Shown here piece after piece: positions 1 to 64,000 of a stretch of 64,000 bases of DNA (positions within the stretch are counted from its first letter, which is position 1; every line of letters begins with the position of its first letter). Both the position numbers and the translations under genes were made by a program. The notes under the pieces were generated by a model. That model searched no databases. It saw only the letters and a list, made by a program, of their open reading frames with translations, and had not been told where the DNA came from. The stretch spans positions 168,664 through 232,663 of the forward strand of contig JAFULG010000002.1 in assembly GCA_017473435.1 (NCBI GenBank), given 5' to 3'. This DNA is from Clostridia bacterium. Its GTDB lineage: Bacteria > Bacillota > Clostridia > Oscillospirales > Acutalibacteraceae.

Positions 1-357
1 AAAGTTTCTGCCGGTCTTGGCGGCGGTGTCGGTAGAATGAGAGAGGTCTGTGGAGCGGTAAGCGGTGCGGCAATGGTAATAGGAAGCATTACCTGCGCTA
101 CCGATGGAGACGACAAGCAGAGCAAGGCAAAAAACTATGAGCTTGTCCGTGAATTTGCGGAGCGATTCAAGCAACGGCACGGTGATACCGTAATCTGCCG
201 GGAGATGCTTAAATTAAATATACCGATGGAAAATTCAGCTATGCCTGAAAATCGCACAGCTGAATATTATAAAAACCGTCCCTGTCTCAAGGCTGTTGAG
301 GACGCGGCGGATATACTTTCACAAATAATTGAGGAATATGAAAAGGAGAGAATTTAA
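1..357 (+). CDS. C_GCAxxG_C_C family redox protein (5' truncated by window edge)
   Basis: The reading frame is open from base 1, so the gene starts upstream of the window. The visible 118 residues carry the core of the C_GCAxxG_C_C family: a Gly-rich turn (GLGGGVGR, residues 4-11 of the visible part), then the C-G-A-V-S-G motif, a later CATDG segment and a C-terminal helix with one more Cys. The family is thought to use its conserved cysteines in redox or metal binding; its exact reaction is not established. The stop at 355-357 lies one base before the start of the following flavoprotein gene, so the two are almost certainly co-transcribed and may work in one electron-transfer step. Confidence 0.85.
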   Translation, partial: KVSAGLGGGVGRMREVCGAVSGAAMVIGSITCATDGDDKQSKAKNYELVREFAERFKQRHGDTVICREMLKLNIPMENSAMPENRTAEYYKNRPCLKAVEDAADILSQIIEEYEKERI

Positions 358-358
358 A

Positions 359-1771
359 ATGAATATTCTTATCGTAAACGGAAGCCCCAAAGGCAAGTAC
401 AGTATCACATTGCAGACAGGTAAATATCTTGAACTGCTTTATCCCGAGCATAAGTTTGAGGTTATTCACGCAGGTCAGATTATCAAAAAGCTTCAGCGTG
501 ATTTCACTCCTGCAAGGGAAATGCTTGAAAATGCTGATCTTGTGATTTTCTCTTACCCCGTTTATACTTTTATTGCACCCTCGCAGCTTCATTATTTCAT
601 TGACCTGATGAAGAAGAGCGGCATTGACTTTTCAGAGAAGTTTGCAACGCAGATTTCAACCTCAAAGCATTTCTATGACGTGACTGCTCATAAGTATATT
701 GAAGATAATTGCCATGATATGGGCTTTAAGTATCTCAAGGGTCTTTCTGCCGATATGGATGATCTTTCAACAGAAAAAGGTCAGAAGGAAGCAGAGGAGT
801 TTTTCAGCCTTGTGCTCTGGCAGATTGAGAATAATTTCTATGAGCTTCCTCAGAGAGAAAAGCGTAAGGTTAAGAAGCCCGTGAAGGCAACAGCAGACTG
901 TGAGAACATTGCGAAAAGCGGCGGAACGGTTGCTATTGTTACCGATGCAACCCCCGATGACAAGAATCTTCTTACAATGATTGAACGCTTCAGAAAAAAG
1001 GTTTCACTCAATACAAAGGTTATAAACATCAGTGATTTCCCCATCAAGGGCGGATGTTTGGGTTGCTTCAAGTGTGCGGTATCAGGAGATTGCTTCTATA
1101 AAGACGGCTATCAGCAGCTTCTCCGTGATGAAATTCAGAGCTGTGATGCAACGGTTTACGCGTTTACAATCAAGGATCACTCAATGGGTCCCCGTTTCAA
1201 GATGTATGATGACAGACAGTTCTGTAACGGACACCGTACGGTTACAATGGGTGCCCCTGTCGGTTATCTTGTCAGCGGTGAATACAGCATTGAAAAGAAT
1301 CTTCAGACAATTCTCGAAGGTAGAGCAGGCGTTGGCGGCAATTATCTTTGCGGTGTTGCAACAGACGAATTTGAGCCTGACAGAGAGGTTGACCGTCTTG
1401 CCGGTACTCTTGCCTACGCTATTAAGAATAAGTACACTCAGCCTGCTGATTTCCTCGGCGTTGGCGGTATGAAGATTTTCCGTGACCTTATTTTCGTTAT
1501 GCAGGGTCTTATGAAGGCTGACCATAAGTTCTACAAGGCTCACGGTCAGTACGACTTCCCCCAGAAGCAGATGCCGAGAGTTATTGCAATGTATCTTGTA
1601 GGCGGACTTATGGCAATGCCTGTCAAGGGCGGCAAGGCTAAATCAAAGATGACGCAGATGATGAATGAGGGTATGATTATGCCTTATCAGAAGGCACTGA
1701 AAATTGCTGAAAAGCGTGGTGCGGAGAAGAAGGCCGCTGCGGAGGAGAAGGAGACTGTTGAAGCGAAGTAA
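359..1771 (+). CDS. Two-domain iron-sulfur flavoprotein / NAD(P)H-dependent oxidoreductase
   Basis: The protein has 470 aa. The ATG at 359 is chosen over upstream codons because AAAGGAG lies 10 bases before it. Two flavodoxin-like folds are in tandem: domain 1 opens with NILIVNGSPKG (FMN phosphate loop), domain 2 near residue 188 with GGTVAIVTDATP. Domain 2 holds a compact C-x2-C-x2-C-x5-C cluster (GGCLGCFKCAVSGDC, about residue 225-240), the arrangement known from [4Fe-4S] iron-sulfur flavoproteins (Isf). The tail is Lys/Glu/Ala-rich. Most flavodoxin-like oxidoreductases have one domain, so the duplication is unusual. It follows the C_GCAxxG_C_C gene by one base. A cytosolic electron-transfer enzyme is likely; the substrate is unknown. 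Confidence 0.85.
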   Translation: MNILIVNGSPKGKYSITLQTGKYLELLYPEHKFEVIHAGQIIKKLQRDFTPAREMLENADLVIFSYPVYTFIAPSQLHYFIDLMKKSGIDFSEKFATQISTSKHFYDVTAHKYIEDNCHDMGFKYLKGLSADMDDLSTEKGQKEAEEFFSLVLWQIENNFYELPQREKRKVKKPVKATADCENIAKSGGTVAIVTDATPDDKNLLTMIERFRKKVSLNTKVINISDFPIKGGCLGCFKCAVSGDCFYKDGYQQLLRDEIQSCDATVYAFTIKDHSMGPRFKMYDDRQFCNGHRTVTMGAPVGYLVSGEYSIEKNLQTILEGRAGVGGNYLCGVATDEFEPDREVDRLAGTLAYAIKNKYTQPADFLGVGGMKIFRDLIFVMQGLMKADHKFYKAHGQYDFPQKQMPRVIAMYLVGGLMAMPVKGGKAKSKMTQMMNEGMIMPYQKALKIAEKRGAEKKAAAEEKETVEAK

Positions 1772-1831
1772 ACAAAAAGTTTTTTTGGTTACTTTTTTTA
1801 CAAAAAAAAGTAATGCCTCGCGGCGAGCGAT
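1769..1831 (+). repeat. Stop-codon-anchored hairpin repeat, copy A
   Basis: The repeat begins with the TAA stop of the flavoprotein gene. It then has AAAGTT-TTTG, a hairpin (1789-1799 with 802-813 of the next hundred, i.e. 1802-1813, loop AC) and a conserved GCC.CGCGGCGAGCGAT tail. Copy B (2267-2326) is its inverse on the other side of the XRE gene. The stem sequence differs from copies B and D but stays paired. Confidence 0.7.
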
Positions 1832-1843
1832 AAAAATAATAGC

Positions 1844-1885
1844 AAAAACACCCTGACAGACAAAATTTGTCCGTCAGGGTGTTTT
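1844..1885 (+). terminator. Intrinsic terminator after flavoprotein operon
   Basis: AAAACACCCTGACAGACAAA pairs with TTTGTCCGTCAGGGTGTTTT with one mismatch and almost no loop. The A-rich left arm and T-rich right arm make it work in both directions. Confidence 0.8.
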
Positions 1886-1922
1886 CACTGTATGGCAACA
1901 ATTGAGCTTTACATTTATTTTA

Positions 1923-1969
1923 TACTACTATTTGTAGGATTTCAATATGTTTTACTACTTTTTGTAGTA
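1923..1969 (+). promoter_or_regulatory. Two palindromic operator-like boxes upstream of XRE gene
   Basis: TACTACTATTTGTAGGA (1923-1939) and TACTACTTTTTGTAGTA (1953-1969) are near-identical imperfect palindromes of form CTAC-n5-GTAG, offset by exactly 30 bp (about three helical turns). They lie 27-73 bp before the regulator's ATG. The placement suggests autoregulation by the XRE protein. I could not assign a clear -35/-10 pair here. Confidence 0.6.
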
Positions 1970-1995
1970 TTGTATGAAATGAGGTGAAAGCAATT

Positions 1996-2223
1996 ATGGA
2001 TTATAGACATAAATTTAAAGATTTAAGAGTGGATAATGATCTGACACAACAGAACATTGCAGAAATATGCGGTGTTTCGGATGCAACTGTAGGACATTGG
2101 GAAAATCTTAAAAGAGATATGAAAATTGATAGTATAGTTAAGCTTTGCAGGTTTTACAATGTTTCACCTGAATATATTTTTGGTTTTACAAATGAAATTA
2201 AAATGTTATCAGACAAAAAGTAA
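1996..2223 (+). CDS. XRE-family helix-turn-helix transcriptional regulator
   Basis: This 75-aa protein is almost only an HTH_3 (Cro/CI-type) domain: LTQQNIAEICGVSDATVGHW (about residues 16-35) is the HTH, followed by the usual helix with LCRFYNVSPEYIFG. The start is ATG 1996, with GAGGTGAAAG 6-15 bases before it. A GTG at 1984 overlaps the Shine-Dalgarno and is less likely. The gene stands alone, preceded by twin palindromic boxes and followed by a terminator, and is bracketed by inverted copies of a hairpin repeat. It has no partner gene such as a toxin. Small solitary XRE proteins often repress their own promoter or an adjacent mobile element; the target here is unknown. Confidence 0.9.
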   Translation: MDYRHKFKDLRVDNDLTQQNIAEICGVSDATVGHWENLKRDMKIDSIVKLCRFYNVSPEYIFGFTNEIKMLSDKK

Positions 2224-2250
2224 GAACGGGTTTTCGCCCGTTCTTGTTTT
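2222..2250 (+). terminator. Intrinsic terminator after XRE gene
   Basis: AAGAACGGG-tttt-CGCCCGTTCTT followed by GTTTT, starting inside the stop codon of the XRE gene. Confidence 0.85.
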
Positions 2251-2266
2251 ATAGTATTGTTTATAT

Positions 2267-2326
2267 ATCGCTCGCCGCGGGGCATTCTTTCTTGTAAGAA
2301 AGAATCAAAGAACTTTGCTTGTTTTA
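2267..2326 (-). repeat. Stop-codon-anchored hairpin repeat, copy B
   Basis: Read on the minus strand it starts with the TAA stop of the DHHW-protein gene (2324-2326). It continues with AAAGTTCTTTG, a perfect 10-bp stem (2284-2293 with 2296-2305, loop AC) and GCCCCGCGGCGAGCGAT. It is inverted relative to copy A and nearly identical to copy D. Confidence 0.75.
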
Positions 2327-3421
2327 TCTTAAACTTGAGCTGTTGTTTACAATCGCCGTGCCGTAAACAAACATAACATCCTGATTGTCAAAGCTGACAA
2401 ACTGCTTCACCATACTTGTCGGAATGTATCTCGTATCGATCAGCGTAACCTTACTGTACCCGGGAATAAGCAATGGTGCAAGACTGCTTGAAAAAGAGTC
2501 CCTGAAAAGGATAAGTTCCTTGCCCACTTCACCCTTAGGGTTAGTGATTTCTATAATCGAAACTGCACCCGAAAGGAAAATGTCATATCTGTCAAGGGCT
2601 TCAAGCTTGCTTAAATCGTAAACCTTGGTTATGCCCTCTTTTTCAATGTTAGTTACGGTTGCACCCTCAATCTCCTCGTTAGTGAGGTAAAAGAGTCTGT
2701 CCGTTTCAAGAGGGAGTGCCGACTGTCCGTAATAAACACCGTAAAATTCACCGGCCTCCTTTTTCTCAAGTGCCTCAAGGGGAGCAACACCGAGTTTTTT
2801 TCTGATGTAATTTGCCACGGGCACAAGCTCCTCCTGTCTCCAATGGCTGTCGGTGGTGTAGTACATATCAGCGGAAAGAAGAGGCTTTATTTCAATTTCC
2901 TCAAAAGCTTCGGGAAGACCTGCCAACGTAAGCTCGTAAAGCTCGTCAAAGTCAAAGTGAGGATAAATCGTACCTTCGGTAAGGAAGGTGTTTTTATCGG
3001 GAATGAGGCTGAAATATACCTTGCATTCAGTATCTTTAAGGTAAGTGTCGTAAAGTTTGGTGATTTTTTCTGTAAAATGGTTTACAGAAGAGCCGTGAAT
3101 TTTTCTGTCAAGCTTTGTTGCATAGCCGTCGATGATGACAATGTCGTTGTTGTCTTTCTGACCGAGTACGTTAAAATGAAACTTTGCTTTAAGTGTACGG
3201 AAGCTGTTTCTTAACGGGAATTGGTCGGTAAGATAGGCTTCGAAATTGTGCATAAAGTATCCGTCAAAAAGGCTTGAAAGGCTTATTTCAGGCAGCTGTT
3301 GGAGCTTGCGACGCTCCCAGAAAGAGATTTCTGCGTCGGGAAGAACAACCTGAAAAAGGGTAAAGCCGCTGATGATAAGTATAAAAACTGCCGTTATAAG
3401 AATATTTTTAGTTTTATTCAT
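2324..3421 (-). CDS. DHHW-motif / AlgX-AlgJ-like membrane-anchored protein
   Basis: The protein has 365 aa. The start is ATG 3421, with AAGGGAGGT 7 bases upstream; longer in-frame extensions overlap the MBOAT gene and lack a ribosome site. An N-terminal signal anchor (residues about 5-25) leads to an extracellular domain that contains ERRKLQQLPEIS, FEAYLTDQFPLRNSF and TDSHW, all hallmarks of DHHW/AlgX-N family SGNH-like proteins. These act outside the membrane with an MBOAT acyltransferase to O-acetylate a surface polymer. It is the last gene of a three-gene operon (lipoprotein, MBOAT, this protein), 13 bases after the MBOAT stop. The acceptor polymer is not known. Confidence 0.85.
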   Translation of the reverse strand: MNKTKNILITAVFILIISGFTLFQVVLPDAEISFWERRKLQQLPEISLSSLFDGYFMHNFEAYLTDQFPLRNSFRTLKAKFHFNVLGQKDNNDIVIIDGYATKLDRKIHGSSVNHFTEKITKLYDTYLKDTECKVYFSLIPDKNTFLTEGTIYPHFDFDELYELTLAGLPEAFEEIEIKPLLSADMYYTTDSHWRQEELVPVANYIRKKLGVAPLEALEKKEAGEFYGVYYGQSALPLETDRLFYLTNEEIEGATVTNIEKEGITKVYDLSKLEALDRYDIFLSGAVSIIEITNPKGEVGKELILFRDSFSSSLAPLLIPGYSKVTLIDTRYIPTSMVKQFVSFDNQDVMFVYGTAIVNNSSSLR

Positions 3422-3434
3422 ATCGCAACCTCCC

Positions 3435-4826
3435 TTAAAATCTGAAATACAGGAACGGATTAAACGAGCCGTCAACAAGGTAGGCGGTGCTCAGAATAAG
3501 AATAACACCTACTCCTAAAACTTCTATAACCTGGACAACTGCATTCTTTTCTGTTTTTTTGAAAAGGTTTTTACAAAGGGGAGTTGCGCCGATGAAAGCC
3601 AGAACAAGCAGTACGGCATAGGACGAAAGGTTATAAACCGTATCATCACTTATAAGGGGAAGTCCACCGAGGCCGAACATGATGCTAAGGTCGTTTTTTG
3701 CCATAGTGAAGGTATCGGCGTTAAAGATTACAAAGGATATAAGAACAAAAAAGAGGACATAGATGTGTTGAAAAAATGCGGGGAATTTTTCGAGGCGCTT
3801 TTTCAGGAAGAGCTTTTCGACTATAAGAAGAATACCGAAATATAGACCCCATGCCATAAAAGTCCAGTTTGCACCGTGCCAGAGACCTGTGAGGCACCAG
3901 ACAACGAGGATGTTGAAAATCTGTCTTTTTGCGCCTACTCTGTTGCCGCCGAGGGGGATGTAAACATAATCACGGAACCATGAACCGAGAGAAATATGCC
4001 ATCGTCTCCAGAACTCGGTGATGCTTTTTGAGATAAAGGGATAGTTGAAGTTTTCCAAAAAGCGAAATCCGAGCATTCTGCCCATACCTATAGCCATATC
4101 GCTGTAGGCGGAAAAGTCAAAGTAAATCTGCAGCGCAAAGCAGGCGGCATAAACCCAGGCGAAGAGTACGGATGGCTCTGCACTTTCTCGGTATGCGGTG
4201 CAGAATGAACCTAAAAGATTGGCAATAAGCACCTTTTTTCCAAGGCCTACGGTGAAACGGCGGATGCCTGAAGCAACCTTTTCAAGTGAATGCTTTCTTT
4301 CTGAAAGGTCCTCTGATACAGTTGTATAGCGGACAATAGGGCCTGCAATAAGCTGGGGGAAAAGCGTGATATAGGTTGCAAGACTTATAAAATTCTTTTG
4401 AGCAGGAGCATCACCGCGGTAAACGTCTACAAGGTAGCTTAATGCCTGAAAGGTGTAAAAGCTGATGCCTATAGGAAGCGTAAGCTTCAAAAGAGGGATA
4501 TCTGCTCCTGTAAGGGAGTTTACGGAGCCCAAAAGAAAATCGGCATACTTGAACAAAGCAAGAAGCCCGAGGGGCACCGCTACTGACACAGTCAGCAGCA
4601 ATTTGCCCTTCGGGTCATTACGTCGTTTTTCAATTAAGATTCCCGCAAAGTAACAGAAGGTTATCGTAAATACCATTACAAGTGCGTACTTAGGCTCTCC
4701 CCACCAATAAAAGAGAAGTGAGAAGATCAGAAGCACAGGGTTTTTAATTTTCCTCGGTGCGATTACATAACAAAGTAATACCGCAGGAAGGAAAAAGTAA
4801 AGAAAGGGAATCGATGAGAAAACCAT
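3435..4826 (-). CDS. MBOAT family membrane-bound O-acyltransferase (AlgI-like)
   Basis: The protein has 463 aa and about 11 hydrophobic segments. The N-terminus MVFSSIPFLYFFLP and YWWGEPKY are typical of AlgI/DltB-like MBOATs. The block EFWRRWHISLGSWFRDYVYIP (about 270-291) and WHGANWTF with the catalytic His at about residue 317 match the family. It should move an acyl group from a cytoplasmic donor across the membrane for transfer to a polysaccharide or teichoic-acid-like polymer, with the downstream DHHW protein as the extracellular partner. No dltA/dltC genes are nearby, which argues for O-acetylation rather than D-alanylation. It begins 6 bases after the DUF4358 lipoprotein gene. Confidence 0.92.
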   Translation of the reverse strand: MVFSSIPFLYFFLPAVLLCYVIAPRKIKNPVLLIFSLLFYWWGEPKYALVMVFTITFCYFAGILIEKRRNDPKGKLLLTVSVAVPLGLLALFKYADFLLGSVNSLTGADIPLLKLTLPIGISFYTFQALSYLVDVYRGDAPAQKNFISLATYITLFPQLIAGPIVRYTTVSEDLSERKHSLEKVASGIRRFTVGLGKKVLIANLLGSFCTAYRESAEPSVLFAWVYAACFALQIYFDFSAYSDMAIGMGRMLGFRFLENFNYPFISKSITEFWRRWHISLGSWFRDYVYIPLGGNRVGAKRQIFNILVVWCLTGLWHGANWTFMAWGLYFGILLIVEKLFLKKRLEKFPAFFQHIYVLFFVLISFVIFNADTFTMAKNDLSIMFGLGGLPLISDDTVYNLSSYAVLLVLAFIGATPLCKNLFKKTEKNAVVQVIEVLGVGVILILSTAYLVDGSFNPFLYFRF

Positions 4827-4832
4827 CAGTTA

Positions 4833-5435
4833 TCAGCCTCTTGTAAGAATTTCGCCTGAAAGAACAGAAGCATTGCCGTTTGTTGCGTTGCCGTCGGTTG
4901 CTTTGGACTGACCGCTGATTACTTCAGCAAATGCATCAACCATACCGTCAGCAAGGCCGGGAGCAAGCTGTGAGGATACCATTACAAGCATAATAATGTC
5001 TTTGCAGGAAACAACACGGAGCTGATCAGCTTCAACGCAAATCCATTTTCTTGTGTTGATGTTTTCGAACATTGTCTTCTTGATTTCTTCAATCTTGTCA
5101 GCATCTTCAACTCTTGCAACAACGAGTGAGTAAGCCTGAGCACCGATCATTGACTCTGAGAAGAAAGCCTCCTTAAGGCCTGTCTTGATGATTGTGCCGT
5201 CAGTTACGTTTTCATCAACGGGGAAGCCGAGGTAAGCGTTAACGCTCCAGGGGTCTGAAAGTTCAACAGGCATTGCTTCGCAAGTCATGAACTCAACGGG
5301 CTGCTTCTCGTAAATAGATGCGATTACTGCTGAAAGCTCACCTTCGTAAGCTTCAACCTTTGATGTATTTCCGCCGCAGGCTGCAAAGCATACAAGCAGA
5401 ATAAGTGCTAATGAGATTGCTAATATTTTTTTCAT
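4833..5435 (-). CDS. DUF4358-type lipoprotein
   Basis: The protein has 200 aa. ATG 5435 is preferred because GGAGGAC sits 8-14 bases upstream; a second ATG five codons earlier overlaps that site. A lipoprotein signal (MKKILAISLALILLVCFAAC, lipobox Cys at residue 20) is followed by a domain with a repeated alpha/beta pattern that I recognise as DUF4358. A Ser/Asn/Gly-rich tail follows. In clostridia, DUF4358 lipoproteins are often encoded with MBOAT plus DHHW proteins, as here, so a part in surface-polymer acylation is inferred. The biochemical role is unknown. It is the first gene of the operon. Confidence 0.75.
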   Translation of the reverse strand: MKKILAISLALILLVCFAACGGNTSKVEAYEGELSAVIASIYEKQPVEFMTCEAMPVELSDPWSVNAYLGFPVDENVTDGTIIKTGLKEAFFSESMIGAQAYSLVVARVEDADKIEEIKKTMFENINTRKWICVEADQLRVVSCKDIIMLVMVSSQLAPGLADGMVDAFAEVISGQSKATDGNATNGNASVLSGEILTRG

Positions 5436-5561
5436 TTTTTTGTCCTCCATAAATTATTATTAAATTTAGCAGGGATATTTATACCTTAATAATTAGGCGT
5501 ATTTTGGAATAATTTGTGAAGTAAATGTTAATTTAGATGAACAATGTTGCAACCATTGCTA

Positions 5562-6281
5562 TCAATGTCGTGTGTCGTCGCTGAAGCACTCACACCACCT
5601 TGCGGAAAAGGAAGGCTTCTCACCGCCTTTGTAAAGATGGGATAGGTCGCCGAAGCTGCTGCAGGTGAATATAGCCTTGCCCTTTTCACGCTCCTGGCTC
5701 TGAATTACCGTAACAGAAGTGGGTAACGCCACAAAGTTGTGCCAGAAAATCATAGGAGAAACGCTGAAAAGGTGGGAGAGGATAACCGCCTCAACGCCGA
5801 AGTGGCAGAAAAGCACGATTGTGTCGTGGTTTTCGCTAACAACATCAAAAAGTCTGCCGTTATGTACATAGCCGTGCTTTGCGAGTATACCGTCAATGCC
5901 CTCGCATACCTTTTTGTATTCCTCGGGAACATTGCGGCTTTGCATAAGGTCAACGCCCTGCCACTTTTCATAGGAGTAGTAGTCGTCAATTGCCGTCCAG
6001 TATGAGGGCATTCTGTCCCAGCAATGGGTTTTACCCCTTTCCGGGTGGTCTACCGTACCCCTGAATTCCTGTAAAAAGTCGCAGATTTCCGCTTTACGCT
6101 TCATTTTTTTGAGGGTATAGGATGCTGTCTTTTTTGCTCTGCCCAAGGGTGAGCAGTAAAAGGCGGCAACATCCATTTTTGAAATACGCTGAGCAAGTAG
6201 CTTTGCCTCACGTATACCCTTTGTTGTAAGGGTGTCAAGAGCGTAGTTGGGGTCTCCGTGGCGGATAATGATTATTTGCAT
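5562..6281 (-). CDS. Histidine phosphatase family protein
   Basis: The protein has 239 aa. The N-terminal RHGDPNY (residues 7-13) holds the phospho-accepting His of the phosphoglycerate-mutase-like superfamily. YCSPLGRAKKTA (about 42-53) supplies the phosphate-binding Arg, and HFGVE (about 160) the second catalytic His. Family members dephosphorylate sugars, nucleotides or proteins; sequence alone does not fix the substrate. It follows the YcxB-like gene by 12 bases on the same strand and probably shares its transcript. Confidence 0.85.
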   Translation of the reverse strand: MQIIIIRHGDPNYALDTLTTKGIREAKLLAQRISKMDVAAFYCSPLGRAKKTASYTLKKMKRKAEICDFLQEFRGTVDHPERGKTHCWDRMPSYWTAIDDYYSYEKWQGVDLMQSRNVPEEYKKVCEGIDGILAKHGYVHNGRLFDVVSENHDTIVLFCHFGVEAVILSHLFSVSPMIFWHNFVALPTSVTVIQSQEREKGKAIFTCSSFGDLSHLYKGGEKPSFSARWCECFSDDTRH

Positions 6282-6293
6282 TGCTTCACATCC

Positions 6294-6851
6294 TTAAATT
6301 TTTTCAAAGAATTCAATGTTTTTTGTAAGTGTGCCGAGGAAAGCAAGAAAAGCATTTTCTTCTTCCTTATCACGGAAGCATTCAAAGGGGACAATGTAAC
6401 CTCTCATGCCGTCAATGAAAATGAAAGCGTACTGATTCATTATAACGCATATTCTGTCAATTGCCGTATAGTTGACCTCGCTTTTGTTGTCGGGAGCAAT
6501 TTCCTTGAAAAAGTCGTCGTAAAATTCAAGCACGGACTCGGGGGTGTAAGGCTTTTTAGCTCTGCCTTTTACGAGCATACGTGTAAAAGATTTTGTGAAA
6601 ACAGAATTCCACTTTTTGTAGCCGAGTAAAAAAATCAGCTCGCAGGCACAAAGCAGGATAATACCGACAACCGTTGTGGGGGTTATTCCTTCTGTAACAA
6701 CAAGGTTTATTGCAAAGGCAATGAAAATTAATGAAACAAGTATTTTGTTGCTGACATCTGTCTTTTTGCTGACGGATGAATTTTTGAGTGCGAATTCATT
6801 GTAGCGGATATAATCCGCATCTGTAAGCTTAACATCAAAGCTGAAATGCAT
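6294..6851 (-). CDS. YcxB-like membrane protein
   Basis: The protein has 185 aa. After a short hydrophilic stretch come two adjacent membrane segments (about residues 38-55 and 60-80). A C-terminal soluble domain contains EFYDDFFKE and YTAIDRICVIMNQYAFIFI, the pattern of the YcxB-like C-terminal domain. The family has no firm function. AAGGAGTG lies 7-14 bases before ATG 6851. It leads a two-gene unit with the histidine phosphatase. Confidence 0.7.
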   Translation of the reverse strand: MHFSFDVKLTDADYIRYNEFALKNSSVSKKTDVSNKILVSLIFIAFAINLVVTEGITPTTVVGIILLCACELIFLLGYKKWNSVFTKSFTRMLVKGRAKKPYTPESVLEFYDDFFKEIAPDNKSEVNYTAIDRICVIMNQYAFIFIDGMRGYIVPFECFRDKEEENAFLAFLGTLTKNIEFFEKI

Positions 6852-6868
6852 AAAATCACTCCTTCGTT

Positions 6869-6895
6869 AAAAAGGGGATGCCGTGGGGCATCCCC
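6869..6895 (-). terminator. Intrinsic terminator on minus strand
   Basis: GGGGATGCC-ccac-GGCATCCCC followed by TTTTT when read on the minus strand. It ends transcripts coming from the DUF2804 gene before the YcxB-like gene. Confidence 0.75.
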
Positions 6896-7022
6896 TATGG
6901 GCTGAGTTGGGTGTGAGATCCTCCCACCGCTATGCGGTCCCCCCTCCCTTTCAGGGAGGAGAATATTTCCCTCCCATAAAAGGGGAGGTGTCAAAATCTA
7001 TAATTTTGACGGAGGGGTTCCC
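6896..7022. repeat. Interspersed palindromic repeat (CCTCCC/GGGAGG family)
   Basis: A run of nested inverted repeats fills this gap: CTCCCACCGCTATGCGGTCCC, CCCTCCCTTTCAGGGAGG, CCCTCCCATAAAAGGGGAGG and GTCAAAATCTATAATTTTGAC. It has no open frame with a ribosome site. The layout is that of dispersed intergenic repeats found in many gut Clostridia. It lies directly downstream of the DUF2804 gene. Confidence 0.6.
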
Positions 7023-7035
7023 TGACTACTTTAAC

Positions 7036-8136
7036 TTACCACTTGTTCTCCACATATTCGCAGAAGGCGTACATATCCTTAACCTCAAGCACCTTGCCGC
7101 AGTCAAGGGTTACTGTACCGTTCCACATGCCGTGCACCTGATGAGTATGCATACGGAGAATACCGAGATTCATATCAGAATGATGGTCAAAGGTGGGAGT
7201 CATTGTAAGGTTGAAGCGTCCGTCCTCGGATACAAACTTCCACTCGTTCATAAACTTGTCGGGCTTGGGGAATTCCTCAACGTCAACTGCGCCGAACTTG
7301 TGAGCCTTGCCGTCGTAGAAAAGAGCGGTTTCGGTAGCGTTGGTTTCGTCACCGATTGCCCAGGTGATTTCAAATCCGAAGAGGTGCTTTTCACCGTTTT
7401 CGTCGGTAAGGTAGGTTGAGCCGTTACCCCAGTACCATACCATCTGGTGAGGTGTGTTTACACGGCCCCAGTCAAGGGCACAGAAGGCGCTGTCCTTTGT
7501 AAACTCGTAAACGTCGTCGCCAAACTTGTAGTAGCCTTCGCAGGGCATACAGTTCTGCTTTGTGGTCATAAAGTACTTTGTGCTGTCGCCCTCAAAGGGG
7601 AGAACGGTTGTGATGTTTTCAAGTCCGGGCATAATGTCCATATCGAACTTGCATTCAACAACCTTATCCTTTACGGGCATTTTAAAGTAAAGAGTTCTTG
7701 ATGTCTCTCTTGTGTCAAAATCAAATTCGGCCTTGCCGATTTTTGCGCCGAAACGGTTGGGAACATCACCCTTTTTGGGAGGAATATATTTGCCACCGCC
7801 AAGGAAAAGCTGTGTTGCGTCAGCAATAACCTTGCCTGCCTTGAGGTCGATAAGCTTTGCTGCAACGTAGCCGCCGATGCCGATGTTTGCAAAGCTTAAC
7901 TGCACCATATAGTTGCCGTCAGCAACCTGATAGAAGTCCCATTCCTTTTTGCTTGTGGGTGAGCCCTTTTTTGTGAAATCTCTGTTGTAGTCAAAAACGT
8001 TGTGTCTTGCCCAACCCTTTGCAAGGAGTGTACCGTCGGAGGCGAGGAGGGGAGTTTCCTCGGTGTACTCGGTCTGCTTGGATTTGCATTTCCAGTTTTT
8101 GTATGTCTGATAGGTTCTTAAGGTTTCTTTGCTCAT
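7036..8136 (-). CDS. DUF2804 domain-containing protein
   Basis: The protein has 366 aa and no signal peptide or membrane segment. Recognised features are the N-terminal DGTLLAKGWARHNVFDYNR, the central ALDWGRVNTPHQMVWYWG and the C-terminal HTHQVHGMWNGTVTLDCGK, all typical of DUF2804. The fold is probably lipocalin-like (calycin-related), with a role in binding or altering a lipid-like ligand, but no reaction is established. AAGGAGAAAG precedes ATG 8136. It has its own promoter (8175-8203). Confidence 0.8.
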   Translation of the reverse strand: MSKETLRTYQTYKNWKCKSKQTEYTEETPLLASDGTLLAKGWARHNVFDYNRDFTKKGSPTSKKEWDFYQVADGNYMVQLSFANIGIGGYVAAKLIDLKAGKVIADATQLFLGGGKYIPPKKGDVPNRFGAKIGKAEFDFDTRETSRTLYFKMPVKDKVVECKFDMDIMPGLENITTVLPFEGDSTKYFMTTKQNCMPCEGYYKFGDDVYEFTKDSAFCALDWGRVNTPHQMVWYWGNGSTYLTDENGEKHLFGFEITWAIGDETNATETALFYDGKAHKFGAVDVEEFPKPDKFMNEWKFVSEDGRFNLTMTPTFDHHSDMNLGILRMHTHQVHGMWNGTVTLDCGKVLEVKDMYAFCEYVENKW

Positions 8137-8174
8137 AATACTTTCTCCTTATTATGTAATATAATAACAGTTTT

Positions 8175-8203
8175 ATTTTACAACTTTACTGTGGGTTTTG
8201 CAA
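8175..8203 (-). promoter_or_regulatory. Sigma-A-type promoter for DUF2804 gene
   Basis: On the minus strand: TTGCAA (8203-8198), 17-bp spacer, TAAAAT (8180-8175). Confidence 0.6.
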
Positions 8204-8213
8204 GGGGTGCGGA

Positions 8214-8777
8214 TTATTTTCCTCGCATAATATTCCAATAAAACTTTATGTCAGCTTTGGTTATTCTTTCTTTTGTTGTTATTGCTTTGTAAACAAAGTA
8301 ACCGCAGAGCGCAAGCATGAAAATGCCGAGGTACAAAAAGCTGACACCCTCCTGACGAAGTTTATTCTGAGCATAATCAAAGTTCAGAAGCTCCGCAGTG
8401 CTTGTGCGAAGTTCAATTATATAATTGTTGCGAGGATTTATCAGCATATGAAGCTCTGTGCCTTTTTTAATGGCTTCTATATCTTTTCGCAGGTCTTGGT
8501 TTACACATATACCTCGGATATATTCCTCTTCTGCATTTTCGAAAAAGAGCACTGCGTATGCAAGTGAAAAGTTTTTACCATATTGTATATCACAAAAATC
8601 AAACACCGCAGTTTTTTCTATGGCTTCAGATTTGTCGATTGGACTGTTTGTAAGGAAAACCTTTGCAGAAATAAGGGTCATAAGCAGAGACAGAACAGCA
8701 ATGAAAATTGCACGAGGTCTGCTTATGTCGTGGTTGTTTTTTCTTGACCACTTGTTTGACATGAATTTTTGCTTCAT
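8214..8777 (-). CDS. Two-segment membrane protein of unknown function
   Basis: The protein has 187 aa. ATG 8777 is chosen because AAAAGGAGTAGG precedes it; a longer frame to 8819 starts within the promoter. A basic N-terminus and one membrane helix (about 24-44) are followed by an extracytoplasmic domain of about 95 residues. A second helix (about 140-160) and a short basic tail complete it. The outline resembles DUF3592-type proteins (two helices around a small beta domain), but I do not recognise a definite family. Confidence 0.65.
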   Translation of the reverse strand: MKQKFMSNKWSRKNNHDISRPRAIFIAVLSLLMTLISAKVFLTNSPIDKSEAIEKTAVFDFCDIQYGKNFSLAYAVLFFENAEEEYIRGICVNQDLRKDIEAIKKGTELHMLINPRNNYIIELRTSTAELLNFDYAQNKLRQEGVSFLYLGIFMLALCGYFVYKAITTKERITKADIKFYWNIMRGK

Positions 8778-8805
8778 TTTCCTACTCCTTTTATTTGTTA
8801 AATAA

Positions 8806-8834
8806 ATTATACTACACAAAACCTTTCGTTACAA
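8806..8834 (-). promoter_or_regulatory. Sigma-A-type promoter for the membrane protein at 8214-8777
   Basis: Minus strand TTGTAA (8834-8829), 17-bp spacer, TATAAT (8811-8806). Confidence 0.7.
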
Positions 8835-8875
8835 CAACAAAACACGAGAAAAAGTATAGTATTTTATCAAAACCA

Positions 8876-8904
8876 TTGTTCCCGTAATTGTTTTATGTTA
8901 AAAT
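8876..8904 (+). promoter_or_regulatory. Sigma-A-type promoter for alpha/beta hydrolase
   Basis: TTGTTC (8876-8881), 17-bp spacer, TAAAAT (8899-8904), 31 bases before the start codon. It is divergent from the promoter at 8806-8834. Confidence 0.6.
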
Positions 8905-8935
8905 AAAAGGGAAGAAACAGGAAGGAGAAAACATT

Positions 8936-9901
8936 ATGCTTGATTTTCTTGATAAGGTTGAAATTATAAATGAAACCAATTACGCTTATTTAATGAACAC
9001 GGAGGTTGAGCCCTATCTTAATAAAAAAGGCAGAGAGGATTTTATCTTCACCGCCGACGGTCGCAAGCTCCACTATGAGGCTTACGATAAGGCTCTTTCA
9101 AGGGGGAGCGTTGTGATTCTTCACGGCTTTACGGAAAGTGCGGAAAAATTCCGTGAAGCGGCATATTATTTCAGAAAAGCGGGCTACGGCGTATACTCCA
9201 TTGATATGGAGGGGCACGGCAAATCCCACCGCACCTCAAAGAAAAAGGAAAAGGTTGAAATTGACTCCTTTGATACCTACGCCGAGGATCTGAAGCTTTT
9301 CATCGACAGGGTGGTTGTCCCTGCAACAAAAAACGGCAAGGTGTATATCTATTCCCATTCCCTTGGCAGTACCGTTGCACTTTTATATATGATGAAGCAT
9401 CCCTATATAATAGAAAAAGCTGTGCTTTCCTCACCGATGATATGCGGCAATATGGGTATGCCCGTTGCTGTTGCGGGCACGGTGGCAAAGCTTCTTTGTG
9501 CCTTTGGCGGAAAGAGTATCCCTGCACCCGGCAGATGCGTTTTTGACGAAAATCAGACCGTGGAAAACAGTGACGCAACAAGCAAGGCTCGCTTTGAATA
9601 CTACCATAATAAGAGAAAGAGCGAGCCTCTCTATCAGACAAGCGGTCCTTCCTTCGGTTGGGTTAAGGCTTCCCTCGAGGCAAGGGACAAAATCCTTGAA
9701 GCAGGAAAAATCAGAACAGAGTCCCTCATTTTTCTCCCTGAGGAGGACAGACAGCTTCTGCATAGCTTCACAGAGAAATTTGCCGATAAGGCTGACATAA
9801 AGATAAAGAAGGTAAACAACTCAAGGCACGAGATTTTCATGAGCGCTGACGAAACGCTCAAGTGGTATTTTGAGGAGGTGCTGGAGTTTTTTGCGGAGTG
9901 A
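8936..9901 (+). CDS. Alpha/beta hydrolase, lysophospholipase/monoacylglycerol lipase-like
   Basis: The protein has 321 aa. ATG 8936 has AAGGAG 9-14 bases upstream. VILHGFTESAEKF (about 60-72) supplies the oxyanion-hole HG, and SIDMEGHGKS (about 88-97) is typical of serine aminopeptidase S33 / lysophospholipase proteins. The nucleophile is Ser142 in YSHSLGS, where the usual first Gly of G-x-S-x-G is Ser. NNSRHEIFM near the C-terminus carries the catalytic His. Cytosolic esterase or lipase activity is expected; the substrate is not fixed. It is a single-gene unit with its own promoter and terminator. Confidence 0.87.
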   Translation: MLDFLDKVEIINETNYAYLMNTEVEPYLNKKGREDFIFTADGRKLHYEAYDKALSRGSVVILHGFTESAEKFREAAYYFRKAGYGVYSIDMEGHGKSHRTSKKKEKVEIDSFDTYAEDLKLFIDRVVVPATKNGKVYIYSHSLGSTVALLYMMKHPYIIEKAVLSSPMICGNMGMPVAVAGTVAKLLCAFGGKSIPAPGRCVFDENQTVENSDATSKARFEYYHNKRKSEPLYQTSGPSFGWVKASLEARDKILEAGKIRTESLIFLPEEDRQLLHSFTEKFADKADIKIKKVNNSRHEIFMSADETLKWYFEEVLEFFAE

Positions 9902-9937
9902 GAGGCAAGGGCCAAGGGCCAAAGGCCGAGGTCCGAG
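9899..9937 (+). repeat. GGGCCAAGGG repeat, left copy
   Basis: It starts at the TGA stop of the hydrolase: TGAGAGGCAAGGGCCAAGGG then CCAAAGGCCGAGG. The inverse copy at 10094-10132 starts at the TGA stop of the convergent gene. The pair brackets a terminator. Confidence 0.65.
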
Positions 9938-9988
9938 TGACAGATAACCCGATGTACACGATTGAAGCTCATAAAACATAAAAGACAA

Positions 9989-10029
9989 TCAGGTGTTTTA
10001 CTGATTTTGGCAGAACACCTGATTTTTTA
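9989..10029 (+). terminator. Intrinsic terminator after alpha/beta hydrolase
   Basis: TCAGGTGTT (9989-9997) pairs with AACACCTGA (10014-10022), followed by TTTTTT. Confidence 0.75.
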
Positions 10030-10093
10030 TTTCTTATATATTTTTTGTAACCGACAAGATAATGCTACATTAAAAATTTAAAACTTGGATTTG

Positions 10094-10132
10094 CTCGACC
10101 CTCGGCCCTTTGGCCCTTGGCCCTCTTGCTCA
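10094..10132 (-). repeat. GGGCCAAGGG repeat, right (inverted) copy
   Basis: On the minus strand it reads TGAGCAAGAGGGCCAAGGGC then CAAAGGGCCGAGGGTCGAG. It begins with the stop codon of the glycosidase-like gene and matches the copy at 9899-9937. Confidence 0.65.
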
Positions 10133-11311
10133 GCTGTTTCGCTCCAATATCACATAAGCCGCCATGCTCGTCCTTGCAGCATCCGCATTGTAAAGGGGCC
10201 ATGCGTGGTCGTCCATCAGCTCTGTGTAATTTGTCATATAGGTTGTAACTCTGCCAAGGTCATTCATCTTTGCGGCGGCTAAAACATTTGAGCCCCAGTA
10301 GAAATCGTCAGGGTAGTTGAAGCTCTCCCACTCAAAGCTTTCGCAGAACTTGCTGTAAAGATGTTCGGCTCTTTCTGTGTTGGGCTCAATAACTCCGCAG
10401 ATTACGGGGAAGAGCTGTGACGTTGCCTGGGGATAGTACAAATTCCAGGAGAAGAATTTTGTGGGAATGTCAACATAAGCCGTTATGCCGGCCTTGTAGT
10501 GATTGCCTACAAAGTTCCACAGCTCGGTGTTGATGTTATCCTTTATTACGGGAACAAGGTCTGCACAGTCCTTTTGCAGGTCGGCATATTCATTTTTGCC
10601 GCAACGGACAATCTCTTCGAAAATTCCGGCGGCGGCAATAACGCCCTCGTATACCTCACAGTTATCCATAAGATATTTTACTCTGTGGTTAGGCTTTGCG
10701 TATGTAAGACCGTTCTGAAGATTTGAAAAGATAACGTTCGTAATTCTTTCAAGGTCCTTTGCGTTGGCGGCAAGATAAGCGCCGTCACCTGTTTTGACAA
10801 AATATTTGTAAACAACTGTAAGGAAGGTTGCCGCATAGGAGTCTGTTGTATCGTAAGAATCTGCATTATCGGGATCTGATATTGATTCCTTTGCAACCTT
10901 GCCGTTCTTCATTGTTATAACATAGTCATAGATAGTGCCGTCAAGACCGTTGAAGTCCTCCTCAGCGGTGTTGAGGTGGTCAAAGTGCCAGTCCATATAT
11001 GCTTTTACGTTTCCGGCGTATTTTTCCGCATTGTCAAGCATAGCCAGAGCTGCGAAGTCAGCAAAATAGGGATTCATGCGAAGGTCGCCGTTCGGTGCGT
11101 AGGTCATAGGTAAAGCCCCGTTTTCAAGCTGAAGCGAAGCAAGCCACTCTGTTTCCGTTTCAAAAACATATTCAAAAAGCTCAAGCTGTTCGGCGCTTGC
11201 CTTTGCGGTATTGCCCTCGGTGGGTTCGAGGTCTCGCGGGGATACGGGGATGCCGAGTATAGTCATCACAGAAAAGAGCACCGCCATAAAAAATGATACT
11301 ATCTTGTTCAT
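10130..11311 (-). CDS. Secreted six-hairpin (alpha/alpha) glycosidase-like protein
   Basis: The protein has 393 aa with an N-terminal signal sequence (about residues 1-23). The mature part has repeated helix pairs with Trp/Tyr-rich turns (WLASLQLENGALPMTY, DSYDTTDSYAATFLTVVYKY, FKWNLYYPQATSQLFPVICG-like segment), the layout of an alpha/alpha-barrel glycosidase or lyase. I cannot place it in a named GH family, and I see no proven catalytic pair. Asp/Glu in the DTTDSYAA segment and the DDFYWGSN segment are candidates. It is divergent from a GPH symporter and near GH35, so action on extracellular oligosaccharide is inferred. A perfect consensus promoter lies upstream. Confidence 0.7.
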   Translation of the reverse strand: MNKIVSFFMAVLFSVMTILGIPVSPRDLEPTEGNTAKASAEQLELFEYVFETETEWLASLQLENGALPMTYAPNGDLRMNPYFADFAALAMLDNAEKYAGNVKAYMDWHFDHLNTAEEDFNGLDGTIYDYVITMKNGKVAKESISDPDNADSYDTTDSYAATFLTVVYKYFVKTGDGAYLAANAKDLERITNVIFSNLQNGLTYAKPNHRVKYLMDNCEVYEGVIAAAGIFEEIVRCGKNEYADLQKDCADLVPVIKDNINTELWNFVGNHYKAGITAYVDIPTKFFSWNLYYPQATSQLFPVICGVIEPNTERAEHLYSKFCESFEWESFNYPDDFYWGSNVLAAAKMNDLGRVTTYMTNYTELMDDHAWPLYNADAARTSMAAYVILERNS

Positions 11312-11341
11312 AATGTTTTCTCCTTTTTTCTTATTGTAAAA

Positions 11342-11370
11342 ATTATATTATGAACGGCAAGCTTTGTCAA
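11342..11370 (-). promoter_or_regulatory. Consensus sigma-A promoter for the secreted glycosidase-like gene
   Basis: Minus strand TTGACA (11370-11365), 17-bp spacer, TATAAT (11347-11342): both hexamers are perfect. Confidence 0.85.
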
Positions 11371-11447
11371 CAAAAGCTGAAATTTTAAAATTTTATTAAA
11401 TATAGGAAAAATCATTATATTAACAGCTATTTGATTTGTGAAATTTG

Positions 11448-11476
11448 TTGCATTTGTTGCAAGAATCATATATAAT
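11448..11476 (+). promoter_or_regulatory. Sigma-A promoter for sugar operon
   Basis: TTGCAT (11448-11453), 17-bp spacer, TATAAT (11471-11476), 23 bases before the symporter start codon. Confidence 0.75.
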
Positions 11477-11499
11477 CAAATCAGATTGGAGGAGAAAAA

Positions 11500-13188
11500 A
11501 TGAGTGTTTCAGAAATCGTAACAAAAGTCAGAGCTGTTCCCGGCTATGTTAAAGGTCATTGGAATACTCCCGGTGAAGGTGAATATCTTTCACTTAAGGA
11601 AATTACTGCCTATACTGTTTCTCAGGCGGGCACATATATTTACTGTACAGCATCAAATATTGTGACCTTTTCGGCCGCTGTTTTTTGCGGCGCAATTATG
11701 GAAATCCCTGCGATGGATTTTTATCTTATCAATCTTGTATCGACGATAATCGGTTACGTGCTGATGTTTACAAACCCCGTAGGTATGCTTATTTATGAAA
11801 ACCACGGAAGACTCACTAAGGGTATGAAATATTTTGCCCACGCAACCTATCTCGGTCAGATTATTCTCGGTATAGCCTGTTATTTCATCCCTGCCAATAT
11901 TTTTGAAGCATTTATGATGGGCGCGCCTCAGATTGTTGCCAATATCCTTGTTTGTAACGGCATAACGGGATATGTTACCTGGATTATAAGACGCCTCTTC
12001 GGTGCGAAGCACGGCAGAGTCAAGCCGATGGTGCTTATCTGTGTTATCCCTGCTATGCTTCTGCTTTCGCTTATTCCTTATCTTCCTGTGCAGAATGCAC
12101 CTTATGTAACAAAGCTTGTTGTGCTTCATTTTGTTTTCACACTTATGAACTTCTTCCATAACAGCTTTATCGGAGTTAACGGTCTTGTTGCTTATATGAC
12201 ACCCAACTCTCAGGAGCGACAGAAGCTTTATTCAATAGTTCCTATTATTACGGGCTTTGCGCCTTCTATTATCAATATTTTCTTCCCGATGCTCATTGCC
12301 TCAACGGGAGGCTACACAAACCTTAAAACATATAAAATTTTTGTGCCTATATTTGCCTTTATCGGTGCTTTGCTTACTCTTGCCGCGGCTTTCTGCAAGG
12401 AGCGTACAATTGAGGAGGGAATTGAAACAAGAAAGAGGGTTTCTTTCTTTGAGGGTGCCAAAAACGCCTTTAAAAATAAGTACCTCTGGATGATAAACAT
12501 TTCAAATGTTCTCGGTCAATGGCAGTGGATGGTGGGTAATATACTCCAGTGGTGGTTCATTTACTCTTTGCGTGAAGAAACTCTTTACGGTATTGCCACA
12601 AGCATTGTTGTTATAGGTATGACTCCGGGTAATCTTCTTTGTGTGTGGCTTACAAAGAAGTTCCAGAAAAGGGATGTTCTTCTCATTTCCCGTGCCGCAT
12701 CTATTGTATGCATTCTCGGAATGCTTGTTGCAATCAACACGGAAAACATTATAATTTTCCTTATCTGTCTTTTCCTGAGAAACACTATTATGCCTATTGA
12801 TACAGGCGTTGCAACAGGACTCGGTGCCGATGCTCAGATTTACCATCAGTGGAGATTCGGCGAACGCTGTGACTCAATTTCAGGTGTTTTCACATGGTTT
12901 ACCAATCCTCTCAATCTTGCTCTCGGTTATTTCAGCCCCTGGATTCTTCAGCTTGTTGGCTTTACCTCGGACTGGGATGTGCTTTACGATACGGAAATCT
13001 GTGCAGATGTTTTCAGTATCCATGTATGGTTTAATGTCATCAGTCTCTTCCTTTCGATGATTCCCTTCTTCTTCTACAATCTTACAAAGGAAAAGCACGA
13101 CAAATGCGTTAAGGAGCTTCAGGAAAGACTTGAAGCCGCAAAATCAGAAAACATATCTGTTGAAATGAGTGGGGAGGCAGCGGAATGA
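11500..13188 (+). CDS. MFS transporter, GPH (glycoside/cation symporter) type
   Basis: The protein has 562 aa with about 12 membrane segments. The hydrophilic N-terminus ends in EYLSLKEITAYTVSQAGTYI. TPNSQERQKLYSI (about 228-240) is the typical conserved loop of glycoside-pentoside-hexuronide symporters, and CKERTIEEG sits before the central loop. The DAQIYHQWRFGERCDSISG block (about 447-466) is the TM10-11 signature region. Import of a glycoside with a cation is expected. GGAGGAG precedes the ATG. The stop overlaps the LRR lipoprotein start by four bases and GH35 follows, so uptake of galactosides is a fair guess. Confidence 0.85.
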   Translation: MSVSEIVTKVRAVPGYVKGHWNTPGEGEYLSLKEITAYTVSQAGTYIYCTASNIVTFSAAVFCGAIMEIPAMDFYLINLVSTIIGYVLMFTNPVGMLIYENHGRLTKGMKYFAHATYLGQIILGIACYFIPANIFEAFMMGAPQIVANILVCNGITGYVTWIIRRLFGAKHGRVKPMVLICVIPAMLLLSLIPYLPVQNAPYVTKLVVLHFVFTLMNFFHNSFIGVNGLVAYMTPNSQERQKLYSIVPIITGFAPSIINIFFPMLIASTGGYTNLKTYKIFVPIFAFIGALLTLAAAFCKERTIEEGIETRKRVSFFEGAKNAFKNKYLWMINISNVLGQWQWMVGNILQWWFIYSLREETLYGIATSIVVIGMTPGNLLCVWLTKKFQKRDVLLISRAASIVCILGMLVAINTENIIIFLICLFLRNTIMPIDTGVATGLGADAQIYHQWRFGERCDSISGVFTWFTNPLNLALGYFSPWILQLVGFTSDWDVLYDTEICADVFSIHVWFNVISLFLSMIPFFFYNLTKEKHDKCVKELQERLEAAKSENISVEMSGEAAE

Positions 13189-14039
13189 AAAGAATTATAA
13201 CAGTTTTATTATTGGTTTCAGTTTTATGCTTCAGCCTTGCTTCCTGTGGTAGCTCTGATCTTGATTTTCTTTCCGGTAACACGGATATGACGTATGAAAT
13301 AAGCGACGGGGAAGCTACTGTTACGGCAGTGCCGAACAAATCAATCGTTACCGAAATCGTTATTCCTGACGAATATGAGGGCACACCTGTAACAGAAATT
13401 GCCGAATTTGCCTGTGTTAATCTTGAATATGTTACGAAGGTGACTATTGGCAAAAATGTAAAAGAGATATCTGACTGGGCATTCGGCAACAGTAAAAAGA
13501 TTGCCGCTTTTGAGGTCGATGAAGAAAATCCGTACATCTGCGATGTTGACGGCGTAATTTATACAAAGGATATGGAAGCAATTCTTTTCTATCCTCCTGC
13601 AGGCGGAGTAAGGGTTGAAAAGGATGAAAACGGTAATGACGTAAAATCAATTTCATACACCATTCCCGAAGGTGTTGAGATAATCCGCTCTAAGGCGTTT
13701 TACAAATGTGCCGATCTTACGGAAATCACTCTTCCTTCTACCCTCAGAGTAATTGAGGAAAAAGCCTTTTTCCGTTGCAACTTGAAATCAGTCATTCTTC
13801 CTGACGGATTTGAAGCAATAGGCAAGGATGCATTTGCGTTTAACGCTGAGATTGAAAATATTACAATTCCCGCAAGCGTAAAACAGATTGATGAATACGC
13901 ATTTTTCAGCTGCACATCTCTGCTTGAGGTTAATATGCAGGGAAGCGAGAGCGAAATGACTCTTGGTAAAAAGTGGTATCCGACGAGAAACGGTGCTGAA
14001 ATCGGAGAAGCGCTTGTTATAAACTGGGAAAATAAATAA
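13185..14039 (+). CDS. BspA-type leucine-rich-repeat lipoprotein
   Basis: The protein has 284 aa. A lipoprotein signal ends in SLASC (Cys about residue 21). Five or so BspA-like LRR_5 repeats follow, with the phrase I-P-x-x-V-x-x-I-x-x-x-A-F (for example TIPEGVEIIRSKAFYKC and TLPSTLRVIEEKAFFRC). It is probably anchored on the outer face of the membrane and binds a surface ligand, host protein or glycan; the binding partner is unknown. Its start overlaps the symporter stop (ATGA), and GH35 follows 19 bases later, so it belongs to the sugar operon. Confidence 0.88.
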   Translation: MKRIITVLLLVSVLCFSLASCGSSDLDFLSGNTDMTYEISDGEATVTAVPNKSIVTEIVIPDEYEGTPVTEIAEFACVNLEYVTKVTIGKNVKEISDWAFGNSKKIAAFEVDEENPYICDVDGVIYTKDMEAILFYPPAGGVRVEKDENGNDVKSISYTIPEGVEIIRSKAFYKCADLTEITLPSTLRVIEEKAFFRCNLKSVILPDGFEAIGKDAFAFNAEIENITIPASVKQIDEYAFFSCTSLLEVNMQGSESEMTLGKKWYPTRNGAEIGEALVINWENK

Positions 14040-14058
14040 ACAAAAAGGAATAGATAAA

Positions 14059-15825
14059 ATGTCAGATACATTTGGAATTTCAGGTAATGAATTTTGCCTT
14101 AACGGCAAGCCCTTTAAAATTTATTCGGGAGCAATGCATTATTTCCGTACTCTTCCCGAATATTGGGAGGACAGACTTCTTAAGCTTAAGCTTGCAGGCT
14201 TTAACACGGTGGAAACCTATGTTTGCTGGAATCTTCACGAGCCCGAAAAAGGTAAGTTTGACTTTGACGGAATGCTTGATATTGTAAGGTTTCTCGAAAC
14301 AGCTAAGAAGCTTGGCTTATACGCCATAGTAAGACCCGGTCCCTATATCTGTGCGGAATGGGAGTTCGGAGGCTTTCCGGCCTGGCTTCTCAGCGATAAG
14401 AATATTGAGCTTCGTTGTTATAATGAGATATATCTCCGTCACGTAAGGGAATATTTTGAAAAGCTTTTTGCTCTTCTTAAGCCGCACTTTATCACGAACG
14501 GCGGTAATATTATTGCAATGCAGATTGAAAATGAATACGGAAGCTACGGAAACGATAAGAAGTATCTTAATGCTCTTAAGGATATGTACGGAGAGCTCGG
14601 GGTGGATGTGATTATGTTCACGTCTGACGGTACCTGGTGTAATATGCTTTCCGGCGGAACAATCGACGGAATCCTGCCTACTCTGAATTTCGGTTCCCGT
14701 GCGTCAAGCGCCTTTTCGGCGTTAAAGCCTTTCGGTGATGTGCCTAAGATGTGCATGGAGTTCTGGTGCGGTTGGTTTGACCATTGGGGTGAAAAGCATC
14801 ATACCCGCGGGGCGGAAAGCACCCTTAAGGAAATTGAAGAATTTCTCAGGCAAGGTGCTTCCTTTAATATGTATATGTTCCACGGCGGAACGAACTTCGG
14901 GTTTAACGCCGGCTCAAACCATAACAAGGGCTTTGCACCCACGGTTACAAGCTACGATTATTGCGCACCATTGACAGAATGGGGCGATTATACCGAAACA
15001 TATCATAAGATAAGAAAGCTTCTTTGTGAAAAGCAGGGCATTGAAATGACGGAGCTTCCTCCTTCTCCTGTAATGCAGAGCATAGGTAAAGTTGCTCTTA
15101 CCGAAAGCGCCGACCTTTTTGAAAATCTTGACAGGATTTCTCAGAAGCATTATTCTCCCTTGCCGAGAGGTATGGAGGCTTACGGACAGAGTCATGGCCT
15201 TATATATTACAAGACAAAAATAAAAGGAAAATATTCGGCTTCATTTTTAACAATAGATGACGTTCATGATTATGCTCATGTTTACTTTGACAAAAAGAAG
15301 ATAGCAGTTATCGACCGAATGAAAAAGAAATCCTTCTTTGCGAAGCTTAAGCTCAAAAAACAGCTTTTTGTCAGCGTTTCGGAAGAAAGCGAGCTCGGTA
15401 TTCTTGTAGATGCTATGGGTCGTGTGAACTACGGTGATGATATATATGACCGAAAGGGTATATCCAGGGTTATGCTTGCAAATCAGACTATTATGGACTA
15501 TACCGTTCATACCATACCGCTTGATAATCTTGAAAATCTTGAGTTCAAAAAGCTTTCGGATAATGAGAACAAAAATGGTCCCGTTTTTCTCAAGGGATAT
15601 TTTGAAGCAGACGGCAAGGATTGTTTTGTAAATATGAAAGGGTTTACAAAGGGATATGTTTTTGTGAACGGCTTCAATCTTGGCAGATATTGGAATATCG
15701 GACCGCAGAAGGCTTTGTACCTTCCCGGAGCGCTTCTTAAAAAGAATAATGAAATAGTTATTTTTGAGATGGAAAAATACGGTTCTTGTGATGTTACAAT
15801 ACAGGCTGAGCCTGCATTGGGATAA
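14059..15825 (+). CDS. Beta-galactosidase, glycoside hydrolase family 35
   Basis: The protein has 588 aa and no signal peptide, so it is cytoplasmic. The N-terminal TIM barrel has SGAMHYFR, VRPGPYICAEWEFGGFPAWL, QIENEYGSYG with the acid/base Glu159, and MEFWCGWFDHWG with the nucleophile Glu234. All are classic GH35 blocks. A C-terminal beta domain includes GFVFVNG-like VFVNGFNLGRYWNIGPQ. It hydrolyses terminal beta-galactosides, probably those imported by the symporter two genes upstream. A strong bidirectional terminator follows. Confidence 0.95.
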   Translation: MSDTFGISGNEFCLNGKPFKIYSGAMHYFRTLPEYWEDRLLKLKLAGFNTVETYVCWNLHEPEKGKFDFDGMLDIVRFLETAKKLGLYAIVRPGPYICAEWEFGGFPAWLLSDKNIELRCYNEIYLRHVREYFEKLFALLKPHFITNGGNIIAMQIENEYGSYGNDKKYLNALKDMYGELGVDVIMFTSDGTWCNMLSGGTIDGILPTLNFGSRASSAFSALKPFGDVPKMCMEFWCGWFDHWGEKHHTRGAESTLKEIEEFLRQGASFNMYMFHGGTNFGFNAGSNHNKGFAPTVTSYDYCAPLTEWGDYTETYHKIRKLLCEKQGIEMTELPPSPVMQSIGKVALTESADLFENLDRISQKHYSPLPRGMEAYGQSHGLIYYKTKIKGKYSASFLTIDDVHDYAHVYFDKKKIAVIDRMKKKSFFAKLKLKKQLFVSVSEESELGILVDAMGRVNYGDDIYDRKGISRVMLANQTIMDYTVHTIPLDNLENLEFKKLSDNENKNGPVFLKGYFEADGKDCFVNMKGFTKGYVFVNGFNLGRYWNIGPQKALYLPGALLKKNNEIVIFEMEKYGSCDVTIQAEPALG

Positions 15826-15839
15826 TAATCCGTTACTGA

Positions 15840-15890
15840 AAAAACAGATGTATAGAAGGCTGATTACATGCCTCCTATACATCTGTTTTT
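15840..15890. terminator. Bidirectional intrinsic terminator
   Basis: AAAAACAGATGTATA-gaa-GGC pairs with GCC-tc-CTATACATCTGTTTTT. It serves GH35 on the plus strand and the CotH operon on the minus strand. Confidence 0.85.
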
Positions 15891-15920
15891 ATTTGTTTAA
15901 TGATGAGCGATACGTCTTAA

Positions 15921-18038
15921 TTATTTGCGCCTTTTAAATCTCAATGCAAATATAATACCAAAACCGAGAAGCACCACGCTGATACCGATCATCACTAAAG
16001 CCGGAGCGGAAATCATACTTTGTGGCTGAGCTTGCGGCTGACCCTTGTCGGGAAAGCTTCCGTCAGGTTTCTGCGTTTGTCCGTCTGAGCTTTCCTGAGT
16101 ATTGTCGATTTTACCGCTATCGATTCCGGGCCTTGCTGCGCTTGCGAAATTACCGGGCATCTGCGGTCTTGATTTATTGCCGGAGTTGTTTTCAGCTGTG
16201 TCGGTTTCATCTGAAGGCGTTGCGTCGGATGAGTCATTTTTGCTGCTGCCGAAATTTATCTGCGGCATCTGCATATTATCTCCGAAACCGCCTTTGCCGC
16301 CGCCCATAGTGCCCATATCACCAGTATTGATGTGGCTTGCGTCAATCAGAGTGTCGGTTTTCTGTGTGGCAGATGTTGAACCGATTGTACCGCCAAGCTG
16401 ACCCTTTACACTTTCTGCCCGAAGCATACAGAAATCCTTAAGAGTAGCTGCGCTTTTTTCAAATTCCTCGTATGTGCAGAATTTTGAGGGATCCTTTTCA
16501 ACAAAAGGTGAAATCATTGCTGTCACTTTGTCAATCATCTCTGCAAAGTATCCGCTGTCAAAATACTTTTCGATAAACTCACTGAAAATCTGATGGTAAA
16601 GCTCAGTGTATTCTTCGTTGTTGAAAATCCAATCTATCATAGGTCTGTCGCCTGATCCGTTGACTGATAACGGAGTATCAATAGGGTCGTTTACCGAGGA
16701 TGTTGCACTGCCCGTTGCCATAAAGCTGCCGAAAGCAAGATTATAGTCCCAGGGGATTATCTGAAGCTTACCGTTTTTTTCGTAAAGGTAGTAGTTGTGA
16801 ATCATTGAGCCTGTATAGCTGTCGGAATTTACAACAAAATTGTGCACCGAAAAGTAGCGGATAACCGCTTCAATATCAACCGTGTTTTCTGATATTTCGC
16901 CGTCGCTGAGCTTTTTCAATGCTTCTATAAGACGGGTTTTGTCAGCGTTGGTAATGTCGGTTTTAGCATTTCCGAAAAAATTTGAGTAACTGTCAGGGTC
17001 ATCGCCGATGTACTGAAGCTTTACATCCGATGAGCCCATACCCATTCCGCCAAAGCCACCGAATCCGCCTTTACTGTCACCGAACATATCGCTGAAGCTT
17101 TCAGGAATCTGTAAATTACCGTTTTCATCTGTAGGCGGAGTCGCACCCTGAGGCATCTGTGAGAAATCCGGCATTTCGCCGCCAAAGGGGGATTCGCCGT
17201 TGAAATCGGGAGGCGTCATACCTTCGGGTAACTGATCCGACGGATTATTGCTCTGAATAAAGTCGGAAGGCTGTTCGTTTTTATTTGTTGTTGAATCTCC
17301 GGGTGCCTGTGTGGAGGGGGCGTTCCGGGTGCTGTTATCTTTGCTTTGGTTGCTCTTATCCGATGCATTGGAGCTCTGCATAAATTCATCCATATCGAAT
17401 TTGTCGCCGTTGCCTCTGCCGCCGCCCATGCTCATACTGTCAGGCTTGTAAAGCTCACCGTAGTCCTTGCCGTAATTACGCTGCAAAAAAGCTTCTTCAA
17501 CACCCTCAACGGCAAGATAAAGACTCCAATCCTCACCGTTTACCGTAATATAAGCATAACTGCACAGAGGTGCCGCCACACCCATACTGTTCATCATTGT
17601 GTATGTCAGATAATCCTTCATATAGGTGTTATCCTGAATGACGTTGTTGAGAACAAGCTTATCAAGTCCGTAGTAGCTTTTTGTGTTGTCATAATGGTCA
17701 AATTCTATTTTGTAGCTGTATCTGTCGTTGGTAACTGAGCTGAGGGAGGTGTTACCCTTGCCGCGGATTGCAACATTTTTAAAGGCTTCTCCGTCTATTA
17801 CAACACTGCAGGCGCAGTACTCTTCACTTCGGGCGTTAGCCGTAAACTCATCCCAATCGTTCATTATAATGTCAATGGTATGAACTTCTGAGGTGTCAAA
17901 CAGAGCTTTTTCATATTCGGGTACACTATAAGCTTTTTGTACACCTAATTTTTCTCCGTTCATAAAAAGTATTGTGATAAGCAGAGTAAGAGCGAGGACA
18001 ACACAGCATATTTTATCAAAATGTTTATGTGTTGACAT
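15921..18038 (-). CDS. CotH kinase-family surface protein
   Basis: The protein has 705 aa: an N-terminal anchor (about 8-26), a CotH domain and a C-terminal membrane helix followed by RFKRRK. RGKGNTSLS (about 92-100), LDKLVLNNVIQDNTYMKDYL and IIPWDYNLAFGSF (about 430-442, with the metal-binding D-x-N) mark the CotH fold, an atypical protein kinase in spore coats. A Gly/Met/Pro/Ser-rich block of about 140 residues (about 200-340) interrupts the fold, and a second low-complexity stretch lies before the last helix. It ends the operon VTC polymerase, DUF4956, CotH. The set is frequent in Firmicutes, where a link to polyphosphate or cell surface phosphorylation is inferred only. Confidence 0.87.
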   Translation of the reverse strand: MSTHKHFDKICCVVLALTLLITILFMNGEKLGVQKAYSVPEYEKALFDTSEVHTIDIIMNDWDEFTANARSEEYCACSVVIDGEAFKNVAIRGKGNTSLSSVTNDRYSYKIEFDHYDNTKSYYGLDKLVLNNVIQDNTYMKDYLTYTMMNSMGVAAPLCSYAYITVNGEDWSLYLAVEGVEEAFLQRNYGKDYGELYKPDSMSMGGGRGNGDKFDMDEFMQSSNASDKSNQSKDNSTRNAPSTQAPGDSTTNKNEQPSDFIQSNNPSDQLPEGMTPPDFNGESPFGGEMPDFSQMPQGATPPTDENGNLQIPESFSDMFGDSKGGFGGFGGMGMGSSDVKLQYIGDDPDSYSNFFGNAKTDITNADKTRLIEALKKLSDGEISENTVDIEAVIRYFSVHNFVVNSDSYTGSMIHNYYLYEKNGKLQIIPWDYNLAFGSFMATGSATSSVNDPIDTPLSVNGSGDRPMIDWIFNNEEYTELYHQIFSEFIEKYFDSGYFAEMIDKVTAMISPFVEKDPSKFCTYEEFEKSAATLKDFCMLRAESVKGQLGGTIGSTSATQKTDTLIDASHINTGDMGTMGGGKGGFGDNMQMPQINFGSSKNDSSDATPSDETDTAENNSGNKSRPQMPGNFASAARPGIDSGKIDNTQESSDGQTQKPDGSFPDKGQPQAQPQSMISAPALVMIGISVVLLGFGIIFALRFKRRK

Positions 18039-18047
18039 ACCTTCACC

Positions 18048-18719
18048 TTAACCCATATATTCTCCGTTGTAGCTTACGAGTACCGCGCTTCTTACGCCCT
18101 TGATATTGGCAACGGCATTTATGAAGTCTGTATTTTCATCCTTAAGACGGACATCGAGGTTGAGCTCAACAAGACCCTTCTGAGCTGTCTCGCTTTTTAC
18201 AGTACACTTGAGGACATAATTCTTAAGGAAGTTCATCACGTGTGTTTCGCTTTCGGCACCATCACACTGTACAACCACAATGTAAGGGTTGCAGTGTGAT
18301 TTTTTGTTTACAAAAACAAGAAGAATAACGCCGATGATGATACTGCCTATCACTGCAAGAGGAATCATACCTGCTGCAAGCACAATGCCGACGGCGATTG
18401 ACCAGAACAAAAAGGCTATATCAAGAGGCTCCTTGATTGCAGTGCGAAAACGCACAATTGAAAGAGCACCGACCATACCGAGAGAAAGAACTACGTTTGA
18501 GGTTACTGCAAGAATAACAACAGTAGTAATCATTGTAAGTGCAACAAGGGTTGTGCCGAAAGAGGATGAATACATTACACCCTGATAGGTCTTTTTGTAA
18601 ACCAGGAAAATAAACATACCGATGCCGAAGGCAAGAGCAAGAGCTATTGCCATGTCAAGCACGCTTACGCTTGTGATGTTTTCAAGAAAGCTTGATTTGA
18701 AAATGTCGTTGAATGTCAT
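18048..18719 (-). CDS. DUF4956 membrane protein
   Basis: The protein has 223 aa with four hydrophobic segments in the first 135 residues. The motif SLGMVGALSIVRFRTAIKEP (about 82-101) is the clear DUF4956 signature. A soluble alpha/beta C-terminal domain follows, about 85 residues long and possibly regulatory. DUF4956 proteins nearly always sit beside VTC-domain polyphosphate polymerases and are likely partners in making or moving polyphosphate, but this is unproven. It is nine bases before CotH and 30 bases after the VTC gene, and AAAGGAG precedes the ATG. Confidence 0.88.
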   Translation of the reverse strand: MTFNDIFKSSFLENITSVSVLDMAIALALAFGIGMFIFLVYKKTYQGVMYSSSFGTTLVALTMITTVVILAVTSNVVLSLGMVGALSIVRFRTAIKEPLDIAFLFWSIAVGIVLAAGMIPLAVIGSIIIGVILLVFVNKKSHCNPYIVVVQCDGAESETHVMNFLKNYVLKCTVKSETAQKGLVELNLDVRLKDENTDFINAVANIKGVRSAVLVSYNGEYMG

Positions 18720-18749
18720 AATAAAAACTCCTTTAAGATTAGTATTGTT

Positions 18750-19418
18750 TTAACCGTAAATTCTGCATACGGCATATTTTGAATAGTTGCCTGTACGGCA
18801 GGAGGAAAGCTGTATTGCATCACGGACGATGTCGGGCAGATATTCGTCCCACTTTACCTCCAGTATAATTGCGTTGCCCGTAGGAACTGTAATGCAATCG
18901 GGATTAAGAAAATCTGTGCAGTTAAGTCCTGTTCTGATGTTATAGTCAAGAGTAATACGCACATTGCCTGCCGTAAAAATAAAAGGCTCACGCTCATAAT
19001 CCACAATGGTTTTCGGCCTTAATCCCTGACCTGAAATTTTGGTGTAAAGCTCCTGAATCAAAGGCTCACCGCTTTGCATCATCCAACCGTAGTCACCGTC
19101 AGCAATAGCCTGAGCCATTTCTTTCGTAAGAATCACGCTTTCTTTAAGACACAGACCGTTTGTTTTACTTTTCTTTTCAAGATGAATAACTGAGGTGTCG
19201 TGATTATAGTAGCGGATACGGAATTTTTCGCGGAAGTTTACGCCGTTGAGCTTTTCTGTCAACGCTTTGTCCTGAGCATTGTCGAAGTAAAGACTTCTGA
19301 CAAAATATTTTCCGTCTATGGCGTGAACATCTTTTTTCATCACAGCAGAAAGCCGGTTGCGAAGCTCCAACATATCACAGTGGCTTATTTCGTGCTTGTA
19401 TTCGTGACGGTATTTCAT
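18750..19418 (-). CDS. VTC-domain polyphosphate polymerase-like protein
   Basis: The protein has 222 aa. The start MKYRHEYKHEIS, the basic strand FREKFRIRYYN (about 64-74), LEKKSKTNGLCLKES (about 82-96) and the acidic ends RITLDYNIRT and ILEVKWDEYLP fit the tunnel fold of the VTC4 / polyphosphate polymerase domain. Conserved Lys/Arg and Glu residues line the tunnel. It would polymerise phosphate from ATP at the membrane face, working with DUF4956. AAGGGGTGA precedes ATG 19418. A candidate response-regulator box lies upstream (19496-19512). Confidence 0.87.
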   Translation of the reverse strand: MKYRHEYKHEISHCDMLELRNRLSAVMKKDVHAIDGKYFVRSLYFDNAQDKALTEKLNGVNFREKFRIRYYNHDTSVIHLEKKSKTNGLCLKESVILTKEMAQAIADGDYGWMMQSGEPLIQELYTKISGQGLRPKTIVDYEREPFIFTAGNVRITLDYNIRTGLNCTDFLNPDCITVPTGNAIILEVKWDEYLPDIVRDAIQLSSCRTGNYSKYAVCRIYG

Positions 19419-19457
19419 TCTGTCACCCCTTTGCTGATTGATTTGTACATAAAAAAA

Positions 19458-19493
19458 CCTCCTGTACTATGATGATATCATTGTACGGGAGGT
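19458..19493 (-). terminator. Hairpin with T-tract between TCS remnant and VTC operon
   Basis: Minus strand: ACCTCC(c)GTAC ... GTAC(a)GGAGGT followed by seven T. It looks like the terminator of the old two-component operon. It overlaps the probable -10 of the VTC operon. Confidence 0.6.
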
Positions 19494-19512
19494 AGATTGA
19501 AGTTTGATTGAA
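19480..19512 (-). promoter_or_regulatory. Candidate activated promoter of VTC-DUF4956-CotH operon with RR box
   Basis: A 17-bp box TTCAAT-CAAAC-TTCAAT (minus strand, 19512-19496) is followed after 10 bases by TACAAT (19485-19480). The direct repeat with an 11-bp period is the usual binding pattern of OmpR/PhoB-family regulators. The same 17 bases recur upstream of the response regulator remnant. Confidence 0.6.
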
Positions 19513-19518
19513 GTTACC

Positions 19519-19902
19519 TTAAAGCTTGCTTAAAGGTAATGTTACTCTGAACTCTACAAGTGAATTGCAGCAAAGGACTTCTATATGCCCTTTATGGCTT
19601 TCGGTAATGGATTTTGCGATGGCAAGTCCGAGACCGTAGTGCTTGTCGTCAAGCTACGCCTTTGCGGTAAGCATCAGAATGGGAGTAGTTATCCCTTTTG
19701 CGCGAGCTTTCCCGGCAACCTCGAAGCCGTTCATTCCGGGAAGCATAACATCGAGGATTACTATATCATAAATATTACTCTCAATAGCAGCAAGGCCGTC
19801 AATGCCGTTGTCATAATGGTCGACATCATATTTTTCAAGACGGAGAATTTCACAAAGAGCCTGAGCCATTCTCTTTTCGTCTTCAATAAGTAAAAGCCTC
19901 AT
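19519..19902 (-). pseudogene. Deletion fusion of OmpR-family response regulator and sensor kinase
   Basis: From ATG 19902 (CGGAGGTG upstream) the frame encodes 82 residues of a receiver domain: LLLIEDE, the phospho-acceptor Asp (about residue 51, VILDVMLPGMNG) and ITTPILMLTAKA. It then meets TAG at 19656-19654. In the same frame the next 44 codons read DDKHYGLGLAIAKSITESHK and end VTLPLSKL-stop at 19519, which is the G2 box and C-terminal end of a histidine kinase ATPase domain. The DNA-binding domain, kinase sensor and dimerisation parts are gone. An internal deletion of about 1.5 kb is inferred from usual sizes. The stub may still be translated as a lone receiver. Confidence 0.88.
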
Positions 19903-19921
19903 AGACACACCTCCGTATTTT

Positions 19922-19953
19922 ATTATAGCATAAAATATTGAAGTTTGATTGAA
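19922..19953 (-). promoter_or_regulatory. Promoter and RR box of the two-component remnant
   Basis: Minus strand TTCAAT-CAAAC-TTCAAT (19953-19937), nine bases, then TATAAT (19927-19922). The 17-bp box is identical to that at 19496-19512. Confidence 0.65.
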
Positions 19954-19957
19954 AAAT

Positions 19958-19987
19958 AAAAAGACGATTCAAAAGAATCGTCTTTTT
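19958..19987. terminator. Terminator of tRNA operon
   Basis: AAAAAGACGATTC-aaaa-GAATCGTCTTTTT, a perfect stem with A/T tracts on both sides, just past the tRNA-Tyr 3' end. Confidence 0.85.
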
Positions 19988-19988
19988 C

Positions 19989-20073
<85 letters not shown>

Positions 20074-20081
20074 ATATAAAC

Positions 20082-20157
20082 TGGAGCTGGTGGACGGACT
20101 CGAACCCCCGACCTGCTGATTACAAATCAGCTGCTCTACCAACTGAGCTACACCAGC
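20082..20157 (-). tRNA. tRNA-Thr (anticodon TGT)
   Basis: A 76-nt tRNA with acceptor GCTGGTG/CACCAGC, D-arm AGCTCAGTTGGTAGAGC, anticodon arm GCTGATTTGTAATCAGC (loop TTTGTAA, anticodon TGT), T-arm GGGGGTTCGAGTCC and encoded CCA. Confidence 0.95.
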
Positions 20158-20187
20158 GTATTACTGTGTTCCGTAGAACGCTCGGAT

Positions 20188-20216
20188 ATAATATCACAAT
20201 AAAACCGGGTTGTCAA
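20188..20216 (-). promoter_or_regulatory. Promoter of tRNA-Thr/tRNA-Tyr operon
   Basis: Minus strand TTGACA (20216-20211), 17-bp spacer, TATTAT (20193-20188), about 30 bases before tRNA-Thr. Confidence 0.8.
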
Positions 20217-20369
20217 TACTTTTTTGCAATTTTTTTGCATTTTTTTGTAAATAAAAATTTAGTCGGATGAACAGCAGATTTATAGATACCTGCTTTTTGT
20301 TTAATTGCAATAATTTTTGTTAACAATGTGAAAACGGAGCAATGTTTTAAACAAATTTTTTGGGAGCTA

Positions 20370-20399
20370 TTGCATTCTGACGAAGTTTTTTGCTATTAT
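20370..20399 (+). promoter_or_regulatory. Promoter for Na/Pi symporter gene
   Basis: TTGCAT (20370-20375), 18-bp spacer, TATTAT (20394-20399). The start codon is 56 bases further on. Confidence 0.6.
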
Positions 20400-20454
20400 A
20401 AAAAACAACAGAATATTTAATACACATAATCGAAAGAGAATTGGAGTGAAAATT

Positions 20455-22197
20455 ATGGATTTATTTGATATTCTTTCGCTTGTGGGCGGACTTGCCCTTT
20501 TCCTGTTCGGTATGAACATTATGGGCTCCTCGCTCGAAAAAAAGGCGGGCGGACAGCTGAAAAATGTCCTTGCCAAAATGACGGATAATCCCGCCAAGGG
20601 CTTCCTGCTCGGACTTATTGTGACCTCGATTATTCAGTCCTCATCAGCCACCACCGTTATGGTTGTCGGCTTTGTTAACTCGGGTATCATGACCCTCCAT
20701 CAGGCTGTAGGTCCGATTATGGGTGCCAATGTGGGCACAACCGTTACCAGCTGGATTCTTTCACTTACAGCTATTGAAGGCGGCGGTTTTATGGATTTGT
20801 TGAAGCCTGATTCCTTTGTTCCTGTTCTTGCGCTTGTCGGAATTTATCTGCTTATGTTCAGCAAAAAGAACAAGAGCAAGGACACCGCTATGATTCTTCT
20901 CGGCTTTGCAACCCTTATGACAGGTATGGAAACAATGTCTGACGCAGTTGCAGGTCTCAAGGAGGTTCCCGAATTTACAAACATCCTCACCCTCTTCTCT
21001 AACCCTGTTTTAGGTGTTCTTGCAGGTGCGGTGCTCACTGCTATCATTCAGTCCTCCTCCGCCTCTGTCGGTATCCTTCAGGCTATTTCTACTACCGGTG
21101 CAATCACCTTCGGCACGGCAATTCCTGTAGTTATGGGTATGGCTATCGGTACCTGCATAACAGCTGTTCTTTCATCAATCGGAGCAAACAAAAATGCAAA
21201 GCGTGCAACACTTGTTCACCTTTATTTTAACATATTTGGCACGATTGCAGCTCTTGTGCTTTTCTATGGCGCAAATGCAATATTCAAATTCGACTTCTTT
21301 GACAATACGGCAAATGAGGTTGGTATTGCAATAGTCAATACTACTTATAAGGTATTCTGCGTGCTTATGTGGTCACCAATGCTCGGCCTGCTTGAAAAAA
21401 TGGCAACAAAGAGCATTAAGGATACAGACGAGAAAGAAAAATACGAAATGCTCGACGAGCGTCTGCTTGCAACCCCTGCCGTTGCTGTTGACCGTTGCCG
21501 CAGCGTAACCCTTTCAATGGCTGAAATTGCCGTGGAAAGCGTTAAGGATGCTCTCTCGCTGCTTGATAATTATGATGAAAAAATCAGTGAAAAGGTCATC
21601 AAAGCCGAAAAGAAAACCGATAAGTACGAGGATAAGCTCGGCACCTATCTTGTAAAGGTTTCCGCACTTGAGATGACCGATGAGGACACGGAGCAGGCTT
21701 CAACTCTGCTTCATGTTATCGGTGATATTGAAAGAATGGCCGACCACGCGCTTAACGTGCTTGAATCCGCTCAGGAGATTGACGAAAAGAAGCTTGAGTT
21801 TTCCGATGAATGTAAGCAGGAGCTCGGCCAGATTATCGGTGCTGTTGAGGAAATTGTCAGCCTTTCATATGCGGCGTTTACCGAAAACGACCTTGAAAAG
21901 GCAAAGCTTGTTGAGCCGCTTGAGCAGGTTGTGGATGATCTTCAGGATGTGCTTAAGGCTCGTCATATCAAGCGCCTTCAGAAGGGCGAATGCACCGTTG
22001 AGCTCGGCTTTGTGTTAAGCGACCTTTTAAGAAACTTCGAACGTATTTCCGACCACTGTTCAAATATTGCCGGTATTGTGCTTGAAATGAACAGGTCACA
22101 TGACGTTTCAATTCACAAGTATCTCAAAAAGGTACGTAAGGGCGAAAATGACTATGCAAACAAGTATGAGGAATTCTCTCAGAAGTACACGGTTTAA
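20455..22197 (+). CDS. Na+/phosphate cotransporter family protein (NptA/PNaS type)
   Basis: The protein has 580 aa. ATG 20455 is chosen with TTGGAGTGA upstream. The membrane half has two inverted repeats, each with the family signature QSSSA (IIQSSSATT, about residue 60; IIQSSSASV, about 200). The C-terminal third is a PhoU-like helical domain (VIGDIERMADHALNVLESAQ and FERISDHCSNIAG). It is expected to import phosphate with sodium. No pst or pho genes are nearby, but phosphate uptake fits with the polyphosphate operon 1 kb away; any functional link is inference. Confidence 0.92.
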   Translation: MDLFDILSLVGGLALFLFGMNIMGSSLEKKAGGQLKNVLAKMTDNPAKGFLLGLIVTSIIQSSSATTVMVVGFVNSGIMTLHQAVGPIMGANVGTTVTSWILSLTAIEGGGFMDLLKPDSFVPVLALVGIYLLMFSKKNKSKDTAMILLGFATLMTGMETMSDAVAGLKEVPEFTNILTLFSNPVLGVLAGAVLTAIIQSSSASVGILQAISTTGAITFGTAIPVVMGMAIGTCITAVLSSIGANKNAKRATLVHLYFNIFGTIAALVLFYGANAIFKFDFFDNTANEVGIAIVNTTYKVFCVLMWSPMLGLLEKMATKSIKDTDEKEKYEMLDERLLATPAVAVDRCRSVTLSMAEIAVESVKDALSLLDNYDEKISEKVIKAEKKTDKYEDKLGTYLVKVSALEMTDEDTEQASTLLHVIGDIERMADHALNVLESAQEIDEKKLEFSDECKQELGQIIGAVEEIVSLSYAAFTENDLEKAKLVEPLEQVVDDLQDVLKARHIKRLQKGECTVELGFVLSDLLRNFERISDHCSNIAGIVLEMNRSHDVSIHKYLKKVRKGENDYANKYEEFSQKYTV

Positions 22198-22284
22198 GGT
22201 GACAGCAAAACTGTTCATACAAAATGCGTAAATGTTACATGAAATTATATTTTTGCTTAGAAATTATTATAAATCTTATTTGTG

Positions 22285-22313
22285 TTGACAAATTATAAAT
22301 TATTTGTTATTAT
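22285..22313 (+). promoter_or_regulatory. Strong promoter for 32-aa peptide
   Basis: TTGACA (22285-22290), 17-bp spacer, TATTAT (22308-22313), 46 bases before the ATG. Confidence 0.8.
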
Positions 22314-22359
22314 TTAACTACGGAAAAATCCGAAAATGTATTTAATAGGAGGTACTACC

Positions 22360-22458
22360 ATGGACGCATTACAGACAGTATTCAACACAATCAGAGACGT
22401 TATTGCTATTATCAAGAAGTTCTTTGAGGACATTTTCCCCAAAAAGGATGCTGAATAA
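22360..22458 (+). CDS. 32-aa amphipathic helical peptide, PSM/delta-lysin-like in outline
   Basis: The start is ATG 22360 with a strong AGGAGGT upstream. The 32 residues (MDALQTVFNTIRDVIAIIKK then FFEDIFPKKDAE) place Leu4, Val7/Phe8, Ile11, Val14/Ile15, Ile18, Phe22 and Ile25 on one helix face and Asp, Arg, Lys and Glu on the other; net charge is about -1. There is no signal peptide or cysteine. Together with 49187-49285 (also exactly 32 aa) it shares D-[VI]-[IV] ... K-F-F-[ED]. It has its own promoter and terminator. Staphylococcal phenol-soluble modulins and SpoVM-like membrane-sensing peptides have this build; which, if either, applies is unknown. Confidence 0.8.
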   Translation: MDALQTVFNTIRDVIAIIKKFFEDIFPKKDAE

Positions 22459-22471
22459 TTAAAAGAAAGAA

Positions 22472-22503
22472 GAGGAGACCGTAAGGTCTCCTCGATTTTT
22501 TTT
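22472..22503. terminator. Terminator between peptide gene and pth
   Basis: GAGGAGACC-gtaa-GGTCTCCTC then GATTTTTTTT. Confidence 0.9.
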
Positions 22504-22531
22504 GCTTGTCGTGTGGCGTTCTGACTTGTTC

Positions 22532-23134
22532 TTAAGAATTAACTTTGCTCATAGCGCCGTCTATGTCGCCTTCAACCATAAATTCAAGTGCCGTTGCAGT
22601 TTTTTCTGCGGCGGCCTTTATTTTTTCTGCTTCGTCCTTTGAAAAACGTGAAAGCACCCAGTCGGCAAGATCATATTCGGGGTTTGGCTTTGCGCCTACC
22701 CCCACCTTTATTCGGGGGATGGCATCACTTTTCATATGGTAGATAATGTTCTTCATGCCATTGTGTCCGCCGTCAGAGCCCTTGCGGCGGATTCTCACCT
22801 TGCCGGGCTCGAGACTGATATCGTCGTAGATGACAATGATATTTTCAGGCTTGATTTTATAAAACTCTGCCGCATCGCGTACTGCTTCACCGCTTAAATT
22901 CATAAAGGTCTGGGGCTTAAGGAAAAGGCAACGGTGACCTTTGATTCTGCCTTCGCCCAAAAGTGATTTGAACTTCAGACGGTCAATTTTAAATCCATGC
23001 TTTTCAGCGAAAAGATCAAGACATATAAAGCCAGCGTTGTGGCGTGTTATTTCATACTGCTTGCCGGGATTACCGAGACCCGCAATCAGATATTCGTAAG
23101 AGCTGCTGTTTTCGAACTTTTTCTTAAAAATCAA
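22532..23134 (-). CDS. pth: Peptidyl-tRNA hydrolase
   Basis: The protein has 200 aa. The start is TTG 23134, eight bases after AAGGAG. AGLGNPGKQYEITRHNAGF gives the family signature with catalytic His32; KPQTFMNLSGEAV, IYDDISLEPGKVRIRRKGSDG and GHNGMKNI complete the active site. It releases tRNA from peptidyl-tRNA dropped by ribosomes. About 12 extra residues precede the usual N-terminus. It is a monocistronic unit here. It often neighbours mfd in Firmicutes, but here mfd lies 27 kb away. Confidence 0.97.
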   Translation of the reverse strand: MIFKKKFENSSSYEYLIAGLGNPGKQYEITRHNAGFICLDLFAEKHGFKIDRLKFKSLLGEGRIKGHRCLFLKPQTFMNLSGEAVRDAAEFYKIKPENIIVIYDDISLEPGKVRIRRKGSDGGHNGMKNIIYHMKSDAIPRIKVGVGAKPNPEYDLADWVLSRFSKDEAEKIKAAAEKTATALEFMVEGDIDGAMSKVNS

Positions 23135-23388
23135 TGTGAAAACTCCTTGTTTGTTTTTTAGCTAATTTATTATATACAAATCAGGCTGAAAGTGCAAGTA
23201 GTAAGGTTAATTTCGGACGGACAATATATAGTATAACAAAAAAATATATTTCTTTATGCTTTGAGGAGAGCTATAATGCCAAAATGGAAATAACTTTAAA
23301 AATCATTATGCTATAATTTAGTTTAACTTAAATTGAGTTATTATGCTTATTTTCAGATAAAGTACATACTGTTACGGAGGTTGAACAT

Positions 23389-24210
23389 ATGGAAAGGCAA
23401 AAGGGTCGCAAGGACGGATTTGATAAAAATAAAAAAAGAGAAGAAGCTCCCGAAAGGGAAGAAAGAAATCAGGATCTTATTATCGGCAGGAATGCTGTAA
23501 GCGAGGCGCTTCGCAATGACCGCGCCATTGATACGCTGCTTGTTCTCCGCGGAGAAAGAAACGGTTCTGTGGGCAGAATAATTGCCGAGTGCCGTGAAAA
23601 GGAAATTGTAATAAAAGAGGTAGACAAAAAGAAGCTCGATTTCCTTTGCGGACAGGGCAACCATCAGGGTGTTGCCGCCTGGGCGGCCGTACACGAATAC
23701 GCTACCGTTGAGGATATGCTCAATCTTGCAAAGGAAAGAGGAGAGGATCCTTTCATCATCCTTTGTGATGAGCTCGAGGATCCTCACAATCTCGGTGCTA
23801 TAATCCGAACGGCAGAAACCACGGGTGCTCACGGAATTATCATTCCGAAAAGAAGAAATGCTTCCCTTACCTGGGCTGTAGGTAAAGCCTCCGCAGGTGC
23901 TGTTGAATACGTTCCCGTTGCAAGAGTGGCTAATATTGCAGCAACGCTTGACGATCTTAAAAAGCAGGGCTTCTGGGTTTACACAGCTGATATGGACGGC
24001 AAAAACTGGTGTGAAACAGATTTCAGCGGTAGTGTTGCCCTCGTTGTAGGCTCGGAAGGAAAAGGCGTAAGCCGACTTGTAAAAGAGAAGAGCGACTTTG
24101 TTGTGTCGCTTCCGATGAGAGGTAAAATAACATCTCTTAATGCATCTGTTGCCGCAAGCGTACTTATGTATGAGGTTGCAAGGCAGAGACTCGGCATTAA
24201 GGCAAAATAA
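23389..24210 (+). CDS. rlmB: TrmH/SpoU-family 23S rRNA (guanosine-2'-O-)-methyltransferase
   Basis: The protein has 273 aa. A highly charged 25-residue N-terminus precedes IIGRNAVSEAL, the start of the substrate-binding domain. The SPOUT knot motifs are DELEDPHNLGAIIRTAETTGAHGIII, ALVVGSEGKGVSRLV and LPMRGKITSLNASVAASVLMYE. It methylates a G ribose in 23S rRNA (G2251-type) using SAM. The gap upstream (23135-23388) holds AT-rich sequence with a possible TATAAT at 23312-23317; GGAGGTTG precedes the ATG. Confidence 0.93.
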   Translation: MERQKGRKDGFDKNKKREEAPEREERNQDLIIGRNAVSEALRNDRAIDTLLVLRGERNGSVGRIIAECREKEIVIKEVDKKKLDFLCGQGNHQGVAAWAAVHEYATVEDMLNLAKERGEDPFIILCDELEDPHNLGAIIRTAETTGAHGIIIPKRRNASLTWAVGKASAGAVEYVPVARVANIAATLDDLKKQGFWVYTADMDGKNWCETDFSGSVALVVGSEGKGVSRLVKEKSDFVVSLPMRGKITSLNASVAASVLMYEVARQRLGIKAK

Positions 24211-24271
24211 AACAATCAGAGCATTTCCCTTTATCGTAATTGATAGCTTATTTGAAAGGAACTGAAAGCTC

Positions 24272-26632
24272 ATGTCAGATAACAATAAAGAAAGACATCT
24301 TCCCGGAAAGGACTATTTCCGTAATTATAAAGGTACCCATGAGGGTAAAAAACATAAGCGCGACATAACTGAAACGCAGAAGCTGGAGTTTGCCGCCGCA
24401 TTCAGTGACGGGGAGGAAGAGGTTAAAACATACACTCCTTCCTCAAGAAAAAAGACACCTGAAGCGTTAACCGAAACTGTACGTATACCTGAGGAGGAGC
24501 TTTATGCGGTGCCGGAATTCAATTCCGATGAATTTTTCAATACCCTCAGCATAAAAGTGAAAGATGAAAAGCCGGCTGAAGAGCTTGATAAAACAGTTGC
24601 CTTTTCAAAAAAAGAGCTTGATAAGGCAGAAGAGGAAACTGTTAAACCGACAGAGGCTGAGGATAAAAAAGCTCTCAGCGATACCCTCGGCAATACCCGT
24701 TATTTCAATCTCCGTCAGAAGATGAAGCGAAGCCCTCAGGACAAAAACAGAAAGAGCTTTATGCAGAATTTCCGCGTTCTTTCAAAAGACAGAGAGGACA
24801 GGGCAATTTTAGAGGCTGCTCCTATGGGTAAGGGTGGAAAGGGTCTTGCAGACTCGGTGAAGCCGGATAAAGGCGAGGATATTTTTGACGCTGTTGAAAA
24901 AGCCTGCCTTGACAAGGGCGAAGGCGCGAAGGATAAAAATGACAAGCTTCTTCTGAAAAAGGAGAGGGAACAGCAGGGGATTTTCAGAGGTGAGGAACTG
25001 AAAACCCGGCTTGCTTCCGAAATAGCGAAAAACAGAACCGGTATGATTATTTACGGCGTTCTTTTTGTTGTGAGTCTTATTCTTACTCTGTTTTTCAGAA
25101 GCTTCGGCTTTTACGGCTACGCAAGTCTTCTGATTTCTCTTGTCAGCTGTGCAATGTGCTTTTCTGCCTTTATAAAAAGCTTTAAAGCAATCAGAGAGCT
25201 TGCTGTTGTTTCCGATACGGCTCTTGCAGTAATGAGCTTTTTTGTGCTTTTACACAATTTTGCTCTTCTCGGCCTTGAACATACAGGCAGTGCTTATACA
25301 CTTTGTGTGGTTTTTGCCTGCTTTGTGAGAGTATGCTCTGATTATTTCAGACTTATGAGCAGAAGCCGTTTTGTTTCTATGGCTCTTAAGAGCAAGAGCC
25401 TTTCAATTCTGCAACGCATTCCTGTTAAAAGTGATGCGGCCTCCTTTGCGAAAAATGTAAGCAAAAATGATAAGTCAGATATTTTTTACTGTGCTGATGC
25501 TTTTCTCGACACAAGCGTTGAGGAGCCTGAAACTGACGGCATCAAAGAAAATAAATACTATATTTTCACAATGAGTCTGGTGCTTCTTGCTTCTCTGGCT
25601 GTCGGCCTTATATGCTTTGTTACGGAGCTTTCGGGTCTCAGCTTTATAACGGCTCTTACAGCGACTGTCTGTATGCTTCTTCCTGTTATGTATGATCCGT
25701 TAAGCCGCATTGTTTTCTACCGTAACGGCAAAGAAATGCTTAAGCAGGGCGCTTGCATTTCGGGCAGAGAGGCGCTGGAGCATATCGATTCATCCGACGG
25801 CTTTGTGCTTGACGCAAGAGATGTTTTCGCCGGTGAGGTTTCACGCTTCCGCAAGTCTGCTATTTCAAACATTGCACAAACAGACAGCGCGGTTTTTGCT
25901 GCTTTACTCTTAAGAGAAGCCGGATCAGTTCTTGCCCCTTGCTTTGATGAATTTCTCGAGCAGATGAATATAACCCTTCCTCCCGTGGAAAACCTTCTTT
26001 ACGAGGAGAGGCAGGGTTATTCCGCCTGGGTTCTTGACAGAAAAATTCTTGTAGGAAACAGACAGATGCTTCTCAATCATTCAATAAGCGTTCCCTCAAA
26101 GGAGCACGAAAAAGCATACAGCAAGGGCAGATATGTAATGTACGTTGTAATTGACGGTGAAATTACGGCAACATTTCTTGTAAATTACAAGGTCCTTTCA
26201 TCCCTGAGAAAATATTCACGTGATTTTAATAAAACCGGGCTTGTGCTTATGCTTTCTTCAAAGGAGGCATTTCTCAGCGAAGAGATTGTAGCGGCTAAAT
26301 TTTCTCTTGATGCTTCTTCTGTTAAGATTCTTTCTCAGAAGGCTTCAAATGTTATGGAAAAATACAACAGCATTGAAAAGCAGACCCCTACAGGGCTTAT
26401 CTGTTCAAGAAAAAAGCGCAGCATAATGCACCTTATTATGGGTTGTTACAATTCAAATGCCTGTGACCGCTTCATACTTACAATGATGCTTCTCGGTCAG
26501 CTTCTCGGCTTTATAGTCCTGGTGCTTTCACCGATTCTTAATATGCCCGTGTTCCTTAATCCCGTTACCATTGTTGCACTTAGGCTTATCTGGGGTGCGG
26601 TGACAAATTTTGTTACAGAGCGAAAAAAATAA
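24272..26632 (+). CDS. Degenerate P-type ATPase-like membrane protein (pseudo-ATPase)
   Basis: The protein has 786 aa. Residues 1-250 are hydrophilic, charged and probably disordered. Membrane segments lie near 256-276, 283-300, 316-335, 338-352, 431-450, 454-475, 736-753 and 757-776. The order matches a P1B-type ATPase: after the M6-like helix with LLPVMYDP comes LKQGACISGREALEHIDSSD, then LDARDVFAG (513-521) where P-type pumps have DKTGTLTxG. RKILVGNRQML (about 590-600) matches the nucleotide-domain VGN strand. IDGEITATFLV and VLMLSSKEAF (658-667) replace the TGDN segment. The catalytic Lys and Thr are lost and no GDGxND is visible, so ion pumping by ATP hydrolysis is unlikely. It is followed 18 bases later by an ABC pair. 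Confidence 0.75.
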   Translation: MSDNNKERHLPGKDYFRNYKGTHEGKKHKRDITETQKLEFAAAFSDGEEEVKTYTPSSRKKTPEALTETVRIPEEELYAVPEFNSDEFFNTLSIKVKDEKPAEELDKTVAFSKKELDKAEEETVKPTEAEDKKALSDTLGNTRYFNLRQKMKRSPQDKNRKSFMQNFRVLSKDREDRAILEAAPMGKGGKGLADSVKPDKGEDIFDAVEKACLDKGEGAKDKNDKLLLKKEREQQGIFRGEELKTRLASEIAKNRTGMIIYGVLFVVSLILTLFFRSFGFYGYASLLISLVSCAMCFSAFIKSFKAIRELAVVSDTALAVMSFFVLLHNFALLGLEHTGSAYTLCVVFACFVRVCSDYFRLMSRSRFVSMALKSKSLSILQRIPVKSDAASFAKNVSKNDKSDIFYCADAFLDTSVEEPETDGIKENKYYIFTMSLVLLASLAVGLICFVTELSGLSFITALTATVCMLLPVMYDPLSRIVFYRNGKEMLKQGACISGREALEHIDSSDGFVLDARDVFAGEVSRFRKSAISNIAQTDSAVFAALLLREAGSVLAPCFDEFLEQMNITLPPVENLLYEERQGYSAWVLDRKILVGNRQMLLNHSISVPSKEHEKAYSKGRYVMYVVIDGEITATFLVNYKVLSSLRKYSRDFNKTGLVLMLSSKEAFLSEEIVAAKFSLDASSVKILSQKASNVMEKYNSIEKQTPTGLICSRKKRSIMHLIMGCYNSNACDRFILTMMLLGQLLGFIVLVLSPILNMPVFLNPVTIVALRLIWGAVTNFVTERKK

Positions 26633-26650
26633 AAAAGAAGGTGTGTCCAT

Positions 26651-27352
26651 TTGAACGAAACAGTAAAAGTTGAATATCTTTTTAAATCCTACGGCAAAAA
26701 GACTGTTCTTGACGGAATTTCCTTTGAACTTAAGGCAGGCGAAATTGTAGGACTTCTCGGACCTAACGGTTCGGGTAAGACTACTCTTATTAAAATTCTT
26801 ACCGGGCTTATCAAGGACCATAAGGGCAGCGTGCTTATCGACGGAGAAGCTCCCGGTGTACACACAAAGGAAATTGTTGCCTTCCTTCCGGATAAATCCT
26901 ATCTTCCCGACTGGATGAAGCCGACGGATGCTATAGACTATTTTGCTGATTTCTACAAGGATTTTGATAAGGCGAAGGCAACTGAAATGATGCAGCGCTT
27001 CGGTGTGGATATGAATCAGCGCCTTAAGACTATGTCTAAGGGACAGCAGGAAAAGGTTAACCTTATTCTTGTAATCTGCCGCAAGGCAAAGGTTTATATA
27101 CTCGATGAGCCTCTCGGCGGACTTGATCCCGCTTCAAGAAGTGCAATCCTGGATTTTATTCTTGAAAATTATTCAAAGGATGCGACAATGCTTCTTTCAA
27201 CACATCTTGTAAACGATGTTGAAAGAGTTTTCAACCGTGTACTTATGATTAACAACGGCAGTCTTGTTGTAAATATGCCTGTTGAAGAGATAAGAGAAAC
27301 GGGCAAGAGCGTCGAGGACGTATTCAAGGAGGTGTTTGCTTATGTTTGGTAA
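26651..27352 (+). CDS. ABC transporter ATP-binding protein
   Basis: The protein has 233 aa. The start is TTG 26651, preceded by GAAGGTGTG. Walker A GPNGSGKTT (about 36-44), signature MSKGQQEK (about 130-137) and Walker B VYILDEPLGGLD (about 148-159) are intact. The closest recalled group is the YtrB/YhcH-type exporters of Firmicutes, where the ATPase serves a six-helix permease. The next gene, overlapping by 11 bases, is that permease. The substrate is unknown. Confidence 0.93.
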   Translation: MNETVKVEYLFKSYGKKTVLDGISFELKAGEIVGLLGPNGSGKTTLIKILTGLIKDHKGSVLIDGEAPGVHTKEIVAFLPDKSYLPDWMKPTDAIDYFADFYKDFDKAKATEMMQRFGVDMNQRLKTMSKGQQEKVNLILVICRKAKVYILDEPLGGLDPASRSAILDFILENYSKDATMLLSTHLVNDVERVFNRVLMINNGSLVVNMPVEEIRETGKSVEDVFKEVFAYVW

Positions 27353-28163
27353 GCTTTTAAAGCACGAGATAAGACACAGTGCAAGATACAACCTCGTTAT
27401 TTATCTTGTTGCAGTTGCTGTTACCCTAGTGATGGCACTGTCTCTTATAACGGAGTCATCTGCTCTCGGCGCCGCAAGCTGCTTTGCGATTTATATAACG
27501 GGCTTTGCAACGGTTATTGTGACCCTTGTTTCCGTAATCAAGAATTTTTATGATACACTTTATTCGCGCCAGGGATATCTGACACTTACGCTTCCCGTAA
27601 AGTCGGGTCAGCTTCTTGCTTCAAAGGTGCTGGTTTCATTTTTATGGATAATTGTGGGCTTTCTTATTATGGCGCTTACCTGGGTTTCGATTTTCTTTTA
27701 CGTTAAAGAGCAGACACAGGCAAGCTTTGACGTGTTGAAAATTCTTTTTACTGATTCAGGACTTTTAGAATTGCTTCCTTCCGGCTTTGTTGTGGCAGAG
27801 GTGCTTTTGGTGTTCGGAGCCATTGTACTTGCAAAAATACTCACATATGTAGGCTATATCTATTTTGCGGTTACTGTTGCAAACACAAGAGCATTTCAGG
27901 CTCACCCCAAATTTTTCGGCGGAGTAACTTTTTTTGCCGTGATGATTGTTATTTCAAAAATCAATAACTTTCTTACGGCTAAGGCACCTGTTACGTTTTT
28001 TGTAACAACTGAAAAAGCCTTTTTCGGCTTTGAGCCTATGGGTGCAGTTGACGGTGCAATTATTTCCTATGGTGTAGGCGGCACACTTTTTACAGGTCTT
28101 GTGGCTCTTGCGCTTCTCGTTTGTACCGCATATATCATTGAGCACAAGGTTAACATAAAGTAA
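27342..28163 (+). CDS. ABC transporter permease (ABC-2-like)
   Basis: The protein has 273 aa. ATG 27342 has AGGAGG 10-15 bases before it and overlaps the ATPase stop by 11 bases, a sign of translational coupling. Six hydrophobic segments are visible; the soluble loop DTLYSRQGYLTLTLPVKSGQ after helix 2 is common to this permease group. It should form a transporter with the ATPase just upstream. No regulator of the YtrA type is present beside it. Confidence 0.85.
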   Translation: MFGKLLKHEIRHSARYNLVIYLVAVAVTLVMALSLITESSALGAASCFAIYITGFATVIVTLVSVIKNFYDTLYSRQGYLTLTLPVKSGQLLASKVLVSFLWIIVGFLIMALTWVSIFFYVKEQTQASFDVLKILFTDSGLLELLPSGFVVAEVLLVFGAIVLAKILTYVGYIYFAVTVANTRAFQAHPKFFGGVTFFAVMIVISKINNFLTAKAPVTFFVTTEKAFFGFEPMGAVDGAIISYGVGGTLFTGLVALALLVCTAYIIEHKVNIK

Positions 28164-31235
<3,072 letters not shown>

Positions 31236-31251
31236 AAAGGAGAATAAATTT

Positions 31252-31365
31252 ATGAAAAAGACCTACGGGGAGCCCGTTGCCGCATTCTGTGCGATTGCAA
31301 CGCTTATTTGCTTAAGATGTACGGTTAAACGCCTTGTTAAAAAATATTCAGGTGTAAAGCTATAA
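31252..31365 (+). CDS. 37-aa small protein, possibly membrane-associated
   Basis: The ATG at 31252 follows AAAAGGAGA by eight bases, an excellent ribosome site. The product has 37 residues: MKKTYGEPVAAFCAIATLIC, then a basic end with LRCTVKRLVKKYSGVKL. The middle (residues 8-22) is hydrophobic with three cysteines overall. The stop codon shares its last base with the ATG of rlmD (TAATG), so it may couple translation of rlmD or be a real small protein. I do not recognise it. Confidence 0.55.
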   Translation: MKKTYGEPVAAFCAIATLICLRCTVKRLVKKYSGVKL

Positions 31366-32576
31366 TGGCAGAAAAGAGAATTTCATCTAAAAAAACAAAT
31401 AAAAAATCATTACCCTTGCCGCCTAAAAAGGTTGGCAGGGGCAATGGCTGTGCCCTTTACAAAAAGTGCGGCGGTTGTCAGCTTCAGAATATGAGCTATG
31501 ACGAGCAGCTTTCCTTCAAGCAGGTCAAGGCAATCAAAAATCTCGGACGCTTCGGTCACGTTGAGGAAATCATCGGCATGGAAAACCCCGTCCACTACCG
31601 CAACAAGGTGCAGGCGGCTTTCGGCTGGAGAAACGGCAGAATTATTTCCGGCGTTTATCAGTCCTCCACCCACAACATAATTCCTGTTGATGAGTGCCTT
31701 TTGGAGGATAAGCTTGCCGACAGCATTATTGTGACTGTGAGAAAAATGCTTCCGAAGTATAAGCTAACATCCTATAACGAGGACACGGGCAAGGGCTTTC
31801 TCCGCCATGTGCTTGTTAAAAGGAGCTTTCACACGGGACAGATAATGGTTGTCCTTGTTTCAGGTACACCCTTGTTCCCCAAAAAGGACGAATTTGTAAA
31901 GGAGCTTCTTTCAAAGCACGAAGAAATTACCTCCGTTATTCACAATATCAACGGGGCAAAAACAAGTCTTGTTCTCGGTGAAAAAGAAACAGTGCTTTAC
32001 GGTGACGGTTATATCGAGGATATCCTCTGCGGCAAGCGCTTCCGCATTTCCGCAAAGTCCTTTTATCAGATAAACCCCACCCAGACCGAGGTGCTTTACG
32101 GCCTTGCTGTTGATTTTGCAGGTCTTACGGGCAAGGAAAGGGTGCTTGACGCTTACTGCGGCACGGGCACAATCGGCATTGTTGCCTCGGATAAGGCAAA
32201 AGAGATTATCGGTGTTGAGTTAAATGAGCAGGCAGTCCGTGATGCAAAGGTGAATGCAAAGCTCAACAACACGGAAAACATCCGATTTTTTGCCGCAGAT
32301 GCAGGTAAATTTATGGTAGAAGCCGCAAGGGCAAAGGAAAAATTTGACCTTGTGTTTATGGACCCGCCGAGAGCAGGCAGTGACCTGAACTTTTTAAAAA
32401 GCCTTGTCACCCTCGCACCTGAAAAGGTGGTTTACATTTCCTGCAATGTGGAAACTCAGGCAAGGGATCTTACCTTCCTTTGCAAAAACGGCTACAGGGT
32501 GAAAAAAATTCAGCCCGTTGATATGTTTCCGCATACTAACCATGTAGAATGTGCGTGCTTGCTGACGAGGAAGTAA
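31365..32576 (+). CDS. rlmD: TrmA/RumA-family RNA (uracil-C5)-methyltransferase
   Basis: The protein has 403 aa. Near the N-terminus Cys29, Cys35 and Cys38 (CALYKKCGGCQLQ) plus a later Cys in PVDECLL form the [4Fe-4S] site of RumA-like enzymes. The SAM pocket is LDAYCGTGTIGI (about 263-274), DPPRAG follows at about 330, and the nucleophile Cys is in VVYISCNVETQARDL. The TRAM domain normally found at the start of RlmD/RlmCD is missing or reduced to a basic tail. The target is probably U1939 or U747 of 23S rRNA, but the paralogue type cannot be settled here. Confidence 0.9.
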   Translation: MAEKRISSKKTNKKSLPLPPKKVGRGNGCALYKKCGGCQLQNMSYDEQLSFKQVKAIKNLGRFGHVEEIIGMENPVHYRNKVQAAFGWRNGRIISGVYQSSTHNIIPVDECLLEDKLADSIIVTVRKMLPKYKLTSYNEDTGKGFLRHVLVKRSFHTGQIMVVLVSGTPLFPKKDEFVKELLSKHEEITSVIHNINGAKTSLVLGEKETVLYGDGYIEDILCGKRFRISAKSFYQINPTQTEVLYGLAVDFAGLTGKERVLDAYCGTGTIGIVASDKAKEIIGVELNEQAVRDAKVNAKLNNTENIRFFAADAGKFMVEAARAKEKFDLVFMDPPRAGSDLNFLKSLVTLAPEKVVYISCNVETQARDLTFLCKNGYRVKKIQPVDMFPHTNHVECACLLTRK

Positions 32577-32599
32577 GACCGATTTAAGGAGGAAAAAAT

Positions 32600-34057
32600 A
32601 TGGAGCTTGCAACAAAAGTAAAAAGCATTTTTGCAACCAAAGAGGGTTGGTCAACAGAGCCTGTTGAAAGACTCAGCTACTATTCATATTTTGCAGGTCA
32701 GAATATGATTTACACCCTTTTTAATTCCTGTGTCACAACCTTTCTGCTGTTTCTCGGTATCAACCCCATAAAATCAGCGGCGGTTATTTTTGCCGTAAAG
32801 GTCTGGGATGCGGTGAACGATACTCTGTTCGGCGTTGTGTTTGACTCAATCAAATTCAAAAGCAGTAAAAAATATCTGCCGTGGCTTCGTGTTTCAACGG
32901 TGCTTATACCCCTTGCAACAATACTTACCTTTATTATTCCAAACGGCACCTCGGAAACCTTCAAGCTTGCATGGTTTGCTATTGCTTACATACTCTGGGA
33001 TACGGCGTATACTCTCTGCGATGTACCCATTTTCGGTATTCTTACCTCAATGAGTCAGAGTATAGACGAGAGAAACAGCATCCAGTCCTATAAGAGCATT
33101 GCAACTTATGCCGGTGTAGGTATCACCTCTACGGTGACAACCGTTCTTATCAGCGAAAAGGTCGGTATGGGCTACGGTATGATTACAATTATAATCAGCA
33201 TTGCCGCATTCCTGCTGATGACTCCCGCATCTTTCAAATTGAAGGAGCGCTTCCACGCCGAGAGTGAGAAAAGCTTTTCGATTAAGAGTATGCTTTTATA
33301 TCTTGTGAAGAATAAGTATCTGCTTATTTACTATGTAGGTCTTTTCTTCTATTCCGCACTCAATATCGGTAACGCATTTACACTTTATGTTTCCTATTAT
33401 CTTTTCCACAGCACTCTGTTCTCACTTGTTGTGGGTGCAGTCGGAACGGTGCCGCAGCTTCTTATCGCACTGTGGTTACCGAAGCTTATGCGTAAATTTG
33501 ATAAGATGAAGGTCAACCGTGTGTGTCTGCTTTTATATGTGATACTCAGCGTTATCACCTGGGCAGTAGGCTACGGAAACATAGTTGTTTATATTATTCT
33601 GTTTACAATCCGCTCAGTTCCTCTCGCCGTTGTTGCTCTTGAGATGTTTATGTTCACGCCCGACTGCGCCGAGTATGGACGCTTCAAAAGTGGGACGGAG
33701 GCAAAGGGCATAACTTTTGCAGTGCAGACCTTTATGGCAAAGCTTACCGGTTCAATCTCGGGTGCATTGGGTATGCTCATTCTCGGTCTTGAATCTGTCG
33801 GGTGGAAGGTTGTGGAGGTTACCTCCTTCCAGGAGCTTGAGGTGCTCGATGTAACACAGACGCCTCACGCCCTTAATATGCTCTGGCTTATCTTTATGCT
33901 TATCCCTGCAATCGGCGGTCTTCTTGCTTACATATGCTGGCTGTTCTATGATCTTAAGGACAAGGATGTTCAGGTTATGATTGACTGCAATACAGGCAAA
34001 ATTACAAGGGAAGAGGCAATGAGCAGACTTTCTAAAAAGTATGATATTGAAAAATAA
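32600..34057 (+). CDS. MFS transporter, GPH glycoside/cation symporter type
   Basis: The protein has 485 aa with about 12 membrane segments. RLSYYSYFAGQNMIYTL opens helix 1. VKVWDAVNDTLFGVVFDSIKFKSSKKYLPWL (helix 2-3 region, about 65-95, spanning the D-x-x-N-D motif) and DVPIFGILTSMSQSIDERN (about 144-162) are typical of GPH/MelB-like symporters. FTPDCAEYGRFKSGTEAKG (about 351-369) is the conserved helix 10-11 loop. AAGGAGG precedes the ATG. Its position downstream of a lacZ suggests import of galactosides, which is inference. Confidence 0.87.
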   Translation: MELATKVKSIFATKEGWSTEPVERLSYYSYFAGQNMIYTLFNSCVTTFLLFLGINPIKSAAVIFAVKVWDAVNDTLFGVVFDSIKFKSSKKYLPWLRVSTVLIPLATILTFIIPNGTSETFKLAWFAIAYILWDTAYTLCDVPIFGILTSMSQSIDERNSIQSYKSIATYAGVGITSTVTTVLISEKVGMGYGMITIIISIAAFLLMTPASFKLKERFHAESEKSFSIKSMLLYLVKNKYLLIYYVGLFFYSALNIGNAFTLYVSYYLFHSTLFSLVVGAVGTVPQLLIALWLPKLMRKFDKMKVNRVCLLLYVILSVITWAVGYGNIVVYIILFTIRSVPLAVVALEMFMFTPDCAEYGRFKSGTEAKGITFAVQTFMAKLTGSISGALGMLILGLESVGWKVVEVTSFQELEVLDVTQTPHALNMLWLIFMLIPAIGGLLAYICWLFYDLKDKDVQVMIDCNTGKITREEAMSRLSKKYDIEK

Positions 34058-34072
34058 CCGGGAGGGAAGCAA

Positions 34073-35632
34073 ATGAATCAGTTTACACCTGAAAAATCAA
34101 GGAACAACAAAATAAAAAGCATTGCCTTTACTTCCTTTATTTTTGTTGCTTTTGCAGTGCTTGTATATCTTTTCCCTTATTCGGGGGATGACTGGGCGTG
34201 GGGCTCGCAAATAGGACTTGACCGTCTTGCGGTATGGTTCAAAGCTTATAACGGCAGATATTTCGGCAATCTTTTAGAGCTTGCTCTTACAAGAAGTGAG
34301 CTTCTTAATATGGTTGTAACAGCGGCTTTTCTTGTAGGAGCCTGCCTCTTGCCTAAACTTTATTCGGGTAGTAAGGATTTTAGCGCTTACGTAATGGGAA
34401 CAGCACTGTTTCTGCTTATGCCTAAGGAGATTTTTGTACAGTCAATAGCCTGGACGGCAGGCTTTTCAAATTACGTGCCTCCTATTGTTCTGACAATGCT
34501 CTATTTTGTTATTGTCAGAAACATTTTTGAAGAGGAGAAGCCGACGTACCGACCGTGGGTTGCTGCTATTTCAGCCGTGGCAGGCTTTTCAAGCACCTTA
34601 TTTATGGAAAACGTGACGCTGTTTGTTGTTGCGATTTCAGCCCTTATCGTCCTTTATTGCTTCATTCGTTTCAAAAAGGTGTTTCTTGTACATGTAGTTC
34701 ACTTCGTAAGCAGTGTTATCGGTGCTCTTGTAATGTTTACAAACTCCGCTTACCGCAACATAGCCAACGGTAAGGATGAATACCGTGAAACTGCTGTAGA
34801 AGGCGGAATAGTTGATACAATAGTAGAGAACTCAAAGGAAATTTTTGAGTGCTTCTTCAGCGAGAATATTACCGCACTCGTTATCTTAAGTGTACTTTGC
34901 GCTGTTTTATGGCTCGTGTCTGTGAAAAAATCAGATGACCGTGTGAAAAAGCTTGTCAGCACCCTGTTGTTGAGTGTCAATGTTCTTTCGCTTATGATTA
35001 TTTATTTTAAGAGCAGATTTGTACATTGGGAGCTTTTTATCGACAGCGGAAAAACAAATCTGCTGACAACAATGTTTTTCGTTTTTGTTGCCGGAGTGTA
35101 TTTTGTTACAGCTTCACTTTGTGTTTTTCTTTGCATTAAGTGTAATAAGGCGAAATTCGCAGCTATGCTTCTTCTTATAAGTATCCCTGTGCTTATTGCT
35201 CCCTTGGCTGTTGTTACACCTATCGGCCCGAGATGCTTCTTTCCGCCCTATTTAATGCTCGTGGGTGTATGCGTTCTGATTTTTGTTTACCTTAAGAATG
35301 AGCTTAAGTGTAAAGATGAAACAGAAAAAGGTGTTACTGCATCCTTGCTTGCTGTGTGTCTTGCAGGCTTTATCTTTGCTTTCAGCATTTATTCCACAAT
35401 TCACACCTATGATGTTAAAAGAAACGAATATGTCAGAAAGCAGGTTGATGCAGGTATAACAAATGTTATAGTATGTCAGCTGCCGTATAATTCCTATGTG
35501 TGGACGGGAAATCCCGACAAGAAGCCTTGGGATGAACGTTACAAGCTTTTCTACGGCATTGACGAGGATGTAACCTTCGAGTTCGTTTCCCGTGGGGAAT
35601 TCAATGAGTTTGTGAAAAATTTTGAGGAATAA
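34073..35632 (+). CDS. Large polytopic membrane protein, DUF6056-like
   Basis: The protein has 519 aa with about 11-12 membrane segments. The early extracytoplasmic loop has SGDDWAWG then FKAYNGRYFGNLLEL, which resembles the acidic loop (DD motif) of GT-C glycosyltransferase-like membrane proteins grouped as DUF6056. A small soluble C-terminal part ends in FVKNFEE. A role in transferring a sugar from a lipid carrier to a surface polymer is possible but not shown. GGGAGGG precedes the ATG, 15 bases after the symporter stop. Confidence 0.65.
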   Translation: MNQFTPEKSRNNKIKSIAFTSFIFVAFAVLVYLFPYSGDDWAWGSQIGLDRLAVWFKAYNGRYFGNLLELALTRSELLNMVVTAAFLVGACLLPKLYSGSKDFSAYVMGTALFLLMPKEIFVQSIAWTAGFSNYVPPIVLTMLYFVIVRNIFEEEKPTYRPWVAAISAVAGFSSTLFMENVTLFVVAISALIVLYCFIRFKKVFLVHVVHFVSSVIGALVMFTNSAYRNIANGKDEYRETAVEGGIVDTIVENSKEIFECFFSENITALVILSVLCAVLWLVSVKKSDDRVKKLVSTLLLSVNVLSLMIIYFKSRFVHWELFIDSGKTNLLTTMFFVFVAGVYFVTASLCVFLCIKCNKAKFAAMLLLISIPVLIAPLAVVTPIGPRCFFPPYLMLVGVCVLIFVYLKNELKCKDETEKGVTASLLAVCLAGFIFAFSIYSTIHTYDVKRNEYVRKQVDAGITNVIVCQLPYNSYVWTGNPDKKPWDERYKLFYGIDEDVTFEFVSRGEFNEFVKNFEE

Positions 35633-35635
35633 AAG

Positions 35636-35691
35636 AACAGATGTATTTTCAAGGTTAAAAGATACCTGAAAATACATCTGTTTTCTTTTTT
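35636..35691. terminator. Bidirectional terminator
   Basis: AACAGATGTATTTTCA-AGGT pairs with ACCTGAAAATACATCTGTT, followed by TTCTTTTTTT. It separates the convergent membrane-protein and AI-2E-permease genes. Confidence 0.85.
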
Positions 35692-35707
35692 TATTACGGT
35701 GTTGGCT

Positions 35708-36922
35708 TTAAGCTTTTCCGGGTGCTTTTGCTTCCGGTGCTTTTTCTGTATCTCCGGCTTCTGCCTTTGAAGAGTTCCAGATATGGATGATGCCTTCGTC
35801 GTTGAGCACCTTGAGCATAGTAACAAGGATGGGTGCGATAATCATACCGAGAACACCGAAAATCTTAAGTCCGAGATAAAGAGCTGTAATGGTAACTACA
35901 GGAGAAAGTCCGAGCTGCCCGGCTACAAGCTTGGGTTCAACAATCTGACGGATAACTGTGATTACGGCGTAGATTACGGCAAGACTGATTGCAAGAGCAT
36001 AATTGCCTACAATGAGGTTGTAAAGAGCCCAGGGAATAAGCACCGTGCCGGTACCGAGTACGGGAATAATATCAACAATCGCAGTAACAATCGCGATGAT
36101 TACTGCATAGTTTGATGAGTAAATGCCTGCAAGCTTAAGTATAGAAAGACCTATGAAAATTTCAGTAAAGGTTACGGTCATGATAAGAGCGTATGCTTTT
36201 GCCATTTTGGAAAGGGTGCTTTTAAGGAGAAGCTTTGCTCTGGAAAGGTCCTTGCGCTTATTCTCGGGGAACTGACGCTTGATAAAGTTCATAATTTCAT
36301 CGTAGTCCGAGGTCATAAAGCAGGAGGCTACAAGGGTGATTACGATAGAAATGAGTATTGACGGAATTTGCTTTGCTGTTGAGATTACACCGCTTAAGGG
36401 TGTGGTAATCCATGAAAAGCTGAAGGCGCTGCCGAGAGAGCCGGTTATGCTGTCGGTAAGCTCGGTGCTCTGACCTGCAAGATACTCACGTATCTGTGTA
36501 AATATTGTAGTGACGGATTCCGTAAGAGTTTCCGAAAGAAAGGCGGGAAGATTTACGATAAAATTCATAACAGCATTTTCAATATTGGTTACAAGCACAT
36601 CAATGTGCTGAATCTGTATGGTGATGTAATCAATAAAGCCGCTGATTTCACTTACCGCTCTTACACCGATGAGGGCAATAAGGGAAATTACAATGAAAAT
36701 CAACGCAAACAGAGAAACCACCGAGGCTGCTCCCTTTTTTAAAAAGGTTTTTCTTGTAAGAAAATTCTTCGGCTTTTGCAGAATGGTGGCAATAAAGAAT
36801 GCACACACAATGGGGAAGCACACTCCTAACGCATATCTTACAAAAAGAAAGCCGAGAGCGATAATCATGAAAACATATATTATATTTATTATGGCTTTTT
36901 TCTTTCTTTCAATATCAGTCAT
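35708..36922 (-). CDS. AI-2E family transporter, possibly sporulation protein YtvI
   Basis: The protein has 404 aa. Two N-terminal membrane segments, a helical extracellular stretch (about 85-165) and a C-terminal group of helices follow the AI-2E/UPF0118 plan. The typical phrase AIVDIIPVLGTGTVLIPWA (about 287-305) and QIVEPKLVAGQLGLSPVVTI (about 338-357) are clear. In spore-formers this family includes YtvI, made under sporulation control; the sequence alone does not separate that from a general exporter. GAGGTG precedes ATG 36922. It is a single-gene unit. Confidence 0.85.
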   Translation of the reverse strand: MTDIERKKKAIINIIYVFMIIALGFLFVRYALGVCFPIVCAFFIATILQKPKNFLTRKTFLKKGAASVVSLFALIFIVISLIALIGVRAVSEISGFIDYITIQIQHIDVLVTNIENAVMNFIVNLPAFLSETLTESVTTIFTQIREYLAGQSTELTDSITGSLGSAFSFSWITTPLSGVISTAKQIPSILISIVITLVASCFMTSDYDEIMNFIKRQFPENKRKDLSRAKLLLKSTLSKMAKAYALIMTVTFTEIFIGLSILKLAGIYSSNYAVIIAIVTAIVDIIPVLGTGTVLIPWALYNLIVGNYALAISLAVIYAVITVIRQIVEPKLVAGQLGLSPVVTITALYLGLKIFGVLGMIIAPILVTMLKVLNDEGIIHIWNSSKAEAGDTEKAPEAKAPGKA

Positions 36923-37142
36923 AAAAACACCTCACTTAATACTTTTTATAATATTAACTCATTTTAAAATCAAAATCAATGTTTTAGAAAAAAACTTTAA
37001 AAAAATTATTTTTTGAGTAAAAAAATTTCTCCAAAGTCTTTTATTATTTGCCAAAGTATGTTATTATTACTTAGTATATATGCGATTATTGTCAGTTATT
37101 AAGCTATTGACAGTTTTTTTTGCACAGAAAGGTAGTGAAAAA

Positions 37143-38372
37143 ATGAACGTTGCTATTCTCGGTTACGGTGTTGTCGGTTCCGGTGTTGCTAAGGTTCTCA
37201 AAGAAAACTCAAAAACTATTGAGGAAAAAACAGGGCACGAATTCAAGGTTACACGAATTCTTGATATCAGAGATTTTCCCTTAAGTGAATACCGTACAAT
37301 TATTACAAAGAATTTTGAAGACATTGCAAACGATAAGGATATTGATATTGTTGTAGAAACCATGGGCGGTGTTGAGCCTGCTTTCGGCTTTGTTACAACC
37401 TGTCTTGAAAAAGGTAAGCACGTTGTTACCTCAAATAAAGAGCTTGTTGCAGTGAAGGGTGCTCAGCTTCTTGCTACTGCACGTAAGAACAATGTCAACT
37501 TCCTTTTTGAAGCTTCGGTCGGTGGCGGTATCCCCGTTATAAGACCTGTCAGCCGTTGTCTCGCAGGTAACAATATTACCAAGGTTTCAGGTATTCTTAA
37601 CGGAACCACAAACTACATTCTTACTAAAATGATAACAGAGGGAGTTTCTTTTGAGGCTGCTCTTAAAAACGCTCAGGAGCTCGGCTATGCCGAAAAGGAT
37701 CCTTCAGCAGATGTTGACGGCATTGATGCAATGAGAAAAATCTGTATTCTTGCTTCCCTTTGCTTCGGTACACATCTTTCTCCCGACGGCGTATACTGTG
37801 AGGGTATCAGAAGAGTCACTCTTGCTGATGTCGCTTATGCAGAAAAGTTCGGAAGCGTAATCAAGCTTGTTGCAAGAGCAGAAAAGCTTGCCGACGGTAA
37901 GGTGTTTGCAGCGGTATCTCCCTGCTTTGTTAAAAAGGCAAATATGCTTTCAGGTGTAAACGATGTTTACAATGCTTGCTTCGTTGACGGCGATATGGTA
38001 GGCGATGTTCTTATGTACGGCAAGGGTGCCGGCAGTGAGGCAACAGCTTCCGCTGTTGTAGGTGATATCATCGACTGCGCTGATAACAGCAAGGAGAGAA
38101 AGTTCTTCGGTTGGGAGCCTGCATGTGAAGATATCCTTTCCGATTATACAGACAAGGAAACAGCTCTTTATGTAAGATGCACCGTTACGGATAAGGCAGA
38201 GGCTTGCAGAAGACTTAAGTCAATTTTCGGTAAGGTTGTATTCCTTTGGAGAAAGGATCAGCCGGAAAATGAGGTTGCTTTTGTTACTCCCGTAATGAAG
38301 GAAAGACAGCTTCGTAAGGTGCTCAGCACAACCGGAGTAAGCGTAGTAACCACAATCAGAATATTCGAATAA
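37143..38372 (+). CDS. hom: Homoserine dehydrogenase
   Basis: The protein has 409 aa. ATG 37143 is selected because AAAGGTAGTG precedes it and the NAD(P) fold starts at once (AILGYGVVGSGVA). VVTSNKELVA, GILNGTTNYIL (about 156-166) and LGYAEKDPSADVDGIDA (about 183-199) are the catalytic-domain hallmarks. A C-terminal ACT domain (from about residue 335, LYVRCTVTDKAE) suggests feedback control by threonine. It reduces aspartate semialdehyde to homoserine. The next gene is lysC. A candidate promoter (TTGCCA at 37048-37053, TAGTAT at 37072-37077) lies upstream. Confidence 0.96.
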   Translation: MNVAILGYGVVGSGVAKVLKENSKTIEEKTGHEFKVTRILDIRDFPLSEYRTIITKNFEDIANDKDIDIVVETMGGVEPAFGFVTTCLEKGKHVVTSNKELVAVKGAQLLATARKNNVNFLFEASVGGGIPVIRPVSRCLAGNNITKVSGILNGTTNYILTKMITEGVSFEAALKNAQELGYAEKDPSADVDGIDAMRKICILASLCFGTHLSPDGVYCEGIRRVTLADVAYAEKFGSVIKLVARAEKLADGKVFAAVSPCFVKKANMLSGVNDVYNACFVDGDMVGDVLMYGKGAGSEATASAVVGDIIDCADNSKERKFFGWEPACEDILSDYTDKETALYVRCTVTDKAEACRRLKSIFGKVVFLWRKDQPENEVAFVTPVMKERQLRKVLSTTGVSVVTTIRIFE

Positions 38373-38385
38373 ACATTTAAACGTA

Positions 38386-38434
38386 GACGGCGAAAATCTG
38401 ACAGATTTTTTTCGGTCAGTCTTCACCGTCTTTT
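38386..38434 (+). terminator. Hairpin with T-run between hom and lysC (attenuator-like)
   Basis: GACGG-c-GAA / TTC-a-CCGTC encloses CTGAC/GTCAG and is followed by TTTTAT. An alternative small hairpin AAATCT-gac-AGATTT with seven T lies inside. Its location just before the lysC ribosome site would allow partial termination or control of lysC. Confidence 0.5.
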
Positions 38435-38451
38435 ATAGGAGGCACTTATAC

Positions 38452-39654
38452 ATGGCATTGATAGTACAGAAATTCGGCGGCTCTTCAGTTGCCGATGCCG
38501 ACAGAGTCAGAAACGTTGCAGGTATTATTACAGATACCTATAAGCAGGGCAACAATGTTGTTGTAGTAGTTTCAGCTCAGGGCGATACAACAGACGACCT
38601 TATTGAAAAGGCAAAGGAAATAAGCAAAAATCCTTCAAAAAGAGAAATGGATATGCTTCTCACCGCAGGTGAGCAGATTTCAATTTCACTTCTTGCAATG
38701 GCTATTGAGGAAATGGGTTATCCCGTTATTTCTCTTCTCGGCTGGCAGGCAGGCTTCAACACAAACTCAAGCTACGGTAGTGCAAGAATCCGTGAAGTGA
38801 AAACAGAAAGACTAGAAAAAGAGCTTGACCAGAAGAAGATTGTTATTGTAGCAGGCTTCCAGGGTCTCAACAAGTACGATGATCTTACAACCCTCGGAAG
38901 AGGCGGCTCTGACACGAGTGCAGTTGCTCTTGCAGCAGCGCTTCACGCAGACCGTTGTCAGATTTTTACTGACGTTACAGGTGTTTTCACAGCTGACCCG
39001 AGAAAGGTTGAAAACACACAGAAGCTTACAGACATCACTTATGATGAAATGCTTGAATTTGCTACTCTCGGCGCACAGGTTCTTAATAACCGTTCCGTTG
39101 AAATGGCAAAAAAATATAATGTAGAACTTGAGGTTCTTTCAAGTCTTGTGAGAGAGCCCGGAACCATCGTCAGGGAGGTAGCAAAGATGGAAAAAATGTT
39201 AATCAGAGGCGTTACAAAGGATGCAGATATTGCAAGAATTTCAGTTGTAGGTATGAAGGATATTCCCGGCAACGCATTTAAGATGTTCTCACGTCTTGCT
39301 CAGAAGGGAATCAACATCGACGTTATTCTTCAGTCAGTAGGCCGTGACGGCACAAAGGATATTTCCTTCACCTGCGCAGCAGGCTGTGCAGATGAGGCAG
39401 TTGAAATCCTTAAGGATATCTTTGATATGGAGGGCGCAGTTGTTTCATGCGACACATCTGTTGCAAAGGTATCAATCGTAGGTGCCGGCATGCAGTCACA
39501 CTCCGGCACAGCTTCAAAGATGTTCGGTGCTCTTTATGAGGCAGGCATCAACATCAGCATGATTTCCACAAGCGAAATTACAATTTCAGTTCTTATCGAC
39601 AAGGAATATGCCGACAAGGCTGTATCTGCCGTTCATAAGGCATTCTTTGGATGA
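38452..39654 (+). CDS. lysC: Aspartate kinase
   Basis: The protein has 400 aa, the usual length for monofunctional Firmicutes enzymes. VQKFGGSSVADADRV is the ATP-binding signature, LLTAGEQISISLLA and TLGRGGSDTSAVALAAAL (about 146-163) complete the kinase domain. Two ACT domains (from about 265 and 340, with NISMISTSEITISVLI) give feedback by lysine or threonine. It makes aspartyl phosphate for lysine, threonine and methionine synthesis. AGGAGG lies 8-14 bases before the ATG. A terminator follows at once. Confidence 0.97.
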   Translation: MALIVQKFGGSSVADADRVRNVAGIITDTYKQGNNVVVVVSAQGDTTDDLIEKAKEISKNPSKREMDMLLTAGEQISISLLAMAIEEMGYPVISLLGWQAGFNTNSSYGSARIREVKTERLEKELDQKKIVIVAGFQGLNKYDDLTTLGRGGSDTSAVALAAALHADRCQIFTDVTGVFTADPRKVENTQKLTDITYDEMLEFATLGAQVLNNRSVEMAKKYNVELEVLSSLVREPGTIVREVAKMEKMLIRGVTKDADIARISVVGMKDIPGNAFKMFSRLAQKGINIDVILQSVGRDGTKDISFTCAAGCADEAVEILKDIFDMEGAVVSCDTSVAKVSIVGAGMQSHSGTASKMFGALYEAGINISMISTSEITISVLIDKEYADKAVSAVHKAFFG

Positions 39655-39655
39655 T

Positions 39656-39683
39656 AAAAAGGTCGCCCTGTGGCGACCTTTTT
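39656..39683. terminator. Terminator after lysC
   Basis: AAAAAGGTCGCC-ctgt-GGCGACCTTTTT, a perfect stem starting at the stop codon. Confidence 0.9.
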
Positions 39684-39786
39684 AAATGTAAAATTGCAGC
39701 CTGGGGGTTGCTGTTAGGTAGTTTCCTTATTATTACGCAAAGAGAAAGAGCGGAAATAGTTTTTAAGTTTGTTAAGGTGTGGCATT

Positions 39787-40131
39787 ATGGAATATGATAT
39801 TGAATTTTGGAACGCTGTAGATGACTTGGTGAACAGTTCGGAAATTGTAATTGACCGACCGAAGGGAAGCTCGCATCCAAAATATCCTGACTTTGCTTAT
39901 CGGGTAGATTACGGATATTTAAAGGATACATCCTCTATGGACGGTGCAGGAATTGATGTTTGGGTAGGCAGCAATGATAAAAAGGTTGATGCAATTATGT
40001 GTATTGTTGATTTAATGAAAAAAGATTCCGAAATAAAAATACTTATCGGGTGTACAGAGGAAGAAAAAAAGATAGTATACGAAACTCATAACAAAACACC
40101 GTTTATGAAAGGTATTTTAATTCAGAGGTAA
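39787..40131 (+). CDS. Short family I inorganic-pyrophosphatase-like protein
   Basis: The protein has 114 aa; ATG 39787 follows AAGGTGTGG. IDRPKGSSHPKYPDFAYRVDYGYLKDT (from about residue 22, written here only as the IDRPKG and YRVDYGYL anchors) resembles the E-x-P-x-G...YP.DYG core of soluble pyrophosphatases. DGAGIDVWVG (about 54-63) aligns with the metal-binding DxDPxDV signature but has Ala-Gly in place of Asp-Pro. Normal enzymes have about 170 residues, so this is a minimal and possibly altered member. It may hydrolyse a different phosphoanhydride or be non-catalytic. The ABC exporter gene follows by 13 bases. Confidence 0.7.
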   Translation: MEYDIEFWNAVDDLVNSSEIVIDRPKGSSHPKYPDFAYRVDYGYLKDTSSMDGAGIDVWVGSNDKKVDAIMCIVDLMKKDSEIKILIGCTEEEKKIVYETHNKTPFMKGILIQR

Positions 40132-40144
40132 ACGAGGGCGCAAT

Positions 40145-41890
40145 ATGAAAAACAACAAAAAAGGCTTACTAAAAAAACACTTTATCCCTTATTTCAAAAA
40201 GCACAAGGCAGTACTTGTGCTCGACCTTTTCTGTGCTCTTTTAACAACGGGCTGTGAAATTGTTCTGCCGATGATTATAAGGGAAATTACATCCGTCGCA
40301 ACAACGGATATATCAAAGCTCACATGGACACTCATTGTGCGCCTCGCCGCAGTTTACGGTGTGCTGAAGCTCATTGATATGGCGGCGGGCTATTATATGA
40401 CCTACATCGGTCACGGTATGGGTGTAAAAATAGAAAAGGATATGCGTGAGGATATGTTCTCGCATCTGCTGACGGTTCCCTTTTCTTATTTTGATAAAAC
40501 CAAGGTCGGTCAGCTTATGTCAAGGATTACGACTGACCTTTTTGACATTGCGGAGTTTTCACATCATTGCCCCGAGGAGTTTTTCATTGCAGGTATAAAG
40601 ATTGTTGCATCCTTTTCAATCCTTGCCTCAATCAATTTTACATTGACCCTTGCAACCTTTATTACAATTCCGCTGATTTTCTTCGGCTCAATTTACTTCA
40701 GGCGTAAAATGCGTGCCGCATTTAAGGAGAGAAGAGTAATTGCAGGTGATGTCAACGCACAAACGGAAACCTCACTTTTAGGCATCAGGGTTGTAAAATC
40801 CTTTGCAAATGAAGAGCTTGAAAGAGAAAAGTTCAACAAGGAAAGCACGGCTCTGAGTGCCGTTCAGCGTGACTCCTATAAATATATGGCAAGGCTCAAT
40901 AGCGTTACAAGGCTTTTTGACGGCATGATGTATGTCATTATGATTATCCTCGGCGGAAGCTTCCTTATAAAAGGTAGAATCACCGCCGCCGATATGACGG
41001 CTTATCTGCTTTATATCGGTATGCTGATTGCGGCAATCAAGAGAATTGTTGAATTTACCGAGCAGTTTGAAAAGGGTATGACGGGAATTGAACGCTTTGC
41101 TGAAATACTTGAAGCCCCGAGCGAGGAGGGCTACGGTGAGGGTGAAGCCCTTGCTGAGGTAAAGGGTGACGTTGAGTTTGATGATGTCTCCTTCAGCTAC
41201 GCTAAAGAAAAAGGCGACGTGCTTGCTAACATCAGTCTTAAGGTTAAGGCTGGGGAGAACATTGCCGTTGTAGGTCCGTCAGGAAGCGGTAAGACAACGT
41301 TGTGCTCCCTTGTTTCAAGGTTTTATGAGCCGCAACAGGGCAGAATTCTTCTTGATGGCAGAGATATCAGAGAGCTTTCTCTTTCTGAACTTCGTAATGC
41401 AATAGGCGTTGTTCAGCAGGATGTTTATCTCTTCTCGGGAAGTATCCTTGAAAATATTCTTTACGGCAAAAAAAGCGGAACAAGAGAGGATGCCGTTGAG
41501 GCGGCAAAGCAAGCGGGCGTACACGATTTCATAATGAGCCTTCCTGAGGGCTACGACACCTATGTAGGAGAAAGAGGCGTTATGCTTTCGGGTGGACAGA
41601 AGCAGAGAATAAGCATTGCGAGGGTGTTCGTAAAAAATCCACCTATACTTATTCTTGATGAGGCGACTTCTGCCCTTGATAATGAAAGCGAGCTTTATAT
41701 TAAAAATTCTCTTGCAAGGCTTTCCAAGGGTAGGACAACCTTTACTATTGCTCACAGGCTTTCGACGGTGCGCAATGCTTCGAGGATTATCGTGCTGACG
41801 GAAAAGGGTATTGAACAGCAGGGCACACACGAGGAGCTTATGGCTGTTGAGGGTGTGTATAAAAGACTTTACGAAAATTCGGAAGCTTAA
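40145..41890 (+). CDS. ABC exporter, fused permease and ATPase
   Basis: The protein has 581 aa. Six membrane segments occupy residues 1-310, and the coupling motif EKDMREDMFSHLLTVPFSYFD is typical of type IV (MsbA-like) exporters. The ATPase has Walker A GPSGSGKTT (about 378-386), signature LSGGQKQR (about 480-487) and Walker B ILILDEATSALD. It would act as a homodimer or with a partner; a second half-exporter begins at 62318 but is far away. Lipid, peptide or drug export is possible. Confidence 0.93.
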   Translation: MKNNKKGLLKKHFIPYFKKHKAVLVLDLFCALLTTGCEIVLPMIIREITSVATTDISKLTWTLIVRLAAVYGVLKLIDMAAGYYMTYIGHGMGVKIEKDMREDMFSHLLTVPFSYFDKTKVGQLMSRITTDLFDIAEFSHHCPEEFFIAGIKIVASFSILASINFTLTLATFITIPLIFFGSIYFRRKMRAAFKERRVIAGDVNAQTETSLLGIRVVKSFANEELEREKFNKESTALSAVQRDSYKYMARLNSVTRLFDGMMYVIMIILGGSFLIKGRITAADMTAYLLYIGMLIAAIKRIVEFTEQFEKGMTGIERFAEILEAPSEEGYGEGEALAEVKGDVEFDDVSFSYAKEKGDVLANISLKVKAGENIAVVGPSGSGKTTLCSLVSRFYEPQQGRILLDGRDIRELSLSELRNAIGVVQQDVYLFSGSILENILYGKKSGTREDAVEAAKQAGVHDFIMSLPEGYDTYVGERGVMLSGGQKQRISIARVFVKNPPILILDEATSALDNESELYIKNSLARLSKGRTTFTIAHRLSTVRNASRIIVLTEKGIEQQGTHEELMAVEGVYKRLYENSEA

Positions 41891-41937
41891 GGGCAGGAAA
41901 AGTAACGAACCGCGAAGGGCGATGAAAAAATAACAAT

Positions 41938-41968
41938 AAAAGCAGGTGTTTTACACCTGCTTTATTTT
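41938..41968. terminator. Terminator after ABC exporter
   Basis: AAAGCAGGTGT-ttt-ACACCTGCTTTATTTT. The rest of the gap to 42141 holds the hairpin at 42013-42046 and no ORF with a ribosome site. Confidence 0.85.
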
Positions 41969-42012
41969 ATATATGTAAGGGGGTACCCTTTGTTGGTTTC
42001 TTGCGGCTTCCA

Positions 42013-42046
42013 AAAACGCTCAGCTACTTAGAGTGCAGAGCGTTTT
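42013..42046 (-). terminator. Terminator of the phage head operon
   Basis: AAAACGCTC (42046-42038 on the minus strand) pairs perfectly with GAGCGTTTT (42021-42013), followed by one more T. It lies about 95 bases past the last phage gene. Confidence 0.6.
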
Positions 42047-42141
42047 GACCGCTGCGCCATCCTTGCTTCACCGTTCGCAGGATGAGTTTAAGCGACAGCG
42101 CCCGTGTTTTTTTTAAAGCCTGACCGGAACTTTATCTGTTT

Positions 42142-42954
42142 TTATTTGAATGCCACGTAAGCGTAAACAATACCGTTCTCGTTAAGCCTTGTCTCATTTT
42201 CAAGGGTCTGCTTATCAAGCACATAAAATCCGGTGCTTGTTACATGTACATTTTTTGAATTCTTTCCGCCAAAGGAAAAGCCACAGTAGTTTCTTAAAAA
42301 GAGTATGTCGCTGTCAAAGACAACCGGCGGATATCCTTGTCGGAAAATAAAGAGAACCTTGGGTCTAAAGCCTAAATTGATAGTCTTTTCAATATCGTAG
42401 CCGTGACCCGTATAAGTGCCGGTTACAAACGGCTCGTTATACTTTTCGTGTTCGGCAGCAGTTACATGTATGTTTTTGTCGTTAACGTGAGTTTTACAGA
42501 AAAAATTCTGAGGAACGGTGACAGACTCGTTTTGCGAATCGGGAGCAGGACAGCTCTCCCTTTTATAGTAAATTTTGCAGATAATACGGAAGGATTTTAC
42601 TTCGTCATCGTATTCCGTTTCGCCTATAGTATAACCCGAAATTTCGGTGATGTACTTTTCGTTAAGGAAGGTCAGCACCTCTTCGAGCAGTATGTGAGTA
42701 TCAGAGGCAAGGCAGATAAGAGGAGAGAAGCAGGTCATACGTATTGTAACTTCGTTTTTCTGACAGAATTCCTTGTTATCACTTTCAAAATAGCTTATTG
42801 TGTTTTTTTCGGGAACAAGAGAGAGATAAATTTTCTTAAGGGGAATAGGAAGCTCTTTGGTATCAAAGCCTCTGATAGCTTCGCAGTTTTCAGGCTTAAG
42901 AGTGTTGTTTATGTCCTCAATCATTTCGTCGATTATCTGTGAGGTGAAAAGCAT
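42142..42954 (-). CDS. Phage tail-terminator-like domain fused to a tail-fibre-like C-terminal domain
   Basis: The protein has 270 aa. Residues 1-130 (IIDEMIEDINNTLKP, LSLVPEKNTISYFES, IICKIYYKRES) have the alpha/beta outline of phage tail-terminator or head-tail joining proteins. Residues about 175-270 (TGTYTGHGYDIEKTINLGFR, VTSTGFYVL, NENGIVYAYVAFK) match the small beta domain seen at the end of phage receptor-binding and fibre proteins. Such a fusion is unusual. AAGGAGG precedes ATG 42954. It is the last gene of the head operon; no tail tube or tape-measure gene follows. Confidence 0.6.
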   Translation of the reverse strand: MLFTSQIIDEMIEDINNTLKPENCEAIRGFDTKELPIPLKKIYLSLVPEKNTISYFESDNKEFCQKNEVTIRMTCFSPLICLASDTHILLEEVLTFLNEKYITEISGYTIGETEYDDEVKSFRIICKIYYKRESCPAPDSQNESVTVPQNFFCKTHVNDKNIHVTAAEHEKYNEPFVTGTYTGHGYDIEKTINLGFRPKVLFIFRQGYPPVVFDSDILFLRNYCGFSFGGKNSKNVHVTSTGFYVLDKQTLENETRLNENGIVYAYVAFK

Positions 42955-42956
42955 TG

Positions 42957-43295
42957 TTATTCCTCCTTGCTGACGATTGACCAGGTGTAATAGGGGCTTT
43001 TACCGAGATAAACCTTTTCAGAGTGATCTATGCTTAGGTGCTTGTCACCGAAAAATAGCGCAACTGACGTACCGTTAATTGCTGAAAGGTCTACATCGGC
43101 AGGGGATATGAGAAGATATTTTTTAAGGCTGTCATAGCCGAGCTCCGTTGCAACACCGCGAAGATAAATTTTATTTTTATATCTCAGAGGCTGGAGAAAG
43201 GCATTGAAGCTGGTTGTAACTTCTCCGTCCTTTTTGATTATAAGGGTTACACCGGACTTTTTAAAAAGAGCCTTCGGAGCTTTATTAATAACCAC
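42957..43295 (-). CDS. Phage head-closure-like small protein
   Basis: About 112 aa. GTG 43295, with GGGGGG 11 bases upstream, overlaps the previous gene by 11 bases; a TTG at 43319 is another option. The sequence is rich in beta-strands with a conserved-looking YLLISPADVDLSAINGT segment and ends YYTWSIVSKEE. Its position between a head-tail connector and a tail-terminator-like gene fits a head-closure (stopper) protein. The family is not recognised with confidence. Confidence 0.5.
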   Translation of the reverse strand: MVINKAPKALFKKSGVTLIIKKDGEVTTSFNAFLQPLRYKNKIYLRGVATELGYDSLKKYLLISPADVDLSAINGTSVALFFGDKHLSIDHSEKVYLGKSPYYTWSIVSKEE

Positions 43296-43647
43296 GGCAG
43301 TAGAACCCCCCGTCAACAAGAATTGAAGCCGCTTCTGCTATGGCGGTATCACGTAAAAGCGTTTCTCTCTCAAGAGCCTTTGAGGGGTTGTTGTTAATTG
43401 TAATATCTCCCACACGGTAGGTTTCATATTTTTCAGGCTCACAGAGAGTGCGGACAAAAAAGTGATAATGTGCTACCGCGGCAGCGGTACGCGCTATAAG
43501 CGGCTCATCATCTGCGGTGTCGGACCGCAGACGGGCGTTAACCCATCTGAGTCCGATATCACAGCAGGAAAGAAGCTCCTCATCGGGATAGTCTACGGTG
43601 TCATAATTACTGCGAAGGACGGTTAAAACATCGTTTGCTGTAATCAT
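43285..43647 (-). CDS. Phage head-tail connector protein (gp6-like)
   Basis: The protein has 120 aa; ATG 43647 follows AAGGGGG. The all-helical pattern MITANDVLTVLRSNYD, ELLSCCDIGLRWVNARL, and AAAVAHYHFFVRTL resembles HK97 gp6 / SPP1 gp15-type connectors that form a ring under the portal. It follows the capsid gene directly and overlaps the next gene. Confidence 0.65.
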   Translation of the reverse strand: MITANDVLTVLRSNYDTVDYPDEELLSCCDIGLRWVNARLRSDTADDEPLIARTAAAVAHYHFFVRTLCEPEKYETYRVGDITINNNPSKALERETLLRDTAIAEAASILVDGGFYCRGY

Positions 43648-43660
43648 CGGGGAGCCCCCT

Positions 43661-44665
43661 TTATGCACAGGTCATTTTAACGCAGGCATTGTCATAAATT
43701 TTTGAGAAGCCGGCAATGGTTGTGATGGCTGCTCTTTCAAGCTGACGGTCAATAAGCTTGTCATATTCTGTTGTTACGGGCATTGCTTCAACCTTTTCAA
43801 GAGCGCAGGTCTTGTCAAAGCCGACTATTGTGAGAACGGGAACGTTTTCACTTCTGAAAAGCTCTGCTCCGAGAGGAGTAATCATTTTACCTGTTGCGTG
43901 GAAGTCAAGACCCTTATAGCTGTCTCTGAATTCGGGCAGAGAAAGGAGCTTAACCATCATATCGGGCGAAGCAATGAGCGTGTTAAGGTTGAAGGGTGCA
44001 AGCGCTCCCCAGATATTGATAAGGTCAGCGTAGGTAAATTCTGAGCCGGAATAGGGTACTTCTATAGCGCTGTTTCCGTTTCCGTCGCCGTCAATGAGTA
44101 CAGAAATCGCCTGGGCAAGCTGAGCACGGGCAATACCTGCACCAATCTGCTTAAGGGCAACAGTGAAAAGATCAAGGCGCTGGAAGCGGATAGCCTCGTA
44201 GGAGGCGCTGAGAAGTCTGCCGCATTTCTGAAGACAGACAAGCTTTTCCTTTGTAACGATTTTTGTTTCGGGGATGAAAGTACCTTCAGCGATAAGGGAA
44301 GGTTCATAGTTTTTTTTCGTGTCCTCGGTTGTTACTGAACGGTAATCGAGACCTTCGATTTTGGTTGTTGTCGCAACGATTGAATCAAGAATACTTGAAT
44401 TTTCAATGCCCTGTGCAACTGAACGGGAAATATATTCGGGGAAAAGAGTAACAGAGTCAGATGTTCTGAAAAACTTTTCAATGGGGTCGCTGTTTCTGCC
44501 GCTTACCTTGATATCAAAACGCTTTAGCTGACGTTCAAAGGCATCAAGACCTTCAAGCTCTGTACCGATATAGTTTTCGCTGGGGTCAATGCTTTCGAGG
44601 GCGGCTGAAAAGCTTTTGCCGGTTGTGTAAAGACCCTTGTCGAGTCTGATGTTATCATAATTCAT
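43661..44665 (-). CDS. Phage major capsid protein (HK97-fold)
   Basis: The protein has 334 aa. SDSVTLFPEYISRSVAQGIE (around residue 69) and the paired elements IEGLDYRSVT, IPETKIVTKEKLVCLQKCGR and LLSASYEAIRFQRLDLF are the strand/spine-helix features of HK97-type capsids. Near the end, the phrase DFHATGKMITPLGAELFRSE fits the A-domain loop. It has no long N-terminal scaffold (delta) domain; that role probably falls to the protease-scaffold gene upstream. GGAGG precedes ATG 44665. The frame is intact. Confidence 0.8.
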   Translation of the reverse strand: MNYDNIRLDKGLYTTGKSFSAALESIDPSENYIGTELEGLDAFERQLKRFDIKVSGRNSDPIEKFFRTSDSVTLFPEYISRSVAQGIENSSILDSIVATTTKIEGLDYRSVTTEDTKKNYEPSLIAEGTFIPETKIVTKEKLVCLQKCGRLLSASYEAIRFQRLDLFTVALKQIGAGIARAQLAQAISVLIDGDGNGNSAIEVPYSGSEFTYADLINIWGALAPFNLNTLIASPDMMVKLLSLPEFRDSYKGLDFHATGKMITPLGAELFRSENVPVLTIVGFDKTCALEKVEAMPVTTEYDKLIDRQLERAAITTIAGFSKIYDNACVKMTCA

Positions 44666-44683
44666 ATTTTACATCCTCCTTGA

Positions 44684-45028
44684 TTAAAGTATAAGTTCTA
44701 AGGTTTTTTCAATAACGTCAACGCCTACAACAGTGTAGGGTGTGCCGTTTTCTTCGTCAACCTCAAGATTACCCATAGCGCCTACTGAAAGCTTACAGAT
44801 ACCGACAGTAGGAAGAGTATCCTTGAAGGAAGCTACTGCATAGCCCTTCATTACAACGGAAGCTACGCCGTCACGGTAGGTTGAAACAATACCTGTAAAG
44901 GGTGTGCCTCTGTCGGGATAGGTGATTTCTCCGGTGCTCTTAAGAGCAACTGCTCTGCCGGGAAGTGTTACTGACATTGCTTTGAAAGTGGCCTCGCTTG
45001 TTTCGAAGCCGTTTAAAAGTGCGTTCAT
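44684..45028 (-). CDS. Phage head decoration-like protein
   Basis: The protein has 114 aa. Small, beta-rich and Gly/Thr/Val-rich (GTPFTGIVSTYRDGVASVVM, LPTVGICKLSVGAMGNLEV), it sits between the protease-scaffold gene and the capsid gene. This is the standard place and build of a capsid decoration protein (lambda gpD-like or DUF2190-like). AAGGAGG precedes ATG 45028. Confidence 0.65.
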   Translation of the reverse strand: MNALLNGFETSEATFKAMSVTLPGRAVALKSTGEITYPDRGTPFTGIVSTYRDGVASVVMKGYAVASFKDTLPTVGICKLSVGAMGNLEVDEENGTPYTVVGVDVIEKTLELIL

Positions 45029-45040
45029 AAATTATCCTCC

Positions 45041-45988
45041 TTAAATTTTAAATGCATTATTGATGGTTGTGCTTTTCTTTGGTGAAACTGCTTTGAGCTG
45101 CAGGCATACAGGGATTGTTTCGCTGGCCTGGCTGCGAAGGCTCTCCATAAGAGCCTTTAGCTGTAATGCTGACATATCTTCACAGCCTTTGCAAAAAGCA
45201 TCTACATTTACCTTGTGCATAGCTATTAAGGCAAATTTTCTTATTTCGCTTAAGAGATGTTCTCTGTAAAGCCTTCCGTCTTCAGCTTCAAGCTCAAGCT
45301 TTTTTATATAGCTTTTGGAATACACCTGTGTTTTTTCTGCGCCGGAATTGCCGTTAATATCATTTGCTGTTGTTTTTTTTGTCTTTGCCTTCTCTTTTGA
45401 AAGGGCTTTTGTAACTCCTGCGTTTTTTTGTGCGGGCACAGCAACAAATGACCATTCGTAAGCATCAGCGGCACCGGACAAAATACCGTGGCACAGTTTT
45501 TTGCCGTAGTATTTACCCTTGATGTGGTTGCACTCATGAGATTTCATATTTTTGCCGCAGATTGAGCATGTCATATTTGACATAGAGCAGCCTACGCTTA
45601 CCTCTTTTTTGATGCCGCCTTCAATCTGAGCGATCATATCCTTGTTTTCATCTGTGACAAGCATATATGCAGTAGCTTTAAGTGCAACATAGCCTTCTCC
45701 CGCAGAGGTCTTTTTGCTTTTATCTTCCTGAATACAGGTTTTGAAAATTCTTGCCTTCTGGTTAAGAGAGCTCATATTATGGTCGGAAATACCGGTTCTG
45801 CCGACAAAAAGTCCGGCAAGCTCCTTGAGAGCGTCGATACTGAAACGCTCAAAATCACGGTCTACCTCGTTGTCACAGAGGGTAAGATTGAAACAGTAAA
45901 TATCCTCTGCAGAAAGAGGATTTCGTGCATAAGTGTTGATAAGCTCAAGGTCCTCGGCTGTAGGTGTGTTATTAATTGCCGTTGTCAT
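45041..45988 (-). CDS. Putative prohead protease with zinc-finger insert and scaffold-like tail
   Basis: The protein has 315 aa; ATG 45988 has AGGAGGTG upstream and overlaps the portal gene. NEVDRDFERFSIDALKELAG then GISDH (His70) and KKEVSVGCS (Ser131 or Ser135) resemble the His/Ser active site of phage head-maturation proteases. An insert with Cys141, Cys144, His151, Cys153 and Cys166 could bind zinc. From about residue 230 a coiled-coil-like stretch (YIKKLELEAEDGRLYREHLL) and helical tail may act as scaffold. The catalytic assignment is inferred from position and motif only. Confidence 0.6.
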   Translation of the reverse strand: MTTAINNTPTAEDLELINTYARNPLSAEDIYCFNLTLCDNEVDRDFERFSIDALKELAGLFVGRTGISDHNMSSLNQKARIFKTCIQEDKSKKTSAGEGYVALKATAYMLVTDENKDMIAQIEGGIKKEVSVGCSMSNMTCSICGKNMKSHECNHIKGKYYGKKLCHGILSGAADAYEWSFVAVPAQKNAGVTKALSKEKAKTKKTTANDINGNSGAEKTQVYSKSYIKKLELEAEDGRLYREHLLSEIRKFALIAMHKVNVDAFCKGCEDMSALQLKALMESLRSQASETIPVCLQLKAVSPKKSTTINNAFKI

Positions 45989-47144
45989 CGGTTGTTTCAC
46001 CTCCTGTTTCGGTAATAATTTTTTGTGTCTGTGCATCATAGTAGCGGCTTCTTGAAAGCTCGGTGATGTCCTGGAGTGTTATTGCTTCCCACTCAATGCT
46101 GAAGTCGCAGACTAAGCCGTGAAGTCTTAAGAAAAGGCGGCAGATCTGTGAGATGACAGGATTAAGCTGTCGGCGGTAGAATTCAATTTCGCTTGTGAGA
46201 ATGTCTGCCTGCTGAAAGCTCATTCTTTCGGTGGTAGACCAGCTCAAGCCGAGAAGGAAGGGCGGTATGCCAAGCTTTGCTATAATCTGCTCAAGCATTT
46301 CTCTTACAGGTACATCACTGTCGAGAATCTGATTATCCGCACCGATGGCTTTGATGTTTACATCACCTACGGCAACAAAGTCCTTTGCAGCGCCGCTGCC
46401 TGAGGACATTGCCTTGCTCCATTCGTTGGCGACGAGCATCGCCCTTTCCTTGGCGTAAGCTTTGTCTATAACATCGTTCTGAGGCTTGTAGGTTACAGCA
46501 AAACGTACATTTCCTACTCTTTCCCAGTTTGTGCCGATGGTGTTGTAAATCTTAAGAAGAATGTCGCTTACAAAGGGAAGACCTTTAAGAATTGAAGTTC
46601 CGTAAATACTTCCCGGTTCAGGGTTAAGCACAGAGAGAAGTATAAGAGAAGGGTATTTTACGGGAACAAAGCTTCCGTTTCCCTTGTCGGCGCTTACAAC
46701 GATATCAAGAGCGCTGCTTCCCTCGCTTAAGGATATTGACTTAAGGTCAGCGTTATAAAGGTGGGTTATGGTGCTTCCGTCGGTTACCATCTCACCAACT
46801 GACGTACCGTAGGTGAGAAGCTGTTCGAGAAAAGTTGAAACGAAGGCATCAATGCCTTGTCTTGTTCCGCTTACGCTTACATTTCTGAGAAAGTCCTCGA
46901 GAAGCTCCTGAACCGCCTTGTTATCGCAGGTGACACTGAAGGTGCCGATGAGTCTTATGAGCTTGTATACTGCGGCATCTATGATGGGAATTGCTTCACG
47001 CAGGGATTTGTAAAGAGTCATATCGGCGGTTGATAAGGGGTTATAATTCTGCAGTGTAAGGAAGGGGTGCTTTGCGCCCGAGGTCTGAGGCACTGCAACG
47101 ACGGCACTTTCCGGCGGTTCTTTTTTTCTTTTGCCTATTGCCAA
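45972..47144 (-). CDS. Phage portal protein
   Basis: The protein has 390 aa. The start is TTG 47144, eight bases after AAGGAG; a GTG three codons earlier touches that site. YNPLSTADMTLYKSLREAIP, FLEQLLTYGTSVGEMV, and the region LEQIIAKLGIPPFLLGLSWS followed by FQQADILTSEIEFYRRQLNP are typical portal elements (wing, stem helices and clip). The portal forms the ring through which DNA enters the capsid. The frame is intact. Confidence 0.85.
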   Translation of the reverse strand: MAIGKRKKEPPESAVVAVPQTSGAKHPFLTLQNYNPLSTADMTLYKSLREAIPIIDAAVYKLIRLIGTFSVTCDNKAVQELLEDFLRNVSVSGTRQGIDAFVSTFLEQLLTYGTSVGEMVTDGSTITHLYNADLKSISLSEGSSALDIVVSADKGNGSFVPVKYPSLILLSVLNPEPGSIYGTSILKGLPFVSDILLKIYNTIGTNWERVGNVRFAVTYKPQNDVIDKAYAKERAMLVANEWSKAMSSGSGAAKDFVAVGDVNIKAIGADNQILDSDVPVREMLEQIIAKLGIPPFLLGLSWSTTERMSFQQADILTSEIEFYRRQLNPVISQICRLFLRLHGLVCDFSIEWEAITLQDITELSRSRYYDAQTQKIITETGGETTDDNGN

Positions 47145-47205
47145 GTTGTTCACTCCTTTCGTTCAGGGCGAAATCCCTGATTTTTGTTTTCAATAAAAAG
47201 ACGTA

Positions 47206-48465
47206 TCATCTGTCGGAAGCAAAAACGAAAAATCCGTCATTTGCATCATTAAGGACATTAAGAACAAAGTAGCGGATGTCATCCATTGCGTGGTCGTGTT
47301 CTTTTTTAGGTGTGTCCTTTTTTGAAGCCTCATCCCAGCGATAAAGAGAAAACTCCTTTATCGTGTTTTTGCAGGAGGGCGAAATCCTGATTTTTCCGTC
47401 ACGGAAGGCGCCCTGAACCTTGCGGATGCCGTCAGTAACATCATTTTTTGCCGGAATGACGGTGAATTTGCCATGACGGCAGATGCATTCGATGAAGGAG
47501 GCGGCTGACGGGTCAACTATTACGGCGGTGATGCTTTTTCCGTCTGTGAGTGCCGACAGCTCGCTGTAATACTCCTCATCGGTTTTGTGGACGCCCTGCT
47601 CCCTTGAATTGAAGTAGTACTCGTCTATTCTGTACCACACTCCGCCGTGAAGCCCCCATAAGCCCATTGAGGTGGGGTTCACGGTTCCGTAATCGCAGGA
47701 AACGTAGTATTTTTCAAATTCAGTTACGGGTGGCGAAAGAGTGTACTTTCCTTTTGCGGCATCGGGATAAACAAGTCCGTCAACCGCAACCCATTTACCA
47801 AGCACAAATCTTTCATAAAAGGCTCCGCTGTAAAGGCTTTCATAGCGCCTTATCATTTTCGCGGAAAGAGATGGGTTGTCGGACATAAGGAAGTGGATAT
47901 AGAGACAGTTTTTTTCTTCGCTCTTTTTTATCCATTCCTTGTAAAACCAATGCATAGGGTTTTCCGGGTTGCAGTTGAACCAGAATTTTGAGCCTGAAAC
48001 AGAGCAACGCGCCAGAGCCTGCTCAACAAAGGAGCGGGGCATGAGGGCGACCTCATCAAGGAGAATACCGCCAAGAGTCATACCCTGAATAAGGGATGCA
48101 GAGCTTTCATCTCTGCCGCCGAAAAGGTAAAAGCGGTTTGTTTTTTCATTCATCGTGACCTCTATCATATTCTGACTGAACCTTTCCTTGCATTCAAAAC
48201 CAAGCTCACGAAGACGCGGTATAAGATCAGTTATAATGTTACGTCGAAGAGAGGTTATGGTTTTTCCGCAAATTGCAAATGAGGTGTCGTCAAAGCGATA
48301 AAAGGCCCAAGCAACAAAGGATAATGACATACAGGTTGTTTTGCCGCTTCTTACTGCTCCGTCGCAGATAAGTCCGTCATAGCTGCAGAACGGAGAGCTT
48401 TCGTGCCACCAGGAGAAAACGGCAAGCTGTTTTTTTGAGAATGTAGTGAAGCCCCGGTTACTCAA
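47206..48465 (-). CDS. Phage terminase large subunit (PBSX type)
   Basis: The protein has 419 aa. The start is TTG 48465 with AAGGAGGAC just upstream; it overlaps the small-subunit stop. Walker A is GAVRSGKT (about 36-43), Walker B GILLDEVAL (about 135), and the coupling motif lies in FWFNCNPENPMHW. The nuclease domain starts with SCDYGTVNPTS (about 255), followed by AVIVDPSAASF and HDHAMDDIRYFV with its acidic residues. It cuts and pumps phage DNA. All key acidic residues appear present, so the motor may be functional. Confidence 0.93.
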   Translation of the reverse strand: MSNRGFTTFSKKQLAVFSWWHESSPFCSYDGLICDGAVRSGKTTCMSLSFVAWAFYRFDDTSFAICGKTITSLRRNIITDLIPRLRELGFECKERFSQNMIEVTMNEKTNRFYLFGGRDESSASLIQGMTLGGILLDEVALMPRSFVEQALARCSVSGSKFWFNCNPENPMHWFYKEWIKKSEEKNCLYIHFLMSDNPSLSAKMIRRYESLYSGAFYERFVLGKWVAVDGLVYPDAAKGKYTLSPPVTEFEKYYVSCDYGTVNPTSMGLWGLHGGVWYRIDEYYFNSREQGVHKTDEEYYSELSALTDGKSITAVIVDPSAASFIECICRHGKFTVIPAKNDVTDGIRKVQGAFRDGKIRISPSCKNTIKEFSLYRWDEASKKDTPKKEHDHAMDDIRYFVLNVLNDANDGFFVFASDR

Positions 48466-48976
48466 TGCTGTCCTCCTTAAGTGCCGCTGCACAGGATGAA
48501 ATAGCGTTGTAAAGAGAGTTTCCCGTCACATAATCCTTTTCGTCACAAAGTTGCTGTAATTTTTCAAGAGCCTTAAGGCGGTCAAAGAATTTAATTTCTA
48601 TGTCGCCACCCTTTTTTCTCTTGATTTCGGAAATATTAAAAAAATCCATTTCCTCAAGCTTTTCCTTTTCGGGCTCTTCGGAATATAAAAGACTGATTGC
48701 ATCGCTGATACAGCCGAAGGCTAGTCTTGTGTATCCCTGAGCGATATCTTTTTTGTCGGCCCTTCGCTGCTTATCTAGCTGTTCAATATAGGCTTTTATC
48801 TCCTTTCTTTTCAGAAGTTTTAAAGCGGCTTTTTCAGGAAATCTGTATCCGGATTTTGCCGCGGCCTCTCTGCCGTTGCAGTTGACACTGCAGTAGGTGC
48901 AGAAGAGCTTTTCTTTGCTTGAGAGTTCTTTGCTTATTTTCGATTCTCCTTTCTGAGAGGTAAAAAGTCCCCTCAC
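48458..48976 (-). CDS. Phage terminase small subunit
   Basis: Up to 172 aa. LSSKEKLFCTYCSVNCNGRE and AAAKSGYRFPEKAALKLLKR (residues about 18-57) form the HTH DNA-binding domain of Terminase_2-like small subunits; the C-terminal part is the oligomerising helix region. The start is odd: the longest frame opens with GTG 48976 without a ribosome site, while the perfect AAAGGAG at about 48945-48951 points to an ATA codon at 48937. This suggests either rare AUA initiation or a decayed ATG. It leads the head operon. Confidence 0.8.
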   Translation of the reverse strand: MRGLFTSQKGESKISKELSSKEKLFCTYCSVNCNGREAAAKSGYRFPEKAALKLLKRKEIKAYIEQLDKQRRADKKDIAQGYTRLAFGCISDAISLLYSEEPEKEKLEEMDFFNISEIKRKKGGDIEIKFFDRLKALEKLQQLCDEKDYVTGNSLYNAISSCAAALKEDSIE

Positions 48977-49104
48977 TTATAGAGCGGAAAACGCGATTTT
49001 TTGCACGATTTTCGAAACGATTTGACTTGAAATGAAAAAATTTTAAAAAAATATTTTTTTTGAGAGTTAAAACACTCAAAAATGAATAATTTTTGAATCA
49101 ACTA

Positions 49105-49133
49105 TTGACATTGTTTAAAGGGTAGTATATAAT
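49105..49133 (+). promoter_or_regulatory. Perfect consensus promoter for second 32-aa peptide
   Basis: TTGACA (49105-49110), 17-bp spacer, TATAAT (49128-49133). The AT-rich stretch 48977-49104 contains a TTTTTGAG/CTCAAAAA hairpin and no other gene. Confidence 0.9.
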
Positions 49134-49186
49134 TATTGTAACTTGAGGGAGTATCCCGAAAGAAATTTTAACAGGAGGTAGCTAAA

Positions 49187-49285
49187 ATGAACGATATTCT
49201 TGCATGGGTAAAGAACAACTGGGCTGACATCGTTAAGTTCTTCGATAAGTTCTACGGTATCCTTAAGGGCATTCTTGCTGACTAA
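49187..49285 (+). CDS. 32-aa amphipathic helical peptide, second copy
   Basis: ATG 49187 follows AGGAGG by eight bases. The product is MNDILAWVKNNWADIVKFFD then KFYGILKGILAD, exactly 32 aa like the peptide at 22360-22458. Hydrophobic residues Ile4/Leu5, Val8, Trp12, Ile15/Val16, Phe19, Phe22/Tyr23, Leu26 and Ile29/Leu30 recur every 3-4 positions; Lys and Asp balance to zero net charge, as in delta-lysin-type modulins. Codons are strongly biased to AAG, AAC, TTC and ATC, a sign of high expression. It is transcribed away from the phage head operon and has its own terminator. Confidence 0.85.
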   Translation: MNDILAWVKNNWADIVKFFDKFYGILKGILAD

Positions 49286-49342
49286 TTTTTAACTGCGCGG
49301 TAAAAATTAAAGCTATTTTAAAATTTGAAATTTTAAAATAAA

Positions 49343-49371
49343 AAGCCACCCGATTCGGGTGGCTTCTTATT
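49343..49371. terminator. Bidirectional terminator between peptide gene and mfd
   Basis: AAGCCACCCGA-t-TCGGGTGGCTT with T-rich flanks on both strands. An AT-only hairpin (ATTTTAAAATTTGAAATTTT) lies just before it. Confidence 0.88.
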
Positions 49372-49386
49372 TTTATACCGATTATT

Positions 49387-52300
49387 TTAATTGCATTGTG
49401 AAAGACAGGTTATAAGCTCCTTAATAGCTTCAACGGATGAGCGGCCGAGAAGCTTTACGGAGATATACGGTGCACTGCTTCTTGCGCCGCTTATCATTGC
49501 TTTTCCTCTCATATTCTGAGCAACGGCAGATGCGTATTCGGGCCTGAAGTCGTTGAAGAAAGCAAGCACCATGCCGTTTTGTTGCTTGATTTCAAAAATT
49601 CCCAGCTTTGATGCGTAGGCGCGAAGCAGAGCAACGTCGATAAGTCCTTGAACACTTGGCGGAATATCGCCGAAGCGGTCGATAAACTCGTCGGTAACAT
49701 CCATAGCATCTTCGCCGTTTTCAATTTCTGCAATACGTTTATACATATTTATACGGTTCTTAACCGAGTCAATATAGGTTTCGGGGATGTGAGCGTCAAC
49801 GTTAATATCAACAACGCATTCTTTTTTCTCGACATACTCTTGACCGGTTTTTTCTTCACCGATTGCTTCGGAGAGAATTTTAAGATACATATCATAACCG
49901 ACAGCTTCCATATGTCCGTGCTGTTCAGCACCGAGTATACTGCCTGCTCCTCTGATTTCCAGGTCTCGCATGGCAATTTTAAAGCCGGAGCCGAATTCCG
50001 TGAATTCGCGTATAGCCTCAAGACGGCGCCTTGCGGTTTCGTTAAGCTCCTTGTGCTTGTTATAGGTGAAGTATGCAAAGGCTCTACGCGGGCTTCTTCC
50101 TACTCGTCCTCTTATCTGATGAAGCTGCGCAAGACCGAGTCGGTCTGCGTCCTCAATGATAAGGGTGTTTGCGTTGGGAACATCTACTCCTGTTTCTATA
50201 ATGGTGGTGCATACGAGGATATCAATTTCGTTTTCGAGCAGCTGTCGCCATACCTCGCTGAGTTCTTCTTCACTCATTTTGCCGTGGCCTATACCTATTC
50301 TTGCATCGGGGAGATACTCCTTGATTTGTGCCGCACGGCTCTCGATGCCGTCAATGCGGTTGAAAAGGTAGTAAACCTGGCCTCCTCTGCGAAGCTCTCT
50401 CTCCATTGCTTCGGCGAGTATACCCATATCCTGAGCAACAACGTAGGTCTGAACCGGGTGTCTTCCCGTGGGAGCAATTTCAAGCAGAGACATATCACGA
50501 ATTCCCGTCATAGCCATATTGAGAGTACGGGGAATAGGTGTAGCCGAAAGGGTCAGCACATCAACACCGGGGAACTTTTCCTTGAGCTTTTCTTTCTGAA
50601 GAACACCGAAGCGCTGCTCTTCATCAACGATAAGCAGACCTAAATCCTTGAATTCTACGCTTTTTGCAATAATGGCATGAGTTCCTACGATAATATCTAT
50701 ACTGCCCCTTTTGAGGGCTTTTTTTATTTTTGTACGGTCGCCCTGAGTGCGGAAGCGAGATATCATATCCACCTCAACAGGAAAACCGTCAAAGCGTTTT
50801 TTTATGGTCTGATAATGCTGGAAGGCGAGGATTGTAGTGGGGACAAGGATTGCACATTGCTTTCCGTCAGCAATACATTTGAAGGCGGCACGCAATGCTA
50901 CCTCAGTTTTGCCGAAGCCTACGTCACCGCAAAGAAGCCTGTCCATAGGAGAGGGGCGTTCCATATCCTGTTTGATATCGTTAATGGCAATAAGCTGGTC
51001 ATCGGTTTCTTCAAATTCAAAACGGCGTTCGAAGTCGTTCTGCATATCCATATCCGGTGAAAAGCTGAAGCCCTTGCTGTTCATACGTTCTGCATAAAGC
51101 TCCGTGAGCTTTTTCGCCATATCCTTAACAGCGGCGCGTACCTTTGATTTTGTCTTTTTCCATTCATCGGAACCGAGCTTGTTTAGCTTTACCACTTTGT
51201 CCGTGTCGTGGGGTGAGGCATATTTTGAAATAAGGTCAAGCTGCGTAACGGGCAGGTAAAGCACATCGCTTCCTCGGTAGTTGATTTTAATGAAGTCCTT
51301 GATAACGCCGGACATATTCATTGTTTTGATACCGTCAAAAACACCTATGCCGTGTATGGCGTGTACAATGTAGTCGCCCTTGGAGATTTCGTCAAGAGAG
51401 GTAAGTCCCTTGCCGGTTTTATACTTTGCCTTTTGCTTCTTCTTTTCGGTAGCAACAATTCTGCCGTAGGTGAAAAGAGAAAATTTAAGCAGATCGTATT
51501 CAAAGCCCGAGGACAGAGTGCCGGCAACGACACTTACAAATCCCTTGGGAAATTCACCGGGAACAACGGGGAAGTAACGAGCTCTGATACCTTCGGTTTC
51601 AAGGTCAAAGGCAAGCTCCTTTGCGCTTTTCTCAGTGCCTGCCATAACAACACAGGTGTAGCCTGAATGAATACAGGGCTTGAGATCGTCGATAAGATAT
51701 GAGAGTGTGCCGTCCCAGCGAGAGGTCTGACGGGCATTGATGCTTACAAGCTCTTTTACAGGAGTATCAAAGGAGCCGCGTGCAAGGGAGTCGATATAAA
51801 CAGCACCGAAGTCCTCATATTTTTTCAATATTTCTGTCCAGGTAAGGGCGAAGGTGTCAATGCCCTTTGTAAGAATTCCTTCTTCAAAAAGAGTACGTAT
51901 GTCCTCGTTTAAAAGTGCGGAAGAGGTGTTGAATTTCTGCTTGACTGAGGAACTTTCACAGATAAATAAAAGCTCATTTTCCATATAGTCAAATACGGTT
52001 GCGGTCCTATCATAGGCCAGAGAAAGGTATTTGTCGGGTGCACCTACACCTATAAAATGCTCCAGAGCTTCAATATCCTCGCGGATTTTTTCCTTTGCCT
52101 TTACGCTTCCCTTGCCTTTTACCGTGCCGATGAAATCAAGAAGCTTTTCCTTCATAGCCTCGTGGGAATCAAAAAGAACCTCTGTTGCAGGAGTGAGCTT
52201 TACGGTGTTGAGGACATCGGTGCGGCGCTGACTTTCAATGTCAAAATGAGCCATGGAGTCGATTTCATCACCCCAGAATTCAATACGGCAGGGTTCTTTG

Positions 52301-52860
52301 CTGTCGGGCGGAAAGAAGTCGAGGATGCCGCCGCGCAGAGAAAACTGGCCCACACCTTCAACAAGGTCGGTACGGCTGTAGCCTGCGGCAAGGAGAAGCT
52401 TTGTGATTTCGTGGGTGGTTATTTCGTCTCCGACGGAAAAAGAAGGACTGCGCTTGATCAGCTCCTCGCAGGGGAGGGTGAACTGTGTTGCCGCCTCAAT
52501 ACTGCAAAGCACAAAGCGGCATTTGTTGTCAAGAATTTTACAAAGCACGGAAAGACGCTTTTGTTCGAACTCGTGAGATTTGTTATCGCTTCCACGGAAG
52601 GAAAAATCTCTTGCCGGGTAAAGCTCCGCACCGCCGCAAAGGGTGTTAAGATCGTCGCAGAGCTTACTTGCAGTTCCTTCATCGTGGCATATAATCAGGG
52701 CTTTTCTGCCCGGGCAATGCTCCGTCAGGGCAGAGATATAATGAGCCTTATGCACCTGAGAAAGACCGATGACGCCCATGGGAAGACGGTGGTTTTCTAT
52801 TGATGAGGCTATTTTTGCGAATTCGTCACTGTCCTTTAATATTTTTGTAAAGCCCGACAT
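49387..52860 (-). CDS. mfd: Transcription-repair coupling factor
   Basis: The protein has 1157 aa, normal length. It has a UvrB-like N-terminal region, a CarD-like RNA polymerase interaction domain (KGDYIVHAIHGIGVFDGIKT, about residues 497-516) and the SF2 translocase with Walker A GDVGFGKTEVA, DEEQRFG, and SATPIPRTLNMA. IIETGVDVPNAN and QIRGRVGRS are motifs V and VI. A C-terminal TRCF domain closes it. It removes stalled RNA polymerase and recruits UvrA. AAAGGAGG precedes ATG 52860. Confidence 0.98.
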   Translation of the reverse strand: MSGFTKILKDSDEFAKIASSIENHRLPMGVIGLSQVHKAHYISALTEHCPGRKALIICHDEGTASKLCDDLNTLCGGAELYPARDFSFRGSDNKSHEFEQKRLSVLCKILDNKCRFVLCSIEAATQFTLPCEELIKRSPSFSVGDEITTHEITKLLLAAGYSRTDLVEGVGQFSLRGGILDFFPPDSKEPCRIEFWGDEIDSMAHFDIESQRRTDVLNTVKLTPATEVLFDSHEAMKEKLLDFIGTVKGKGSVKAKEKIREDIEALEHFIGVGAPDKYLSLAYDRTATVFDYMENELLFICESSSVKQKFNTSSALLNEDIRTLFEEGILTKGIDTFALTWTEILKKYEDFGAVYIDSLARGSFDTPVKELVSINARQTSRWDGTLSYLIDDLKPCIHSGYTCVVMAGTEKSAKELAFDLETEGIRARYFPVVPGEFPKGFVSVVAGTLSSGFEYDLLKFSLFTYGRIVATEKKKQKAKYKTGKGLTSLDEISKGDYIVHAIHGIGVFDGIKTMNMSGVIKDFIKINYRGSDVLYLPVTQLDLISKYASPHDTDKVVKLNKLGSDEWKKTKSKVRAAVKDMAKKLTELYAERMNSKGFSFSPDMDMQNDFERRFEFEETDDQLIAINDIKQDMERPSPMDRLLCGDVGFGKTEVALRAAFKCIADGKQCAILVPTTILAFQHYQTIKKRFDGFPVEVDMISRFRTQGDRTKIKKALKRGSIDIIVGTHAIIAKSVEFKDLGLLIVDEEQRFGVLQKEKLKEKFPGVDVLTLSATPIPRTLNMAMTGIRDMSLLEIAPTGRHPVQTYVVAQDMGILAEAMERELRRGGQVYYLFNRIDGIESRAAQIKEYLPDARIGIGHGKMSEEELSEVWRQLLENEIDILVCTTIIETGVDVPNANTLIIEDADRLGLAQLHQIRGRVGRSPRRAFAYFTYNKHKELNETARRRLEAIREFTEFGSGFKIAMRDLEIRGAGSILGAEQHGHMEAVGYDMYLKILSEAIGEEKTGQEYVEKKECVVDINVDAHIPETYIDSVKNRINMYKRIAEIENGEDAMDVTDEFIDRFGDIPPSVQGLIDVALLRAYASKLGIFEIKQQNGMVLAFFNDFRPEYASAVAQNMRGKAMISGARSSAPYISVKLLGRSSVEAIKELITCLSQCN

Positions 52861-52893
52861 AATGTTCCTCCTTTATTGCTTAACGCAGTAATG

Positions 52894-52933
52894 CACCCGA
52901 AAAGCTTTACCGTGGGGGTAAGGGCTTCGGGTG
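52894..52933 (-). promoter_or_regulatory. Hairpin in the 5' leader of mfd
   Basis: CACCCGAA(g)CCCTTACC ... GGTAAAGC(tt)TTCGGGTG forms a stable stem between the mfd promoter and its ribosome site. Its function is unknown. Confidence 0.5.
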
Positions 52934-52947
52934 TGATTATTGTTTAT

Positions 52948-52977
52948 ATTATAGTATATGTAAAGTGCGAAAGTCAA
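52948..52977 (-). promoter_or_regulatory. Promoter of mfd
   Basis: Minus strand TTGACT (52977-52972), 18-bp spacer, TATAAT (52953-52948). Confidence 0.8.
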
Positions 52978-52999
52978 TGAATTTTGAAACGCGAAAGCA

Positions 53000-53270
53000 A
53001 GAAAAGTTTTGGTCAAGCTTTTACAAAAGCTTGCGGGGCATCGTCTCCGAAGCGCCGGCGGCGGATGCAGCGATTTTTTCGGGGTCCCCGAAAAGCCCGA
53101 TAGGCTTTTTGGGGAGGAGGAAGCACAACGGAGCGGTGAGCTTTTCCGCAAGGAAAACGATGAGCGAGTTTGTGCTGACGAGGCGCAGCGGTCAAAATCG
53201 CTCGGCGCTCCAAGCCGATAAGCGATTTTGGGAACCGCAAGAGAGCAAAGGGGTGAAACCCTTTACACGT
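53000..53270. repeat. Hairpin repeat copy C followed by a mosaic of palindromes
   Basis: Copy C: AAAAGTTTTGGT, a perfect 9-bp stem CAAGCTTTT-ac-AAAAGCTTG (53014-53033) and GCGGGGCATCG. Then come TTTTTCGGGGTCCCCGAAAA, AAAAGCC-cgata-GGCTTTTT, and CAAAATCGCT...AAGCGATTTTG enclosing GGC/GCC. GC content is higher than in neighbouring gaps. Several long frames cross it in all phases, none with a ribosome site or family resemblance. This 535-base gene gap (52861-53395) is thus interspersed-repeat DNA. Confidence 0.65.
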
Positions 53271-53282
53271 TAAAAAATTGAT

Positions 53283-53320
53283 AAAGGTCACGGATTTCAA
53301 AATTCCGTGACCTTTGTTTA
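53283..53320. terminator. Terminator downstream of uracil permease region
   Basis: AAAGGTCACGGA-atttcaaaa-TCCGTGACCTTTG, with A- and T-rich ends for both directions. Confidence 0.7.
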
Positions 53321-53340
53321 TGACAATAATTGTTTTATGC

Positions 53341-53398
53341 CCTCGCCGGGTAGGCATTCTTTCTTGTAAGAAAGAATCAAAGAACTTTAACCGTTTTA
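53341..53398 (-). repeat. Stop-codon-anchored hairpin repeat, copy D
   Basis: On the minus strand it begins with the TAA stop of the uracil permease gene (53398-53396), then AAAGTTCTTTG and the stem ATTCTTTCTT-ac-AAGAAAGAAT (53377-53356), then GCC. The stem is identical to copy B. It is inverted relative to copy C. Confidence 0.75.
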
Positions 53399-54793
53399 TT
53401 CAGCATCCTCTGCAGGAGCCTTACCCTTTGCAAGGATAAGGTTTGTGATGATACCGAGAATAAGAGCGCATGCGATTGAGGTGATTGTAATCTTACCGAA
53501 GCTGAGGGTAAGACCGCCGATACCTGCGATAAGGATAACTGAAACTGTATAGAGATTCTTGTTATCCTCAAGGTTAACACCCTGAATCATCTTAAGACCT
53601 GAAACAGCGATAAAGCCGTAAAGTGCCATACATACACCGCCCATTACGCATGAGGGAATTGAATCAACAAAAGCAACGAAGGGCTGGAAGAAGGCAATTA
53701 TAATTGCGCCGAAAGCCGCTGCGATGATTGTATAAACTGATGCGTTTCTTGTAAGAGCAACGCAGGCTACCGATTCACCGTAGGTTGTGTTGGGACAGCC
53801 ACCGAAGAATGCGCCTACCATTGAGCCAACACCGTCACCGAGGAGAGTTCTGTGAAGACCGGGCTCCTTGAGAAGATCCTTGCCGATGATTGAAGAAATG
53901 TTCTTGTGGTCAGCAATGTGCTCTGCAAAAACAACAAAGGCAACGGGGAGGTAAGCAGCGGCGATTGTGCCGATATATGCACCGTCAATTTCCTTGATGC
54001 CCTTTGCAGCGGTAAGGAAGGTGAATTCGGGAAGAGCGAAAAGGCTTATGCCGGAGAATACGCTGAAGTCAATAAGCTTGATTGCATCGTTGCCGGTTTT
54101 AATGCCGATTACGGTAAGAACAGCGGCAAATGCATAGCCTGAAAGGATACCGATGATAAAGGGGATGAGCTTGATTGACTTTTTGCCGTAGGTTGAGCAG
54201 AGCATTGTAACAAAAAGAGTTACAAGACCGCAGGCGACAGCAACAAGGGGATTTGCTGAGGAAACCTTATTTACTACTTCAACAACCTGACCATCCTGAA
54301 TAACCTGAGAAGCGGCATCAATCATAAACTTGCCCTTCTGAAGGTCGCCGATTGCGTTGCCTGCAAGGGAAAGACCGATGATGGCAACTGTGGGGCCGAT
54401 AACCTGCTTGGGCATAAGCTTGTCAATCCAGCCAACGCCTACAAATTTAACTGTAAGAGCAATAGCAACATAAACAAGACCTGCAAATACAGCACCGAGG
54501 ATAATACCTGCATAGCCTGCCTGAGCGCTTACAGCACCTGCAAAAGCGGCACCCATTGAGCCGAGAAAGGCAAAGGATGAGCCGAGGAAAACGGGACTGT
54601 TAGCTTTTGTAAAAGCAACATAAACGAGCGTACCTACACCTGCGCCGAAAAGAGCGGCTGAGGGCTGCATACCGTTGCCGATAATGATGGGAACAACGAG
54701 GGTTGCAGCCATAATGGCAAGAAGCTGCTGAATTGCATAAATTACCAATTGAGGAAATTTAGGTTTGTCTTTGATGTCATAATAAAGTTTCAT
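53396..54793 (-). CDS. uraA: Uracil-xanthine permease family (uracil permease)
   Basis: The protein has 465 aa with about 14 membrane segments in the NCS2 fold. YAIQQLLAIMAATLVVPIII (about 19-38), FLGSSFAFLGSMGAAF and the helix 10 region FVVFAEHIADHKNISSIIGK (about 287-306, with the substrate-binding Glu and His) match UraA-type uracil/proton symporters. GDGVGSMVGAFFGGCPNTTYGESV is the family signature region (about 320). AAAGGAC precedes ATG 54793. It stands alone with no pyr genes near, so xanthine or uric acid remain possible substrates. Confidence 0.88.
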   Translation of the reverse strand: MKLYYDIKDKPKFPQLVIYAIQQLLAIMAATLVVPIIIGNGMQPSAALFGAGVGTLVYVAFTKANSPVFLGSSFAFLGSMGAAFAGAVSAQAGYAGIILGAVFAGLVYVAIALTVKFVGVGWIDKLMPKQVIGPTVAIIGLSLAGNAIGDLQKGKFMIDAASQVIQDGQVVEVVNKVSSANPLVAVACGLVTLFVTMLCSTYGKKSIKLIPFIIGILSGYAFAAVLTVIGIKTGNDAIKLIDFSVFSGISLFALPEFTFLTAAKGIKEIDGAYIGTIAAAYLPVAFVVFAEHIADHKNISSIIGKDLLKEPGLHRTLLGDGVGSMVGAFFGGCPNTTYGESVACVALTRNASVYTIIAAAFGAIIIAFFQPFVAFVDSIPSCVMGGVCMALYGFIAVSGLKMIQGVNLEDNKNLYTVSVILIAGIGGLTLSFGKITITSIACALILGIITNLILAKGKAPAEDAE

Positions 54794-54826
54794 ATTTTCC
54801 GTCCTTTTATTTAATTTTATTCTTAA

Positions 54827-54859
54827 AAATCAGTGCCACAAAAAGTGACACTGATTTAA
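54827..54859 (-). terminator. Terminator after GH5 gene
   Basis: Minus strand AAATCAGTGtCAC-tttttgtg... pairs as AAATCAGTG(t)CAC / GTG(g)CACTGATTT, followed by TTAAGAATAAAA. Confidence 0.7.
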
Positions 54860-54862
54860 AAA

Positions 54863-56137
54863 TTACAGATGTGCTTTAACGTTTGCTTCGTAGTGGCCTG
54901 TATCCTGGAATCCTGTCTGAGTATTAAGTCTTTCTGCTGACCATGCTTCAGCGATTTGATTGTAATCGCCTTTGGCAATATCAGCTCTCCAGAAGCCGTC
55001 CTTTGCACCGTACATGCACCAGTCGGAGCTCCACATACCGTGACCTGTTGCTTTATATGTCCAGAGCATCCAGCTGTAATCAAGCTTGTTCATTGTGCTG
55101 AAGCAGTTGTTCCATGTAGTCTTCTGGTGGGGATAGAATTCACCAACCATAAGAGGTACATTGGGATGAAGGAACATTGTGAGGAGAAGGAAGAAGTTGA
55201 AGATAAAGTCATTGTTGTTGTAGAAATGAACCTGATAAACAACGTTCTTCCAGCCCTTGAGGAAGGTCTTGGGAAGGGCAAAGCCTGTCCAGATTGCTTC
55301 CATTGTGATGATGTGATCCTCGTCAACGGCACGTACTGTATCATAGAGAATGCCGTAAATCCATTCATTCTTTATACGTCTTTCGATTTCTGTACATTCA
55401 ACGTCGCACATAGGCTCGTTGAGAAGGTCGTACATAGCAACAGCGGGGTTGCCGTTGAAGCGCTCGGCAATAGCTGTCCAGAGCTCCTTTGTAAGTCTGC
55501 GGTATTCTTCACCGCGATCGCTCTTTTCGTAAAGCTGTGCACCCTGGAAGGCGCGTCCGCTGTGGGGAGCGTCACTCTGTGAGCCTACTGCACCGTGCAT
55601 GTCAAGGATAACATAAAGCTCACGCTCACGGCATTCCTCTACAACCCAGTCAAGGATTGAGAAATCCCATTCGCCGTTTTCGTCAAGGATTTTTGTACCC
55701 TTGTCGTCATAGTAGAAGTTTCTGTACCAGAAGGGAACGCGGACACAGTTGAAGCCCTTCTCTTTGATGTTGTCAAGGTCCCATTCGGTAATCCAGTTTT
55801 CGTAGTACATATCCATAAGCTCTTTAGCCTTTTCTCTGCCAAAGCGTTTTTCAAGAGTGTCGTAGATGTACTCACCGTCATACTGTTCACCTTCGGGAAT
55901 GTGGTCGGGGCAGAGCCAGTCCTCACGGGTAAGCCATGCACCGAGGTTTACGCCCTTGAGCTGAATGTGCTCGCCTTTTTTGTTGTAGAGTGTTCTGCCT
56001 TTTGCAACGAGGAAATCCTCGTCGGTAAAGCCTGTAACCTCGGCTGCGGGAGCCTCTGCCGCAAAGGCAAATGCTGTGCAGGAGAAAACCGTGAGAAGGC
56101 AAAGCAGAACAGCTAAAGCTTTTTTGAAAGTTTTCAT
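54863..56137 (-). CDS. Secreted glycoside hydrolase family 5 (beta-glucanase/cellulase type)
   Basis: The protein has 424 aa. ATG 56137 follows CGGAGGAC by eight bases. A signal peptide (about 1-27, ending FAFAAEA) is followed by KGRTLYNKKGEHIQLKGVNLG, the usual GH5 opening. GFNCVRVPFWY, ILDMHGAVG, LLNEPMCDV with acid/base Glu241 and LMVGEFYPH with nucleophile Glu333 are clear. The exo-1,3-beta-glucanase-like or endoglucanase subfamilies are both possible. It acts outside the cell on beta-glucans. There is no carbohydrate-binding module or dockerin. Confidence 0.93.
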   Translation of the reverse strand: MKTFKKALAVLLCLLTVFSCTAFAFAAEAPAAEVTGFTDEDFLVAKGRTLYNKKGEHIQLKGVNLGAWLTREDWLCPDHIPEGEQYDGEYIYDTLEKRFGREKAKELMDMYYENWITEWDLDNIKEKGFNCVRVPFWYRNFYYDDKGTKILDENGEWDFSILDWVVEECRERELYVILDMHGAVGSQSDAPHSGRAFQGAQLYEKSDRGEEYRRLTKELWTAIAERFNGNPAVAMYDLLNEPMCDVECTEIERRIKNEWIYGILYDTVRAVDEDHIITMEAIWTGFALPKTFLKGWKNVVYQVHFYNNNDFIFNFFLLLTMFLHPNVPLMVGEFYPHQKTTWNNCFSTMNKLDYSWMLWTYKATGHGMWSSDWCMYGAKDGFWRADIAKGDYNQIAEAWSAERLNTQTGFQDTGHYEANVKAHL

Positions 56138-56323
56138 ATGTTTGTCCTCCGTTTTGTGTATTTTTTTACCGTATATTATTATACTACTGACTATAAAAAA
56201 GTCAATGTGCAAAGGTGTGATTTTACCTATTTAACAAAAAGAGGGGTGCATTTTTGGAGTAATTTTCAAAGCTCTGTTGTTACTTTGGCGGACACCCCAA
56301 TTACCGTGATGCAGACAAACCGA

Positions 56324-56347
56324 AACGGACGGCATTTGCCGTCCGTT
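56324..56347 (-). terminator. Hairpin downstream of icd
   Basis: AACGGACGGC-aaat-GCCGTCCGTT, a perfect stem 47 bases past the icd stop; the T-run is weak. The remaining gap 56138-56393 holds no gene that I can support. Confidence 0.6.
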
Positions 56348-56393
56348 GATTAATATTTATTACCGGTTATCAGCTGCTGAATCCTGACCCTTT

Positions 56394-57602
56394 TTATGCA
56401 AGTGCCTTTTCAAGCTCCTCTTTGATAGCCATAATGAACTCTTCCGTTGTGAGTGCAGTTGCCTCTGAGCCTTCCCACAGACCTACAAGGTCCTTGGTCA
56501 TTTTACCGCTTTCAATAGTGTCAATGCAGGCTTTTTCAAGCTTTGCGGCAAAGTCCATGAGTGCTATGTTGCCGTCAAGCTCGCCACGCTTTGCGAGGGC
56601 GCCTGTCCATGCGAAAATTGTTGCTATGGGGTTTGTTGAGGTCTTTTCGCCCTCAAGGTAACGGTAGTAGTGTCTTGTTACAGTACCGTGAGCGGCTTCA
56701 AATTCATAGTTGCCGTCAGGTGAAACAAGGACGCTTGTCATCATCGCAAGAGAGCCGAAGGCGGTTGAAACCATATCGCTCATAACGTCACCGTCATAGT
56801 TTTTGCACGCCCAGATGTAGCCTCCTTTTGAACGGATAACTCTTGCAACGGCATCGTCAATGAGGGTGTAGAAATACTCAATGCCGAGCTCTTCAAACTT
56901 TTCCTTATAGTTCTTGTTGTAGATATCCTCAAAGATAAGCTTGAAGGTTTGGTCGTACTTTTTGGAGATTGTGTCCTTTGTGGAGAACCAGAGATCCTGC
57001 TTTGTATCGATGGCGTATTTGAAGCAGGAATGAGCAAAGGATTTGATGGAGGTATCCTTGTTGTACATACCCTGAAGAACGCCGCCGCACTCAAAGTCAT
57101 AGATTGTTGCTCTTTCCTCCTCTCCGTCCTCGCTTGTGAAAACAAGCTCTGCCTTGCCGGGCTTTGTGGGACGGAATTCCGTTGCCTTGTAAACGTCACC
57201 GTAGGCGTGACGGGCAATGGTGATAGGAGCCTCCCATGTTCTTACGGTAGGCTTGATACCGCTTACGAGAATGGGTGTTCTGAAAACTGTACCGTCAAGG
57301 ATTGCGCGGATTGTGCCGTTGGGGCTCTTCCACATTTCCTTAAGCTTGTATTCCTCAACGCGCTGTGCGTTGGGAGTGATGGTTGCGCATTTTACGCCAA
57401 CCTTGTACTTTTTGATTGCTTCACCTGCATCAATGCTCACCTGATCGTTTGTCTCGTCGCGGTAGGGAAGACCGAGGTCGTAGTATTCGGTGTTGAGTTC
57501 AACATAAGGTGAAAGAAGCTCGTCTTTTATCATTTTCCAGATGATACGGGTCATTTCGTCGCCGTCCATCTCAACAATTTTACCCATTTTAATTTTTTCC
57601 AT
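56394..57602 (-). CDS. icd: NADP-dependent isocitrate dehydrogenase (eukaryote-like type)
   Basis: The protein has 402 aa. [57 protein letters not shown] (substrate loop) and the metal site [19 protein letters not shown] are those of the dimeric type II enzymes. ATG 57602 has AAGGAG upstream. It converts isocitrate to 2-oxoglutarate and supplies NADPH and glutamate carbon. Many Clostridia have a partial TCA branch of citrate synthase, aconitase and Icd; those partners are not in this window. Confidence 0.96.
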
Positions 57603-57636
57603 GAGATGATTCTCCTTTTATAAAAAATTCCTTTTT

Positions 57637-57665
57637 ATTTTAGCACAGTAAAGAACTAAAATCAA
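57637..57665 (-). promoter_or_regulatory. Promoter of icd
   Basis: Minus strand TTGATT (57665-57660), 17-bp spacer, TAAAAT (57642-57637). Confidence 0.7.
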
Positions 57666-57716
57666 TAGTTTTTTGCTTAAAAAAAATCCGTCAAAATGTG
57701 CAAAATTTTTTTATAC

Positions 57717-57745
57717 TTGATTTTTATTAAAATTAGTAGTAAAAT
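57717..57745 (+). promoter_or_regulatory. Promoter of trkA-trkH
   Basis: TTGATT (57717-57722), 17-bp spacer, TAAAAT (57740-57745), 38 bases before the trkA start. Confidence 0.7.
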
Positions 57746-57782
57746 CCAAAATATATATATAAATTCAGAAAGGATTACTTTT

Positions 57783-59147
57783 ATGAATATAATAGTTGTC
57801 GGCTGCGGAAAAATCGGCTACAGGCTTGTTGCAGAGTTTGTTAATGAAGGACACGACATCACCGTAATTGATACAGATAATCCTACGGTTGAGGAAATAA
57901 CCAACATATACGACTGTATGGGTGTGTGCGGTAACGGTGTTGACTGTAATGTGCTTGAAAGTGCAGGCGCAAGGGAAGCTGACCTTCTTGTTTCTGTAAC
58001 CAATTCCGATGAGCTAAATATGCTCGCTTGCTTTCTTTCAAGGGAAATGGGTACAAAGAACACCGTTGCCCGTATAAGAAACCCTGAGTATAACGGCGAT
58101 TCTCTTGCTTTTATGCGACATAAGCTGGAGCTTTCCATGGCTATCAACCCCGAGCGACTTGTGGCTCAGGAGCTTTATAATATTCTTAAAATCCCTTCAG
58201 CATTCAAGGTTGATTATTTCGCAAGGCGCAACCTTGAAATGATAGAGGTTCGTCTTAAGCCGGAAAGCAGTCTTTGCGGAAAGAAGCTTTCAAAAATCCG
58301 TGAAAAGCAAAAGGAGGAGTTCCTTATTGCAGCTGTTTTAAGACAGGGAGAGCTTATTATTCCTGACGGTAGCTTTGAGCTTAAGGTCGGTGACATTGTG
58401 TCTATTGCTGCTTCTCCCGGAGATATGCAGAAGCTTCTCAAGGGTCTCGGACTTCTTAAAAAGCAGGCAAGGAATATTATGATTGTCGGCGGAAGCAAAA
58501 CTGCCTATTACCTTGCAGATATGCTTCTCGCTTCGGGCAACGATGTGAGAATTGTTGAAAAGAATCTTGATCGTTGCCGCGAGCTCAGTGAGACTCTTCC
58601 CAAGGATGCAATTATAATTCATGGCGACGGTTCGAACCGTGAGCTTCTGCTTGAAGAAGGTATGAGAAGCCTTGACGCCTTCCTTTGCCTTACGGAACTT
58701 GATGAAATGAATATTCTGACCTCACTTTTTGTTTCCCGTCAGAATGTACCTACGGTTATCTCCAAGGTGAATAAATCTGAGCTTGTCGATGTTGCTGAGA
58801 GCATGGGACTTGACTATACTGTATCGGCTAAGGAGCTGACGGCAGAAATTCTTCTTCGATATACCCGCGCTCTCGGTAATTCAAGAGGAAGTGCCGTTGA
58901 AACCCTTTATAAAATTATGGACGGCAAGGCTGAGGCACTTGAATTTGTTGCGCAGGACGGAGCCGCTTATCTCGGCGTTTCTCTTAAGGAGCTTTCAATC
59001 AAGCAGGGTGTGCTTGTTGTTGGTATAATCCGTGAGGGCAAAAAGGCGCTCATACCCAACGGTGACGACAAAATTCAAAGCGGTGACAGAGTTATTGTCC
59101 TGAGCGCAAATAACAGACTCAACGACCTGTCAGAAATTCTGAGGTAA
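57783..59147 (+). CDS. trkA: Trk system potassium uptake regulator TrkA
   Basis: The protein has 454 aa; ATG 57783 follows AGAAAGGA. Two RCK-N nucleotide folds open with IIVVGCGKIGYRLVAEF (residue 3) and IMIVGGSKTAYYLADML (about 232). Each is followed by an RCK-C domain (SSLCGKKLSKI and AAYLGVSLKELS). It binds NAD(H) or ATP and gates the TrkH channel on the cytoplasmic face. trkH follows by four bases. Confidence 0.96.
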   Translation: MNIIVVGCGKIGYRLVAEFVNEGHDITVIDTDNPTVEEITNIYDCMGVCGNGVDCNVLESAGAREADLLVSVTNSDELNMLACFLSREMGTKNTVARIRNPEYNGDSLAFMRHKLELSMAINPERLVAQELYNILKIPSAFKVDYFARRNLEMIEVRLKPESSLCGKKLSKIREKQKEEFLIAAVLRQGELIIPDGSFELKVGDIVSIAASPGDMQKLLKGLGLLKKQARNIMIVGGSKTAYYLADMLLASGNDVRIVEKNLDRCRELSETLPKDAIIIHGDGSNRELLLEEGMRSLDAFLCLTELDEMNILTSLFVSRQNVPTVISKVNKSELVDVAESMGLDYTVSAKELTAEILLRYTRALGNSRGSAVETLYKIMDGKAEALEFVAQDGAAYLGVSLKELSIKQGVLVVGIIREGKKALIPNGDDKIQSGDRVIVLSANNRLNDLSEILR

Positions 59148-59151
59148 CAAA

Positions 59152-60594
59152 ATGAACAGAAGAATGGTTTTATACATGGTGGGAAACGTAACCAAGCTTG
59201 AAGCTTTGCTTCTGCTGCCGGGGCTTATTACGGCTCTCGTTTATAGGGAAGCCTGTGCCATAGATTTTCTTGTAGCCATAGGTGTTTCTCTTGCTGTGGG
59301 CTTTTTCCTCACCTTCGTTTTCAAGCCCTCCTCAAAGGTCTTCTTTGCAAAAGAGGGTTTTGTTATAGTAGCTCTTTGCTGGCTTGTGATGTCGGCAATA
59401 GGCGCACTGCCCTTTTATTTAAGCGGTGAAATACCGTCTTATATTGATGCCTTTTTTGAAACCTCAAGCGGCTTTACCACAACGGGTGCGTCAATTCTTA
59501 CTGATGTTGAAAGTATGAGTAAGGGCCTTTTATTCTGGCGTTCCTTTACCCATTGGATAGGCGGTATGGGTGTGCTTGTTTTCATTATGGCGGTCATAAA
59601 CAATCTGTCTGACAGAAGTATTCATATTCTCCGTGCGGAGTCTCCGGGGCCTGTTGTGGGAAAGCTTGTGCCTAAAATGAAGCAGACAACCCGTATTCTT
59701 TACATTATTTATATAGCTCTCACTTTGTTGAATATAGTGTTTCTTTTAATTGGCGGTATGCCTCTTTTTGAAAGTATTGTACACGCCGTAGGCACAGCAG
59801 GTACCGGCGGATTCGGAGTTAAGGCTGATTCTTTTGCCTCATATTCGCCTTACCTTCAATGGGTGACTACAATATTTATGTTTATTTTCGGCGTTAATTT
59901 TAATATCTATTACCTGCTGCTTTTACGTAAATTCAAAAGTGTTTTAAAAAGTACGGAGCTTAAATGTTATCTTTGTGTAATCGCTTCAGCTGTTGTTCTT
60001 ATTTGCATCAATATTGCGCCTATGTTCGATTCCGTGGGTGAGGCACTCAGGCATACAAGCTTTCAGATTGCTACGGTGATGAGTACAACGGGTTACGCTA
60101 CAACAGACTTTAACCTGTGGCCCTCTTTCTCTAAATCAATACTGTTTATGCTTATGTTTATGGGCGGATGTGCAGGCTCTACTGCAGGCGGCTTCAAATG
60201 TGCAAGAGTCATAATTCTTGTCAAAAAGGTAAGAAGAGAAATCAAAAAGCTTCTTCATCCGAGAAGCGTAACATCAATGATGTTTGAGGGTAAGGGTATG
60301 GATAATCAGGTTGTAAGCTCAACCTCGTCTTACCTTGTTGTGTATATTATGATTATCTGCGTTTGCTTCCTCGTTATAAGTCTTGACGGCTTTGATTTTG
60401 AAACAAATCTTACAGCTGCGGTATCCTGCGTCAATAATATCGGTCCCGCCTTCGGCGCAGCAGGACCTGCTTCAAGCTATGCCGCTTTTTCGCCCTTGTC
60501 AAAAGTAGTGCTTTCTCTGGCGATGCTTTTCGGCAGACTTGAAATTTATCCCATGCTTATTGCCTTTTCTCCCTCAACTTGGAGCAAGAAGTAA
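59152..60594 (+). CDS. trkH: TrkH family potassium uptake channel
   Basis: The protein has 480 aa with about 10 membrane helices plus pore loops. The first P-loop reads SSGFTTTGASIL (about 104-115), the others AVGTAGTGGFGVK, MSTTGYATTDFNLW and NNIGPAFGAAGP, giving the four selectivity-filter Gly residues. HWIGGMGVLVF (about 133) is a family mark. It works with TrkA to import K+. Confidence 0.96.
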   Translation: MNRRMVLYMVGNVTKLEALLLLPGLITALVYREACAIDFLVAIGVSLAVGFFLTFVFKPSSKVFFAKEGFVIVALCWLVMSAIGALPFYLSGEIPSYIDAFFETSSGFTTTGASILTDVESMSKGLLFWRSFTHWIGGMGVLVFIMAVINNLSDRSIHILRAESPGPVVGKLVPKMKQTTRILYIIYIALTLLNIVFLLIGGMPLFESIVHAVGTAGTGGFGVKADSFASYSPYLQWVTTIFMFIFGVNFNIYYLLLLRKFKSVLKSTELKCYLCVIASAVVLICINIAPMFDSVGEALRHTSFQIATVMSTTGYATTDFNLWPSFSKSILFMLMFMGGCAGSTAGGFKCARVIILVKKVRREIKKLLHPRSVTSMMFEGKGMDNQVVSSTSSYLVVYIMIICVCFLVISLDGFDFETNLTAAVSCVNNIGPAFGAAGPASSYAAFSPLSKVVLSLAMLFGRLEIYPMLIAFSPSTWSKK

Positions 60595-60627
60595 GCTGAA
60601 AATGATTTAAAAGAAATATTACATCCG

Positions 60628-60664
60628 TTACACCGTTGTTCCGTACAGACAACGGTGTAATTTT
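60628..60664 (+). terminator. Terminator after trkH
   Basis: TTACACCGTTGT-tccgtacag-ACAACGGTGTAA then TTTTAT. Confidence 0.85.
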
Positions 60665-60687
60665 ATGATTTAATTCTCTGTTTTCGG

Positions 60688-60716
60688 TTGACTTTGGAAA
60701 CACAAAATTGTACAAT
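60688..60716 (+). promoter_or_regulatory. Promoter of mgtE leader
   Basis: TTGACT (60688-60693), 17-bp spacer, TACAAT (60711-60716). It predicts a leader of about 150 nt before mgtE. Confidence 0.75.
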
Positions 60717-60755
60717 ACTATAGTATGGGTTAATAGCCCTTAAATTCATTTATTC

Positions 60756-60870
60756 AGGAGGTGGGTCGCATAATGGACGGCGATAGTAAACCTAACGCGT
60801 GCAACTTAAATAAAATTTATGCAGACCCTGCCGTTTTACCGACAGAGCTCTGCTGAGAAAGTCGGTGAAA
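60756..60870 (+). promoter_or_regulatory. Candidate structured regulatory leader of mgtE
   Basis: GGGTC (60763-60767) can pair with GACCC (60824-60828), and ACGGC (60777-60781) with GCCGT (60830-60834); the two helices interlock as a pseudoknot. A TAAAT-aaa-ATTTA hairpin lies inside. ACCGAC (60838-60843) pairs with GTCGGT (60861-60866), which would cover the weak GGTGA ribosome site of mgtE. It does not look like the classic M-box, and I cannot name a known riboswitch class. Control by Mg2+ is inferred from the gene served. Confidence 0.45.
60773..60856 (+). CDS. 27-aa upstream ORF (possible leader peptide) of mgtE
   Basis: ATG 60773 follows a strong AGGAGGT by 11 bases, while mgtE itself has only a poor site. 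The peptide is MDGDSKPNACNLNKIYADPA then VLPTELC, and it stops 16 bases before mgtE. Asp-Pro and other acidic/proline codons recall the mgtA leader mgtL of enterobacteria, where ribosome behaviour at such codons senses Mg2+. It could instead be chance within a structured RNA. Confidence 0.4.
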   Translation: MDGDSKPNACNLNKIYADPAVLPTELC

Positions 60871-60872
60871 AA

Positions 60873-62246
60873 ATGAATGAACAGGATTTCTCTTATCTTC
60901 GCTCCTTGCTTGAAGATAACAACCTGAAGCTTCTCAGGGATGAGCTTGCCGATATGGCTTATCCCGACATCGCTGAATTCATTATGGAGTTTGACGATGA
61001 CAAAATTGCGGTGCGTCTTTTCCGTATTCTCCCGAAGGATATTTCGGCGGACGTTTTCGCTTACCTTGACCTTGATAATCAGCAGGCAATTGTACAGTCG
61101 ATTACCGACAGCGAAATCCAGCGCCTTATGGATGACCTGTTTGTGGACGATGCCGTTGACTTCCTTGAAGAGGTTCCTGCAAATATCGTAAGACGTGTTC
61201 TTGCAAATACGGATAAGGAAACGAGAGATACCATCAACCGCTTCCTTAAATATCCCGAAAATTCCGCAGGTAGCGTGATGACCAACGAAATGGTTGAGCT
61301 TCACGACAGACTGACCGTTGCTGAGGCTGTAAAGAGTATCCGCCGTAACGGTATTGATAAGGAAACCATCTACACCTGCTACGTTATTGATGACGGCAGA
61401 CACCTTGTGGGTACAATTCCTCTTCGCAGACTTCTTCTTAATGATGACGATACACCTCTTACAGATATTATGATTGAGGATGAGCAGCTCATTTTTGTCC
61501 GTACGATGGATGACCAGGAAGAGGTTGCCTCTGTTGCTAAAAAGTACGATCTTCTTTCCGTTCCTGTAACGGATAAGGAGGACAGACTCGTAGGCATTAT
61601 CACTATCGACGATATCGTTGATATCATCGATGAAGAAGCCACCGAGGATATGGAAAAGATGGCTCTTCTTACTCCGTCAGAGGATGAATACCTTAAGACG
61701 GGCGTTTTCTCTCTTGCAAAAAATCGTTTCGGTTGGCTGCTTCTTCTTATGATAGCCTCAACCTTCACGGGACAGATTATTGAGGGCTTCGAGGCACAGC
61801 TTGCAACTATAGCAGGTCTTACAGCCTGTATACCTATGCTTATGGGTACCGGCGGTAACTCGGGAAATCAGGTTTCAACCCTTATCATCCGCGGCCTTGC
61901 CCTGGGTGAGGTTAAAATCAAGGACTATTTTAAAATACTCTGGAAGGAAATCAGAGTTTCACTTATGGTCGGTATTGCCCTTGCTGTTGCCAATGTGGCA
62001 AGAATGCTCATTGTAAGGGCGCTTACGGGCGGTGACACAACCAACAGCGTTATTATGGTCGTTTCCCTTTCCGTTGCGGCGGTTGTTATTGTTTCAAAGA
62101 CAATCGGCTGTACATTGCCTATTGTCGCAAAAATCTTTAAGCTTGACCCTGCACTTATGGCAGGACCGCTTATCACCACCCTTGTTGACACAATTTCCCT
62201 TATCATTTATTTTGCACTTACCAAGGCGCTTATTCCTATGGGATAA
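60873..62246 (+). CDS. mgtE: Magnesium transporter MgtE
   Basis: The protein has 457 aa. ATG 60873 is chosen because the family N-domain starts at once (FSYLRSLLEDNNLKLLRDEL); an upstream in-frame ATG at 60819 would add 18 residues inside the leader RNA. A helical MgtE_N domain (about 1-130) precedes a CBS pair (EMVELHDRLTVAEAVKSIR and MIEDEQLIFVRTMDDQEEVA). Five membrane helices (from about 288) hold MGTGGNSGNQVSTLIIRGLALGEV with the pore Asn/Gly signature. It is a Mg2+ channel gated by cytosolic Mg2+. Confidence 0.95.
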   Translation: MNEQDFSYLRSLLEDNNLKLLRDELADMAYPDIAEFIMEFDDDKIAVRLFRILPKDISADVFAYLDLDNQQAIVQSITDSEIQRLMDDLFVDDAVDFLEEVPANIVRRVLANTDKETRDTINRFLKYPENSAGSVMTNEMVELHDRLTVAEAVKSIRRNGIDKETIYTCYVIDDGRHLVGTIPLRRLLLNDDDTPLTDIMIEDEQLIFVRTMDDQEEVASVAKKYDLLSVPVTDKEDRLVGIITIDDIVDIIDEEATEDMEKMALLTPSEDEYLKTGVFSLAKNRFGWLLLLMIASTFTGQIIEGFEAQLATIAGLTACIPMLMGTGGNSGNQVSTLIIRGLALGEVKIKDYFKILWKEIRVSLMVGIALAVANVARMLIVRALTGGDTTNSVIMVVSLSVAAVVIVSKTIGCTLPIVAKIFKLDPALMAGPLITTLVDTISLIIYFALTKALIPMG

Positions 62247-62317
62247 TGTTGGGGCGGCAACCTGCCGCCCGGAATTTTATAAAAACTTCCTGATTTTAAA
62301 TTATTGGAGGCGATGTT

Positions 62318-64000
62318 TTGTTCAAACGCTTTATGTCCTTTACAAAGGGTTACAGAATTCTTACCGTTATCTGTCCCTTTATGATTTATCTCGATATCAT
62401 TATTGAGCTTGAAATTCCAAAGGCTATGGGTAGAGTTGTGGATATGCTCTATACCCTTGAGCCGGGCTCGGAGGCTTCAAAGGCTATGATTGTCAACGAG
62501 CTTTCCGTTGAAATTCTCAAAATGCTTCTGCTTTGTGCCGTTACCCTTGTTGTGGGCTACATAGCTTCACGCTGCAGTGCTATTGCAAGTATGGGCTTCG
62601 GTGCAAATTTAAGAAGAGAGCTTTTTAACAAAACTCAGGATCTCTCCTTTGAAAATATCAACAAGCTTAAGATTTCTTCACTTATCACAAGAATGACAAG
62701 TGACGTTTCACAGGTGCAGAATGTTTATAAAAACACAATCGTTACTTTCATCAAGGGACCTCTTATGCTCATAAGCGCTCTTGTTTATGCCCTTGAAATC
62801 AGCCGGGATCTTTCCGTTATCTTTTATGTTGCCCTTCCTGCAATCGTAATCATCCTCGGCGCAATGGGTGCAATGGCTGTGCCCATCTTCAAAAAGATGC
62901 TCAAGCAGACCGACGAGTTCAACGGTGTGCTCCGCGGTAACATCAATGGTATCCGTGTAGTTAAGGCTTTTGTCCGTCAGGAGCACGAAAAGAGTCGCTT
63001 TGCCGTTGTCAACGAGGCTGTTATGAAGCTTACAATCAAGGCGCAGTCTCTTATGCTTTATATTATGCCCGCGATTATGTTCGTTATCTACGGATGTATG
63101 GTTTATGCCCTTTGGAGAGGTAGTGATATTATTATCGGCAATCCCCAGGCAGCGCTTGACGAAACAGGTCTTAGTGTAGGTAAGCTCACTGCATTCATTA
63201 CATATATTTCCCAGGTGCTTTCATCACTTATGATGGTGCTTCTTGTATTTGTAAGCATGATTATGGCAAAGGCATCCATCGATAGAATCAGCGAGGTGTT
63301 CAAGCAGGAGCCTGCTGTAAGCGACGATGGTACGGACAGAAATCTTACTGTCGCTGACGGTTCGATTGAATTTAAAAATGTTTACTTTAAGTATAACAGA
63401 GACGCAGATAAAAACATCCTCGAGGATATAAGCTTGAGCGTAGCTTCCGGTGAAACCCTCGGTATCATCGGCGGTACAGGCTCGTCGAAGTCAACCCTTA
63501 TTCAGCTTATTCCCCGTATTTACGACGCTGACGAGGGACAGGTGCTCGTAGGCGGCAGAGACGTAAAGGATTATTCCTTCAAAAACCTTCGTGACGAAAT
63601 TTCCGTTGTGCTTCAGGAGAGCCTTCTTTTCTCGGGTACAATCAAAGATAATATCCGTTGGGGTAAGCTTGAAGCAACCGACGAGGAAATTATTGAAGCG
63701 GCAAAGGCTGCCCAGGCTCACGAGTTCATCGAGGGCTTTGAAAAGGGCTATGACACCGAGCTCGGTCAGGGCGGTAACACCGTTTCCGGCGGTCAGAGAC
63801 AGAGAATCTGTATCGCAAGAGCTCTCATCAAAAAGCCGAAGATTCTCATTTTTGACGACTCAACAAGTGCCGTTGATACAGCAACGGATACCCTTATAAG
63901 AAGAGCTCTTCGCAGTGAGGAGTTTTCGGGTATAACAAAAATTATTATTTCACAGCGAATTACCTCGATTATGGATGCCGACAGAATTGTTGTTATGGAT
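62318..64000 (+). CDS. ABC exporter, fused permease and ATPase (3' truncated by window edge)
   Basis: TTG 62318, seven bases after TTGGAGG, opens a frame that runs past base 64000 (561 codons visible). Six membrane segments precede the ATPase. The unusual Walker A GGTGSSKST (about 388-396), signature NTVSGGQRQR and Walker B ILIFDDSTSAVD are typical of the heterodimeric exporter subunits of Firmicutes, in which the second Asp replaces the catalytic Glu of the Walker B. That makes this the degenerate-site half of a pair, and a partner gene is expected just downstream. The gap after mgtE holds a GGGCGGC/GCCGCCC hairpin (62252-62270). Confidence 0.92.
   Translation, partial: MFKRFMSFTKGYRILTVICPFMIYLDIIIELEIPKAMGRVVDMLYTLEPGSEASKAMIVNELSVEILKMLLLCAVTLVVGYIASRCSAIASMGFGANLRRELFNKTQDLSFENINKLKISSLITRMTSDVSQVQNVYKNTIVTFIKGPLMLISALVYALEISRDLSVIFYVALPAIVIILGAMGAMAVPIFKKMLKQTDEFNGVLRGNINGIRVVKAFVRQEHEKSRFAVVNEAVMKLTIKAQSLMLYIMPAIMFVIYGCMVYALWRGSDIIIGNPQAALDETGLSVGKLTAFITYISQVLSSLMMVLLVFVSMIMAKASIDRISEVFKQEPAVSDDGTDRNLTVADGSIEFKNVYFKYNRDADKNILEDISLSVASGETLGIIGGTGSSKSTLIQLIPRIYDADEGQVLVGGRDVKDYSFKNLRDEISVVLQESLLFSGTIKDNIRWGKLEATDEEIIEAAKAAQAHEFIEGFEKGYDTELGQGGNTVSGGQRQRICIARALIKKPKILIFDDSTSAVDTATDTLIRRALRSEEFSGITKIIISQRITSIMDADRIVVMD

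Follow-up and report, generated by a model that had tools for sequence, protein, structure and literature searches.

Leaderless, mostly anionic amphipathic micropeptides form an expanded family in one gut Oscillospiraceae genus, with members beside a GTA-like head gene cluster

Introduction

PSM-beta-type peptides provide the main point of comparison for the genes reported here. Parts of one study (PMC5585272) describe a cluster encoding PSM-beta1-6 in S. capitis TE8, and report that the synthetic S. capitis PSM-betas, neutral or negative, were all active against Micrococcus luteus, the neutral ones more so than the negative ones; two negatively charged S. aureus PSM-betas are reported there as not significantly active. 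The same source states that S. aureus exports its PSM-betas via the Pmt transporter, without a signal peptide. Leaderless bacteriocins, a second point of comparison, are commonly thought to be cationic, according to PMC6072434. A third lies in gene transfer: PMC12946183 shows particles carrying random host DNA for the Faecalibacterium GTA, and places a holin and an endolysin of Faecalibacterium elsewhere.

Here, we describe two 32-codon genes, copy 1 and copy 2, in a 64-kb stretch of Clostridia DNA (the window, meaning the whole stretch analysed). Both are members of an expanded micropeptide family of one gut Oscillospiraceae genus, whose products are leaderless, mostly anionic, predicted alpha-helices.

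Results

Two stand-alone micropeptide genes

A first-pass annotation of the window described two 32-codon genes sharing a layout of TTGACA-17-TATWAT promoter, AGGAGG and terminator, and the coordinates and elements are borne out for both copies:

22285-22313, plus strand: copy 1 promoter, TTGACA (22285-22290), 17-nt spacer and TATTAT (22308-22313), 11 of 12 consensus bases
22314-22359, plus strand: copy 1 leader, 46 nt, with a 5' hairpin (CGGA/TCCG, 22321-22332) and AGGAGG (22347-22352)
22360-22458, plus strand: copy 1 gene, ATG at 22360 and stop at 22458, 32 aa with a predicted amphipathic helix and a charged tail
22472-22503, plus strand: copy 1 intrinsic terminator, 9-bp GC-rich stem and T-run, terminator score 12
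49105-49133, plus strand: copy 2 promoter, TTGACA (49105-49110), 17 nt and TATAAT (49128-49133), perfect consensus
49134-49186, plus strand: copy 2 leader, 53 nt, with a 5' hairpin (GGGA/TCCC, 49147-49157) and AGGAGG (49173-49178)
49187-49285, plus strand: copy 2 gene, 32 codons, predicted amphipathic helices
about 49343-49376, strand unassigned: copy 2 terminator hairpin, between copy 2 and the convergent mfd, terminator score 15.8

Copy 1 is flanked by a Na/Pi cotransporter-PhoU gene and by pth. Copy 2 sits between mfd, whose 3' end adjoins it and which points towards it, and a nine-gene head and packaging cluster. The downstream gene is convergent at both copies, and each copy is, judged by sequence, its own transcription unit. 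The two genes had been called unlinked, which holds in the window, where they lie 27 kb apart, but not in G015, where genes of both types stand about 6.4 kb apart.

A scan for an SD, an ORF of 22-60 codons, promoter and terminator scores and amphipathicity, with limits set after the two genes were known, returns copy 1 and copy 2 from the window and nothing else. The strict scan gives no match in 60 dinucleotide shuffles of the window, and the loose scan gives a mean of 0.05 matches and a maximum of 2 on such shuffles.

AlphaFold predicts one helix in copy 1 (residues 2-25, mean pLDDT 86.6) and two in copy 2 (residues 2-10 and 12-31, mean pLDDT 94.4); a lone helix is an easy target for the program, and the prediction is silent on function. 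The apolar face of copy 1 consists almost throughout of I, V, L, F and A, plus one T, and that of copy 2 of I, V, L, F, W and Y, plus one N. The amphipathic helix first assigned to both peptides stands out clearly for copy 1, whose maximum 18-residue moment of 0.42 is reached by 0.5% of shuffles of its own residues, whereas the amphipathicity of copy 2 is only moderate (0.32, reached by 6.6%). The net charge is -1 for the copy 1 peptide and 0 for that of copy 2, and by eye neither has a signal peptide. The common core earlier read into the pair, D-[VI]-[IV]...K-F-F-[ED], lines up only if a four-residue length difference is allowed, and the two peptides align at 16 bits.

Protein-level conservation and sequence signs of high output

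Both copies are real protein-coding genes under purifying selection. Copy 1 shares 67% identity with its counterpart in G001 at a dN/dS of 0.21, and has a dN/dS of 0.27 against G018; copy 2 shares 66% identity with its counterpart in G003 at a dN/dS of 0.23, and has a dN/dS of 0.27 against G012. The pooled pN/pS is 0.31 over 49 pairs with at least 60% identity; the pairs have sequences in common and are therefore non-independent. The check for conservation at the protein level in relatives that had been proposed for these genes thus comes out in favour of the coding reading. A leader peptide, an attenuator or a noncoding RNA with a chance ORF would also present a short ORF followed by a terminator, but the pN/pS, the codon bias described next and the convergent downstream genes at both copies lead us to reject this reading, which we regard as hardly credible.

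Codon choice was compared with 24 ribosomal-cluster ORFs of the same genome, picked by length and strand, a few of which may be non-ribosomal. On this scale the codon adaptation of copy 1 is 0.745 against 0.530 for the synonymous null (reached in 9 of 2000 draws), and that of copy 2 is 0.894 against 0.566 (0 of 2000 draws). The best value among the 43 window ORFs of at least 150 aa is 0.733, below both copies. Five further peptides of the same genome reach 0.87, 0.80, 0.79, 0.71 and 0.66, and a further own-genome candidate (L224) was dropped at a codon index of 0.39. Ribosomal-like codon choice is therefore strong but non-uniform across the peptides of this genome.

The leaders tend to fold at their start. 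Over the first 34 nt, the mean MFE is -6.3 against -3.3 in shuffles (44 leaders of at least 38 nt), and 42 of the 44 fall below their own shuffle mean. The letters of the stem differ from gene to gene, and an alignment of 25 leaders has a weak consensus fold (-1 kcal/mol), with two-sided changes in three of four pairs. Rfam gives no match at gathering score among ten loci; the best, to the Phe leader, scores 39.3 against 55 and lies over the terminator region. We infer that the 5' hairpin is a positional feature that may act as a 5' stabiliser, with no RNA-family status implied.

Taken together, the promoter, 5' hairpin, SD, codon choice and terminator are sequence signs that would point to very high output. 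The proposal that these genes form an abundant family is accordingly backed by protein-level conservation and by signs of abundance that are read from sequence.

A family of singles and tandem arrays

The conserved micropeptide family first suggested for this lineage is upheld by protein-level conservation. The search for relatives of copy 1 and copy 2 covered 33 other genomes of the genus, and 66 distinct peptides of the same build, 25-54 aa long, were gathered from the genus (68 minus two L165 false positives) with promoter, SD and moment filters, so that those features are partly selected for. In this set, pre-selected for amphipathicity, 53 of 66 peptides have a moment reached by at most 5% of their residue shuffles. 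Sixty are net negative, five zero and one positive, with a median charge of -4.

Three groups could be aligned: A1 (copy 1 type, n=11), A2 (copy 2 type, n=14) and A3 (n=13). The hhalign probability is 98% for A2 against A3 and 63% for the A1 and A2 subfamily profiles. Copy 1 and copy 2 belong to separate subfamilies, with A2 and A3 related and kinship between A1 and A2 doubtful. Most family genes carry their own promoter and terminator, and they range from singles to arrays of ten. The longest array, in G016, has ten in a row (L088), or twelve under looser limits, and one in G007 has six (L233) and runs up to the contig end. Eight peptides are known in the genome of the window: copy 1, copy 2, one each on contigs C8 and C16, and two each on C21 and C13.

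Genes of copy 1 type with start, SD and promoter occur in 12 of 34 genus genomes (G000, G001, G002, G003, G006, G009, G010, G012, G014, G015, G018 and G024). A search of 84,980 named species genomes with the copy 2 profile gives 11 loci, ten of them on Clostridia or Oscillospiraceae MAGs, several of which are apparently genomes already in the genus set; seven of these ten loci (six MAGs) have a ruminant gut site in the title. The eleventh, in Beijerinckiaceae, is a doubtful match over 16 residues. In 200 family genomes, strong matches to the copy 2 profile are confined to genus members, with five matches in other genera at E 0.024-0.049, and the copy 1 profile matches 35 of the 200 at E <=0.05, mostly as fragments within longer frames. 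A perfect-promoter scan over 150 family genomes is too unspecific for counting peptides. Small amphipathic ORFs with an SD are present in other genera of the family at L192 361-200 (G140) and at L195 1575-1486 and 1861-1712 (G221), and they suggest that the build may extend beyond the genus.

Several other frames came to light in these genomes. Open frames of 10,402, 10,332 and 24,959 aa occur at G003:C17:76298, G013:C19 (L235) and G140:C10:5159, and L235 is open across all its 11 kb in one frame. A 47-aa Cys-rich ORF with a strong promoter and terminator (L047 1492-1349, G000:C18) resembles a SCIFF ranthipeptide precursor, and a 48-aa Cys/Gly-rich ORF with a terminator (L089 4504-4650, G001) is dissimilar to the amphipathic peptides.

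A GTA-like head and packaging cluster beside copy 2

The first-pass annotation overlooked both the tandem arrays and the link with a phage-head cluster. The cluster comprises TerS, TerL, portal, major head protein, a virion structural protein and four genes without known function:

42142-48976, minus strand: nine-gene head/packaging cluster, vertically conserved, GTA-like
48458-48976, minus strand: TerS-like small terminase subunit, divergent from copy 2
47206-48492, minus strand: TerL-like large terminase subunit, found in 33 of 34 genus genomes
45972-47153, minus strand: portal protein, matched once per genome in 87 of the 150 family genomes
43661-44665, minus strand: major head protein

Since the portal has exactly one match in each of those 87 genomes, spanning 77 of 135 genera, and TerL is so widely held in the genus (with further TerL matches in G007 and G012), the cluster is no passing prophage. 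The window cluster contains single-copy, vertically inherited head and packaging genes, one of the features that define a GTA.

Peptide genes of the copy 2 kind lie on the TerS side in 18 of 30 informative genus genomes and are absent there in 12. The 30 are the 34 minus G022 (no TerL match) and G021, G032 and G033 (contig broken off at TerS or no more than about 0.5 kb from it). The window is one of the 18 positives, most of whose stretches had been retrieved by way of peptide-search matches; the 12 negatives come from fifteen left-over genomes, fetched by TerL, in which the same scan found no peptides. In other genera, TerS-side peptides were recognised in none of 39 stretches (39 of 84 portal-positive genomes sampled; in three, G037, G067 and G175, the contig starts less than 430 bases from TerS). 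Loose limits gave four candidates in these stretches (L165 twice, L132 and L158), none family-like by eye; L132 and L158, each 29 aa, on the TerS side and not hydrophobic, were dropped by eye. We therefore abandoned the idea that the peptides are tied to the head cluster everywhere.

Across the genus genomes, 17 of 20 copy-2-type matches at E <=0.03 lie within 3 kb of TerL, which is an inherited neighbourhood and not 17 independent events, and G005 and G019 have peptides at both cluster ends. These observations would fit accessories of the GTA-like cluster, membrane-active peptides that aid particle exit or DNA entry and replace a holin or membrane-active tape-measure segments. We consider this clearly unlikely: in all 39 other-genus stretches the cluster persists with no recognisable peptides beside it, many peptides (copy 1 is one) lie away from it, the strong constitutive-looking promoters are a misfit for lysis, and in Faecalibacterium, according to PMC12946183, a holin and an endolysin lie elsewhere.

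Likeness to tape-measure proteins

A further point for a GTA accessory comes from viral proteins. In IMG/VR viral contigs, the A2 pattern finds 41 stretches (1 confirmed) and the A3 pattern 57 (4 confirmed). All five confirmed matches, which amount to three independent cases given two near-identical pairs, fall at a W..IV.FF amphipathic helix inside long tape-measure-looking proteins, and at order level A3 matches two further long proteins outside the genus (E 1.6e-4 and 0.0045) that are similar by eye. Against this, L252 is the only one of the long phage proteins confirmed by Pfam, as a phage minor tail protein (PhageMin_Tail); L254 has no match and the others were judged by eye. Matches to named phages have chance E-values (0.5-10); the share annotated as tape measure is 5 of 5 with an A3 member as query, 4 of 7 with an A2 member, 3 of 5 with copy 1 and 0 of 5 with copy 2 itself. 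PHROGs gives weak tape-measure matches (best 0.0014 for A3 and 0.032 for A2) and a best minor-head match of 0.011. Because the unrelated copy 1 shows the same trend, we read the tape-measure likeness as composition, probably in the main a shared amphipathic one. The more specific proposal, that the peptides are free tape-measure-like helices wired as an array to a domesticated phage-head cluster and opening membranes for GTA particle release or uptake, strikes us as very unlikely.

Known peptide classes, neighbours and antisense promoters

Both copies have the size and build of PSMs and delta-lysin, a 20-45 aa amphipathic helix, with the helix predicted. Pfam (copy 1, copy 2 and 13 A3 members) and NCBIfam (copy 1, copy 2, 14 A2 and 11 A1 members) return no PSM, delta-lysin or SpoVM model, no model in either collection is reached at its cut-off in the members scanned, and the best Pfam value for A3, 0.015, is to an unrelated family. 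The comparison with PSMs and delta-lysin made at first annotation therefore is fair for build, but membership lacks support, with no family-model match and no linked exporter found among the neighbours scanned. The parallel drawn with SpoVM fails, with no model match and promoters of the TTGACA-17-TATAAT type; since these are of sigma-A and not sporulation type, a sporulation role is not suggested.

The comparison with leaderless class IId bacteriocins fails on a defining feature, a cationic peptide, since 60 of the 66 peptides are net negative. Of the 14 copy-2-type members, five touch the NCBIfam AMEP412 model (best 19.5 bits against a cut-off of 45) and one touches that of aureocin A53 (E 0.019), scores far below cut-off. 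Phage and plasmid searches give chance-level matches only. An A2 match to PDB Bcl-2 chains (E 0.0019 for the whole sequence, 0.24 for NWGRIVAFFE alone) is taken as chance or convergence, and a PDB search with A1 finds nothing better than E 0.24. The Bcl-2 match involves ten residues of the copy-2-type peptides L071 and L072 (NWGKIVAF/NWGRIVAF), in what is presumably the BH1 region, and is probably fortuitous or convergent. We found no description of these peptides in open-licence PMC papers.

Type I toxins are small, form an amphipathic helix, occur in tandem arrays and are made from single-gene transcripts with 5' structure. The small size, amphipathic helices, arrays and own promoters of the family recall such toxins, which would be repressed by antisense RNAs. 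In a search that sees sigma-70-like promoters only, 14 of 66 loci, including copy 1, carry an antisense promoter-like site (at least 10 of 12 bases), compared with 11.7% of random stretches; the excess is slight and the sites have no consistent position. Optimal codons favour output over repression. With no consistent antisense promoter over the 66 loci, we set this explanation aside as highly improbable.

The 18 neighbour proteins scanned in relatives include no recurrent exporter, immunity protein or regulator. At 26651-28163 of the window, 4 kb from copy 1, an ABC ATPase (PF00005) and a 275-aa ORF without Pfam match form a possible candidate exporter; in G001 and G003, too, this pair lies next to the region of copy 1. 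The peptides might instead never leave the cell and serve as intracellular membrane- or protein-binding regulators or structural helpers, SpoVM-like in principle. Solitary genes, set mostly among housekeeping or unknown ones, would agree with this, as would the missing signal peptide, the lack of an exporter among the neighbours scanned, and a codon choice that fits constant cytosolic abundance. A core regulator would nevertheless be odd in having many subfamilies and TerS-side arrays of one to ten, and in being absent from the TerS side in 12 of 30 informative genus genomes, and the sigma-A type promoters speak against a sporulation-type role. We judge an intracellular function unlikely.

Discussion

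Our tentative preference is for a model in which the two genes encode abundant leaderless, mostly anionic, amphipathic micropeptides that work at the membrane surface as surfactants or modulators, in the manner of PSM-betas. On meeting a membrane or another hydrophobic surface, the peptide would fold as a surface-lying helix, and it may then act by mass action as a surfactant or membrane modulator, by analogy with PSM-beta-type peptides. More speculatively, it might leave the cell through an ABC exporter or by lysis and act on neighbouring cells or surfaces. That the family has split into many subfamilies, with tandem arrays as well, suggests a changing outside partner and not a fixed housekeeping one. 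We give good odds to a membrane-surface-active peptide and lower odds to a secreted, PSM-like one, and secretion and cytolysis are putative, speculative properties. The missing signal peptide is no argument against secretion, because PSM-betas leave by Pmt without one; an acidic charge lowers the chance of an antibacterial role without excluding it, because the negative S. capitis PSM-betas are less active yet active.

If made at the level that their genes suggest, these peptides would rank with the more abundant products of the gut bacteria that carry them, and they match no curated family model searched at its cut-off. Because they lie next to a GTA-like cluster, a connection of micropeptides with horizontal gene transfer can be tested directly.

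Several known systems resemble the locus in part. The window cluster is like FpGTA I of Faecalibacterium (PMC12946183), a compact TerS-TerL-portal-scaffold-capsid operon conserved across related genomes; compared by description, the likeness concerns the content and lineage of copy 2's neighbour and not the peptide, and the FpGTA I section of that paper names no such peptides. Tape-measure proteins have the W..IV.FF helix in common with A2 and A3 peptides, there as part of a 700-1100 aa protein and here in free-standing genes of 25-54 aa. Leaderless class IId bacteriocins such as aureocin A53 and the AMEP412 elicitor family are leaderless and helical, as here, whereas our peptides are mostly net acidic, with no immunity or export genes seen among the neighbours scanned. 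Catalogues of small proteins, GMSC for one, may contain such ORFs without a name. Unlike PSM-betas, the family has no Pmt-like transporter among the neighbours scanned, and most of its genes have their own promoter and terminator; like them, its members are short and amphipathic, lack a signal peptide, have clustered genes and carry neutral or negative charge. If produced in the amounts that their genes imply, they would be for Clostridia what the phenol-soluble modulins are for staphylococci, with a bearing on competition and on surface behaviour in the ruminant gut.
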